Assembly (NCBI RefSeq): GCF_041381155.1
Contig: NC_091145.1
Coordinates: 38,517,882 to 38,581,881, forward strand
DNA length: 64,000 bases
Direction of reading: 5' to 3'
From: Argopecten irradians
Lineage: Eukaryota > Mollusca > Bivalvia > Pectinida > Pectinidae
A program made the translations under genes and the position numbers. The notes under the pieces are model-generated. The model saw only the letters and a list, made by a program, of their open reading frames with translations. It was not told where the DNA came from and ran no database searches. Position 1 is the first letter of the stretch; each line of letters starts with the position of its first letter. Positions 1 through 64,000 of this stretch are shown here, one piece after another.

Positions 1-150
1 AACTGAGTAATTGTAATTGTAATTGGGTTTTGAACAAGTAATTGTAATTGTAATTAATTACATTTACAAAACTGAGTAAATGTAATTGTAATTGTAATTG
101 AGTTTTGACCAAGTAATTGTAATTGTAATTAATTACATTGCAATGTAATT
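1..150. repeat. AT-rich (TTGTAA)n-type simple repeat
   Basis: Imperfect tandem copies of TAATTGTAAT with interspersed GAGT/GGTTTTG segments fill the left edge and may continue beyond it. A shorter similar AATTAATT tract occurs near 21440-21500. No coding potential is visible. From here to 707 I see no recognisable gene; this stretch is probably an upstream P450 intron. Confidence 0.7.
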
Positions 151-707
151 GACCCCAACCCTGACAGTTATCAATTGTAAAAACTGCAATTCTTTCTGTA
201 TTTGAGTAAAAGATTTAAAAAATAGAAAAAAAATACCACAAAGGTTGGAATTTTCTTACATCTTTTCACACAAATGGGAGAAAACTGGTCCAAGACATAT
301 TTGGAAATTTTTGATCAACATTGACCCACTTGGGTCATCTTTTTCAAACTGGAGTCAGTTTTTTTCTCTCCGTCCAATGTAGGAAATTTTCCAGGTTAAG
401 ATACAAGAGTAGCCAAAGATACTCCAGAGCACACTACTATATAAAAACGTTTAATTCACTGTCACTGTTTGGTATCGGGCCAAGTCATCTCCTATTCAGG
501 CTGCTTACAAAATATTAGAACCAAGAAGTGTCACTTATGTATACCTCGGTTTTTCAACAAATGAATAATCTATATACCCAGTGCTCTCTGGCCTGACTTC
601 TGCAGACATCTATCTATCATATTATCTAAAGTGTAGTGTCAGGGCCAGAGTATCTCAGGCAATACCAGAGTTAAACTAGTTATATTTGACTTACTGCTCA
701 GCTAATA

Positions 708-1087
708 TAGGAAACTATTTATAATAATTATAATACTACTGGTAAGTTGATCGTAAGGCCTGTAAATCAAAAGTCTAGGAAACTATTTATAATAATTATA
801 ATACTACTGGTAAGTTGATCGTAAGGCCTGTAAATCTACTGGTAAGTTGATCGTAAGGCCTGTAAATCAAAAGTCTAGGAAACTATTTATAATAATTATA
901 ATACTACTGGTAAGTTGATCGTAAGGCCTGTAAATCAAAAGTCTAGGAAACTATTTATAATAATTATAATACTACTGGTAAGTTGATCGTAAGGCCTGGT
1001 AAATCAAAAGTCTAGGATACTATTTATAATAATATTATAATACTACTGGTAAGTTGATTATAAGGCCTGTAAATCTAAAGTCTAGGA
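708..1087. repeat. 68-bp minisatellite in 5' P450 intron
   Basis: About five to six head-to-tail copies of a ~68-bp unit containing CTACTGGTAAGTTGATCG. One copy is truncated near 834. Each unit carries a consensus-like splice donor (CTG|GTAAGT). I could not find an open exon ending at it because all three frames upstream have stops. The array lies ~190 bp before the first visible P450 exon. Confidence 0.85.
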
Positions 1088-1275
1088 CTTAATATAAGCT
1101 CCAGCAGAGGTAGTTAATAAGTTTAAAAGAAATATGGCTGCATCAGAATGTGATTAAAAGACAATATAGTTGGTAGAGCCCAAAGAGCAGAGCCTGGTGT
1201 GTAAAGATTATTTACTGATACATGTTATTTTTGTTTGATAAGAGTAAAGGTATAACTATTAGTATATTGGTACAG

Positions 1276-4200
1276 AACCCAAACCTACCGAGGTTGGTAC
1301 ATCCTATGTGTTGGGTAAGACATGGCTTGGGGATGGACTCCTGCTAGCTAACGGTAAAAGATGGGCAAGGAATCGACGCCTCCTGACACCCGCATTCCAC
1401 TTTGATATATTACAGCCTTACATGACAGTATATAATGAAGTCTCGGATATACTACAAGTGAGTAATTGTATAATTATTTACACGTTATGTTTTAATAAGT
1501 TCAATTAGGTCAAATATTAAAACTGGTGAATTATTAATAGTTTTCTATCTAAAATATTCTTTTTTAAAGGTCATATTGAAATATTGCATGTAACGCCTGA
1601 GACATTTAAATGTTTCTGTCTGTCAATGTCTGTTGGTCAGTCTGTAGAAAATGTTTTCTCCAGGTTTTCTTTTGCTAAAATTTTGATTTCCATGTGCATA
1701 ATATATGCATGGTAAACAGGTCACTATACATACACGTAGGTTCTGTAAATTTTCAATAATTCATTGAACTTCATTAGCTTTTGGATCAATTCTGTTCTAA
1801 TATCGATCTATATTTCAAATCAGTACTTGCTTCAATAACGGTCACTTTGGACACTAATGGTGGCCAATTAGTATAATCAGACTAGCTAATCCAGAAGGCA
1901 TGCTAGCCAATTAGTATAATCAGACTAGCTAATCCAGAAGGCATGCTAGCCAATTAGTATAATCAGACTAGCTAATCCAGAAGGCATGCTAGCCAATTAG
2001 TATAATCAGACTAGCTAATCCAGAAGGCATGTGCTAGCCAATTAGTATAATCAGACTAGCTAATCCAGAAGGCATGCTAGCCAATTAGTATAATCAGACT
2101 AGCTAATCCAGAAGGCATGCTAGCCAATTAGTATAATCAGACTAGCTAATCCAGAAGGCATGCTAGCCAATTAGTATAATCAGACTAGCTAATCCAGAAG
2201 GCATGCTATTGATCTCGTAAGTGGAGACCATTTGTTTTCATTCTGTCCTGCCTGTACATCAAAACTGATCAGAAATAAAAATCATTTTGAATTATAAATC
2301 ACTTATATATTTTTAAGTGTCACTATGAAAATAATATCTATGATATACAGACATGGAAAATGCCAATTAAATCATCCATTAGTAAGTGTTGTGAATCTTA
2401 GTTTACATAATTTATTTGCTTGTAGGTAAAAATTGGGGACTGCTGTGAAAAAGGCGAGGCCTTTGAGCTATTTAACTTTATTGGTATGGCCTCCCTGGAT
2501 AACATCCTTAGATGTGCATTTTCTTACAAAAGTGATTGCCAAGTCCTAGGGTGAGTAAAATTAGGACACGTTCCAAAATAATAGATATATAGAATTCTGT
2601 CACACCGCCATGTTCATTTTTCTTGGAATGCTTCTCAATTTTACATACTGTGACTGCATTATGCAAATTATGTAGTGTTGCACTTGTCTGTAAAACCGAG
2701 GAGTGTTCCAAAGAACAAATGAACATTGCAGTGATGGTTAAAGTAAGCGAGCACCATGATGTTTAAATGGAGTTTCTACAAAGTGCGGGACATGACACCT
2801 CCAAATTTAAGGAGATTGTGGATGAACACAGTTATGGGTACTGTTTACTGCCACAAGCGTAGATTTCAGCTTGGTTTTTGAGGTACCCATTAGAGGCGAG
2901 ATGACATTTCGAGCGGACATGGAAATGTCTACCTAGCCTATTTTTTGTAAATTTCCCGATTCATCCGGCCATAACTTGGTCAATACTAGGCCAATTTTGT
3001 TCATAAAAACACTCATTCGAAAGATGAACTATTTCTCTTTAATGTAACCCGTTTATTACATAAATCACAGTTTGGTCCGTTTTTCTCGGCCGCCGAGTTC
3101 ATACCCTTGATACTATAACAGCTATGTATACTGTTGGTTATTTTGTGCCATGTCCCTGCGCGCTGGGGCATGATAAAAAATCTTTATTCACTCTCCTATT
3201 TGTTAAGTATGAATCATGATTACCAGAAAGCAGGTGAGCGATTTGGGCCCATTAGGCCCTTGTTAATTCAAAAATTGATAATATTTTCTAACTTAAAACT
3301 ATAATAAATGAAACTGACTTTGTGTGTGTTACAGGGATAGTCATCCTTATGTAAATGCTGTTAATAAACTGAGCGATCTATGGGTAGCAAGGTCACTGTA
3401 AGTATAATTATAAAATCGAGCGATCTATGGGTAGCAAGGTCACTGTAAGTATAATTATAAAATCGAGCGATCTATGGGTAGCAAGGTCACTGTAAGTATA
3501 ATTATAAAATCGAGCGATCTATGGGTAGCAAGGTCACTGTAAATATAATTATGAAATCGAGCGATCTATGGGTAGCAAGGTCACTGTAAGTATAATTATA
3601 AAATCGAGCGATCTATGGGTAGCAAGGTCACTGTAAGTATAATTATAAAATCAATCTAATTCATGTTTAATGGTACACTGTCATGAACTTCGTTTTCTTT
3701 AATCTGTAAACGTTTTAGATTACATGCATGTGGTTGCATATTTCAACTATATCACAAAGAAATGTTTTTGAGTACTATAAATTAAGGGAAAAATTATGTA
3801 ATATTCTAACATTTTGGTGGCAAAGCCTTCATACATTCAATGACTGAAATTGTTCTTAAAAAACATCCTGATTACTAGAAATGACAAACTTAATTGAATC
3901 ATAATATATATTTATAATGTACTAAGTAGGTCTAGTAATTCACTCCCAATAAACTGATTAACAGTGGTGAGAAAATAACAGATTTTTTAATTAGAAGTCC
4001 TTTGTTTTAAATTGATATCAATTTGAATTAAGACCTTAAGCCTTTAACCTTAACAGATGGGTAACATTCTACAACATCTCTATGAAAGTAACTTTACACA
4101 ATGTACTATCAATGTCGAATATTTTCTGTGTTTCAGGAATATATTTCATTACTTTGATTTTATATTTTTCCTGTCTGCTAATGGCCGTCAGTTCAAAAAA

Positions 4201-7200
4201 TACAGTGATTACGTACATTCTGTAGCGGAGGAGGTTATCCAGAAACGACAGTTGACTCTAGTAAGTACTACAGTACACAGTACATGTACCTCTAAAATAT
4301 ATCATATTGCATTAACTTAGTATAAATATGTAAACAATAAAATGGTATATTTATCTATTATGGCCTGGTTGAGAGGGCACTATTGCCTCATAGTATTGTC
4401 GAGGGATGGAATAGTGCCCGAGCCGAAGGCGAGGGCACTATCCCATCATGAGACAATACTATGAGGCAATAGTGCCCTCTCAACCAGGCCATAATGGGTT
4501 TAGTACATCACCCTGACATGAGACCGTTTTCCATGTTATCGCAAACTTTGAGAAGCATGTCAAGCGATAGGCCTACCTCGCAACGCTTCATTTCCACACC
4601 TCATTGTTACATTAAAAGTACAACATATAAATTGTGGCAGAGATATGGGGTTCTATAAAAACGGGATTCAGCTTCATGAAAATTAAAAGAAGATCAATAT
4701 AGAACATTAGTGAACAGTCTTCTGTAGAAAAACAAGATTTGCTTCCATCCCCGCACAAAACAGCCTGTCCGCCATCTTGACGTCTTGGTCGAAGCGCAAC
4801 GTTATAATGACGTCATGTAATGGTGACGTCACAATACATTCACATTCAATTTCGCGCCACTTCAATAGTGCCCGCTTGCCCGGGCACTATTGCAAATAGT
4901 TTCCATGTGTGTAGCCAATCAGAATCCAGTATTCTGTCACGTGATGTACTAATGTGCAATAGTATTGATCTTGTAATATTTTTAGCCCACCATCATCAGA
5001 TGGTGGGCTATTCAAATCGCCCTGCGTCCGTGGTCCGGCGTCCGGCGTCCGTCCGTAAACAATGCTTGTTATCACTATTTCTTAAAAACTACTGCAGGGA
5101 TTTTGTTCAAACTTCACATGGAGGGTCCCCTTGGTCCATATTTGTGCCATACAGATTTTGAGACAGATCAGAAAAACAAGATGGCCGCTAGGCAGCCATC
5201 TTTGATTTTGGCAGTTGAAGTTTCTTATCAATATTTCTTGAGAACTACTGAAGGGATTTTGTTCAAACTTCACATGGAGGTTACCCTTGGTCCCTAGTTG
5301 TGCCATACAGATTTTGAGGCTGATCGGGGAAAAAAGATGGCCGCCAGGCAGCCATCTTTGATTTTGGCAGTTGAAGTTTGTTATCGATATTTCTTGAGAA
5401 CTACTAAAGGGATTTTGTTCAAACTTCACATGGAGGTTACCCTTGGTCCCTAGTTGTGCCATACAGATTTTGAGGCTGATCCGAAAAACAAGATGGCCGC
5501 CAGGCAGCCATCTTTGATTTTGGCAGTTGAAGTTTGTTATCAATATTTCTTGAGAACTACTGAAGGGATTTTGTTCAAACTTCATATGGAGGTTACCCTT
5601 GGTCCCTAGTTGTGCCATACAGATTTTGAGGCTGATCCGAAAAACAAGATGGCCGCCAGGCAGCCATCTTTGATTTTGGCAGTTGAAGTTTGTTATCAAT
5701 ATTTCTTGAGAACTACTAAAGGGATTTTGTTCAAACTTCACATGGAGGTTACCCTTGGTCCCTAGTTGTGCCATACAGATTTTGAGGCTGATCCGAAAAA
5801 CAAAATGGCCGCCAGGCAGCCATCTTTGATGGCAGCCATCTTTGATTTTGGCAGTTGAAGTTTGTTTATCAATATTTCTTGAGAACTACTGAAGGAATTT
5901 TGTTCAAACTGCACATGGAGGTTACCCTTGGTCCCTATTTGTGCCATACAGATTTTGAGGCTGATAGGAAAAACAAGATGGCCGCCAGGCGGCCATCTTG
6001 GATTTTGATAGTTAAGGTTTGATATCCCCATTTCTCAAAAAGTGCTGAAGGGATCTTTCTTCAAATTTAATATGTAGGTTCCCCTAGGGCCCTTGTTGTG
6101 CATATTGCATTTTTGGACCAATCAGTGAACAAGATGGCCGCCAGGCCGCCATCTTGTATTTCGATAGTTAAAGTTTGTTATGGCTATTTCTCAGATAGTA
6201 CTGAAGGGATCTGTCTCAAATTTCATATATAGCTTCCCCTAGGGACCTAGTTGTAAATATTGCATTTTAGGACGGATCGGTTAACAAGATGCCTGCCAGG
6301 CAGCCATATCGGGTTTTGTTATTCAAAGTTTGTTATCACTATTTCTCAGAAAGTACTGAAGGGATCTGTCACAAAATTCATATGTAGGTTCCCCTAGGGC
6401 CCTAGTTGTGCATATCGTGATTTGGGACTGATCGGTCAACAAAATTACTGCCAGGCAGCCATCTTGGATTTTTATTTTCAAAGTTTGTTATCGCTATTTC
6501 TCAGAAAGTATTGAATGGATCTTTCTCAAATTTCACATGTAGGTTCCCCTAGGGCCTTTGTTGTGCATAAAGTGATTTGGGACCGATTGATCAACAAGAT
6601 GGCCGCCAAGGAGTCATCTTGGATTTTGATAGTTGAAGTTTGTTACCGCTATTTCTCAAAAGGTACTGAAGTGATCTGTCTCAAATTTTATATGTACATA
6701 GTATGTTTGAAAAAGTTTAAAAAGTAGAGAAAAGATCCATCTTTCCTTTGTCAGATATAGATCATTCTTTGGTGGGAGCCAAGATCCCTCTGGGATCTCT
6801 TGTTTAGATTATACAAATATATAGATGTATTATTGGCCATCCAACATGAAGTGTCATGCCACATGCAATTCCCACTTTTAGGAAAAAGAAGGTCTCCCAA
6901 ATGGACGTAAATCACGATATCAGGACTTCCTGGATATTTTACTCACAGCAAAAGATGAGAATAATGTCGGGATGACACCACTTGAAATTCGTAATGAAGT
7001 GGATACTTTTCTGTTTGAAGGTAATAACGGCATTGTTTTAGTTTTATTCGGACTTTAACTTATTGTCTTTTAATTGGTTCTTTAAAGCCTCAGCACTTTT
7101 TACGGTGAACTAGTTATGATTACATCACTCATACTATTTTAGATTGACTAAAAGATTCCTTTGAGATGGAGGGGGATTCATATTATCGATATTGTTGCTG

Positions 7201-10200
7201 GTTTACCAAAGGGCTGAGAGGTGATCTCAAAGGAGCCATTTTGGCTATTCTAAAAACACATCTTCCCTATTATATACTAAGGGTCTTTATTCAGGAAATG
7301 ATAATGAATTGGATAATGATAATTAATTAAAAGGGAGAAATGTTTTTTGAATGATATTACAATATACATTAACTGTTAAATACCATAAGTTGTTTAGAAA
7401 TTAATAATAATTATCCCCCGCCCAACGAAGTTGACGGGGGATATACAAATGGGTTCCGTCCGTCCGTACGTACGTACGAATGGTTTCCGGAGCATAACTC
7501 TAAAACCAGTAGAGATATTTCCACGAAACTTCATACACACATTGATCTTATGGTCTAGTAGTACCTTTTGCTATTTTTTAGGTTTTCATTTTTTGCACTT
7601 TTTCCGTAACCATGGAAACATTGCTGAAAATATCATATTTTTGTACCAGGTTCGTTTCCGCAGCATAACTGGAAAACCGGTTGAGATATATGCACGGAAC
7701 TCCATAGGCACATTAGTATTATGGTCTAGTAGTGCCTTTTGCTATTTTAAGGTTTTCACTTTTTGTACTTTTTTCTGTAACCATGGAAACATTGCTGAAA
7801 ATGGCAGATTTTTGTGTAAGAATCGTTTCCGGAGTACAACTCTAAAAACCAGCAGAGATATTTCCATGAAACTTCATAGACACTTTGTTCTTATGGTATA
7901 GTAGTGCCTTTTGCTATTTTTAGGTTTTCATATTTTGCACTTTTTCCGTAACCATGGAAACATAGCTGAAAATATCATATTTTTGTACCAGGTTCGTTTC
8001 CGCAGCATAACTGGAAAACCGGTTGAGATATATGCACGGAACTCCATAGGCACATTAGTATTATGGTCTAGTAGTGCCTTTTGCTATTTTAAGGTTTTCA
8101 CTTTTTGTACTTTTTTCTGTAACCATGGAAACATTGCTGAAAATGGCAGATTTTTGTGTAAGGATCGTTTCCGGAGCACAACTCTAAAACCAGCAGAGAT
8201 ATTTTCATGAAACTTCATAGACACATTGTTCTTATGGTATAGTAGTGATTTTTGCTATTTTAGGTTTTCACTTTTTGTGCTTTTTTCTGTAACTATAGAA
8301 ACATTGCTGAAAATATCATATTTTTGTAGCAGGTTCATTTCCGGAGCATAAATCTAAAACCAGCAGAGATATTTCCACGAAACTTCATAGACACATTCTT
8401 TTTATGGTCTAGTAGTACCTTTTGCTATTTTTAGGTTTTCATTTTTTGCACTTTTTCCGTTACCATTGAAACATTGCTGAAAATATCATGGTAAATGGTA
8501 AATGTTACTTTGCAAAACTCCACCCATCTTTGTGTATATAGTCTAATATAAATGTCAAGGCTGCATACCTGATTCAACAACTGCAGCCCCGCTCTACTTG
8601 AATTATACTCCATCTTTCTTTAGCTCAACTTCCTTTTTCCTGTTTTTTTCATACACATAAGTCTCCACAATCAAACTCACTTCAGCTTTGATATCTCCAT
8701 TGGCGGAGGATCTGAATGACTATGTCCTTGTTATCATTAACATGTAATAATATTGATTTAGTTATGTTAATAATTACTCGAACAAACCTTAATTATGACT
8801 TATAAATTCACCTTGAATCTGATCAATATGCTTTAACATCAATATATATACCATTGTGATTTCAAATGCGTTTCACCCACAGTGAAAATAATAAATTAAT
8901 TCCTGTGTTTGTAGGTCATGATACTACGACAAGTGCCATGTGTTGGACCCTTTACTCTCTGGCTGAGCATCCTCAGTGGCAGAAAAAGATCCAGGCCGAA
9001 GTGGACGGTATTCTAGAGGGGCGGGACTTGGACTTCATAGAATGGTACGGTGTCATTAGATCCGGAAGATACAATAATGATGATTTATATTGAATAATGA
9101 GTAAATAGTTTTCTGAAATATCTAAATAATTTGATGAATTAAAAATAAATTAAATATGATTATGCATGCATATGTAAAACTTTGTCATCTTAATTCATTC
9201 TATTATTTTCCCTTATAAACCAAAATACAACATGATTGGAAACACTGTAAAACCTAGAAAACCATTACTTGTTGTGTGTTTCTAGTATCCTTAGTGTAAA
9301 TCTTCATCGTATTCATCAAGTGAATGAAGCAATGTTTATATTCCTATATTCACATGTATGTAGGTTTCAAATAGAGGTGCAAAATGTCATCTCTGCCAAT
9401 TTTTAGGTCACCTGAGACGAAGTCTCAAGTGACCTATTCTAATCGCCTTTTGTCCGTCGTCGTGCGTCGTGCGTCGTGCGTCGTCCGTCGTCCGTCGTAT
9501 GTCCGTAAACAATTTACATTTTCAACTTCTTCTCCAAAACTGCTGAAGCAATTTCAATGAAATTTTGCACAAACCTTCTAAGGCATAAGGCCAATCAAAA
9601 TTGTGAATTATATGATCCTCACCCCCCAGGGAGCTATGGGAGGGGCCAAAAGGGGTAAAATTGACTAAAATTTCAAAAATCTTCTTCTCCACTCACAGAT
9701 GTGATGGAATTAAATACTCTTCATAAATAGAAAGGTCCTAAGGTCCTTTACAAAAATTGTGAATTATATGACCCTGGGGTCTCAGGTTTCCCCCTGGGGA
9801 GGGGGTTAAGTTTACTATAGTTTATATAGGGAAAACACATTTTTGAGTATTATTTGATCATTTGTAATAGGAAATGAGTCAAATATTGTCAGAATTATCA
9901 GTATGAGATGGCTATTGAATCCTATTAACCAGTTTTCCATGACTGACCCCCAGGGGCCTTAGGGGCGGGGTCAAAAGGGGTCAAATAGGCTCAAACTTTA
10001 AAAATCTTCTTCTTAAATACTGGAAATGGTAGAATCACATACTCTTCATAGATGGACAGGTCTTAAGGTGTTTTATTAAAATTGTGAATTATATGACCCT
10101 GGGGTCTCACGTTTCCCCCTGGGGAGGGGGTCAAGTTTACTATAGTTTATATAGGGAAAACACATTTATGAGCATATTTTGCTCAATTTTCATAGAAAAT

Positions 10201-12449
10201 GTGTGAAACTTGTTTAGAATTATTAGCCTGAGATAACATTTTATTATCATATATCTATATTGGTCCTGGTCAACCCCCTCGGGGCAGAGGGGTGGGGCCA
10301 AAAGGGGCAAATAGGCTCAAACTTTAAAAATCTTCTTCTTAAATACTGGAAATGGTAGAATCTAATACTCTTCATAGATGGACAGGTCTTAAGGTGTTTT
10401 ATGAAAATTGTGAATTATATGACCCTTGGGTCTCATGTTTCCCCCTGGGGAGGGGGTTAAGTTTACTTTAGTTTATATAGGAAAAACACATTTATGAACA
10501 TTATTTAGTCATTAAAATAGGAAATTAGTCAATTGTTGTCAGAATTATCCCTATGTGATGGCCATTGAATCTTATCAACAAATTTTCCATGACTGATCCC
10601 CAGGGGCCTTAGGGATGGGGCCAAAACGGGTCAAATAGGCTAAAACTTTAAAAATCTTCTTCTGAAATACTGGAACTGGTTGAATCAAATACTCTGCATA
10701 GATGGAAAGGTCTTAAAGTCCTTTACAAAAATTGTGAATTATATGACCCTGGGGTCTCAGATTTTCCCCTGGGGAGGGGGTCAAATTTACTATAGTTTAT
10801 AAAGGAAAAACACATTTATGAACATTATTTGCCTATTTTTCATAGGAAATTAGTCAATCTGGGTTAGAATTATTAGCCTGAGATAGCATTTTAACATCAT
10901 ATCCATATTGGTCTTGGCCGACCCCCAGGGACCAGAGGGGCGGGGCCAAAAGGGGTCAAAATGGATAACATTTCAAAAATCTTTCTTCTGAATTCACATA
11001 ATCTTCATAGATTAAAAAGTCAAATTTATAAAATCACTGACTGACTTCAAGGGCCTGATGGGCCAATATATAGTGTTTATATGCATGTCTTTGTTTCATT
11101 CTGTATCTGAAATCAGGTGACCGTTAAGGCCCATGGGCCTCTTGTTATATAGTTTCTACTTAAAAATACCCAAAGCAAAACAGAAGAATCCTCAAATTGT
11201 CAAATTTAAAATTATAGGCATGTCCGTCTTTTTCAGGAGTGACTTAGGAAAGCTTGAAAACCTGACTTTGTGTATAAAGGAAGGTCTGCGATTACATTCA
11301 CCCGTCTCCTTTATACAACGAAACACCACCAAGCCGTTTGAGGTAGAGGGATATCATGTTCCAGTTGGAACTTCTGTAGCTATTCAGATCTATAACCTCC
11401 ACCATAACCCATACGTGTGGGACGATCCGATGGAATTCCGGCCTGAACGCTTCCTTCCAGAGAATTCTGTCGGTCGGGATTCTTATGCATTTGTGCCATT
11501 CTCAGCTGGGCCTCGGTAAATATTTTACTTTTACATATTGATCATAGTCATTTAAATATTAATTCACAACAGTCACTGTATTTCATGCTCACTAAACTCT
11601 TGATGACAGTCTCAGAACAATATACTTTTTTTCCCATTGGTCTAAGAACAGTGATTGAAATTGATTGCATTGTCAAACTAGGGGGAGATAATCAAGTTAA
11701 TAGACTTTATAAAAGCATTATTTAATACCATTTAATGTATTTTTAAATTAAAATTATTGTAATGAAATTAATAATTAATTTTGTATTTGAAACTTAAAAC
11801 ATATGCAGTTACTGTCATAGTAACATATTAAATGATCATTTGTGAATTCCTACCTATAGTTAATTATCGACTGTGCCTAAATTATTTACTAACATTTTAA
11901 TTTAGAAACTGCATTGGTCAACATTTTGCCATGAACGAACAAAAGGTCACTCTTGCTCGACTTCTGAGAAGGTAACTATTAGTAACACTTTTCATGTCGG
12001 TTAAAATGTCTTAACGACTTAGTGCAAATTTGATGTTATAGTAACATTTTGAAGTAAAAAAGGAAAGAAAAAAATAATCTAAAAAGTGGTTACCTACATG
12101 ACATAGGAAGCCAGATCACAGCAGATTGTAATCTGATTGACATTTAGTCGACCCATCATCTATCATAGTAATGATAGATTGGTTATTTAAAGGAACTTTG
12201 TTACTAAGTATGAAATTATTAAAAAATATGAAGAGAGTACAGTACATTTGTATTTTGATGATCATGAAACAATGAAAAATATAACTACAAAATGAGAACA
12301 CCATGTTTATATCAGATATAAGTATGTAATGTCATTTCTGTAGATTCACCTTTGAGTTGGACCCAAAACATGAAGTTTCAAAGAAAATTGGTGTTGTGAT
12401 GCGTGCTGAAAATGGTATCAAAGTTTTCGCGAAGCCAAGGAAATTGTGA
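1276..12449 (+). CDS. Cytochrome P450, CYP4 family, 3' nine exons (5' partial)
   Basis: A haem-thiolate monooxygenase, presumably ER-bound. CYP4 enzymes commonly omega-hydroxylate fatty acids; the substrate here is inferred only at family level. Exons read by hand: 1276-1457, 2426-2550, 3335-3397, 4137-4260, 6882-7020, 8915-9044, 11237-11515, 11906-11971, 12344-12449. All junctions are GT-AG and all phases agree, giving 1214 nt (~404 aa) ending in TGA. Exon 1 has WLGDGLL and [10 protein letters not shown], typical of the CYP4 helix-C region. The I-helix oxygen-binding motif GHDTTTSA spans exons 5/6. The ExxR helix K is in KEGLR and the meander has FRPERF. The haem loop FSAGPRNCIG spans exons 7/8, with the cysteine ligand in exon 8. 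The usual ~500-aa length implies ~100 N-terminal residues, including the membrane anchor, upstream of base 1276; the first visible exon starts mid-codon. No in-frame stops or shifts were seen, so the gene looks functional. Confidence 0.95.
1862..2208. repeat. 43-bp minisatellite in P450 intron
   Basis: About eight nearly identical head-to-tail 43-bp copies of a unit containing GCCAATTAGTATAATC and CCAGAAGGCATGCTA. One copy has a 2-bp GT insertion near 2030. The array lies wholly within the intron 1458-2425. The high identity between copies suggests recent expansion. Confidence 0.9.
3371..3652 (+). repeat. 47-bp tandem array duplicating a P450 exon end and its splice donor
   Basis: Exactly six 47-bp units (282 bp). 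The first unit begins inside the 63-nt P450 exon, at GAGCGATCTATGGG, and runs through the donor CACT|GTAAGT into the intron. The last 27 coding bases and the donor are therefore repeated five more times downstream. Only the first donor keeps the frame; reading through the first unit meets TAA at once (TCA CTG TAA). One unit has GTAAAT instead of GTAAGT. Confidence 0.95.
4357..4892. mobile_element. Foldback element with nested hairpins at both ends
   Basis: Bases 4357-4400 and 4452-4495 are essentially perfect 44-bp inverted copies (ATTATGGCCTGGTTGAG at the outer edge). The loop contains a second inverted pair, AATAGTGCCC / GGGCACTAT. The right part ends with another hairpin at 4863-4892, CAATAGTGCCC...GGGCACTATTG, reusing the same GGGCACTATTG motif. 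Two TGACGTCA palindromes lie at ~4808 and ~4824. There is no ORF of note. It is a non-autonomous element in P450 intron 4261-6881, abutting the next element. Confidence 0.75.
4984..6804 (+). mobile_element. Hairpin-ended Helentron/pearl-like element, family A (copy 1)
   Basis: The 5' end is the hairpin AGCCCACCATC-ATC-AGATGGTGGGCT, followed by a CGTCCGTGGTCCG-rich stretch. About ten core repeats of ~155-158 bp follow, each with a GATGGCCGCC...GGCAGCCATC palindrome. The 3' end is the subterminal GGTGGG (inverse of the 5' end), then GATCCCTCTGGGATC and TCTTGTT. It sits in the P450 intron and stops only 77 bp before exon 6882. The long reading frames on either strand are by-products of the core repeats, not genes. 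It resembles bivalve pearl/HINE elements; autonomous helicase genes are absent. Confidence 0.8.
7413..8490 (+). mobile_element. Hairpin-ended element, family F, 3' truncated
   Basis: The 5' hairpin ATCCCCCGCC-CAACGAAGTTGA-CGGGGGAT is followed by TCCGTCCGTACGTACGTACG and about six core repeats of ~170 bp. These contain GTTTCCGGAGCATAACT and CCATGGAAACATTGCTG. No GGGATC/GGGCC-type 3' hairpin follows the last unit, so the 3' end is lost. It lies in P450 intron 7021-8914. Reading frames through it are repeat artefacts. The rest of the intron to 8914 shows nothing I recognise. Confidence 0.7.
9405..11146 (+). mobile_element. Hairpin-ended Helentron/pearl-like element, family C
   Basis: The 5' hairpin AGGTCACCTGAGAC-GAA-GTCTCAAGTGACCT is followed by CGTCGTGCGTCGTCCGTCG, then about four core repeats of ~325 bp containing ATTATATGACCCTGGGGTCT and GGGGCGGGGCC. 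The 3' end has CAGGTGACC (inverse of the 5' terminus), GTTAAGGCCCATGGGCC, then TCTTGTT. It lies within P450 intron 9045-11236, ending 90 bp before the next exon. No transposition genes are present. Confidence 0.8.
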
Positions 12450-13501
12450 TGCACATCTATACTACCTACTGTCATTGTGTAGTTTGTTGGAGAGTTGGTT
12501 TGTGTACACTATAAATGGGGGAAATAGTTTATCATAAAAAATATGTTACTCAAGTAAGAAAAGAAACACTAAGTTATATTGTGTGAAATAACCTGTAGAT
12601 AGGTTCTATTTGCGATTAACAATGAAATGTATGCAGTAAAATGCAAATTGCAACTTTTGATATTAATATAAAGATTAAGAAAAGATACATTAATGTATTC
12701 AGGAACTTTTATTAATTATTTTGTCTTATGATGAAAATTCATGTTACTCAAGCTTGAAAAGTAAATTATTGTGTGAAATAACATGCAGATTAGTACTATA
12801 TTAATATCAATTTTACGATTAACAATTGCAATGAAATTTAAGCACTGCTAGTAATATATTTATAATCACGTGCAAATTGCAACTTTTAATTTTGACAAAA
12901 TGATTTAATATAAGTATAAGGCAAACCAATGTACCCTGTTATTCAGCAACTTATTTTATCTTAATATGATGAACACATAATCTGCAGTATTCATAAAGGA
13001 AAAAAATAACAATTTTGGTTGAAACTGTTGAAGCCTTGTGGACCAGCATACATATGTTCTGTACCCCTGGCAAACAACATCATCCTGTTACGTAAATAGA
13101 AACCCTCAGTTAGTACAGGTATAATGTTTTAAATCAATGTTGGTACCAGTAATATTTTACATTGTGTAATGTTGTAAATCAATGTTGGTACCAGTAATAT
13201 TTTACAAAGTAAATTAATAATGGTACATTGTGTAGTAATATTTTACAAAGTAAATTAATACTGGTACATTGTGTAATGTTGTAAATCAATGCAATCAATC
13301 AAAATGTAAGCCAGTAATGTTACCATTATTAATTTCATTTTTTGTTGTAAATTTTGTCAAATGTGTTGGTCTCAATATATTGATATTTTGTATTTAATAT
13401 TGTTTTGTTTATTGGTGATTTAGTAATAGAAAACTTGTTATTAATGATTTAAAAGCAATTAACAATTAAATTGTGTGCAGTTTTTTTGAAATCAATAAGC
13501 T
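12450..13501 (+). other. P450 3' UTR / 3' flank
   Basis: AT-rich sequence without a coding exon follows the P450 stop. Short degenerate repeats (AATCAATGTTGGTACCAGTAATATTTTAC) recur between 13128 and 13310. A clear AATAAA was not identified; ATTAAA near 13463 is a possible weak poly(A) signal. The transcript end cannot be placed from sequence alone. Confidence 0.5.
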
Positions 13502-13871
13502 TTAAAGATGCTCCATCGCTGACAAATGATATTTTTTCACTATCAAAATCAGGAGCAGACGATTTAGTATTCTTCTTCTGTTACAAAAGTTACTTTCTTT
13601 ACACCATTACCACCATTGAAAAGTTTGAGCTTCTAATTTTACTTCAAGTTAAAAATATGAAAAATAATAAATTGCACCCCGAAAAAATTCCGTGGCACTA
13701 TATTCTATATGAATGAATTACTGATTGCGCATGCACCAAAGGCGAAATAAATCATTTTTTTATTTTTTTTTTTTTTTGTGTTAATTAGGCATATATATAC
13801 ACGATTAAACACAAATTGTTGTTCGAATGATGAATATCATTTATGCTCTGACGGCGGTGGAGCATCTTTAA
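13502..13871. mobile_element. TTAA-flanked MITE (AGATGCTCC family), intact copy
   Basis: A ~370-bp element bounded by TTAA at both ends. Its terminal inverted repeats are AGATGCTCCATCGCTGACA and, inverted at the right, AGATGCTCCACCGCCGTCAG. A second copy at 22234-24616 carries a 2-kb insertion, which confirms the element's internal order. The TTAA target and short TIRs suggest mobilisation by a piggyBac-type transposase (inference). Bases 13872-15070 downstream show no gene. Confidence 0.85.
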
Positions 13872-15072
13872 GGTTATCACACATTTTTTTTGTTTTCATT
13901 TATTTTATATATGATATACATGTATGTATTACATGATTAGTACACGCACAGTGTTGGAAATTAACGCCTGTCTGTCTGCCCGCGACCCCTAACTTTATAG
14001 TCGGAAAGACAAGTTTTACCATGTAGCTGATCCTTTGACCGGCAACTTTTGGTTCAGATAGAAGATATACAAAACAAAAATGGCAGTAGAATTGTAGAAG
14101 GCTTGAAGTTCAAATTGTACAAAACAAATTTTTGTAATATTCTGGTTTTCAGTCAACTTTGTTGAGAGCCTACGATACTAATTTGGATATGCAGATAGAT
14201 TCTATCTTTTGTTAGTAAAACTATTACTTTGCTATTAATTATATAAACTGCAAGGATGAATTGTAATTTTGTAAGGACCAGTAACTTTCAGTCAGGACCA
14301 TGCAGTAAATTTTAGGGTCAGTCGGTTCTTAGGAGTAGGAAAAAATCCTTGAGGGAGAACACTGTAATGCAACACTGTTTTTTGTTTTAATTTAAGGTTT
14401 ATAAGGTTAAAGGTAATTTTTGTGGTCAAGAGAAATACTATTTACAGTAATTGTTAAATAGTTACTTCTGTTTGTGTTCTATGACTCAAAATGGCTAGTC
14501 ATACGTATTCATAACATGTTTCATATCAATGCAATGATAAATATATTGCTGTAAATATATTAACATTAATTTGAAACATTTACCTGTCCAGTACCCATTA
14601 TATTGATATTATTGGTTTTAGTTTGGAATTGTTATCAAATCAGAAATATATGCTAGAGAGAATGGCAACTCCAATATTTTTACGACGAACAGATACCTCT
14701 GTATGTGTCTAGTAGGTTTTTATTTTATACTCCTAATAGTTAAATACAGGGAGATAACTTTGATAATGTTATACAAGTTCAGTAATTTCCATATGCATGG
14801 TCTACTGGGTACGATTTTAAGAAGAAAAAAAAGATATATTTGAACTTATAACAGTAAATGGAAATCCCCTATCGGTTTTGAATGTCTGATTTTTGAAAGA
14901 ACAATTAAAACTGCTTATTTTCATGCTTTCAAAAGCCATATTAAAACATATACATGTAATGTACATGAAAAACTGGTCATATTAGACCATTCATGTTATG
15001 TTTAAAATTATGCAAAAAATATCATATGGATACGCTTTTAATATAAGTAGTTAGCCAAGAAAAATAGGCATA

Positions 15073-16062
15073 TAACTGGAGGTTCTTCTGCCGTCAGACT
15101 TAAAGTAGTAGGCAAATGAAAATGTGTAAAACTGAAGGTCCTTCTACCATCAGACTTAAATGTAGTTAGCCAACTTAGGGAAAATGTATATACCTAACTG
15201 GAGGTCCTTCTACTATCAGACTTAAGTGTAGTTAGCCAACTTAGGGAAAATGTATATACCTAACTGGAGGTCCTTCTACCATCAGACTTAAATGTAGTTA
15301 GCCAACTTAGGGAAAATGTATATACCTAACTGGAGGTCCTTCTACTATCAGACTTAAGTGTAGTTAGCCAACTTAGGGAAAATGTATATACCTAACTGGA
15401 GGTCCTTCTACTATCAGACTTAAGTGTAGTTAGCCAACTTAGGGAAAATGTATATATCTAACTGGAGGTCCTTCTACCATCAGACTTAAGTGTAGTTAGC
15501 CAACTTAGGGAAAATGTATATACCTAACTGGAGGTCCTTCTACATCAGACTTAAGTGTAGTTAGCCAACTTAGGGAAAATGTATATACCTAACTGGAGGT
15601 CCTTCTACTATCAGACTTAAGTGTAGTTAGCCAACTTAGGGAAAATGTATATACCTAACTGGAGGTCCTTCTACCATCAGACTTAAATGTAGTTAGCCAA
15701 AGGAAAATGTATATACCTAACTGGAGGTCCTTCTACTATCAGACTTAAGTGTAGTTAGCCAACTTAGGGAAAATGTATATATCTAACTGGAGGTCCTTCT
15801 ACTATCAGACTTAAGTGTAGTTAGCCAACTTAGGGAAAATGTATATACCTAACTGGAGGTCCTTCTACTATCAGACTTAAGTGTAGTTAGCCAACTTAGG
15901 GAAAATGTATATATCTAACTGGAGGTCCTTCTACTATCAGACTTAAGTGTAGTTAGCCAACTTAGGGAAAATGTATATACCTAACTGGAGGTCCTTCTAC
16001 CATCAGACTTAAATGTAGTTAGCCAAAGGAAAATGTAAACTATATAACTGGAGGTCCTTCTG
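15073..16062. repeat. 66-bp minisatellite, about 15 copies
   Basis: Head-to-tail copies of a unit containing AACTGGAGGTCCTTCTAC, CAGACTTAAGTGTAGTTAG and CCAACTTAGGGAAAATG. The first two and last units are more divergent (TTCTGCCGTCAG/TTCTGCCGCCAG), as expected for array edges. Variants ACTATC/ACCATC and TTAAGT/TTAAAT alternate between units. No ORF spans it. Confidence 0.9.
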
Positions 16063-18532
16063 CCGCCAGCAGACAATGCAGCACAGACAATGAAGGAGAT
16101 TCCAATCTCTATGTACATGTACTTTGTGCATTATATAACATAATGATTCAGACCAGATGTATTTGTCTTACTGCCTTAACATCATAATGTTAATTTGTTG
16201 TGTTTATTGAAGTTCAGGTAACTATAATGTGAATATCTTACAGTGCTTTATTTCAGTTTCAATTTCAGCTAAAGAAACCACAGTAGCTTTAAAGTGTGTC
16301 TGTGCATAATCACCAAATTTTGTATTTACTTTGTACATTGTATACACATTAAATAGTACATACACAGTTTATACTCTAGTTTCTTGCCAACGAAATCACA
16401 CATGTAGCAGCTTTAAAGTGGGTACATGTATATATTCACCAAATTTTGTATTCACTGTAAGTTTAATTTATTATCATGATAGTATATTGTATGTTCGTAC
16501 ACCCTTTTTACTGTAAAATATTATGATGAAGGTTTTGTGAAATAGTTGAAAAATACCTGATAACCAATTATGATATGAATAAGCTTTTGAAGAGAAAGTT
16601 AGCAGAGATTTGGTCTTACTGATATTTTTCTAGTCAGAAAATTGTATGTTTCTTTAATTTAAATCTAATTTCTTTCTTATAAATACATGGATGAAAACAT
16701 GTATCAACTGTTACTGTTCATGTAAGGCTATTGATTTATCATTGTCACTATTAGTTGATTGTGGTTATTAAAAACAAAGGTTAATGTTTTATTATGATAT
16801 GATCAAGTTACAGAAGTAATTCTAAACAGATCCAACAGCGTGGATATAGTAGATTGTCAAATTTTTGGGGCAATCTGTCTTTATCAAGGCACACATAATA
16901 CAAGTTAAGATAACATAATCTAAATAAAAGAATAGAAATATAAGAAGATATAGTGAGGGGTGCTGTGTCGTCTTGTGTTTCCTATATTTTTAATGTAAAC
17001 ATACTTGAATGGTGTCCTTAATTATTTTGACCATCTTTTTTGCCCACACTGTTGTAATTATTTTTTTGCCTCCTATTTTTACCACTTCAAGTAATGTAAT
17101 TGTATCATAGATATATCTAGATATTTAGATATGGATTTGGCATGTTATCTGGCATGGAATATTACAAGTGTTGACATTACCTGTATTTGACTTGTACACC
17201 CCAAGAGTTGTGCTTGATTTATTGTGTTCTAGTTTGACACAAATTTCATGCAATATAAAAATCACAAAAATAATAATTCATACATCAGATTTTCTAAACC
17301 ATACACTATTATATATAATAATTATAAGAAATGAAATATGTAAATATGGATAAATTAACAAAGAAAAAGAGAAATTATGAACAAAAACCTTACTGGTACA
17401 TCAAAATAAAATTAGCGTATGATTATTTATTTTATGTACAACTCCGTAATACATTTAAATGTAAGTGCAGGTGATGTCAAATAATCTACATGTAATTTTA
17501 TAGATAATTTCAAACTTGTGCCTATTTATAGAGATAATATTGAACTTATCTAAGTGTAAACTGACTTAGATAATGACGTTTATATATGTTATAAATTACC
17601 ATTTTTTGCAGCTATAGAAAATTTGTAACTGTTCTTAATTTAGTGATTTTAGAATATTTGTAAATATTCTCTGTGATCTTTACAATTGTGTTGTGAATTT
17701 ATTTTTTTTCGTATTTTGAGAACCTTACAGTTGAACCTTAAAGCTAATGCTATCTTGAAATTGCATGTTTCAAAGCTAAGGTCATGTTCCAGTTTGAATA
17801 CTGTTAGTTTTTGATAAACATTACTGTGTAATAACGATCCAACAAACCAAAGACTCATTTAAAAGTTAAATAATAAGTTTAATCTGCACTATGTCATTGC
17901 ATGACTTAATTTTACATTTGTTTATGGTAAATTATACATGTACACTTAATTTAGTTGATTAGTCGAGAACGTTTTTATAACTATATGTTGTATTTAGTAT
18001 AGAGTTATACGACTTTGATTAACTATTTAGATACAGATGCTGTACATACAGTGGTGCTTACATGTACATGTAATTGATTTAGTATTTGTTTAACTGCAGA
18101 ACCATTATATATAATGATATATTCCATCTCAGGTTATTTTCATTTTTTTTTATCTTTGTCAAATCACCAAAAATCTGATTTTATACAATCCATGAGTTAC
18201 AATAATAATTTTAATTACATTGTTATCAAACTTGTATTAATTGGTGGCTACTGTGCATCCGATTATTTCTGGTAGTGACCTTACTTTGTGAAGTTGGATT
18301 ACGATATACTTTTGATATAGTGAGATATCAACTGCCGACAGAGCATACCCCAAAAACTCATCATTTTGACAATAACTGATGTTTTATCTTGTATATATTA
18401 TGTGTAACACAAAAATACATATTAAATAATTTATTTTGGTTTTGGGCATGCGCAATTAGTACTTTATTCCATATAGGACATAGGTCATGGATTCTTTTCA
18501 GGACGCATAAAAAATCATATCATATTTTTATC
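16063..18532. other. AT-rich intergenic DNA, nothing recognised
   Basis: Only short, compositionally random reading frames occur on either strand. No exon with flanking splice signals and recognisable protein motifs was found, and no strong repeats apart from poly-A/T and TACATG-type microsatellite fragments. Confidence 0.5.
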
Positions 18533-18944
18533 TTAAAGGGACAATTCAGTGAGGCTAATTCTGTTACACAACCACAAATCAAAATATGACATAAATGTAT
18601 GGTTCTATGTTCCTTGTGAAACATACAACAAGAAATATTGACAAATTCCATGACTTTGTTAAGTATTTTGATTTATACCGTTGAAATTCCAAATTGTTCA
18701 TCAATACATAACCACTGTGGAGTTGATGAAATTATATTTAGACAAGAACATGCATCTAATAACGTAAACATACTTTAAGAGCGATCTGAGTAGTTCTAGA
18801 CAAAAATTTCTTAACAACCAATGACATTCGACATATTTCAGTGGGCTTTTCTGGCATATCACAATAAAACCAACTAATATAATTTCCAACAGAACTTGAA
18901 CAAATTTTGATGTACTCTTAGACTGAATTATATTGTCCCTTTAA
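18533..18944. mobile_element. TTAA-flanked MITE (AGGGACAAT family)
   Basis: About 412 bp between two TTAA tetranucleotides. The left terminus is AGGGACAATTCAGTGAG; the right terminus read inverted is AGGGACAATATAATTCAG. There is no coding capacity. The terminal design matches the other TTAA-bounded elements here, but the sequence is unrelated. Confidence 0.7.
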
Positions 18945-19822
18945 ACTTAAATAAGAAGCTCAAACTCCGAGATGAAAATTAAGTGTTTTTTTTTTCATTT
19001 TACATAATACTTGATGGTATGAAAAAAATAAAACCCCAATATTCAAAACCATAGACATTGAATTTATACATACATATACACGATGGATGGAATAATTTAA
19101 GTGTTCAGTTGGGACTCTATATGATATTGGTATTACTCCGAGATATATATAGTAGTCTCCCGAAAATCATGAACAACGCCTTCTTCACCGTCTTCCTCCG
19201 CGACAGACTTTCGGTGGATTTTGGATTGTGTATTATTATTTGAATTTTACGTAACTGATGCAACTGATTGATTATTGTAGTCAAATTTTAGGAAGGTAAC
19301 TGCAAAAGAAAGTTCTTTTAAAGCTTATAATAAAATTTTTGTGTTGGTTGCATTGATGAACTATATCTGATTATATTATTGTGCAGTAAAAGTTAATAGT
19401 TTTGAGTACGATCGAGTTTCCTCCGAATAACTCTAAATCACAGGCACTCTAGGGCACCACGTATCGAGAGTTCATAAGGCAGATTTTGATTGATAGCCAT
19501 GTCAATAACGTATACGGGCAACTGAAACTGTAGGCAAATAGATGTTTCTTATAGTGTTCCGCATTATTCATTTGTTTCATATGATAATTGTGAAACTAAT
19601 CTCATATATATTCATATTTATATATTGAATGTAAATGCCTGATTTTAGCCAGACCAGTTGGTCGTGCTGTCATGCCCAACATTATTCAAACACATAGCCT
19701 ACAACTGCAACCTATTTTACACACAAACATTGACATATCCACGGACGTCCACAACAACCGAATGAAAATGTAAACATAATTGAATTTCAACTACAAATAC
19801 TTTATAAGTAAAAAGATTTAAA
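18945..19822. other. Intergenic, nothing recognised
   Basis: AT-rich DNA without exon-like segments or clear repeats on either strand. Confidence 0.4.
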
Positions 19823-21326
19823 AACAAGAGATCCCAGAGGGATCTTGGCGCCCACCAAAGAAAGATCTATGTCTGACAATGGAAAGAGGGATCTTTTCCC
19901 TGCTTTTCAAACTTTTTCAAACACATGACATATAAAATTTGAGACAGATCGCTATAGTACTTTCTAAGAAATAGTGGTAACAAACTTCAACAATGAAATC
20001 TAAGATGGCGGCCGGTTGGCCATCTTGTTTACCGATCAGTCCCGAAAGGCATTATGCATCAGTCCTAAAAGGTACTATGCACAACTAGGGTACAAGGGGA
20101 ACCTACACATAAAATTTGAGAAAGATCCCTTCAGTACTTTCTGAGAAATAGCGGTAACAAACTTTAACAATCAAAATCCAATATGGCCGTCGGTCGGCCA
20201 TCTTGTTTACCGATCGGTCCCAATTAACAATATGCACAACTAGGGTCCTTGGGGAACCTTCATATGAAATTTGTAAACGATACCTTCAGTACTTTTTGAG
20301 AAATAGCGGTAACAAACTTTAACTATCAAAATCCAAGCCATCTTGTTGACCGATCGGTTCCAAAATGCAATATGCACAACTAGGGCCCTTGGGGAACCTT
20401 CATATGAAATTTGAGAAAGATCCCTTCAGTACTTTTTGAGTAATAGCGGTAACAAACTTTAACTGTCAAAATCCAAGATGGCCACCTGTCGGCCATCTTG
20501 TTCACCGATCGGTCCCAAAATGTAACATGCACAACTAGGGTCCTAGGGGAACCTGTATATGAAATTTGAGAAAGATCCCTTCAGCACTTTTTGAGAAATA
20601 GCGGTAACAAACTTTAACTATCAAAATCCAAGATGGCCACCTGTCGGCCATCTTGTTGACCGATCGGTCCCAAAATGCAATATGCACAACAAGGGTCCTA
20701 GGGGAACCTACATATGAAATTTGAGAAAGATCCCTTCAGTACTTTCTGAGAAATAGCGGTAACAAACTTTAACTATCAAAATCCAAGATGGCCGCCTGTC
20801 GGCCATCTTGTTGACCGATCGGTCCCAAAATGCAATATGCACAACTAGGGCCCTAGGGGAACCTATATATGATATTTGAGAAAGATCCCTGCAGTACTTT
20901 TTGAGAAATAGCGGTAACAAACTTTAACTATCAAAATCCAAGATGGCTGCCTGTCGGCCATCTTGTTGACCGATCAGTCCCAAAATGCAATATGCACAAC
21001 TAGAGTCCTAGGGAAACCTGTACATAAAATTTGAGAAAGATCCCTTCAGCACTTTTTGAGAAATAGCGGTAACAAACTTTAACTATCAAAATCCAAGATG
21101 GCCGCCTGTCGGCCATCTTGTTGACCGATCGGTCCCAAAATGCAATATGCACAACTAGAGTCCTAGGGGAAGCTACATATGAAATTTGAGAAAGATCCCT
21201 TCAGCACTTTCTGAGAATTAGCGGTAACAAGAATTGTTAACGGACGGACGGACGGACGGACGGACGGACGGACGGACCACGTACGAAAGGCGATTTGAAT
21301 AGCCCACCATCTGATGATGGTGGGCT
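19823..21326 (-). mobile_element. Hairpin-ended Helentron/pearl-like element, family A (copy 2, reverse)
   Basis: Same ends as 4984-6804 in reverse. The left edge is AACAAGAGATCCCAGAGGG with GGATCTTGGCGCCCACC. The right edge has a long (ACGG)n run at ~21240-21276, then the hairpin AGCCCACCATC...GATGGTGGGCT. About eight ~155-bp cores lie between, each with AAGATGGCC...GGCCATCTTG. Both termini are present, so this copy is structurally complete. It lies between genes. Confidence 0.85.
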
Positions 21327-22233
21327 AAAAACCCAGAAAAGCAATGATGATGGCGGTAGATTGGTTGAAGATACAGCTGTAACGTTAGGCATTTTACCAG
21401 AAACATACGTCAGGGATGGGTTCCATTACGTAACAATGTAATTAATTGAAATTAATTATTAAATTAAGCAAATTTACCAGTGTAATTAATTAAATGACAC
21501 ATTACTTTCAGTTTTTTATTATTTATCAATAAGAAAATAACTTTACTTGTATCCGGTTTACTGATCAATAAGTGAAAAAAATAACTTATGAAATAAATAC
21601 AATACATATCCATTTTTTTTTTTGAAATATTGCATTTATAAGAATAGACATATAATTGTGTATACTTATGTTTCTCATTTCATCGGTCAATTAATACAAT
21701 TATGTAGAAGTACATTTAATTTTTGAGTTTACATTTAATAATGATCAGAGTTTCAAAGTTTTTGTGGAGAGAATGTTTAATTATAGTATGAACAATACGA
21801 TCGTCTACATGTACAAATTTAATGTACATTGTACATTGGCAGAATTAAAAGGAAAGAAGTATAAGGTAATGTTATATATCTTTGCCACCTTTCAAACTCT
21901 ATAGATGTGATGAAGTCATTGTATGCATGTCGTGTATGAAGTCATGTATGATGTCATGTATAACATGTGTATATATCCTTTAAGTAATTTTGTTGGAAAT
22001 TAAACCTAAATGAAGCCATATACCTAGCCTAGTGTCATTTTGAATTTCACAGTGGGTGTGATTATAACCTATCAATCTGCTCAGAAATAGTGAAGTTACC
22101 GATCTATTGTTCTCACTTATGCTATTTGCCTCAAGGTATGATTGTCTATAATTACCAGGTACACTTGTACCCATATCTGTATAAACATTACCGTTACTAC
22201 ATGATAGCTGATTCAGACCCCCCTGTTCTACAT
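21327..22233. other. Intergenic, nothing recognised
   Basis: AT-rich sequence including AATTAATT-rich DNA near 21440-21500 and short GTATGATGTCATGTAT-like repeats near 21925-21960. No gene is supported. Confidence 0.4.
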
Positions 22234-24616
22234 TTAAAGATGCTCCACCGTTGACAAATGGTATTTTTTCACTATCAAAAATAGGAGCAGACGATTTAGT
22301 ATTTTCTTCAGTTACTAAAGTTACTTACTTTACACCATTACCACCATTGAAAAGTTTGAGCTTCTAATTTCACTTCAAGTTAACAAGAGGCCCATGGGCC
22401 TTAACGGTCATCTGACTATTAGTACAATACAACATAGTCGTTTAAAGATTTTAGCCTATTTGACCTCTGTGACCTTGATTGAAGGTCAAGGTAATTCATT
22501 TGAAGAAACTAGGTAGCCCTACATCCCAGCATGCTACATGCTCAATATCAGTACCCTGGGCCTTCTGGTTCTTGAGAAGAAGTCATTTAAAGATTTTAGT
22601 CTATTTGCCGCCCATGACCTTAAATGAAGATCAAGGTCATTCATTTGAATAAACTTGATAGCCCTCCATCCAAGCATGCTACATGCCCAATATCAGTACC
22701 CTTGGCCTTCTAGTTCTTGAGAAGAAGTCATTTAAAGATTTTAGCCTATTTGACCCCCGTGACCTTGAATGAAGATCAAGGTCATTCATTTGAACAAACT
22801 TGGTAGCCCTTCATCCCAGCATGCTACAGGCCCAATATCAGTTCCATGTGCCTTCTGGGTCTTGAAAAGAAGTTGTTTAAAGATTTTAGCCTTTCTGACC
22901 CCCATGACCTTCAATGAAGATCAAGGCCATTCATTTGAACAAACTTGATAGCCCTTCATCCAAGCATGTCAAAGGCCCAATACCAGGTCTCTAGGCCTTT
23001 TAGTTATTCGCAAGAAGTTGTTTAAAGGATTTTAGCCTATTTGACCCCTGTGACCTTATATGAAGGTCAAGGTCCTTCATTCGAACAAACTTGGTAGCCC
23101 TTCATCCAAGCATGCTGTAGGCCCAATATGAGTATCCTGGGCCATTTAGTTCTTGAGAAGAAGTCATTTAAGATTTTAGCCTATCTAACCCCTGTGACCT
23201 TGAATGAAGATCAAGGTCATTCATTTGAATAAACTTGATAGCCCTCCATCCAAGCATGCTACATGCCCAATATCAGTACCCTTGGCCTTCTAGTTCTTGA
23301 GAAGAAGTCATTTAAAGATTTTAGCCTATTTGACCCCCGTGACCTTGAATGAAGATCAAGGTCATTCATTTTAACAAACTTGGTAGCCCTTCATCCAAGC
23401 ATGCTACAGGCCCAATATGAGTATCCTGGGCCATTTAGTTCTTGAGAAGAAGTCATTTAAGATTTTAGCCTATCTAACCCCTGTGACCTTGAATGAAGAT
23501 CAAGGTCATTAATTTGAACAAACTTGATAGCCCTTCATCCAAGCATGTCAAAGGCCCAATATCAGGTCTCTAGGCCTTTTAGTTATTCGCAAGAAGTTGT
23601 TTAAAGGATTTTAGCCTATTTGACCCCTGTGACCTTATATGAAGGTCAAGGTCCTTCATTCGAACAAACTTGGTAGCCCTTCATCCAAGCATGCTGTAGG
23701 CCCAATATGAGTATCCTGGGCCATTTAGTTCTTGAGAAGAAGTCATTTAAGATTTTAGCCTATCTAACCCCTGTGACCTTGAATGAAGATCAAGGTCATT
23801 CATTTGAATAAACTTGATAGCCCTCCATCCAAGCATGCTACATGCCCAATATCAGTACCCTTGGCCTTCTAGTTCTTGAGAAGAAGTCATTTAAAGATTT
23901 TAGCCTATTTGACCCCCGTGACCTTGAATGAAGATCAAGGTCATTCATTGGAACAAACTTGGTAGCCCTTCATCCCAGCATGCCACAGGCCCAATATCAG
24001 GTCTCTAAACCTCTTCATTATTCACAAGATGTTGTTTAAATGGTTATAGCCTATTTGACCCCTGTGACCTTGAATGAAGGTCAAGGTCATTTATTTGAAC
24101 AAACTTGGTAGCCCTTCATCCATCAGGTCTCTAGGCCTCTTAGTTATTCACAAGAAGTTGTTTAAAGGATTTTAGCCTATTTGACCCCTGTGACCTTGAA
24201 TGAAAGTCAAGGTCATTTATTTGAACAAACTTGGTAGCCCTTCATCCCAGCAACCTACAGGCCAAATATGAGTACCCTGGGCCTTCCGGTTATTGAGAAG
24301 AAGTCGTTTGAATGAAAAGTTTATGCACGGCGCACGACGATGGACGGTGCATGATGACAATAGGTCATCCTGACCCTTCGGATATAAATATAAATATCCA
24401 TATAAATATGAAAAATAATTAATTGCTTCCCGAAAAAAATCCGTGTCACTATATCCTATATGGAAGGAAGTATTGATTGGGCATGCACCAAAGACGAAAT
24501 GAATTATTTTATATTATTTTTTGTTTTAATTAGACATATATATACATGATCAAACACCAATGATTGTTCAACTAATGAATATCATTTATGCTTTGTCAGC
24601 GGTGGAGCATCTTTAA
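22234..24616. mobile_element. TTAA-flanked MITE (AGATGCTCC family), split by a 2-kb insertion
   Basis: The left part 22234-22381 matches the left part of the intact copy at 13502 up to CACTTCAAGTTA. The right part, from about 24407 (TATGAAAAATAATTAATTGC) to 24616, matches its continuation. Both TTAA ends and the AGATGCTCC termini are present. The interruption is the hairpin-ended element at 22382-24381. The intact copy therefore serves as an empty-site reference. Confidence 0.85.
22382..24381 (-). mobile_element. Hairpin-ended Helentron/pearl-like element, family D (reverse, nested in a MITE)
   Basis: The left edge is AACAAGAGGCCCATGGGCC then TTAACGGTCATCTGAC (the 3' end in element orientation). 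About twelve cores of ~145 bp follow, each with TGACCTTGAATGAAG and ATCAAGGTCA. The right edge is GCACGGCGCACGACG and GGTCATCCTGACCCTTCGG. The outermost arm of the 5' hairpin seems lost compared with the copy at 53091. A segment of about four cores is repeated (near 22981 and 23565, ~584 bp apart), a higher-order repeat. No protein-coding gene is present. Confidence 0.8.
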
Positions 24617-24680
24617 GTAAAATTAAGGGCGTACATGTAGATGAGAAACAAATTGTTCTCGCCATTGCTCATGAACAATA

Positions 24681-26076
24681 AACAAGAGGCCCAGAGGGCC
24701 TGTATCGCTCACCTGGTTTGTAATGTCAAGTCATGTTCTGAATACAGGTTCATTGTTTCTTTTCTGAAGGAATTTGAATATTTACCTCTTATTTCCCTAT
24801 TGGGCCCCGCCCCTCCTGCCCCCGGGGGGTCAGAGCCAAAATTTATACAAGTTCTGTTCCCCTTCCCTCAAGGATGTTTCTGACCAAATTTGGTTACAAT
24901 CCATGCAGAACTCTAGGACAAGTAGCGATTTATAGGATTTACCTCTATTTCCCCTATTGGGCCCCGCCCCTCCTGCCCCCGGGGGGATCAGAGTCAAAAT
25001 TTATACAAGTTCTGTTCCCCTTCCCCCAAGGATGTTTGTGGCCAAATTTGGTTACAATCCATGCAGAACTCTAGGACAAGTAGTGATTTATAGGATTTAC
25101 CTCTATTTCCCCTATTGGGCCCCGCCCCTCCTGCCCCCGGGGGGATCAGAGTCAAAATTTATACAAGTTCTGTTCCTCTTCCCCCAAGGATGTTTCTGGC
25201 CAAATTTGGTTACAATCCATGCAGAACTCTAGGACAAGTAGCGATTTATCAGATTTACCTCTATTTCCCCTATTGGGCCCCGCCCCTCCTGCCCTTGGGG
25301 GATCAGAGCCAAAATTTATACATGTTCTATTCCCCTTCCCCCAAGGATGTTTGTGGCCAAATTTGGTTACATTCCATTCAGAACTCTATGACAAGTAGCG
25401 ATTTAAAGGATGTACCTCTATTTCCCCTATTGGGCCCCGCCCCTCCTGCCCCCGGGGGATCAGAGTCAAAATTTATACAAGTTCTGTTCCCCTTCCCCAA
25501 GGATGTTTGTGGCTAATTTGGTTACAATCCATGCAGAACTCTAGGACAAGTAGGATTTAAGATTTACCTCTATTTCCCCTATTGGGCCCGCCCCTCCTGC
25601 CCTGGGGGATCAGAGCCAAAATTTATAAGTTTTTCCCCTTCCCCAAGGATGTTTGTGGCCAAATTTGGTTACAATCCATACAGAACTCTAGGACAAGTAG
25701 CGATTTAAAGGATTTACCTCTATTTCCCCTATTGGGCCACGCCCATCCTGCCCCTGGGGGATCAGAGCCAAAATTTACACAAGTTCTGTTCCCCTGCCCC
25801 CAAGGATGTTTGTGGCTAATTTTGGTTACAATCCATACAGAACTCTAGGACAAGTAGCGATTTAAAGGATTTACCTCTATTTCCCCTATTGGGCCCCGCC
25901 CCTCCTGCCCCCCGGGGATCAGAGCCAAAATTTATACAAGTTCTGTTCCCCTTCCCCCAAGGATGTTTGTGGCTAATTTTGGTTACAATCCATACAGAAC
26001 TCTTGGACAAGTAGCGATTTAAAGGATTTACATCTATTTCCCCTATTGGGCCACGCCCCTTCGGGCCAGGTGAGCT
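24681..26076 (-). mobile_element. Hairpin-ended Helentron/pearl-like element, family B (copy 1, reverse)
   Basis: The left edge is AACAAGAGGCCCAGAGGGCC, then GCTCACCTGG. About eight ~158-bp cores with CCTATTGGGCCCCGCC and GGCCAAATTTGGTTACA follow. The right edge is CCAGGTGAGCT. The (ACGG)n microsatellite seen in the larger copy at 29889 is missing and the 5' hairpin is fused directly to a core. Proline-rich reading frames (PYWAPPLLP) here are repeat artefacts. Confidence 0.8.
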
Positions 26077-26425
26077 AAAAATTTGTGACGTGTACAACAG
26101 ACGAAATTCTTACAACTTGATGATTTGGCCCATGCTGGCATTCATACACCTCACTGTCCAGAACAATAAATGGTGTGAGAAAAGTCAAAGGATGGCCTAT
26201 ATCTACAAACCATATCCTCTTCCCTACCATAGTACGAGTGATGTTCTGAAATTAATGTTACTTGCGCAATATCTCGTGCAAATCGTGCTAAATGGGCTTA
26301 AAACTACCTCGTGGCGATAGCGTGATATCTGAAGCGTGATATAGGTAAATATCTGGCTCACAATTACTCTGACCTTGGTGCTGTGTACATTGTTTTGTAA
26401 CGCACTCGTTACACTCTATACAAAT
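26077..26425. other. Spacer upstream of mariner pseudogene
   Basis: Contains the presumed left flank of the mariner-like element. I looked for an inverted copy of the right-end sequence TACGAGGGATGTTCC and did not find it, so the left terminus is either lost or too divergent to see. Confidence 0.4.
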
Positions 26426-27836
26426 ATGGTTGGCAAGAGAGTTGAAAACGTAATTGAAATTAGGGCCTATATCAAAGGTAGGTCTCTACTTGGCTAAAGG
26501 CCGGTGGATATTCATCGTGAGGTGTGTGATATATATGGGAAGGGTCAAATGTCATGTATGACTATTTGTAGGTGGGTTGCTCCATTTAAGTTGGGACACC
26601 AGCAGCTTAAAGATGCTGCCCACACAGGTCGCCCTGCAACAACAACAACAAAGCATAACATTGAACTAATTCTGCAAATTCTTGAAAAAGATGAAAGGTA
26701 CACTGTCCGGCAGTTAGCTAAAATGACAGGCTTGTCTTTAGCACGTATTCATTGCATTTTAAAGAAACATCTTAAGCTGGGCAAGATCAATGCCAGGTGG
26801 ATACCCCATTTACTAACTGACAACCAAAAGAGGTCCCGGGTTGACTAGATATAGACCAAATCCTTATTGAAAAAATACCAAAAAGACAGCAAAAAGGCTT
26901 TTGATAATTTGGTCACAGGTGATGAAACATGGGTGTACTTTTTCGAACCCAAAAGAAAATGCTCTAATCGAATCTGGGCAAACAAAAACGCCAGGCGCCC
27001 TAGCATTGCTAAAAGAATACGCACCGTGAGGAAGGTTTTGTATGTCATATTCTTTGATAACAAGGGTCCAATTATTCAAATCCCTGTTCCAAAAGGCAAA
27101 ACTGTCACAGCAAAGTATTATAGAGACGTTGTACTTCGAAAACTTAAGAAAGTCTACAAACGTCACCGCCCACAGACAGGTTTGAAGTACCTCAGGCTCT
27201 TACATGATAATGCGCCAGCACACAAGGCCAAGGCGCGCATTGTAACAGAGTTTTTAAAGGCAGAAAAGGTCACTGTCCTCCCCCACCCATCCTCTATACT
27301 CCAGGGGTTCCGATCACTTACGATCTCTACACCCCTGGACTATCTCATAGTGAAATTGAAGGCAGCTCAGCTGAAAATATTTGACCAATCACAGACCAGC
27401 AAAGATTTCCTTTGAAGACTACAGAGAGAGCGACTCCCAACTTCAAAGCCACATAGTCAACCACAGTGTACCTTTGATGTACATTAAAGGACTAAATTAC
27501 CTGTTCTGTTCTGTTGCCTCCAGTTTTACGATGAGATAGTCCAGGGGTGTAGAGATCGTAAGTGATCGGAACCCCTGGAGTATCGAGGATGTCCCCCATC
27601 CTGCATATTCACCAGACTTGGCCCCCTGTGACTTTTTCTTGTTCCCCGAACTAAAATTTCACCTGTCTGGAACAAAATATAAATCAAGAAATGCCCTTGG
27701 CTCTGCCATTTACCAGTATCTTATGAGTATACCAATTCAAGAGTATGAAAACTGTTTCCAAAAGTGGATCGATCGGTTGAAACGATGCATAAATGCAGAG
27801 GGGGAGTACTTCGAGGGACAGGGCAAAGTAAAATGA
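26426..27836 (+). pseudogene. Mariner-type (DDxD) transposase, inactivated
   Basis: Cut-and-paste transposase of the Tc1/mariner superfamily. From ATG 26426 one frame runs through a helix-turn-helix region (IRAYIKGRSLLG, then TVRQLAKMTGLS), the catalytic block VTGDETWVYFF (first Asp) and HDNAPAHKA (second Asp). It then jumps across a 304-bp MITE to SPDLAPCDFF (third Asp) and stops at 27836. Three in-frame stops are seen: TAA 26495, TAG 26846 and TAG 26852. With the MITE and its target duplication removed, I count 36 residues between the second and third Asp, versus 34 in classical mariner. The likely right terminus is near 27901 (GGAACATCCCTCGTA). It is dead because of the stops and the insertion. 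Confidence 0.9.
27288..27591. mobile_element. 304-bp MITE inserted in the mariner (hAT-like target duplication)
   Basis: Long terminal inverted repeats: CTCCAGGGGTTCCGATCAC...CCCCTGGACTATCTCA at the left, mirrored at the right. The outer edges are CATCCTC and GAGGATG. Flanks TCCCCACC and TCCCCATC are a near-perfect target duplication of 8-9 bp, typical of hAT-like elements. It interrupts the transposase between the second and third catalytic Asp. Confidence 0.85.
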
Positions 27837-27901
27837 TCAGAATTACTTCTATCAAAGAGAAATCACCAAAGTAACAATAATTTTGGAACATCCCTCGTAT
27901 C

Positions 27902-28476
27902 TGCTTCAATGACAAAAAAATAACATTAAAAACAATGAAATATTATTATCAACTGATCTGTAGTCATTGTACTTAAAAATAATTCAGAGTTGAATTCAAA
28001 TTTAAGACCACTCAAGCTCCATGAAACTGTTAACCTAACGCACATTTTAAAGGGAAAAAAAATCTATCTCAGTTGTAAATAAAGGTTTCAAAAGCCACTG
28101 ATTGACAATTTTACTGTAACTATTTACTTGTACAATAGACCTAAATAAGATAATGCAACCTAAATATATCTTGGTTTGGTGAACCCGACCAATAACCTTG
28201 CATGTATGTAGGTAGGTTTCACTTTTAGGAATTTCCTAACTTAAATATTAACACCAGCTGCTTCACTTCTGGGTTTTATTTTTTTTATTGGCTTGCTGCT
28301 TGTGTACTATTTGTACAAACCCTACAAGTGAGTTGTCTCCCTTTGGCATCTTCTCTTTTTGTGACGTGTCCAATGCAGTAAGTTTCATGGGTTTTTCACA
28401 TTAATTAATCTATTATATTTATAGCTTACATTTAAGGTTGAGTACTGTGACAATTCAGTTGTGTGGGAACATCTTT
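27902..28476. other. Intergenic, nothing recognised
   Basis: AT-rich spacer between the mariner relic and the second MITE copy. No exon-like segment was found. Confidence 0.4.
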
Positions 28477-28780
28477 CATCCTCGATACTCCAGGGGTTCC
28501 AATCACTTTTGGTCTCTACACCCCTGGACTATCTCATAGTAAAACTGGAGGCAACATAACATAACAGGTAATTCAGTCCTTTGATACACATTAAAAGAGC
28601 CGTATATTGGTACACTGTAGTTGACTCTGTGGTGTCACTTTCTGAAGTCTTCAATTAAAGTTTTTACTGGCCTATGATTGGTTCAGATTTTTTTCCTCTG
28701 AGCAGCATTCAATTTTACAATGAGATAGTCCATGGGTGTAGGGATCATAAGTGATTGGAACCCCTGGATTATTGAGGATA
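28477..28780. mobile_element. Second copy of the 304-bp MITE
   Basis: Same length and termini as the copy at 27288 (CATCCTCGATACTCCAGGGG ... CCCCTGGATTATTGAGGATA). It is flanked by the direct repeat ACATCTTT on both sides, with one extra T at the right. The exact 8-bp duplication defines the element ends. The interior has diverged by point changes. Confidence 0.88.
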
Positions 28781-29888
28781 TACATCTTTTTGCTTGCAAT
28801 GTACATGGTCTGTTAAACAGGTTTTTGTCGTCTCTTTTATACATGCTATAGACCGAAGAAATCAAGAAGAATTAGTGAGGGACTATTTGAAATCCATTGG
28901 TTTTTTCCCTTTCAACTTGCATTGTCAGCTTAATGGTGAATATTACTTATGAAGTTATCCTTGTTTGATCAAAAGTATTTTTCTTGGCACTGTACATGTA
29001 CCACCTTTATATTTCAATAAATGAATGGTATCCAAAATAACTTTTTACAAAACAGGAAAATTACAGTATGACTACAGTAGCTAAATCAAAATGACATGTC
29101 ATCTCTTACCATCTAAACACAAAGATATATGCCTCCGTTGTTTCACAAATCACACATTATTGTTAGTTTCTTCTGACATTATTGCTTGCGACAACGCTTC
29201 CTCGCAAGCAAAAACATGCTCGCCATGTTGCTTCAACAGGAATCGGATGCAGTTGTGCATAGGCCTAACTCATCAATATTAATGACAATGAACTGGGCGT
29301 TGTCTATGAAGTAGGCGTGGCAACCCTCAATACGTGATGACCTTCAATGCTTGGGATATAATTTTTCTCCAGATGTGTTATTTCTGGCTCTGTCGGGGTG
29401 AAAGGGGCTCCATACGGGGTTTTTTATAAATGGGCTTTCAAAATCGGGAGATAACTGTCTTTTTGAACAATACGATTGGCAAATGAGATAGGGAGTCTGA
29501 AATCAGGAATTTCCCGACAGAATCGGGAAAGTTGGCAAGTATGCGATACTCAACAGGGGCGTAGGAAGCATTAGGCCACCACAGATAACTACAGCTAAAG
29601 GTGACTATTGTGGCCAAAAAGGCTATCATGATAGTATTGCGATAGTAAAATTACTATTGCGATAGTATCACGATTGTCTAGGGAGCTATTGCGATACTAT
29701 CACGATAGTTATATTTGCAGATTTCGTAATAATTCAATGTATAATTTTCCGTGGCCTATTTCAAGAGATATTTATGTAACATGCATTTTTATTGTCAGCA
29801 GAACTTGATATTGACGTTAAAGTTTTATTACACTGTATTTTAATCGTCCATTCACATATGAAAGGGCACTTACCCTGGAATTTATGGA
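28781..29888. other. Intergenic with short local inverted repeats
   Basis: No gene is supported. Around 29640-29710 the motif ATTGCGATAGTATCACGAT recurs in altered forms (GCGATAGT/ACTATCGC), giving a small imperfect hairpin region. Confidence 0.4.
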
Positions 29889-32800
29889 AACAAGAGGCCC
29901 AGAGGGCCTGTATCGCTCACCTGGTTTGTAATGCCAAGTAATGTTCTGAATACAGGTTCATTGTTTCTTTTCTGAAGGAATTTTATTATTAACCTCTAAA
30001 TCCCCTATTGGGCCCACCCCTCCCGCCCCCAAGGAGTCAGAGCCAAAATTTATACAAGTTCTGTTCCCCTTCTTCCAAGGATGTTTATGGCCAAATTTGG
30101 TCACAATCCAAACAAAACTCTAGGACAAGAAGTGATTTATAGGATTTACCTCTATTTCCCCTATTGGGCCCCACCCGTCCTGCCCTTGGGGGGCCAGAGT
30201 CAAAATTTATACGAGTTCTGTTCCCCTTCCCCCAAGGATGTTTGTGGCCAAATTTGGTTACAATCCATGCAGAACTCTATGACTAGTAGCGATTTAAAGG
30301 ATTTACCTCTATTTCCCCTATTGGGCCCCGCCCCTCCTGCCCCCGGGGGACCAGAGCCAAAATTTATACAAGTTCTGTTCCCCTTCCCCAAAGGATGTCT
30401 GTGGCCAAATTTGGTTACATTCCATTCAGAACTCTATGACTAGTAGCGATTTAAAGGATTTACCTCTACTACCCCTATTGGGCCCCGCCCCTCCTGCCCA
30501 CCGGGGGACCAGAGCCAAAATTTATACAAGTTCTGTTCCCCTTCCCCCAAGGATGTTTGTGGCCAAATTTGGTTACAATCCATGCAGAACTCTATGACAA
30601 GTAGTGATTTAAAGATTTACCTCTATTTCCCCTATTGGGCCCCGCCCCTCCTGCCCCTGGGGGATCAGAGCCAAAATTTATACAAGTTCTGTTCCCCTTC
30701 CCCCAAGGATGTTTGTGGCCAAATTTGGTTACAATTCATGTAGAGCTCTAGGACAAGTAGAGATTTAAAGGATTTACCTCTATTTCCCCTATTGGGCCCC
30801 GCCCCTCCTGCCCCCAGGGGGTCAGAGCCAAAATTTATACAAGGTCTGTTCCCCCTTCCCCCAAGGATGTTTGTGGCCAAATTTGGTTACATTCCATTCA
30901 GAACTCTATGACTAGTAGCGATTTAAAGGATTTACCTCTATTTCCCCTATTGGGCCCCACCCCTCCCGCCCCCAGGGGGTCAGAGCCAAAATTTATACAA
31001 GTTCTGTTCCCCTTCTTCCAAGGATGTTTATGGCCAAATTTGGTCACAATCCAAACAAAACTCTAGGACAAGAAGTGATTTATAGGATTTACCTCTATTT
31101 CCCCTATTGGGCCCCACCCGTCCTGCCCTTGGGGGGCCAGAGTCAAAATTTATACGAGTTCTGTTCCCCTTCCCCCAAGGATGTTTGTGGCCAAATTTGG
31201 TTACAATCCATGCAGAACTCTATGACTAGTAGCGATTTAAAGGATTTACCTCTATTTCCCCTATTGGGCCCCGCCCCTCCTGCCCCCGGGGGACCAGAGC
31301 CAAAATTTATACAAGTTCTGTTCCCCTTCCCCAAAGGATGTCTGTGGCCAAATTTGGTTACATTCCATTCAGAACTCTATGACTAGTAGCGATTTAAAGG
31401 ATTTACCTCTACTACCCCTATTGGGCCCCGCCCCTCCTGCCCCCGGGGGACCAGAGCCAAAATTTATACAAGTTCTGTTCCCCTTCCCCAAAGGATGTTT
31501 GTGGCCAAATTTGGTTACATTCCATTTAGAACTCTATGACAAGTAGTGATTTAAAGAATTTACCTCTATTTCCCCTATTGGGCCCCGCCCCTCCTGCCCC
31601 TGGGGGATCAGAGCCAAAATTTATACAAGTTCTGTTCCCCTTCCCCCAAGGATGTTTGTGGCCAAATTTGGTTACAATTCATGTAGAGCTCTAGGACAAG
31701 TAGAGATTTAAAGGATTTACCTCTATTTCCCCTATTGGGCCCCGCCCCTCCTGCCCCCAGGGGGTCAGAGCCAAAATTTATACAAGGTCTGTTCCCCCTT
31801 CCCCAAGGATGTTTGTGGCCAAATTTGGTTACATTCCATTCAGAACTCTATGACTAGTAGCGATTTAAAGGATTTACCTCTATTTCCCCTATTGCGCCCC
31901 ACCCCTCCCGCCCCCAGGGGGTCAGAGCCAAAATTTATACAAGTTCTGTTCCCCTTCTTCCAAGGATGTTTATGGCCAAATTTGGTCACAATCCAAACAA
32001 AACTCTAGGACAAGAAGTGATTTATAGGATTTACCTCTATTTCCCCTATTGGGCCCCACCCATCCTGCCCTAGGGGGGCCAGAGTCAAAATTTATACAAG
32101 TTCTGTTCCCCTTCCCCCAAGGATGTTTGTGGCCAAATTTGGTTACAATCCATGCAGAACTCTATGACTAGTAGCGATTTAAAGGATTTACCTCTATTTC
32201 CCCTATTGGGCCCCGCCCCTCCTGCCCCCGGGGGGTCACAGCCAAAATTTATACAAGTTCTGTTCCCCTTCCCCAAAGGATGTCTGTGGCCAAATTTGGT
32301 TACATTCCATTCAGAACTCTATGACAAGTAGTGATTTAAAGAATTTACCTCTATTTCCCCTATTGGGCCCCGCACTTCCTGCCCCCTGGGGACCAGAGTC
32401 AAAATTTACACAAGTTCTGTTCCCCTTCCCCCAAGGATGTTTGTGGCAGAATTTGGTTACAATTCATGTAGAACTCTATTACAAGTAGCGATTTTAAGGA
32501 TTTACCTCTATTTCCCCTATTGGGCCCCGCCCCTCCTGCCCCCGGGGGACCAGAGCCAAAATTTATACAAGTTCTGTTTCCCTTCCCCCAAGGATGTTTG
32601 TGGCCAAATTTGGTTACATTCCATTCATAACTCTATGACTTGTAGCGATTTAAAGGATTTACCTCTATTTCCCCTATTGGGCCCCGCCCCTCCTGCCCCC
32701 GGGGGATCAGAGCCAAAATTTATACAAGTTCTGTTCCCCTTCCCCCAAGGATGTTTGTGGCTAATTTTGGTTACAATCCATGCAGAACTCTAGGACAAGT

Positions 32801-33096
32801 AGTGATTTAAAGGATTTACCTCTATTACCCCTATTGGGCCCCGCCCCTCCTGCCCCTGGGGGACCAGAGCCAAAATTTATACAAGTTCTGTTCCCCTTCC
32901 CCCAAGGATGTTTGTGGCCAAATTTGGTTACAATCCATGCAGAACTCTAGGACAAGTAGCGATTTAAAGGAAATGTTGACGGACGGACGGACGACGGACG
33001 GACGGACGGACGGACGGACGGACGGACGGACGGACGGACGGACGACAGACGCCGCGCCATGACATAAGCTCACCGGCCCTTCAGGCCAGGTGAGCT
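29889..33096 (-). mobile_element. Hairpin-ended Helentron/pearl-like element, family B (copy 2, reverse, ~3.2 kb)
   Basis: The left edge is AACAAGAGGCCCAGAGGGCC with GCTCACCTGG. About nineteen ~157-bp cores follow. The right edge has (ACGG)n at ~32977-33045, then AGCTCACCGGCCC...GGCCAGGTGAGCT, a 5' hairpin in element orientation. A block of six cores (~943 bp) is repeated: 30081-30443 and 31024-31386 give identical 120-residue conceptual translations, and the diagnostic unit (GGATGTTTATGGCC) recurs near 31962. Each core has the palindrome CCAAATTTGG. No transposition gene is present. Confidence 0.85.
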
Positions 33097-33402
33097 AAAA
33101 ACGAATCGTGAAATTTGATCGAAAAATAGTCAAAATGCATTAAATATTATGAATAAGTTAAATATCAATAATATATCAAAACGTTTAAATGCTAATAAAT
33201 TAGAAATGTGTTTGTTCCAAAATATTTTTATTGTATCATGACTGAAATATAACTTTTTAACAACTTTCATCGGATGTCACTGCTGTGCATCTGCACATAA
33301 ACATCGAGTTATTCTCCTCATAAATTCGGAGAAAAGAAATGAAAGTCATTAATTCTCGTGCAGCGATAGACTTTATAATATTTCAAAGGGAATACGGTCA
33401 AA

Positions 33403-33458
33403 ACGGCCCTACTGTCAGAACGGCCCTAGTTAAAATGGCCCTAGTAAAAACGGCCCTA
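33403..33458 (+). promoter_or_regulatory. Left terminal array of four ACGGCCCTA boxes
   Basis: Boxes at 33403, 33420, 33435 (ATGGCCCTA variant) and 33450, spaced 17, 15 and 15 bp. They face inward and mirror the right-end array at 35608-35665. Regular spacing inside transposon ends suggests protein-binding sites (inference). Confidence 0.7.
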
Positions 33459-34138
33459 CTATTATATAGTGATATAGACAGTGATGTATTAAAAGTTATT
33501 TAGTATTGAGTTTTTTTAACTTAAGTGTTTTAATAAAAGATTTATTAAAAAAATATATGTTGTTTGTGTATTATTTTTATCTGAGGATTGATGCGATGCG
33601 AGATACATCTGACATGAAAGTAAATATATATAACAATTACTAACGTATGGACCTATACCATAAGGAAATAAAATCTGTAATTATCAATGTTGTATTATGT
33701 TTTACTAGCTAACATTTAATACAAAAATTTAGATATAAATTATAGAAATATAGATTCCAAATATGCTATATATATGTGATTTTGCAAAAATAAGTAAAAT
33801 AAATAAAATGATATAATTTTGAAATTATTTTGTTTTTCTTCTCTAACACAACATGCGCTAACTACGGCGGGCTTGTTGATATTAATGATTATCCTAATGA
33901 GTTTGATTGTACAGCTTAATTACTTTGATTGGGCGATCATAATTACCTTAAATTTTGAGTGACTCTGTTATACCAACACTTTCGCTTATTGGTCAGAAGT
34001 CGACACAAAATAGGCATACAGTAAAAAAAATATCCCCTTTTATTATACAACTGTTGTGTAGTAAAGTACTCTCGTTGATCATATTCCTTGGATTTACCGA
34101 TTTCATACATAATTCGACATGAGGCAAGCATTCACGCG

Positions 34139-35266
34139 ATGTTTGAGTTGTGGTCAAGCTGTCCGACCAAACAGCATGCGCTGCAGTGCGATGGTTGTGA
34201 TAGATGGCAACATAGATTGTGTGTGACACTGGTAAGTTCCAATTTATTAAAATTTTAGAAATATACAAGGCTATTCAGATAATATGTCCCGACTTTAATA
34301 ATTAAATCCAAATTTGTATTGGTATGTACAGTATCATTATAATTTGGTTGTGTGTATTTTAAATCATATTATCATAATTATATACTATTTTATTTCAACG
34401 CGTATCTATTAATACTTAAATCGAATTGTGTTTTGTACAGTATAAGGAATTTCTAACGTACATATTTGTGATAATCGTATGAACTGAACGACGCTCGCGA
34501 GTTTGTACATGTAGATTACTGTAACAGTGCATATTTTTCGCGGTAACGATATTTTCGCTGTCGTTAATTCGTAAATGCGGAGAGATGACGGTCTGATTGC
34601 ATGGTTTTGCAGAGACTGTAGTATCCCTCATCACACTAGTGAATTGGATACGACGGAAGAGGTAAATATTGAATGAAATGTTTATGATAGTGTACATTAT
34701 ATTACATATATAATTTGGTGTATAAAATTCAAAATCACAAGTTTTTAAATATCTTTTAAATTACTTTAAACACAGTGAGTATATAGCTAAATAAACCATG
34801 ATGTTATATAATAATTATAAAATTCTAATTGATATATATTGTATTCTAGCCGCCTGTGTTGGAACTTTCCAATCATCCTCCTTCTCCAGTTTCCGAACCC
34901 AGAGATGACCCGCCTGTGTTGTACAGTTTCCTTGACGATGACGTGCGCGTGGATGAGGTAAAAAAAAGAACTCATGTGCTTTTATGAAATAATATAGATA
35001 CTACATGTAATATAATATTTATTTTATTATGTTTATTCATTATTTAATACTGTTCATTCCCTTAGTTTGGTTGGTTGTGCGTCATTCCGTAATCAATATA
35101 ATTAATCATAATTATTTATTTTATTTCATTAAAACGAACGAGTTATATAATTTTTTCGTATATATTCAACTATATTTTTTATTTATTTCAGCCAGCACCA
35201 ACTAACTCCACATTTATAGGATTCCGACCAGACATTCGTCGCAGCTTTGGTGTTTCTCCGGTTTGA
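34139..35266 (+). CDS. Small zinc-finger reading frame carried by the Mutator-like element
   Basis: Exon A 34139-34231 (ATG to CTG|GTAAGT, 31 codons) encodes CPTKQHALQCDGCDRWQHRLC, a Cys/His pattern resembling a PHD-like or MULE-associated finger. Exon B, with 3' end 34661|GTAAAT, encodes RDDGLIAWFCRDC, which looks like the second half of the finger. Exon C 34850-34957 (acceptor TTCTAG, donor GAG|GTAAAA) and exon D 35192-35266 (acceptor TTTCAG, TGA stop) join in phase to give an acidic/proline-rich tail. B-C-D phases agree. The A-B junction does not: the only AG sites near 34582 give a frame mismatch, and TAA lies in frame just upstream. Either a micro-exon is missing from my reading or the gene has a small lesion. 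Function unknown; it may bind the element's terminal boxes (speculative). Confidence 0.55.
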
Positions 35267-35359
35267 CGTTCCGATACATTTGTCTTACCGTCTCCCGAGC
35301 GTCGACCACAGACCCCATATATATTATGTTCATTTATCTTCACAACGTGTACAAAGTTT

Positions 35360-35365
35360 AATAAA
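35360..35365 (+). terminator. AATAAA poly(A) signal of the zinc-finger gene
   Basis: AATAAA about 94 bp after the exon D stop codon and still inside the element, consistent with an element-internal transcript end. Confidence 0.5.
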
Positions 35366-35607
35366 ATTTAAATATCTTTTCCCATTAATACACTTGATAT
35401 AAGTATAATAATCAACTTGTATATATTTATGCATAATACTATATAAATGTAATCATTATCTTATACATATACATTGGCTGATCAATTTCAACAAATTATC
35501 TTTTTTTCGATTTATCCTTTAAATAAACTTCAATTAGAACTCTAAATGGACAACATATTAAGTACATATGTCTTTAAAAGTATTTTATTACTATGGCTAT
35601 TTAAAAC

Positions 35608-35665
35608 TAGGGCCGTTCTGACGCTAGGGCCGTTTTTACTTGGGCCGTTATTGCACTTGGGCCGT
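35608..35665 (-). promoter_or_regulatory. Right terminal array of four ACGGCCC boxes
   Basis: Inverted boxes TAGGGCCGT at 35608 and 35625, and TTGGGCCGT at 35640 and 35657, spaced 17, 15 and 17 bp. This mirrors the left-end array. Confidence 0.7.
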
Positions 35666-35690
35666 TTTAACCTAGATTCTTTCAAAGCTA

Positions 35691-35766
35691 AGTGCCGAAT
35701 TGTTTTCAAAAAGTGCCGAACATTCCAAATGCCGAAAATAAAAGTGCCGAGGTGACCAAGTGCCGA
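35691..35766 (+). repeat. Array of five (A/T)GTGCCGA-like boxes just outside the Mutator-like element
   Basis: AGTGCCGA at 35691, 35712, 35743 and 35759, with ATGCCGA at 35729, spaced ~15-21 bp. The design is like the adjacent element's terminal arrays but the box differs. It begins 3 bp beyond the target duplication, so it may be the end of a second element into which the first inserted. No inverted TCGGCAC partner array was found in this window. Confidence 0.55.
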
Positions 35767-36924
35767 GACGTCTATGATTCGTGTGTAACATCCCGACATG
35801 TGCACGCGTGGGAACAGACATTTGGCATTTAAAAAATACAAAATGTTTCCATGTAAGTCCATGTAACCCACCATATTTATACCATCCAAATAACTGAGGT
35901 TTCGGTCACGGCGGAAGTTTACATCTGGAACATGTCGATTTGCGCATGCGTGCTGACGGTTTTCACAGTACTTTCTCACGCGACACCGGAAGTACCACAA
36001 TACTATGTGACATTATAATTAGTAAATACAAACAATTATTTTTCAAATATTGATAATGGTATTTAACAATACTTTTTCTCAACCAAATGCATATGGCTTT
36101 AGCCTATATAACAGGTGATGTTTAAAATACTGCGCATGGGCTTCTTTATAAAAGTATATTTGCTCCCTCCAGGTGCGTGTGCAAGCGGCATAAAGCTCGG
36201 CTGTTCCATTAATCAAACAATCATGTCATGAAGTATTTTTATGTCATAAATATGTTAGTTGTAATACCTTTCACAAAACATATTTTTATCATAGGTTAAA
36301 ACCGTAATTTTAAAAAACAGTTTTGCACATAAAGTGTTTTTACATTGAAGATTTTATTTTATGTCTAGAGATCTTTCTCTGGGCAAGTCAATTAATTTAA
36401 CAGCCGTCGAATGTCACATTCTCTGCTGAGTGGCTGGCAGTCTCTGAAATCTCACTGGCTCCTGCATTGACCAACCAATTTCTCAAGTTCTTCTCAATCA
36501 CAGAGGTTTGTTGATACTATCCTAATGGCCATTGGTCTACACGTGCGATTATTTTTAATCAACATACGAGCTAATACTTCAATGAAAGCTAAAAATCTAA
36601 AGCAAATCATGCCCGTCTCAAGGAAGACTTTAGGAATGTTAGAGAGTCGCCATTTTCTTTGTGTTCGGAAAGCAGAAAATGATTTCCTTGTGGATATTAG
36701 TTTTGTCTCGGTCGTTCATATTTGAAGTGTGATGACAGGGGACAGAGAATGATTCAAAGCGCTTCATTCAATAAATTTATGTTTCGATCTCTACTCAATA
36801 TCTGTATATGTCATTTAAAATATGTTTCATATAAAATATTGACAAGTGGATGGTGTCAATCGGTACAATCACAGGGGTTTGTAATGATAAACTTAATGAA
36901 AATGAGAAAGCAGGCTACTTGATT

Positions 36925-37740
36925 TCATGGCTTTAAACAGTGATATTTTGCAAGCCATCATTACTGTGCTGCAGGCTGGAGAAGACATAGAACTCGTGTG
37001 AATTGCATTGATGGAACCAAAATAATCATGCCATCGTGGGTTCAGTTGTGAATTGCCAGGTACTCCAACTTGCCTAGTGTAGTAAATGCAAATGGCTGCT
37101 ATTTTGTTAAGAAAGCCATCTCAATTGATACAAATGTTTTAATAGACACCATAAGGTACTCTGAACATAACAAGAAGACTCTTCACGAAAAAAATAGTTC
37201 AAACAATCTGTTTGGGGCGAAAAATGCAAATTTCCGGAAAGAGCCTCAAAGTCCACATTTTAACTAATTTTTTTTCGTAAATATTCTTCTTGTCATGTTC
37301 AGAGTACCTTATAGTGTATATAAGAGCACACTTGTATCAATTAAAATGTCTTCTTATATGCTATATTTGTGATCCGCCATTTAAAGCAGCCATTTGCATT
37401 TACAACAATAGGTTCCTGCGCTATTCGCTGGTCCGATTTTGCCAAACAAACTGTTGGAGTACCTGGCATAGTCACTACTGAACACGATGGCATGTTTATT
37501 TGGTGCCATCAATGCAATTCACACGAGTTCTATGTCTTCTCCAGAAATATAACATTTTTCTCTTATTTTACTGAAATTTACAAGCAGCTTCACAAATTAC
37601 TTATCAACAGTAAGACTGACAGTTAGCCAGGGTATATACCAACAATTAATGAAATTAGTTTCTGTTCGATTGCAGCACAGTAATGCGTTTTAGGCTTGCA
37701 AAATATCACTGGTTAAAGCCATTCCATGAACCTTAGGACA
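36925..37740. repeat. ~0.8-kb imperfect foldback (inverted duplication)
   Basis: The left arm, ~36925-37175, reads CATGGCTTTAAACAGTG, GATATTTTGCAAGCC, GAAGACATAGAACTCGTGTG, AATTGCATTGATGG and GGTACTCTGAACAT. The same motifs occur inverted and in mirrored order at ~37290-37740. The right arm has extra segments: ~150 bp between the GCTGCA and CTGGAGAAG blocks, and one near TGGTCCGATTTTGCC. There is no coding call, because short ORFs on the arms mirror each other. It could be a large foldback transposon or a local inverted duplication. Confidence 0.75.
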
Positions 37741-37884
37741 CAAATGACGAAGTCATATAATCAAATATATCATTTTTATACCGTAGAATAAACCCTTCAA
37801 AGCAAATAAACATATATATGTCCAGTACCTTTGAGAAACAAAAATTAAAAGTTTCTTAAAAGACAATGATATACGAAAATGTAT

Positions 37885-38183
37885 ATTAATGGTCTAAGAG
37901 GATGTTATGACACTAACCAAATGCAGTATTCCCAGTGTAAACTATGTTCACAGTGAAAATTCATGTTGTTTTTGCCGTCTAGCGCAACGATAATCAACCA
38001 ACATACGGTAATTAGGACAGCGCGTTATAAAAATTAGCATTTAATTTATTTAAATTAAATTGTTAAGAAGGTGATTGTAGGTGTAACTTATTAACAGTAA
38101 GTTTATAACTTTTGTGACTATAAATTGTTTTACATTCCCAATATAGAATTAAAAGTCATTTCGGAATTGTAGTGGCCCATTAA
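37885..38183. mobile_element. Partial copy of a TTAA-type MITE (GGCCCACTA family)
   Basis: Similar in order and content to 50052-50445 (TTTAAATTAAATTGTTAAGAAGG, TTAACAGTAAGTT, CATTCCCAAT). It ends in GTAGTGGCCCATTAA. The left terminus is not clearly identifiable. It is non-coding. Confidence 0.6.
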
Positions 38184-38942
38184 AGATTATATACGTCACA
38201 ATCATATACAATGGATGTTAGATTTACTTATAAAGTGATAAAATGCTATCACATTATAAAATTACTCATTCGACATAATTTACATCAAACAAACGTCATT
38301 TACACATTCACCATTACTTTAAAACAATTTATACACATTAACACATTTCACACAAAATACCTACCCTCTCGATCCGACAGGGGTTCTACGTCATATACAT
38401 TTAGTATTGTAGGTATTAAGATATTCATAAACCTGTAGAAAAATAACTTAAGCCCAAAAATACTAGAATAAGGGTGAATACGCGGACCACGCCCGGAATT
38501 CGAAGGTTATTCAAATATACCAAAATTACAAAGTTTTAAATACAATAAATATCAATATGTAAATTAAAATGATTTAGATAATACTTATGGAAATAAACAG
38601 TTGATAACTTACGTTTAAAAGATCATACCGTATATATATCCCCCACTTAGTCTGTCTCAGTTTTGTCGAGATGCCCGCTCATCTCTGCCAAGTGTGTGAA
38701 TATGAACATACAAGATCATACAGGTGCGCGAACGAAAAGGTACACAATCACGTGATACATTTGCATGACACAACAACACATAAGGACTGCTGACACAACA
38801 CATTTGACAAACAAACCGTTTATGCAAGTACATGTAACATACGTCCCTATATATATATTTACATTTACTTGTCACTATAACTAACCAAGACAAAGTGAGG
38901 TGTATCACGGTATAACTGACACCCAAAGGTGACCATTATGAT

Positions 38943-39116
38943 GCAAGGGTTTCAATATCAGGCGGTACCCGGTACTGTTTGCCAGTTGAACCTGGCTGTG
39001 GTACCGCCTGATTTGGGCTAAATTACATTAGATAGCATGCAGATGGTATAGAAAAGTACCCCCTGAAATTGCAATTGTACCGCCTCTGCTGAAAGATAAT
39101 GAAACCCCTGTGATTT
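38943..39116. mobile_element. Small inverted-repeat element (GGGTTTCA...TGAAACCCC)
   Basis: The left end AAGGGTTTCAATATCAGGCG and the right end, read inverted as AGGGGTTTCATTATCTTTCA, are related. Internal inverted GGCGGTAC / GTACCGCC pairs support a palindromic MITE of ~170 bp. The target duplication is unclear. Confidence 0.5.
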
Positions 39117-40285
39117 CACTAATGTTGACGTGGTGACGTCAACTGATCACCGTCAAAATGGCTGTTCCGTCTTGTGGATTAAAACGTCGTTAATAAATGG
39201 TTATCCTGGTCTAGTTTAAACAATGTTAATGCAGAGACCCTAAAATGAGTTGATAATGTAAATTTAAGCATTAACTATCTTCCTATGGCATCTATGGTCT
39301 ATATAGATGCCAGAGCTTTGCAGACAATTATCTCATAATGCGCTAGCGCACATTAAGCTTCGCTGATTCTTCGCTGATGGCGGCCTCGTTGAAAGCGTAA
39401 ACACTTATGGAGAGGCATTGATGATGTATTAATCTTTGTGGCAATAGGGGTTTTTTCCCCTCCTAAATTATGAAGACATGATTGTCTGCAAATTTAATTA
39501 AATTCATATTTTCACTACAAAAATATTGTATAAAAAACTTATGACAAACTTTATTAATTATGAATTATATATACAATGACACAGCCACAAAAATAACAAT
39601 AATCCATGCAAAGTAGATCGAGATTCAAGAATACACAGTTTTTCATTAGATTACAAATCCCTGTCGTTACTTATAGGTTTTATGATAAAAGATTTGTATA
39701 TATAATTGATTTTTTATTTCTTTTGAATATTGAATATCGCTATATCACACACTCATTCAAAAACAGCTTACTCATATCATCATCATCAATCATCACAACC
39801 ATCATCATTCCATGATTTTCATCATCATCATGATCATCACCACAATCATCAACGTCAGCAGCAGCATTGCCACCATCAACATCATTACATCACATCTCTA
39901 TTATCTCATCATACTGTCACTTATAACATACTGTCATCTTGTATTAAATTATTAATCATTCAAGAACAATTACACTATTCCTTCCACACATACAAAACAA
40001 GCATACATAATCATATATTCTCTTTTCTCATACTATCTTTCACTCATGACGGTGGTTATTAGTAAGATGATAATAGTAAATTATATTCAAGTTAAGACAT
40101 ATGGACGGTATATACATATATTGATAGAGGTATATTGCGTTTACACGTAGAGCAGAAAGAAAAGAAAAGTAATAACAAAGGGGTAAGATTAAGATTTAGA
40201 AAGGAAGAAGGTAGGTTAATTAGCAGAATTGTGGTACTCAGCCTTTTCAAAAACAATCTTACATATTTACATACATTTCTTTTTT
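39117..40285. other. Intergenic; CATCAT microsatellite at ~39772-39890
   Basis: The CATCATCATCAATCATCAC-type tract gives a His-rich reading frame that is only a microsatellite translation. No gene is supported. Confidence 0.6.
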
Positions 40286-41352
40286 AGCCCACCATCATCA
40301 GATGGTGGGCTATTCAAATCGCCTTTCGTCCGTGGTCCGTCGTCCATACGTCCTTCCGTCCGTCCGTCCGTCCGTTAACAATTCTTGTTACCGCTATTTC
40401 TCAGAAAGTACTGAAGGGATCTTTCTCAAATTTCATATGTAGGTTCCCCTAGGACCCTAGTTGTGCATATTGCATTTTGCGACCGATCGGTCAACAAGAT
40501 GGCCGACAGGCGGCCATCTTGGATTTTGATAGTTAAAGTTTGTTACCGCTATTTCTCAAAAAGTACAGAAGGGATCTTTCTCAAATTTCATATATAGGTT
40601 CCCCTAGGACCCTAGTTGTGCATATTGCATTTCGGGACCAATCGGTCAACAAGATGGCCGACAGGCGGCCATCTTGGATTTTGATAGTTAAAGATTGTTA
40701 CCGCTATTTCTCAAAAAGTGCTGAAGGGATCTTTCTCAAATTTCATATACAGGTTCCCCCAGGACCCTAGTTGTGCATATTGCATTTTGGGACCGATCAG
40801 TCAACAAGATGGCCGACAGGCGGCCATCTTGGATTTTGATAGTTAAAAGTTTGTTACCGCTATTTCTCAAAAAGAACTGAAGGGATCTTTCTCAAATTTC
40901 ATATGTAGGTTCACCTAGGACCCTAGTTGTGCATATTGCATTTTGGGACCGATCAGGAACACAAGATGGCCGACTATTGTGTAGGCGGCCATCTTGGATT
41001 TTGATAGTTTCAAATTCATATGTTTAGCATAGTTTCCCCTTGTACGCATTTCTCAGAAGTACTGAGGTCTTTAAATCCAGATAGTTGTGCAGTGTGCTAG
41101 TACCTTTAAGGACTGCTCCATAATGCTTTTTGGGACTGATCGGTAAAAAAGATGGCCAACCCGGCCGCCATCTAAGATTTCATTGTTGAAGTTTGTTACC
41201 ACTTTTTCTTAGAAAGTACTATAGCGATCTGTCTCAAATTTTATATGTAGTGTGTTTGAAAAAGTTTGAAAAGCAGGGAAAAGATCCTCTTTCCATTGTC
41301 AGACATAAATCATTCTTTGGTGGGCGCCAAGATCCCTCTGGGATCTCTTGTT
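40286..41352 (+). mobile_element. Hairpin-ended Helentron/pearl-like element, family A (copy 3)
   Basis: The 5' hairpin AGCCCACCATC...GATGGTGGGCT is followed by (TCCG)n and about four and a half ~155-bp cores. A degenerate last core follows, then GGTGGGCGCCAAGATCCC, GGGATC and TCTTGTT. It is complete at both ends and the shortest full family A copy here. Confidence 0.85.
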
Positions 41353-41489
41353 TAATGTATGATAAAAATTAGTCTGGCTAGCTCAGATATGTGATGGTCA
41401 AGTTTTACCTTAGTTTGCATGGTTGATTAATCTGGCTAGCTCAGATATATTGTGGCCAAGTTTTCCTTAGTTTGCATGGTTGTTTAAAT

Positions 41490-41665
41490 TTATTCTTAAA
41501 TAGACACGGTCATATAACTAATAAAGACGCCAGATTTATAGGTGGAGAAAAACCAGTACCGGTAGTCATTAGTCAGTATATTATAAATATTACGTACATG
41601 TGCTTGAGAAGATATGAGATTCAAACTCACTAACCAGAGTTGGAAGGCTAAAAATGTTGCGACAT
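41490..41665 (-). mobile_element. Decayed tRNA-derived SINE relic
   Basis: Shares, in reverse orientation, the order of the SINE at 60483-60693: GGTCATATAA..., GGTGGAGAAAAACCAGTACC, a B-box-like GATTCAAACTCAC, AGAGTTGGAAGGCT and GCGACAT. It is heavily mutated. Confidence 0.5.
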
Positions 41666-42018
41666 ATATATTCTAATTTAAGCCTTGATTTCGGCCATCA
41701 AAGTCATATTTTCCCCAAAAAATGTTCTTTAATTTAAATTCATGCATTAATGATCTCAAAATTAAAGTTATCATGTTGTTTATAAATTCCGTCAGTTTTC
41801 AATATTTTTTTTCAAACTTTATATTATACCCAGGTATATTTTTCAAAATCTTACTAGAGTTATTGCCCTTTGTAAACTGTTTTGGATATCAAGGTAAAAT
41901 GCATGTTTTTCATGATTGCAGTCCTATCAAATTTTGTGTGGAAACAAAATAATGTTAACTTCAGAGTTTCGACATGCATACATTTGCATTTTTGACATTT
42001 TTAAACATTTAATTTATA

Positions 42019-42207
42019 TACTGTATTTGACCCAATAACACCCATATCCCTATAAGCATCTCCCATTTTTGAGGTCTTATTTCAATTGCTCAGGCATAGG
42101 ACCAATACTATAAAAATGTATAGGTTTGCAATAAATTTTGTCTTATTAAGCACCTTTTTATTTTAATTTTTTTAATGCCCTGGGCAGTTATTGGGTCAAA
42201 TACGGTA
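42019..42207. mobile_element. 189-bp MITE with TAC(T/C)GTATTTGACCCAATAAC termini
   Basis: The left end TACTGTATTTGACCCAATAA and the right end, inverted, TACCGTATTTGACCCAATAA match over ~20 bp. It is non-coding. The terminal TACNNTATTTG resembles the ends of the element at 54688-55009, suggesting a shared transposase type. Confidence 0.8.
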
Positions 42208-42465
42208 ACAGATTCAGTGTGCAAAACAGTACCACAAAATGAATCGGTACTGTATTTTCCTTGGCATTTACACTCTAAATATTTCTGAAGGTTCCAGGTT
42301 CAGTCCTTGATCTAGATATGGCCATTACATTTTCTTCATTCCTGTTACAAATTTGGTGTCCAATTATAGTGTCTTGGATCTCCAAGGGTGTCACTGTGAA
42401 GACTTTGAAAAAGGAGGGAGGATTGAAGCAGGATCGGATTGGACTTGGTCATTCATTGGTGACCC

Positions 42466-42532
42466 GATAGCTATAGCTCAATTGGTAAACCATCAGGCTA
42501 GTGTTTGTAGGTGCATGGTTTGAAGTTTGGTC
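42466..42532 (+). repeat. tRNA-like sequence (SINE head or tRNA pseudogene)
   Basis: TAGCTCAATTGGTAAACC resembles an A box and GGTTTGAAGTTTGG a degenerate B box, about 33 bp apart. The acceptor stem is not convincing. A second B-box-like GGTTCAGTCC lies near 42300. It is 270-330 bp upstream of the NF-YB start-codon exon. Confidence 0.35.
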
Positions 42533-42809
42533 TAAAAAATAAATTGTATGTTTAAAATTGCTATTAAAGTCCATTTTCATTTTACTATTTTTCTTCAAAC
42601 ATGCATGCACCTAGCTGTTCTAATATCCCCAAAACATTGGTACTTGTATATACATGTCGCCCATCCATACTGGGAAAATTAAATACATGGACCAGTTTAC
42701 AAACAGGTGTAGTGGATGGCACTAGTTTGATAGGTAAACAGATCATATTAGTAACTGAATATTGTGTTGATAATATCTGAAATCAACTTTTTTGTTCAGG
42801 TGAGCTAAG

Positions 42810-45800
42810 ATGGATGGTAATTCAGGAGATGGTGCTGTGGACAGTCTCGGTGAATCCATGTTTTCTGGATCTGTTCAACTACAGGATGGTAAGTACATAA
42901 TTCAAATTAGAATTATTCTTCGTATACACATACGACAGCATTCTCTAAAATAGCTGTATGTATACCCTTCCTTCACTATGCTTAGTCAATCACTTGTCAG
43001 AAAAATGAATTTTGCTTCCAGAAATACTCTTCCAGCTACATATACCGTCTTAGCATATCATAGAGTTATTTACCCTTGCAGGAAGGTATCCATTTTTATG
43101 TCTATATAATGTCATTGCAATCAATACCTGTCTGCAAGGGCAGATAACTCTAGATGTTTGATATGTAAAGATGGAATACCGGTATCTGCAGTCGGTGTTT
43201 ATTATGGTTACACATGGTCTTAATATTGTACAGGTAGATTACATTCATCTTGGTATTACTGGATCAAAGATGTTTCTAACAAAGAACAATGGATTCCATT
43301 TAATACTGTCTATGTAATTACTGATTAGTTAATTAGTTATCAGCTACATGACACCGTATATAATTAATGAATTTTCAATAGTTATTATATGACTACTCAA
43401 AGTTAATCATTATTTTTCAGATGGGGATGATACTTTACAGTCAGTTGAAAATGATGATGAACCCCGGGATAATGAACCATTAAGAGAACAGGTCTGTTGT
43501 GTTGGATACACTGGCAACCGGTTCACACGGAGAAATGGTCACCAGCTGATCACTGTTGTAAAGCTGATGATCGTACCAAGATAGGGAAAGGCTTGCACAG
43601 ATTGTATGTTTGCAGCTCTAGTTTGGCCTCTAATTGGCATATTTTCATAATATTTTTTCATAGTCAGAAAAGTAACGATTGTCCGCTATATAATTCATGC
43701 ACTAATGATAGTTATACATTGTATGCATGCTGGGTCATCAAGTTCACAGTGGTCAAAAATCCTTAAATCTTTCGACTTCTTCTCAAGAACCGAACGGCCC
43801 AGGATACTCATATTGGGCTTGCAGCATGCTTTGATGAAGGGTTATTTAGTTTATTCAAATTGTTGACCTCGACCTTCATTCAAGGTCACAGAGGTCAAAT
43901 AGGTTAAAATCTTTAAACAACTTCTTGAGAATAACTAGGAGGCCTTGAGACCCAATATAGGGCCTGTGCCATTCTTGGATGGAGAGCTACCAAGTTTGTT
44001 CAAATGAATGACCTTGACCTTCATCCAAGGTCACAAGTGTCAAATCGGCTTAAATCTTTAAATAACTATTGTGAATCGAATAATTAAGAGGCCTAGAGGT
44101 CTGATATATATTGGGCCTGTGACATGCTGGGATGAAGGGCTACCATTTTTGTTTCTAAAAAAATGACCTTGATCTTCATTCACAGGGGTCAAATAGGCTA
44201 AAATCTTTAAACGAGTATATTGTATTGTGCCATTAGTCAGATGACAGTATTATGATTTGTATGTTAAATACATATCAGACACACAATTTATATAGACTTG
44301 CATAAAAACAACATACCAATAGACCAATATGAGGCTGAAATAGAGCTGCAAACATACAAATGGTGCAAGCCTTTCACCAACGTGGGATGTAGGTACCACA
44401 TGGATGGTACGATCATCAGCTTTACCACGGTGAATATAGCAGATCTCTTTATACACATATTGTAAAATAATTTAAGGAATGTATCAAATTTACAATAGCA
44501 TCCTTTGACAGACTATAAAATGATAGATTTTATTGTCACTGTTTGTTTCTTTAGTCTGTTGATGAATGATGATATATAACCAAGTATATTGTAAAAGATA
44601 TATACTATTATATACTCTATGCACAAACCATATAATAATTTGAACTAAATAGATAATATATATATCATATATTCATTAGAAGACAACAGTATGTGTTCCT
44701 GGGTTATCCTTACATTCATTAGAAGACAACAGTATGTGTTCCTGAGTTATCCTTACATTCATTAGAAGACAACAGTATGTGTTCCTGAGTTATGCTGATG
44801 TACAGTGTATTTGTTATCCTTACATTCATTAGAAGACAACAGTATGTGTTCCTGGGTTATGCTGATGTACAGTGTATTTGTTATCCTTACATTCATTAGA
44901 AGACAACAGTATGTGTTCCTGGGTTATCCTTACATTCATTAGAAGACAACAGTATGTGTTCCTGAGTTATGCTGATGTACAGTGTATTTGTTATCCTTAC
45001 ATTCATTAGAAGACAACAGTATGTGTTCCTGGGTTATGCTGATGTACAGTGTATTTGTTATCCTTACATTCATTAGAAGACAACAGTATGTGTTCCTGGG
45101 TTATGCTGATGTACAGTGTATTTGTTATCCTTACATTCATTAGAAGACAACAGTATGTGTTCCTGGGTTATGCTGATGTACAGTGTATTTGTTATCCTTA
45201 CATTCATTAGAAGACAACAGTATGTGTTCCTGAGTTATGCTGATGTACAGTGTATTTGTTATCCTTACATTCATTAGAAGACAACAGTATGTGTTCCTGG
45301 GTTATGCTGATGTACAGTGTATTTGTTATCCTTACATTCATTAGAAGACAACAGTATGTGTTCCTGGGTTATGCTGATGTACAGTGTATTTGTTATCCTT
45401 ACATTCATTAGAAGACAACAGTATGTGTTCCTGAGTTATGCTGATGTACAGTGTATTTGTTATCCTTACATTCATTAGAAGACAACAGTATGTGTTCCTG
45501 AGTTATGCTGATGTACAGTGTATTTGTTATCCTTACATTCATTAGAAGACAACAGTATGTGTTCCTGAGTTATGCTGATGTACAGTGTATTTGTTATCCT
45601 TACATTCATTAGAAGACAACTGTATGTGTTCCTGAGTTATGCTGATGTACAGTGTATTTGTTATCCTTACATTCATTAGAAGACAACAGTATGTGTTCCT
45701 GGTTATGCTGATGTACAGTGTATTTGTTATCCTTACATTCATTAGAAGACAACAGTATGTGTTCCTGGGTTATGCTGATGTACAGTGTATTTGTTATCCT

Positions 45801-48800
45801 TACATTCATTAGAAGACAACAGTATGTGTTCCTGGGTTATGCTGATGTACAGTGTATTTGTTATCCTTACATTCATTAGAAGACAACAGTATGTGTTCCT
45901 GAGTTATGCTGATGTACAGTGTATTTGTTATCCTTACATTCATTAGAAGACAACAGTATGTGTTCCTGAGTTATGCTGATGTACAGTGTATTTGTTATCC
46001 TTACATTCATTAGAAGACAACAGTATGTGTTCCTGGGTTATGCTGATGTACAGTGTATTTGTTATCCTTACATTCATTAGAAGACAACAGTATGTGTTCC
46101 TGGGTTATGCTGATGTACAGTGTATTTGTTATCCTTACATTCATTAGAAGACAACAGTATGTGTTCCTGGGTTATGCTGATGTACAGTGTATTTGTTATC
46201 CTTACATTCATTAGAAGACAACAGTATGTGTTCCTGAGTTATGCTGATGTACAGTGTATTTGTTATCCTTACATTCATTAGAAGACAACAGTATGTGTTC
46301 CTGGGTTATGCTGATGTACAGTGTATTTGTTATCCTTACATTCATTAGAAGACAACAGTATGTGTTCCTGGGTTATGCTGATGTACAGTGTATTTGTTAT
46401 CCTTACATTCATTAGAAGACAACAGTATGTGTTCCTGAGTTATGCTGATGTACAGTGTATTTGTTATCCTTACATTCATTAGAAGACAACAGTATGTGTT
46501 CCTGGGTTATGCTGATGTACAGTGTATTTGTTATCCTTACATTCATTAGAAGACAACAGTGTATGTGTTCCTGGGTTATGCTGATGTACAGTGTATTTGT
46601 TATCCTTACATTCATTAGAAGACAACAGTATGTGTTCCTGAGTTATGCTGATGTACAGTGTATTTGTTATCCTTACATTCATTAGAAGACAACAGTATGT
46701 GTTCCTGAGTTATGCTGATGTACAGTGTATTTGTTATCCTTACATTCATTAGAAGACAACAGTATGTGTTCCTGGGTTATGCTGATGTACAGTGTATTTG
46801 TTATCCTTACATTCATTAGAAGACAACAGTATGTGTTCCTGGGTTATGCTGATGTACAGTGTATTTGTTATCCTTACATTCATTAGAAGACAACAGTATG
46901 TGTTCCTGAGTTATGCTGATGTACAGTGTATTTGTTATCCTTACATTCATTAGAAGACAACAGTATGTGTTCCTGGGTTATGCTGATGTACAGTGTATTT
47001 GTTATCCTTACATTCATTAGAAGACAACAGTATGTGTTCCTGAGTTGATTACAGATGTGTATTTGTTATCCTTACAGGACAGATTTCTACCTATTGCTAA
47101 TGTCGCAAGAATAATGAAGAAGTCGATCCCCAAATCTGGTAAAGTAAGTAAACCTGAAACCTGGTGATTTTATTTTTGAGTACTGGTGTTTTTAGCCCAC
47201 CATCATCAGATGGTGGGCTATTTAAATCGCCTTTCGTCCGTGGTCCGTCGTCCGTCCGTCCGTTAACAATTCTTGTTACCGCTATTTCTCAGAAAGTACT
47301 GAAGGGATCTTTCTCAAATTTCATATGTTGGTTCCCTTAGGACCCTCGTTGTGCATATTGCATTTTGGGAGCGATCGGTCAACAAGATGGCCGACAGGCG
47401 GCAATCTTTGATTTTGATAGTTAAAGTTTGTTACCGCTATTTCTCAAAAAGTGCTGAAGGGATCTTTCTCAAATTTCATATACAGGTTCCCCTAGGACCC
47501 TAGTTGTGCATATTACATTTTGGGACCGATCGATGAACAAGAATAGCGGAGAGGCGGCCATCTTGGATTTTGATAGTTAAAGTTTGTTACCGCTATTTCT
47601 CAAAAAGTATGGAAGGGATCTTTCTCAAATTTCATATATAGGTTCCCCTAGGGCCCTAGTTGTGCATGTTGCATTTTGGGACCGATCGGTGAACAAGATG
47701 GCCGACAGGCGGCCATCTTGTAATTTGATAGTTAAAGTTTGTTACCGCTATTTCTCAAAAAGTACAGAAGGGATCTTTCTCAAATCTCATATATAGGTTC
47801 CCCTAGGACCCTTGTTGTGCATATTGCATTTTGGGACCGACTGGTCAACAAGATGGCCGACAGGCAGCCATCTTGGATTTTAATGGTTAAAGTTTGTTAC
47901 CACTATTTCTCAAAAAGTATGGAAGGGATCTTTCTCAAATTTCATATATAGGTTCCCCTAGGGCCCTAGTTGTGCATGTTGCATTTTGGGACCGATCGGT
48001 GAACAAGATGGCCGACAGGCGGCCATCTTGTAATTTGATAGTTAAAGTTTGTTACCACTATTTCTCAAAAAGTATGGAAGGGATCTTTCTCAAATTTCAT
48101 ATATAGGTTCCCCTAGGGCCCTAGTTGTGCATGTTGCATTTTGGTACCGATCGTTGAACAAGATGGCCGATAGGCGGTCATCTTGGATTTTGATAGTTAA
48201 AGTTTGTTACTGCTATTTCTCAAAAAGTACAGAAGGGATCTTTCTCAAATCTCATATATAGGTTCCCCTAGGACCCTTGTTGTGCATATTGCATTTTGGG
48301 ACCGACTGGTCAACAAGATGGCCGACAGGCAGCCATCTTGGATTTTAATGGTTAAAGTTTGTTACCACTATTTCTCAAAAAGTGCTAAAGGGATCTTTCT
48401 CAAATTTCATATACAGGTTCCCCTAGGACCCTAATTGTGCATATTGCATTTTGGTACCGATCGGTGAACAAGATGGCTGACAGGCTGTCATCTTGGATTT
48501 TGATAGTTAAAGTTTGTTACTGCTATTTCTCAAAAAGTACTGAAGGGATCTTTCTCAAATTTCATATGTCGGTTCCCCTAGGACCTTAGTTGTGCATATT
48601 GCATTTTGGGACCGACTGGTCAACAAGATGGTCGACAGGCGGCCATCTTGGATTTTAATGGTTAAAGTTTGTTACCACTATTTCTCAAAAAGTGCTGAAG
48701 GGATCTTTCTCAAATTTCATATACAGGTTCCCCTAGGACCCTAGTTGTGCATATTACATTTTGGGACCGATCGATGAACAAGATGGCGGAGAGGCGGCCA

Positions 48801-51800
48801 TCTTGGATTTTGATAGTTAAAAGTTTGCTCCCGCTATTTCTCAAAAAGTATTGAAGGGATCTTTCTCAAATTTCATATATAGGTTCCCCTAGGGCCCTAG
48901 TTGTGCATGTTGCATTTTGGGACCGATCGGTGAACAAGATGGCCGACAGGCGGCCATCTTGTAATTTGATAGTTAAAGTTTGTTACCGCTATTTCTCAAA
49001 AAGTACTGAAGGGATCTTTCTCAAATTTCATATATAGGTTCCCCTAGGGCCCTAGTTGTGCATGTTGCATTTTGGTACCGATCGTTGAACAAGATGGCCG
49101 ATAGGCGGTCATCTTGGATTTTGATAGTTAAAGTTTGTTACTGCTATTTCTCAAAAAGTACAGAAGGGATCTTTCTCAAATCTCATATGTCGGTTCCCCT
49201 AGGACCCTTGTTGTGCATATTGCATTTTGGAACCGACTGGTCAACAAGATGGTCGACAGGCGGCCATCTTGGATTTTAATGGTTAAAGTTTGTTACCACT
49301 ATTTCTCAAAAAGTGCTAAAGGGATCTTTCTCAAATTTCATATACAGGTTCCCCTAGGACCCTAATTGTGCATATTACATTTCGGGACCGATCGGAAACA
49401 AGATGACCGACTGACGGCCATCTTGGATTTTGATAGTTAAAGTTTGTTATCAATATTTCTCAAAAAGTACTGAAGGGATCTTTCTCAAATTCCATGCATA
49501 GTTTCCCCTTGTACCCTAGTTGTGCATAGTACATTTATGGACTGATCCATAATGCCTTTCGGCACTGATTGGTAAACAAGATGGCAAACCGGCCGCCATC
49601 TTAGATTACATTGTTGAAGTTTGTTACCACTATGTCTTAGAAAGTACTATAGCGATCTGTTTCAAATTTTATATGTAGTGTGTTTGAACAAGTTTGAAAA
49701 GCAGGGAAAAGATCCCTCTTTCCATTGTCAGACATAGATCATTCTTTGGTGGGCGCCAAGATCCCTCTGGGATCTCTTGTATTAAAGACTTATTTAACTC
49801 TAACAAAGCATTATACACAGTTGAACAAATATAACTTGTACTTTATTGTAACTAGATCGTGTCAATCATTAGTGACCAGACAACTACTTCCTCTTATAAA
49901 AGTCTACTCTAGGGCCCAGTGAACATAACTGAACTTTATGGAATTCCTTAAGATAAAATTCCCAATAGGAAAGCAATGCAGAAAATAAGAAAAAATAATG
50001 AAGTTAATATAAGGAGCCTTCCATAAAATCTAACAGTGGACAAATTAAAGTTTAAGGCCCACTATGTATGTAAAGGTTTCTGAAAACTATTAATAACATA
50101 AGAAAATATTTATTGATGGCCTAAGATATGGTTACTATGCCAAACATATGCAAGGTTTCATGCATAATATATGATAACTGTGCAGATTGATTTCGCTGTT
50201 TTGCTGTCTAGCACAGTGATAATCAACTACCGCACAGTATTTAGGATGACGGCAGGAAACATAAGACGACCTACGTTATGGAAATAAACATTTTCTTTAT
50301 TTGAATTAAATTGTTCAGAAGGTGATGATAAGTGTAGTATTAACAGTAAGTTAATAACTTTTGTAACTTTACAAAATTATCGATCTCGTTTAACATTCCC
50401 ATTAATAAAAATTAAAGCTGTTTCAGAAAGGTAGTGGGCCTTTAAGGGATTCTTTAATGTTTAGGAAAGTTCATGTCACTGGGCTCTGGCCACTACATAT
50501 ATTTATTCTCCTCAGTTATTATGGTACAAACACTTCAATTTCAAAATTATATTTATTTTGCTGTACAAAATATAATTGATATATTAAATCAATGTTCCTA
50601 TCATTTCAGTGTATGTTGTGATCCCAATGACCCATTAGTTTCCGTGGATATTACAGATTGCTGTTTTGTATTTTAGATTGCTAAAGATGCCAAAGAATGT
50701 GTTCAGGAATGTGTTTCAGAGTTCATTAGCTTTATCACCAGCGAGTATCCTTTGTTTAAACATTTCTGACTGAATTGTTTCCCTTCCTTCTCATGTCTAT
50801 TGGTTATGAAATTATGGTATGCAAAATTTCTTTCTTAATGACCGCATCTAGAATATTTTATGTTTACACAATTAGTAATTATACATGTTGTCATTGTATA
50901 ATATTGAATTGGCAATTTTTTCTTCTTCCTTAAATTATCGTGATGAGCCCTACCCCACCTCCCATTATTAAATCTGACCTCGTATAACCAGGTGTATGAT
51001 ACCCTTAACACTGTGAAGAGCTAGTGAGAGATGCCACCAGGAAAAACGGAAAACAATTAACGGAGAGGACATTTTATTTGCAATGTCAACTCTGGGATTC
51101 GATAGTTATGTTGAACCACTTAAGCTGTATCTCCAAAAATACAGAGAAGTATGTTGATACAACTCATTGAAAAACGATAAATGTATGCCCATATTTTGAA
51201 ATTGTATTTATTGTCTTTTAACATTGTATTAGTGCTTAATTACTAATAAGGTATAAAAAAATAATAAGATGGCATATCTGATAGATAACATAAGTTAATT
51301 ACAGAACAGTTTAATTTTTTGATACGAGTTATTGATCTTATTGAAAAGTGTGAAGAAACAATATGTTATTTAATACTAAATGATGTATATATAAATGATT
51401 GATTTTAAAATCTGATGTTTTTACTGGGATTGTATTATTTAACATACCTATATATAACATATAGCTTGAGTTGATGGCCCTGTATGTATATTCCAGTCTG
51501 CTAAAGGGGATAAATCTGGTCAGATCCCAGAGGAACCAAGACTGGAAGATCTCTCAGAAGATAGTTTTAGTAAGTAATATTTTATCTTAGAAGATCTCTC
51601 AGAAAATAGTTTTAGTAAGTTACATTTTATCTTAGAAGATCTCTCAGAAGATAGTTTTAGTAAGTAATATTTTATCTTAGAAAATCTCTCAGAAGATAGT
51701 TTTAGTAAGTAATATTTTATCTTAGAAGATCTCTCAGGGGATAGTTTTAGTAAGTAATATTTTATCTTAGAAAATCTCTCAGAAGATAGTTTTAGTAAGT

Positions 51801-53621
51801 AACATTTTATCTTAGAAAATCTCTCAGAAGATAGTTTTAGTAAGTAATATTTTATCTTAGAAGATCTCTCAGAAGATAGTTTTAGTAAGTAATATTTTAT
51901 CTTAGAGATCTCTCAGAAGATAGCTTTAGTAAGTAACATTTTATCTTAGAAGATCTCTCAGAAGATAGTTTTAGTAAGTAATAATTTATCTTAGAAGATC
52001 TCTCAGGGGATAGTTTTAGTAAGTAACATTTTATCTTAGAGATCTCTCAGAAGATAGTTTTAGTAAGTAACATTTTATCTTAGAAGATCTCTCAGAAGAT
52101 AGCTTTAGTAAGTAACATTTTATCTTAGAAGATCTCTCAGGGGATAGTTTTAGTAAGTAACATTTTATCTTAGAAGATCTCTCAGGGTATAGTTATATTT
52201 AAGAGATATTTGGAGTTCTCATGTCCATCACATGTCTCACTAAAGATATTGGTAAAAAAATTGTTGAGAAATGTGAGCAGTTTTATTACCAAATTATGGT
52301 ATATCCCAAGTATCAAAAATAAAATAAGAACCACAGAAATATTATCTTGATAAATTATGTATATTGATGTTTGAACAGATGCCCACACGTTACAAAGTAA
52401 TATCTTGATATATTTAATGTTTGAACAGATGCCCACACATTACAAAGTAATGTCTTGATATATTTAATGTTTGAACAGATGCCCACACGTTACAAAGTAA
52501 TATCTTGATATATTTACTGTTTGAACAGATGCCCACACATTACTTAGTAATGTTTTGATATATTTAATGTTTGAACAGATGCCCACACATTACAAAGTAA
52601 TATCTTGATATATTTAATGTTTGAACAGATGCCCACACGTTACAAAGTAATATCTTGATATATTAATTGTTTGAACAGATGCCCACACGTTACAAAGTAA
52701 TATCTTGATAATGTTTGAACATATGCCCACACTTTACTTAGTAATGTTTTGATATATTGATGTTTGAACAGATGCCTACAGGTTACAAAGTAATATCTTG
52801 ATATATTTAATGTTTGAACATATGCCCACACTTTACTTAGTAATGTTTTGATATATTTAATGTTTGAACAGATGCCCACACGTTACAAAGTAATATCCTG
52901 GCAACAGATCAACAGAATGTAATATACACAGCAACATACCCTAACCAGGTAAGTAGGTCTTACTACATCAAATCTGCTCAGTTAGCTGTATCACATATGA
53001 AGGATAGGGTTATTCTACTTTAGGGTCACAAAAATGTTGATCCCAAGGATCAGTCAAACTATATAGCTAGCTTTGTTAGTTCATCTGACCCGAAGGGTCA
53101 GGATGACCTTTTGTCATCATGCACCGTCAGTCGTAGTGCGATGTGTGTAAACTTTTCATTCAAACGACTTCTTCACAAAAACCAAAAAGCCCAGGATACT
53201 CATATTGGGCCTGCAGCATGCTTGCATGAAGGGCTACCAAGTGTGTTCAAATGAATGACCTTGACCTTGGTTCAAAGTCACAGGGGTCAAAAAGGCTAAT
53301 ATCTCTAAACAACTTCTTCTCAATAAGCGAAAGACCCAGGGTACTCTTATTGGGCTTTCTGTTGGAAGTTATCAGTATATAATTTGTTATCAGTTACAAT
53401 GGAGGTATGGTAACACTCCAAAACAATGATACCCTCAGTACTTTGCACTCTTAAGGTGAATAGTATTATTTTGATAATGTTATTTTTATGTGCATGTTCT
53501 AGCATTTAATTCTTTAGGGATTTTGATCGTTCCATTTTTTAACCTTATCTAAGGATTGATACCTAGTTTACTCAAGTTGTCTTTCTGTTTTCAGATATCA
53601 CAACAGATAACCTTTGGATGA
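42810..53621 (+). CDS. NFYB: Nuclear transcription factor Y subunit beta (NF-YB)
   Basis: NF-YB pairs with NF-YC through an H2B-like histone fold and, with NF-YA, binds CCAAT boxes in promoters. Coding exons: 42810-42888 (exon begins at acceptor 42800), 43421-43491, 47078-47143, 50677-50744, 51019-51148, 51497-51569, 52872-52948, 53595-53621. All phases agree, giving 591 nt (196 aa plus stop), close to the ~207 aa of vertebrate NF-YB. The fold starts at [20 protein letters not shown] and continues with [20 protein letters not shown], then [19 protein letters not shown] and [14 protein letters not shown]. The C-terminus [19 protein letters not shown] matches the family's Q-rich end. The first donor after exon 2 is GTCTGT; intron 50745-51018 is U12-like. 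At least one 5' UTR exon must lie upstream of 42800. The introns hold a large family A element, a MITE and long minisatellites. Confidence 0.97.
43546..44430. repeat. ~110-bp inverted repeats flanking a family D fragment in NF-YB intron 2
   Basis: 43546-43645 (AAAGCTGATGATCGTACCA, AAAGGCTTGCAC, GTATGTTTGCAGCTCTA) recurs inverted at 44305-44430 with substitutions and a short insertion. Between the arms lies a 5'- and 3'-truncated family D fragment. This may be a composite foldback or MITE ends around a later insertion. Confidence 0.65.
43765..44245 (+). mobile_element. Truncated family D element fragment
   Basis: About three ~145-bp cores with CCTTCATTCAAGGTCAC, in the opposite orientation to 22382-24381. 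The 3' subterminal TTAGTCAGATGACAG is present but the GGCCCATGGGCC hairpin and TCTTGTT are missing. The 5' hairpin is absent. Confidence 0.75.
44671..47076 (+). repeat. 67-bp minisatellite (~35 copies) ending at the NF-YB exon 3 acceptor
   Basis: Head-to-tail 67-bp units containing TTATCCTTACATTCATTAG, AAGACAACAGTATGTG and GCTGATGTACAGTG. The first few units are shorter variants. The final partial unit, GTGTATTTGTTATCCTTACA, is the polypyrimidine tract of the acceptor: adding G gives CAG directly before the exon at 47078. The essential 3' splice signal is therefore repeat-derived or is the seed of the array. Confidence 0.93.
47194..49780 (+). mobile_element. Hairpin-ended Helentron/pearl-like element, family A (copy 4, ~2.6 kb)
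   Basis: 5' hairpin AGCCCACCATC...GATGGTGGGCT, (CCGT)n, then about fifteen 155-bp cores and the 3' end GGTGGGCGCC, GATCCCTCTGGGATC, TCTTGT. Units at 47584 and 47894 translate almost identically, and a longer multi-unit block recurs ~930 bp apart (48049 versus ~48979), so cores have been amplified in blocks. It begins only 51 bp after the NF-YB exon 3 donor, inside intron 47144-50676. Confidence 0.87.
50052..50445. mobile_element. TTAA-flanked MITE (AGGCCCACTA family)
   Basis: About 394 bp. The left end is TTAAGGCCCACTATG and the right end, inverted, TTAAAGGCCCACTACC. It lies in NF-YB intron 47144-50676. A related partial copy is at 37885-38183. Non-coding. Confidence 0.7.
50745..51018 (+). 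other. U12-type (minor spliceosome) intron in NF-YB
   Basis: The 5' splice site GA|GTATCCTTTG matches the U12 donor consensus GTATCCTT rather than U2 GTRAGT. The branch region CCCTTAAC lies 10 nt before the acceptor AAG|A, matching the U12 TCCTTAAC branch motif and its close spacing. The acceptor has no polypyrimidine tract. The joined codon GA|A (Glu) keeps the conserved ITSEAS sequence, which confirms the junction. Confidence 0.88.
51545..52190 (+). repeat. 45-bp tandem array duplicating the NF-YB exon 6 end and its donor
   Basis: About fourteen units of ~45 bp. The first lies in the exon (GAAGATCTCTCAGAAGATAG, then TTTTA|GTAAGT). Each unit also ends in TTTTATCTTAG, an acceptor-like sequence, so a unit reads as TTAG|24 nt|GTAAGT. 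The 24 nt encode KDLSEDSF in the same phase as the exon. Two units lack two bases (CTTAGAGATC), and several have GGGGATAG instead of GAAGATAG. Confidence 0.92.
52366..52897 (+). repeat. ~50-bp tandem array duplicating the NF-YB exon 7 acceptor and exon start
   Basis: About ten units containing TGTTTGAACAG|ATGCCCACACGTTACAAAG, the last being the true acceptor and the first 26 nt of exon 52872-52948. Two upstream units, including the one nearest the exon, read GAACAT and have lost the AG. Units of ~50 bp would shift frame if an upstream acceptor were used. Confidence 0.92.
53091..53360 (+). mobile_element. Family D element, 5' end only
   Basis: The 5' hairpin TCATCTGACCC-GAA-GGGTCAGGATGACC, then TGCACCGTCAGTCG and about one and a half cores (GAATGACCTTGACCTTGG). 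It is truncated before any 3' hairpin. It lies in the last NF-YB intron, 52949-53594. It shows the full 5' arm missing from the nested copy at 22382-24381. Confidence 0.75.
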
Positions 53622-53814
53622 AGTAGATATGTATGTTGTATCCTACATCCTCGCTCCATACATGGTGATGAACTATCTTTTATCTTGTGGGATTATTGCA
53701 ATATTGAATCACAGTGTTTTATTCCGTGATAACTCACATACCATGTTATGCCTATCTTTGTATAGTCATGACTTGTAACTTGCATCACAAAGAGAAAGAA
53801 CTTACCAATGTAGC

Positions 53815-53891
53815 CAACAGGAAGTGGTATCAACAGGAAGTAGTACCAACAGGAAGTGGTATTAACAGGAAGTGGTACCAACAGGAAGTGG
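53815..53891 (+). repeat. ~15-bp tandem repeat with CAGGAAGTGG (ETS-like) in NF-YB 3' UTR
   Basis: Five direct copies of ACAGGAAGTGGTA(C/T)CA. The CAGGAAGTG core is the classic ETS-factor recognition sequence, but its position after the stop codon makes chance expansion equally likely. Confidence 0.75.
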
Positions 53892-54687
53892 TCATCATGT
53901 GATCTACCAATGATTCACAGATTCTAGGTAAAGTTCCCAGTGGCGGTGACGTGTGCCACCATCTGGAGATGAATTTCTTGTGTAACCTATAAGGTTAAGG
54001 AACCTTTCAGAGCCTTGACCAAATTTCTTATCAGATATATTCATACATGTACATTGTGACAATTACACAGTGAATCTACATGTCTGACCATCAAAAGTTA
54101 CAACTTGTCTGTAAAGAGATGCGTAACATGTACTTTACAAGTTTACAAGGCTCAGCTTAGTGTAACTACCATTTAACAAGGGGAGATAACTCTAACTTAC
54201 AGACTATTATCTCAATCACAGATTTTAACAGCATGTCTGCAATGTATTGCAATGTTTTAATAATAGAGACCGACACTGTCTGATCCATTGTTTATGATTT
54301 GTATTCTAAAAGTCAGCTACTTAAAACACAAATGGATAGGATCTACATACCAAGTATTTAGGATTCGCATCACACATTATATGAAATGTTAAAAAGGAAG
54401 CATAAATTGCCATCTCCAATCATGGACAATGTATCCCATACACTTTACTGATGTATTTGTATGAAGCGTTGCTTTATAATATAGGATAAGCCACTTTGGA
54501 TTGTAATCCTTATTTTTTGTCATGTAAAAGATCTGAATCCTGAAGATTTGTTTACAGATTAATAGCTGTGCTATGTTTGTGTATCGTATTAGAAAGTTAA
54601 AATACTTGATGGGATCTGAATGAGAGGATGAATATAAGTAAGACAACTATTTGATGTAAGATTGTATTTGAAGATATTTAGCAATAC

Positions 54688-55009
54688 TACCATATTTGCA
54701 GTAATCAGCGCCCAGGGTGGTTAAACAAATGTAACAAAGGGGGCACTTATGAGTGAACCAAATTGTAAATTGTGGAAGAAAAATGTCAGCCATATTTTAT
54801 CTCTTTCCGGATTCATGACACATTAATCTTTTACAGTAAAAGACTCCCAAGTCCATGTAATATGGGATACAATGCTGATGTCAGAGGCATCACATGTAAA
54901 ATTATGTTTAATCCATGTGATGGGGGGCGTTTATACAACTTCAACTCCTTCTCCAGAAAAAGGGACGGCGCTTATAGGGGGAGGGGCACTAATTACGGCA
55001 AATAAGGTA
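54688..55009. mobile_element. 322-bp MITE with TACC(A/T)TATTTGC termini
   Basis: The left end TACCATATTTGCAGTAATCA and the right end, inverted, TACCTTATTTGCCGTAATTA match over ~26 bp. GGCGCTTATAGGGGG and GGGGGCACTTATG sit subterminally. Located in the probable NF-YB 3' UTR or downstream. A reading frame across it is not a gene. Confidence 0.75.
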
Positions 55010-55792
55010 TTATTATTCATTATTTATTGACGTATGAGGCAACAGTGTGTTGGGATTTCTCTCTCATCCATTTATACCATGACAATTTAATTCCTGGTAA
55101 CCCAGTCCAGGCTATTTTTGTACAAACTGCATGGCATCCTTGGAAATAGTACTAATTATCTTTACTGTTGTAAACGGGAATTTATATGTAGAGCTTGGAT
55201 TTCCAAGACTATTTCAATCTGGAAATTTAATAAGATAAAAGATCAAAAGACAAAGAATATTCATTTTACACCTGACCTTAATTTCTCGTCATACAAATGT
55301 AACTTATACTTATATGCATCCAGGTTAATTGATAACAAATTTTCCAGCATGAGGTACTGTAAAGCTTTCAAAGAAATCTGTTTTAATTTTGTCTATTTGC
55401 TTTAGAAATCTTCTTTTTTTTCTATTAGCTTTTACTCATTTAAAAAAGATGCATTGACCTGTTAAAATTGATTTAGGAGTGACCTTCCTTAACCTAGTAT
55501 TTGGTCACAGTTGTACTTAGAATAGTTGATGGTTTTCTGTAGCCTGTAATAAGAATAATGTCTGGTGAGGTAGAACATCATTTTACAGTGAAATAGTTTA
55601 GTTTACATATGTTTGAAGATCAAGGATTAGTTATGTCAACTTTTAATGTAGGAAAAGTTTGTTAGAGACGCCAACCTCTGTTTATAATGAAATATTTCTT
55701 TTTACTTGTAAGGTCAAATACACACACTTAATGATCAGTTTTGTGTAGATAACAATTTATTTTATAACCCGTGATATGATTCTGTCGTTATT

Positions 55793-56451
55793 AGCTTGCC
55801 TGCCTATAAGGGCAAGCAAGCTTAATCTTATATTGGTGTTTTTGTCTGGCATCATCTATTCCCTTCAATTTCTTCCAAATCTTAGATTGATGTTAGTTCT
55901 GCAGCATGCTTAGTTGTAGTATGGCTATTTAAGGTTTGCAGATACATGTAAATGGAATTGGCCTGCATTCAGGGTACCAAGTGCTATATTGGCGAAAATC
56001 TTTCAAATGGCTCCTGATCTACTATAGATTTTGACCTGAGAATAAAATACTTGGGTGAAAGTTTGTTATAGAGCTAGTATGATTAATGTCTTTACATGAG
56101 ATCATATATTGATTGACCCTTGACCTTTAGTAGCTTCAGAAGTCAAATCAAAATTTCTCCGAAATCTGAAGAGTCAAAACCATGTGCTTTAAACTCAAGA
56201 TACATCTAAGTTTTGGAATAAGAAACATACTCTCATGGGTCTACTGGATCTCTTGGTCTGTAGGAACTTTAACATTAAGAATAAGATTTAATGTCTTCAG
56301 GAAGTTAAACATATTAGGATTTAATGTATTTGGGAAGCACGGAACTTTATCATAAGGTCTAGGACTTAATGTATTTGGGAACTTTAACATTTAAGGACTA
56401 AGATGTTTTAGGAACTTAATGTTTGATTAAGATCCCTTGGGATCTGATGTT
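55793..56451 (+). mobile_element. Hairpin-ended element, family G
   Basis: The 5' hairpin AGCTTGCCTGCC-TATAA-GGGCAAGCAAGCT. The 3' hairpin GATCCCTTGGGATC is followed by TGATGTT, a degenerate version of the CTCTTGTT end. The interior has short imperfect repeats (GGAACTTTAACATT, GATTTAATGT) at ~56260-56410. No CCGT microsatellite is seen. The assignment is weaker than for families A-D. Confidence 0.5.
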
Positions 56452-56689
56452 GGCCCTGTTACATGCACAAAGAGCATCAGATAATGCACTATAGTATAGG
56501 TGAGCGATTCAGGCACTTGATACCCGACATTGTTATTGGTATGTCTTGTGAAACTATTTCTTTGTGTTTTATATGTTACTATATTGAGAACAGAGATATT
56601 AAAACAATGTGGTGCTTTTACCCAATACTAAGGGAACTTTTGTACAGATAGATTGTGGATGTTGATGATTTCAATCAAATCATGCATTA

Positions 56690-56695
56690 AATAAA
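56690..56695 (+). terminator. Candidate NF-YB poly(A) signal AATAAA
   Basis: AATAAA followed by a TTTGTTTGTTTTATTGTTTT-type T/GT-rich stretch ~30 bp downstream, as expected of a cleavage site. If used, the 3' UTR would be ~3.1 kb and include the two elements listed at 54688 and 55793. Confidence 0.4.
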
Positions 56696-56769
56696 CTTTC
56701 CACAACATTGAAATATTTGTTTGTTTTATTGTTTTATGTGTTTACAAGTCCTCCATTCTGGGACTCAAG

Positions 56770-56945
56770 ATCGAATGCCGTGTGGGGCAGTTGCCAGATA
56801 CTGACCGCTGGTCAGTGTTTTTGCCAGATACTGACCACTGGTCAGTGTTTTCCCGGAGTACTCTTGTTTTCCACCTTCATCTAAACATGATATATATGTG
56901 TACTTAAATGACCCCACCTGTTAATAGGATGTCAATCAGAGCACC
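56770..56945 (+). mobile_element. Truncated tRNA-derived SINE relic
   Basis: Contains GATCGAATGCCGTGTGGGG, CAGTTGCCAGATACTGACC, a duplicated GACCGCTGGTCAGTGTTTT, CCCGGAGTACTC and CCTGTTAATAGGATGT. This matches the B-box-to-tail part of the SINE at 60483-60693. The tRNA 5' part is absent. Confidence 0.7.
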
Positions 56946-57389
56946 AGTACACTACAACAAAGGCTTTACGTATACCAAGTAGGCGCTAATGCCTATAGAT
57001 TGAAAATGTTGAAACATAAATCTTTTTAAAGGGTTTAATAATTGTTATGAAAAAGCATGCATTTATACGATAAAATTTCACTGTTTTGAGTGTAAGATTA
57101 TATCAATCGTAAGACTGTCTGGACAGACGCCGTCTCTTTTGGCAGGTGATACACGTATTAACGTCTAGCAGAAGCAAAACTTGCACAAGAGCAAGAAATG
57201 TCCTGTTCACGTTTCCACATTATCTGTCTACGACACTGATGAAGAAGATTCTTGCTACAGCTGTAGCATATATCCTATCACTTTACGCTCCTATTTTGGT
57301 CATTTCGCGAAGTCCAGTCCATCTTCGATATAAAAAGAGAGAATGTTTACAAGTCGATGTTTTGGAATGTGCTTTAAGGCGAACCTCCA

Positions 57390-60300
57390 TTAACTAAGGT
57401 TTGAGAAAGCGTCCGGTGTGAGCTCTGCATTATTGGAGTGTCGTTCGGACACAACGTCGGCGATTTCGGCTTTCCCGAGTTCCTTTAATGCTCTGTCCAA
57501 TTCCTTCACCTTCTCGCGCTCCTTGGCCCCAGCGCGCATGCTCTTCCAGTGCAATAGACACCTGCGCGTTGTCTCTGTCCTTAGAGATTCGTTGGCGTCG
57601 AGGAGTCCACATTCGGACGCACTGTTGGCGATGTTTACAATGTCTGTGTTTGGCACATTGAGGTACATGGTCAACACGAGTCCGTTCAGGTCATCCTGTC
57701 CGATCTCCTTGGCGAGAATGGCCAAACTGCCGTCCTTCAACACCGCAGACTCCTTGGTCTTGGTCGCTGTAGCCACTGTAAACATATTCAATTAGCATAA
57801 TAAATGTACAGGGGACGTGCAAAACATCACTGTAAACTATATATATAAAACATATACAAATAGTATAATAAATGTACTAATACAGTGCAAATCACGACTG
57901 ACAGAGATATGATATGCTGTAGTTTTGTTTATGATATCACGACTACAAAGATCTGATGTGCTATAGTTTTGTTTACACAGTACATATCACGACTACAAAG
58001 ATCTGATATGCTGTAGTTTTGTTTACACAGTACAAATCACGACTACAAAGATCTGATATGCTGTAGTTTTGTTTACACAGTACATATCACGACTACAAAT
58101 ATCTGATATGCTGTAGTTTTGTTTACACGGTACAAATCACGACTACAGAGATCTGATATGCTGTAGTTTTGTTTACACAGTACAAATCACGACTACAGAG
58201 ATCTGATATGCTGTAGTTTTGTTTACACAGTACAAATCACGACTACAGAGATCTGATATGCTGTAGTTTTGTTTACACGGTACAAATCACGACTACAAAG
58301 ATCTGATATGCTTAGTTTTGTTTACACAGTACAAATCACGACTACAAAGATCTGGTATGCTGTAGTTTTGTTTACACGGTACAAATCACGCTACAAAGAT
58401 CTGATATGCTGTAGTTTTGTTTACACATTACAAATCACGACTACAAAGATCTGATATGCTGTAGTTTTGTTTACACGGTACAAATCACGACTACATAGAT
58501 CTGATATGCTGTAGTTTTGTTTACACAGTACAAATCACGACTACAGAGATCTGATATGCTATAGTTTTGTTTACATAGTACAAATCACGACTACAGAGAT
58601 CTGATATGCTGTAGTTTTGTTTACATAGTACAAATCACGACTACAGAGATCTGATAAGTTATAGTTTTGTTTACACGGTACAAATCACGACTACAAAGAT
58701 CTGATATGCTGTAGTTTTGTTTACACCGTACATATCACGACTACAAAGATCTGATATGCTGTAGTTTTGTTTACACAGTACATATCACGACTACAAAGAT
58801 CTGATATGCTGTAGTTTTGTTTACACAGTACATATCACGACTACAAAGATCTGATATGCTGTAGTTTTGTTTACACAGTACAAATCACGACTACAGAGAT
58901 CTGATATGCTATGGTTTTGTTTACACAGTACAAATCACGACTACAAAGATCTGATATGCTGTAGTTTTGTTTACACGGTACATATCACGACTATAAAGAT
59001 CTGATATGCTGTAGTTTTGTTTACACGGTACAAATCACGACTACAAAGATCTGATATGCTATAGTTTTGTTTACACAGTACAAATCACGACTACAAAGAT
59101 CTGATATGCTATAGTTTTGTTTACACAGTACAAATCACGACTACAAAGATCTGATATGCTGTAGTTTTGTTTACACAGTACAAAATCACGACTACAAAGA
59201 TCTGATATGCTGTAGTTTTGTTTACACAGTACAAATCACGACTACAAAGATCTGATATGCTGTAGTTTTGTTTACACAGTACAAATCACGACTACAAAGA
59301 TCTGATATGCTGTAGTTTTGTTTACACGGTACAAATCACGACTACAAAGATCTGATATGCTGTAGTTTTGTTTACACAGTACAAATCACGACTACAAAGA
59401 TCTGATATGCTGTAGTTTTGTTTACACAGTACACAACACGACTACAAAGATCTGATATGCTGTAGTTTTGTTTACACAGTACAAATCACGACTACAAAGA
59501 TCTGATATGCTGTAGTTTTGTTTACACAGTACAAATCACGACTACAAAGATCTGATATGCTGTAGTTTTGTTTACACAGTACATATCACGACTACAAAGA
59601 TCTGATATGCTGTAGTTTTGTTTACACAGTACAAATCACGACTACAAAGATCTGATATGCTGTAGTTTTGTTTACACGGTACACATCACGACTACATAGA
59701 TCTGATATGCTATAGTTTTGTTTACACAGTACAAATCACGACTACAAAGATCTGATATGCTGTAGTTTTGTTTACATAGTACAAATCACGACTACAGAGA
59801 TCTGATATGCTATAGTTTTGTTTACACAGTACAAATCACGACTACAAAGACCTGATATGCTGTAATTTTGTTTACACAGTACATATCACGACTGCAAAGA
59901 TCTGATATGCTGTAGTTTTGTTTACACAGTACATATCACGACTACAAATATCTGATATGCTGTAGTTTTGTTTACACAGTACAAATCACGACTACAGAGA
60001 TATGATATGCTGTAGTTTTGTTTACACGGTACAAATCACGACTACAAAGATCTGATATGCTATAGTTTTGTTTACACAGTACATATCACGACTACAAATA
60101 TCTGATATGCTGTAGTTTTGTTTACACGGTACAAATCACGACTACAGAGATCTGATATGCTATGGTTTTGTTTACACAGTTCAAATCACGACTACAAAGA
60201 TCTGATATGCTGTAGTTTTGTTTACACGGTACAAATCACGACTACAAAGATCTGATATGCTGTAGTTTTGTTTACACAGTACATATCACGACTACAAATA

Positions 60301-60857
60301 TCTGATATGCTGTAGTTTTGTTAACACAGTACAAATCACGACTACAAAGATCTGATATGCTGTAGTTTTGTTTACATCTCCCTAGCTAACATGAAAGACA
60401 TCAACGTTCAGGCTCCGATAAGGAACTAGACAGTAGTATAAACTATAGTAATTCTTGTTTTCAGTGTTACTTTTGGTTTATTTATTTTATTTTTACGTCC
60501 TATTAACAGCCAGGGTCATGTAAGGACGTGCCAGGTTTGTTGGTGGAGGAAAGCCGGAGTACCCGGAGAAAAACCACCGACCAGCGGTCAGTACCTGGCA
60601 ACTGCCCCACATGGGATTCGAACCCGCATCCCAGAGGTGGAGGGCTTGTGGTAATATGTCGGGACATCTTAACCACTCGACCACCGCGGCCCCTCAGTGT
60701 TACATAACATTTTACTAGATCTGCCATGAGAAAAAAATATGTGATGGATCTAGAAAAGGCACTGTCTAAAGATAAAAATTCTTTACCAACACGCCGGATT
60801 ATCTTGGCAAACAATTGACTTACTCTTCTTTTTCTTTGGTACCCGAGTCGCCGGCAT
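57390..60857 (-). CDS. Death-domain protein, two coding exons
   Basis: Predicted small cytoplasmic adaptor that would bind other death-fold proteins in apoptosis or innate immune signalling; the specific partner is unknown. Exon 1, 60857-60824, starts with ATG and encodes [11 protein letters not shown], ending A|GTAAGT. Exon 2, 57775-57390, follows the acceptor TTTACAG|TG, so the split codon is ATG. Spliced, it is 420 nt and 139 aa. Residues ~30-125 show death-domain features: [15 protein letters not shown] at the start, LLHWKSM with the core Trp of helix 4, then [17 protein letters not shown] for helices 5-6. No other domain, signal peptide or membrane segment is visible. The lysine-rich start could be a basic or nuclear-targeting patch. 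The opposite-strand ORF at 57418-57795 is a shadow. The 3-kb intron holds a satellite and a SINE. Confidence 0.88.
57881..60376. repeat. 50-bp satellite array, about 50 copies, in the death-domain gene intron
   Basis: Head-to-tail units of CACGACTACAAAGATCTGAT, ATGCTGTAGTTTTGTTTACA and CAGTACAAAT. Variants (CACAGT/CACGGT, CAAAT/CATAT, AAAGAT/AGAGAT/AAATAT) are distributed in patterns suggesting multi-unit duplication. It occupies ~2.5 kb of the intron 57776-60823 and ends ~105 bp from the acceptor. Confidence 0.95.
60483..60693 (-). mobile_element. Full-length tRNA-derived SINE (MetaSINE-like?)
   Basis: On the minus strand it starts with a tRNA-like head: GGCCGCGGTGGTCGAGTGGT holds the A box and GGGTTCGAATCCC the B box. 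A central CCGACGG-type segment with TTTTTCTCCGGGTACTCCGG follows, then CCTGGCTGTTAATAGGACGT and an AAAATAAAATAAA tail. The head resembles tRNA-Ser/Leu. The central motif recalls domains shared by several invertebrate SINEs; naming it MetaSINE is from memory and unverified. It sits 130 bp inside the intron from exon 1. Confidence 0.85.
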
Positions 60858-62940
60858 TTCGAAAAAATGATATAATCCTTTGATAAAATTAACAGAACCT
60901 CACTACATGTAATTGTCGTTTTAGGTAAATTCCCACGTTAACAAAAAATAATGCCTTCACTTCCAACATAAATACACTTGTAACACTATGTAGGTAGGTT
61001 ATCCAGATAGTTTGCCAACATTCAGATAGATGCTGTCCTCTATGTAGTGTCAACTCCTCCAAGGCGACAAACAGACCATATGTAAATTCTCGCCTGTGAT
61101 TGGGTCGTGTCAACACTCGTTCTCGGAATTAATTTTGAACTGTACATACGAAACCTGTTTAGTATAACGCATCCATTGATTTTATACAATCGTATCAGCT
61201 AGCTTTGGCTGGGACAATAAACTCTACAGAACTGTCAATGACAATAGAATAATGATCACTGTAATCTCCATCACTGCAACTTGTGGTGTGTGGGGATTAA
61301 AATCCATTAACTTCAATACAACTAGGATTTGCAGATTATTGAATATGGCGGGGGACACATTTTAGGGTTGTGAAGTAGACTAATTAACTTATTTTGTACA
61401 GTTTAGCTTGTTTAATGTGAGACCAATATATCGATAAGGTTTACTCATCCGTAATTTAAGTGCAAACATTAATCCATTTATCCCGATCGGGAAATTAACT
61501 TGTTTACAGTGCGTGTCGCTCTGTTTATGTAATATTATATTAGAAATTCAACCACTTAAAATACGCGATCATAGTAAAACCTAAGGATTTTGACGCATGC
61601 AGGGATACTAATTATCAAATTGCAACTTATAGATACCGGTTTCAATCCAGCTTAGAAAAAAGTATTTTTTTTCTGAATATGTGGCAACATTCGAATAGCA
61701 TAATGGTCTTGGTTACTGCACGTGACGCGTTTGGTACTAGTTTGGTGTTTTGGGAGACTGAGGGTGGATCCTTTGTCTGCTGTATAGTGTTGTCACGCTG
61801 AAACATGCCGACAGCCACACTGAACAGATCACAAACAAATACACGGAGATGGTGACAGATTCACTGGCGGCGCGACCAATCTACATCGTGTGTAGATCGC
61901 TTTCAAAATAAACAGTCTGAATAGTGAGCTTAAAAATAACCCGGCGGTCTGAATTGAATGGTAGACCATAGTCTGAAGATGTGTCAAAACAAAAGACAAA
62001 CGTGAAAGGAAATGGAGAATATGAAAGACAATTAAAAAGTCTGCCGAATTAGGAATTTCGTGAAACAGACAATAGAAGGATTTCCTTTTACAAATGGTTA
62101 CCTATCAACACGTATATTATTTGATAACAATTTAGAATTCAATATTGGTTGGATTTTTTTTTATAAATCGATCGTTTAAACATTAGACATAGCCCCCGAC
62201 TGCGCTGTCTAAACCCTCTTTACGTTTGATTGATGGACACATTAACCCTATTCGTGTGATCAGCAAACACCGGCGAACAGAAAGTCGTGTGTGACAGGCT
62301 ACAGGAAATTACGTCAATGTGTACTGAGGCATAGAATATAAACACAACCCTCCCGTCAATATGACAGGCCAGATTTAATATAAAATCACATTAAACAGAC
62401 TTTGCTAGGATCCAATATATTGCCGGAGTGTTCACATTCCAAGACACTCCAAAGGATATAGATCTAGAGAGAGTGCAGTTCAGAATAGACTTATCGATTA
62501 CCAGTATCCCGGACCATTATGGTCTAGATGTTCAGATAGTGATCACAATCAAGTCATTGTTTACACATACATTTTACATTACAGGTAATACTGGTGTATT
62601 GTTAGTGAGAGTAACAATAGTAATATGATTCATACCTTCCTCCGTCATGCTTTCCTCTACGGATAAAAAAGTACAGAGAAAAAACGTCCCGGATACACAG
62701 TACACTTCAGTAGATATATATATATTTATAGGAGTCGAATAGTTTTGACAACAACAGCATAGCAACCACGCCACTGAGCCATTGAATACCTGTCAGGTGT
62801 ATACATACCGGTAGACGTATATCAGGTGTGTAGTCAGTATATATGTACTGTATAACAATGTACATTTACCTGTATAGATGCAAAAGTTGTCATTAATAAA
62901 ATGTGAGCAATTAAAGACATAAAAGACATTAAACACCCTG
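60858..62940. other. Upstream region of the death-domain gene, no gene recognised
   Basis: Probably contains the minus-strand promoter or 5' UTR of the death-domain gene. No TATA box or upstream coding exon could be placed with confidence. Short ORFs on both strands have no recognisable motifs. Confidence 0.45.
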
Positions 62941-62944
62941 CTGC

Positions 62945-64000
62945 TGATAATAGTATTGATTCCTATTATTTCTATTGTTTCCCATTATTACTATTGTTTC
63001 CTATTATTTCTATTGTTTCCTATTATTACTATTGTTTCCTATTATTACTATTGTTTCCTATTATTTCTATTGTTTCCTATTATTTCTATTGTTTCCTATT
63101 ATTTCTATTGTTTCCTATTATTACTATTGTTTCCTATTATTTCTATTGTTTCCTATTATTTCTATTGTTTCCTATTATTACTATTGTTTCCTATTATTAC
63201 TATTATTTCTATCGTTTCCTATTATTTCTATTGTTTCCTATTATTACTATTGTTTCCTATTATTACTATTGTTTCCTATTATTACTATTGTTTCCTATTA
63301 TTACTATTGTTTCTTATTATTTCTATTGTTTCCTATTATTACTTTTGTTTCTTATCGTTTCTTTCTGTTTCTATTATTACTATTGTTTCCCATTATTACT
63401 ATTGTTTCTATATTCATGTTTCTATTATTTCTATTGTTTCCTATTATTACTATTGTTTCCTATTATTTCTATTGTTTACTATTATTTCTATTGTTTCTTT
63501 ATTCTATTGTTTCTATTATTACTATTGTTCTTTCTATTCTTTACTATTGTTTCCTATTATTTACTATTGTTTCCTATTATTTCTATTGTTTCCTATTATT
63601 ACTATTGTTTCCTATTATTACTATTGTTTCCTATTATTCTATTGTTTCTATTATTTTCTATTGTTTCCTATTATTCTATTGTTTCTTATTTATTGTTTCC
63701 TATTATTTACTATTGTTTCCTATTATTACTATTGTTTCCTATTATTACTATTGTTTCCTATTATTACTATTGTTTCCTATTATTTTCTATTATTCTATTG
63801 TTTCCTATTATTACTATTGTTTTTATTATTTCTATTGTTTCTATTATTTCTATTGTTTCCTATTATCTATGTTTCTATTATTCTATTGTTTCCTATTATT
63901 ACTATTGTTTCTATTATTCTATTGTTTCTTATTATTTCTATTGTTTCCTATTATTACTATTGTTTCCTATTATTACTATTATTTTCTATTGTTTCCTATT
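62945..64000. repeat. 19-bp minisatellite running off the right edge
   Basis: More than fifty imperfect copies of TTTCCTATTATTACTATTG and its TTTCTATTG variant. Units are 17-20 bp and become irregular after 63340. It continues to the last base, so the full length is unknown. Confidence 0.93.

Follow-up and report, generated by a model that had tools for sequence, protein, structure and literature searches.

Muta1, a Mutator-like element (MULE) of Aedes aegypti, produces 8- or 9-bp duplications, and each of its ends consists of a 10-bp terminal motif and nine 12-bp repeats with 3–4-bp spacers; the part of the report available to us counts more than 300 derivatives, in which the repeat numbers vary (PMC5225508). 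In the same account, short subterminal tandem repeats are described in 10 of 12 long-end families of Aedes aegypti (PMC5225508). Outside the MULEs, tandem repeats in the ends of Galileo are bound by the THAP domain of its transposase, according to the available portion of its description (PMC3688188).

Here we describe an element with ends of this kind in a stretch of 64,000 nucleotides from Argopecten irradians (the window, to which all positions refer). An earlier note on this stretch had proposed a non-autonomous Mutator-like element with a zinc-finger gene of its own, and knew of no described family of this make. As far as the ends are concerned, that statement is contradicted by Muta1 and its Aedes relatives (PMC5225508). 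We conclude with high confidence that the window element is a decayed, non-autonomous internal-deletion derivative of a Mutator-like DNA transposon family of its own genome, a class that, together with its architecture, is already known.

Within the excerpts that we could draw on, Muta1 and the Aedes MULEs resemble the window family in having 8–9-bp duplications, a terminal motif combined with tandem repeats, and deletion derivatives with fewer repeats; Muta1 also shares a FLYWCH finger and a DDE transposase encoded by an intron-containing gene (PMC5225508). In contrast, Muta1 has nine repeats per end, a palindromic terminal motif and two exons, and a PHD finger goes unmentioned in that excerpt (PMC5225508), whereas in the window family the boxes number four to five and differ in sequence, and the gene has many exons and encodes a PHD finger. 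Tm1, a Mutator/Foldback element of root-knot nematodes, is similar in its composite ends with internal repeats of about 14 bp in varying number, its 9-bp duplications and its non-autonomous members, but the available text gives its ends other domains and terminal motifs, the latter being asymmetric and 7 bp long (PMC3169594). Rehavkus, which is related to the MULEs as an outgroup, likewise has a PHD finger and 9-bp duplications, but it has a minisatellite before its 3' end, and FLYWCH is unlisted in its row of the review table that we could consult (PMC6446971). In L061, a long relative of the window copy, the PHD finger is present, and a coding tandem repeat lies in exon D, not before the 3' end. 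Galileo shares long, internally repetitive ends, and in Galileo the tandem repeats are bound by a DNA-binding domain of the transposase, but in the portion at hand this is a THAP domain, and Galileo belongs to a different superfamily, that of P (PMC3688188).

Results

Ends and duplication of the window copy

The element occupies positions 33389–35679, and both ends given by the earlier note were exact. Its ends comprise the following features.

33381..33388, no strand: left copy of the 8-bp target-site duplication (TSD) TTTCAAAG, adjoining 33389
35680..35687, no strand: right copy of the 8-bp TSD TTTCAAAG, adjoining 35679
33389..33464, plus strand: left terminal inverted repeat (TIR), terminal motif GGAATACGGT and then four boxes (ACGGCCC at 33403, 33420 and 33450; ATGGCCC at 33435)
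35605..35679, minus strand: right TIR, four ACGGCCC boxes on the minus strand and terminal motif CCTAGATTC

Terminal inverted repeats are a feature of MULEs; those of the window copy are about 75 bp long, carry four boxes per end at a spacing of 15–17 bp, and show 79% identity in register over 76 aligned columns. The near-identical spacing at the two ends, claimed before, was confirmed: counted inward from each end, the first three boxes start at 14, 31 and 46 bp on both sides, and the fourth starts at 61 bp on the left and at 63 bp on the right. The 8-bp direct flank was likewise found as described, with TTTCAAAG abutting both 33389 and 35679. Four ACGGCCC boxes had been claimed for each end; this held for the right end, where 4 of 4 are exact, but not for the left end, where three are exact and the third reads ATGGCCC. 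Similarly, the termini match as inverted sequences but not exactly, since they differ outside the first box (GGAATACGGTC vs GAATCTAGGTT).

Random position pairs within the window gave an identical abutting 8-mer in 1 of up to 20,000 cases, a figure that includes the pairs skipped because they extended beyond the window; when 10 bp of slack per side was allowed, 394 of up to 20,000 pairs had a shared 8-mer. The window contains 8 copies of ACGGCCC, compared with an expectation of 1.41; seven lie in the element and one outside it at 43794, and none of 100 shuffles reached 8 occurrences. We searched the whole window for inverted cluster pairs, requiring three or more copies of a 7-mer in 70 bp at distances of 12 bp or more, and an inverted counterpart of the cluster at 200–8000 bp; only two overlapping 7-mers, both belonging to the element's boxes, formed such a pair. 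Hence the excess of ACGGCCC, the unique inverted cluster pair and the rarity of an abutting 8-mer led us to reject chance as the origin of the box array.

Directly outside the right duplication, at 35690–35766, lies another array of five AAGTGCCGA-type boxes (starting at 35690, 35711, 35727, 35742 and 35758, one with a mismatch), spaced 15–21 bp apart and without an inverted partner cluster in the window. It is perhaps the end of a second composite-end transposon that served as the insertion target of the window element.

Relatives in the same genome

A search of the element's own genome (845,758,899 bases in 1508 contigs) yielded at least 93 matching pieces; as 40 of 123 candidates were scored, copy counts are lower bounds. 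We fetched 20 stretches of relatives for reading. One of them, L061, extends for about 6.1 kb from left terminus to right terminus, is about 94–99% identical to the window copy in its ends and 5' exons, and carries about 4 kb of additional sequence between query positions 1928 and 1929. When spliced, its exons matched the Pfam models PF00628 (PHD, 31.1 bits), PF04500 (FLYWCH, 28.2 bits) and PF10551 (MULE, 53.7 bits), all above the cut-offs (27.6 bits for PF10551). A longer relative with a MULE transposase, sought as a check on the earlier reading, was thus found. A MULE/DDE domain and a transposase zinc finger, often FLYWCH, are features of MULEs; L061 has the domain as well as both fingers, and the window copy is without the exons for the domain. 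Without splicing, the domain is split by introns, and for this reason scans of single frames, four from L061 and one from L067, reached no more than 13.6 bits with the MULE model, which is below threshold.

Exons A, B and C of L061 form one frame of 112 codons with GT-AG borders, and exons E6–E14, from FLYWCH to the end, can be joined across GT-AG introns into a single open frame of 479 codons and a stop. In L061 exon D is without its start, and the gene as read is interrupted between exon C and E6; a complete, unbroken autonomous copy was therefore not shown among the stretches read. Around 1820–2062 on the element strand, the exon D region of L061 is a coding tandem repeat of PQTPAAAVGDEDDATSPQRR-like units that forms the linker between PHD and FLYWCH. 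L067, a broken copy of the family, contains at 1530–2450 an open frame of 307 amino acids with cysteine-rich, knuckle-like motifs, possibly a nested retroelement.

Differences from L061 were counted by codon position in exons A and E6–E14. They were distributed 6, 2, 16 in L073 and 6, 3, 16 in L074, which are near-identical neighbours on one contig and not independent; this third-position excess is as expected for a gene that would once have been under selection. L078 gave 3, 0, 7, and L064, L065, L066, L068, L071, L072 and L076 had 8 or fewer differences each without a clear codon-position pattern; these eight loci have too few differences to tell. L062 was excluded for its many indels. Exon A is a single open frame in L061, L063 and L064 and is disrupted in L062 and the window copy; L066 and L076 hold only part of it.

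Ends and duplications of other copies

The left terminus GGAATACGG is found in L061, L063, L079 and L067/L069/L070, the last three being counted as one insertion because of their common flank; L076 and L080 have variant left termini. At the right, CCTAGATTC is the terminus of L061, L063, L064, L066, L078 and L079, and TCTAGATTC that of L071 and L072, which have one flank in common. Right termini are variant in L062 and L068, and L073, L074, L075 and L077 end differently. TSDs, which in MULEs measure 8–11 bp, were scored only where both ends had been read, the other fetched copies being left unscored. Besides the 8 bp of the window copy, reading by eye gave a clean 9-bp duplication (9/9, CAAATAAAC) in L063 and one of 9 bp with one mismatch (8/9) in L079. 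The duplication of L061 is not clean, a common 12-mer lying 5 nt away from its left end. The same ends are therefore present in several of the 20 stretches, and two of these have 9-bp duplications of their own.

Subterminal tandem repeats of 9–15 bp, as in Muta1, were taken as the mark of Foldback-type composite ends. In this family, a terminal motif and tandem boxes are present at both ends, and the number of boxes varies among copies. With at most 1 mismatch allowed, the right end has 5 boxes in L061, L062, L063, L064 and L078, 4 in the window copy, L066, L068, L074 and L079, and fewer in L071, L072, L073 and L077; L075 has five in an unexpected position. The left boxes of L064 are absent from the stretch read.

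Exon relics in the window copy

Between its ends, the window copy retains the following parts of the transposase gene.

34119..34231, plus strand: exon A relic, N-terminal part of the PHD finger; three frames here, one frame in L061, L063 and L064
34570..34574, no strand: deletion site, 5 nt here versus 159 nt in L061 and L067
34575..34661, plus strand: exon B remnant, 3' three quarters, with the AWFCRDC end of the PHD finger; donor GTAAAT next to it
34850..34957, plus strand: exon C, open; acceptor and donor conserved in L061
35192..35316, plus strand: exon D, truncated; TGA at 35264–35266 where L061 and L063 have CGA
35316..35317, no strand: junction of the internal deletion, at which the window copy is without the roughly 4 kb that carry the FLYWCH and MULE exons in L061
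35317..35604, plus strand: 3' untranslated region of the transposase gene, with the common AATAAA at 35360

The exon-like segments A–D have a G+C content of 46–54%, versus 18–28% between and beside them. A conceptual join of the window exons matched Pfam PHD at 27.4 bits (cut-off 24) and resembles PHD fingers of solved proteins, e.g., SET domain-containing protein 3 (E 0.00022). A six-frame search of the 64 kb gave a single occurrence of the CDGCDRWQHRLC core pattern C..C..W.H..C, which was absent from 60 shuffled windows, and three of W.C..C, one of them in exon B. In exon A, the N-terminal cysteine pair CLSC lies in a frame different from that of CDGC and of the exon end; a guessed, frame-corrected read-through of the finger scored 26.2 bits, versus 27.4 for the plain join, and covers the whole PHD model (1 to 47).

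Four splice sites, those after 34231, 34661 and 34957 and the one before 34850, have counterparts in L061; for the acceptor at 35191, the corresponding stretch is missing from L061. The 159-nt stretch missing at 34570–34574 holds the splice acceptor and the 5' part of exon B. The junction 35316|35317 fuses exon D to the 3' untranslated region. The internal AATAAA reported before is indeed present at 35360 and also in L061; taken alone it says little, since the element contains seven occurrences. Of the spliced zinc-finger gene of the earlier note, the window copy has exon A in three frames, exon B without acceptor and exon D with a TGA. Clean phase had been claimed for C and D. These two and the exon B remnant are indeed open, but over the gene as a whole the phase is disturbed, as exon A distributes the finger over three frames and B is without its acceptor and 5' part.

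Hence the gene in the window copy is broken. Assembly errors could account for the small indels of exon A, as short indels are frequent in L062 and L063, which lie on small contigs; such errors would account less readily for the 159-nt deletion and the TGA. In L062 and L063 (contigs C460 and C922), the short indels, of which L062 has many, may reflect unpolished assembly.

Discussion

The Mutator-like, non-autonomous class proposed before is supported by the 8-bp TSD, the relatives with shared ends and the MULE transposase of L061. In contrast, the finger represents the N-terminal portion of the transposase gene that an internal deletion left behind, and not an independent accessory gene. Because everything between a point in exon D and the 3' untranslated region has been lost from the window copy, the supposed zinc-finger cargo is the front of the transposase gene. 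The following history can be proposed from what was observed of the ends and their duplication, of the relatives and the domains encoded by L061, of the junction and of the broken frames. A long form, about 6.1 kb in size, would have had inverted ends in which a terminal motif is combined with 4–5 tandem boxes, and a multi-exon gene for a transposase containing PHD and FLYWCH fingers and a MULE (DDE) domain. Loss of the internal segment would have given rise to the window copy. As both ends were kept, it could have been moved in trans by the transposase of a sister copy, an action on the box ends that we infer from known MULE biology. Insertion at the present site would have generated the duplication TTTCAAAG, and the leftover 5' exons would then have decayed, although part of the damage may have come before insertion. 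By analogy, the boxes are putative transposase-binding sites, probably bound via the FLYWCH finger. Reading of histone tails is what PHD fingers are known for as a family, and the part of the family description available to us presents this, rather than DNA binding, as their known role. FLYWCH, among the exons lost from the window copy, is the likely DNA-binding finger.

The deletion joins the PHD-side exons to the native 3' untranslated region with its AATAAA, and a short PHD protein made by this copy or its sisters might therefore act against the full-length transposase, in the way that the KP deletion derivative interferes with that of the Drosophila P element. L063 and L064 also keep the PHD exons without the FLYWCH and MULE exons, and L064 has an open exon A and an exon B free of net indels relative to L061. 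We consider such a finger-only repressor highly unlikely. The finger of the window copy is frame-broken and its exon B lacks an acceptor, exon B of L063 has a net 4-nt change, L064 is without left boxes in the stretch read, and binding of the boxes by a PHD finger is not expected. Among the fetched loci, the exact 28-base junction of the window copy was found only in L041, which is the window copy itself. The junction of L063 is different, so finger-side derivatives arose more than once; L065, however, lost exons A–C and kept E5, E6, part of E7 and E14, and keeping the finger is therefore not a rule. The derivatives among the fetched stretches gave no sign that finger retention was favoured; in L071–L074 and L078 the 3' exons are present, and the stretches are too short to judge 5' content. 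It is also very improbable that PHD-only derivatives make a short chromatin reader, competing for chromatin or for multimer formation with the complete transposase. If they did, this would be a KP-like repressor based on a histone-reading, not a DNA-binding, finger, of which the window copy would be a dead example and L064 a less damaged one.

Capture of the finger exons from a host PHD-finger gene, as in a Pack-MULE, would fit the Pfam assignment to PHD, which is common in host proteins, and pieces of host genes are given for about 20% of Muta1 derivatives in the accessible part of the report (PMC5225508). However, the same exons stand in the same order upstream of the FLYWCH and MULE exons in L061 and of E5–E9 and E14 in L062. 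The finger exons therefore belong to the element's own transposase gene; capture was rejected and is almost certainly wrong. Membership in another superfamily with 8–9-bp duplications (Merlin, hAT, P or Rehavkus) is suggested by the left end, which begins with GG, and by the 8–9-bp duplications, both as described for Merlin in the material at hand. Rehavkus, moreover, is described with a PHD finger and 9-bp duplications in the portion of the review consulted (PMC6446971). Against this, the catalytic region of L061 scored 53.7 bits with the MULE model and is accompanied by a FLYWCH finger, and the right end begins with GA. Merlin was rejected because of this GA in place of GG and because the relative's transposase is a MULE; hAT was rejected on general features of hAT ends. 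Rehavkus is an outgroup of the MULEs in the same partly available review (PMC6446971). Taken as a whole, an origin in another superfamily appears very unlikely, and we keep to an internal-deletion derivative of a MULE family.

The main outcome is a corrected annotation, in which an apparent transposon with its own finger gene becomes one with a truncated transposase gene. The transposase gene of L061, in which a PHD finger precedes FLYWCH and MULE, may be an undescribed variant. In the MULE review table, as far as available to us, PHD is listed for Rehavkus only (PMC6446971), and in the collection of papers searched, FLYWCH, PHD, Mutator and transposase occur together only in this review (PMC6446971). 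The domain order PHD, FLYWCH, MULE is of specialist interest; if the PHD finger reads histones, it could steer insertion. Similar PHD-like fingers are found in many unannotated animal MULE proteins, and for this reason we do not claim the order as new.

Searches beyond the genome and other features of the window

In viral contigs, a pattern of three ACGGCCC boxes matched 36 stretches, 35 of them with a G+C content of at least 47% and one (L036) with 44%; judged by eye from their match contexts alone, most of them are one-stranded arrays of short tandem repeats with a different make-up, and we rejected all 36 as unrelated. A stricter box pattern matched one viral contig, L040. The finger protein query gave 12 pattern matches in viral contigs and no relatives, and two back-translated finger patterns had no match in collection scans for other hosts. 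Three bacterial stretches matching the box pattern among prokaryote genomes, with 70–73% G+C, were rejected. In the literature searched, the box strings led to two papers, unrelated by title, and the finger peptide strings had no match.

Elsewhere in the window, an open frame at 11133–11516 matches cytochrome P450 (profile 316–409), and two adjoining open frames at 26504–27415 with HTH and Transposase_1 matches are the relic of a mariner-type transposase. Positions 35914–35988 match the right flank of L062 with 90% identity over 80 aligned columns, so that a dispersed repeat lies beside two copies of the family.
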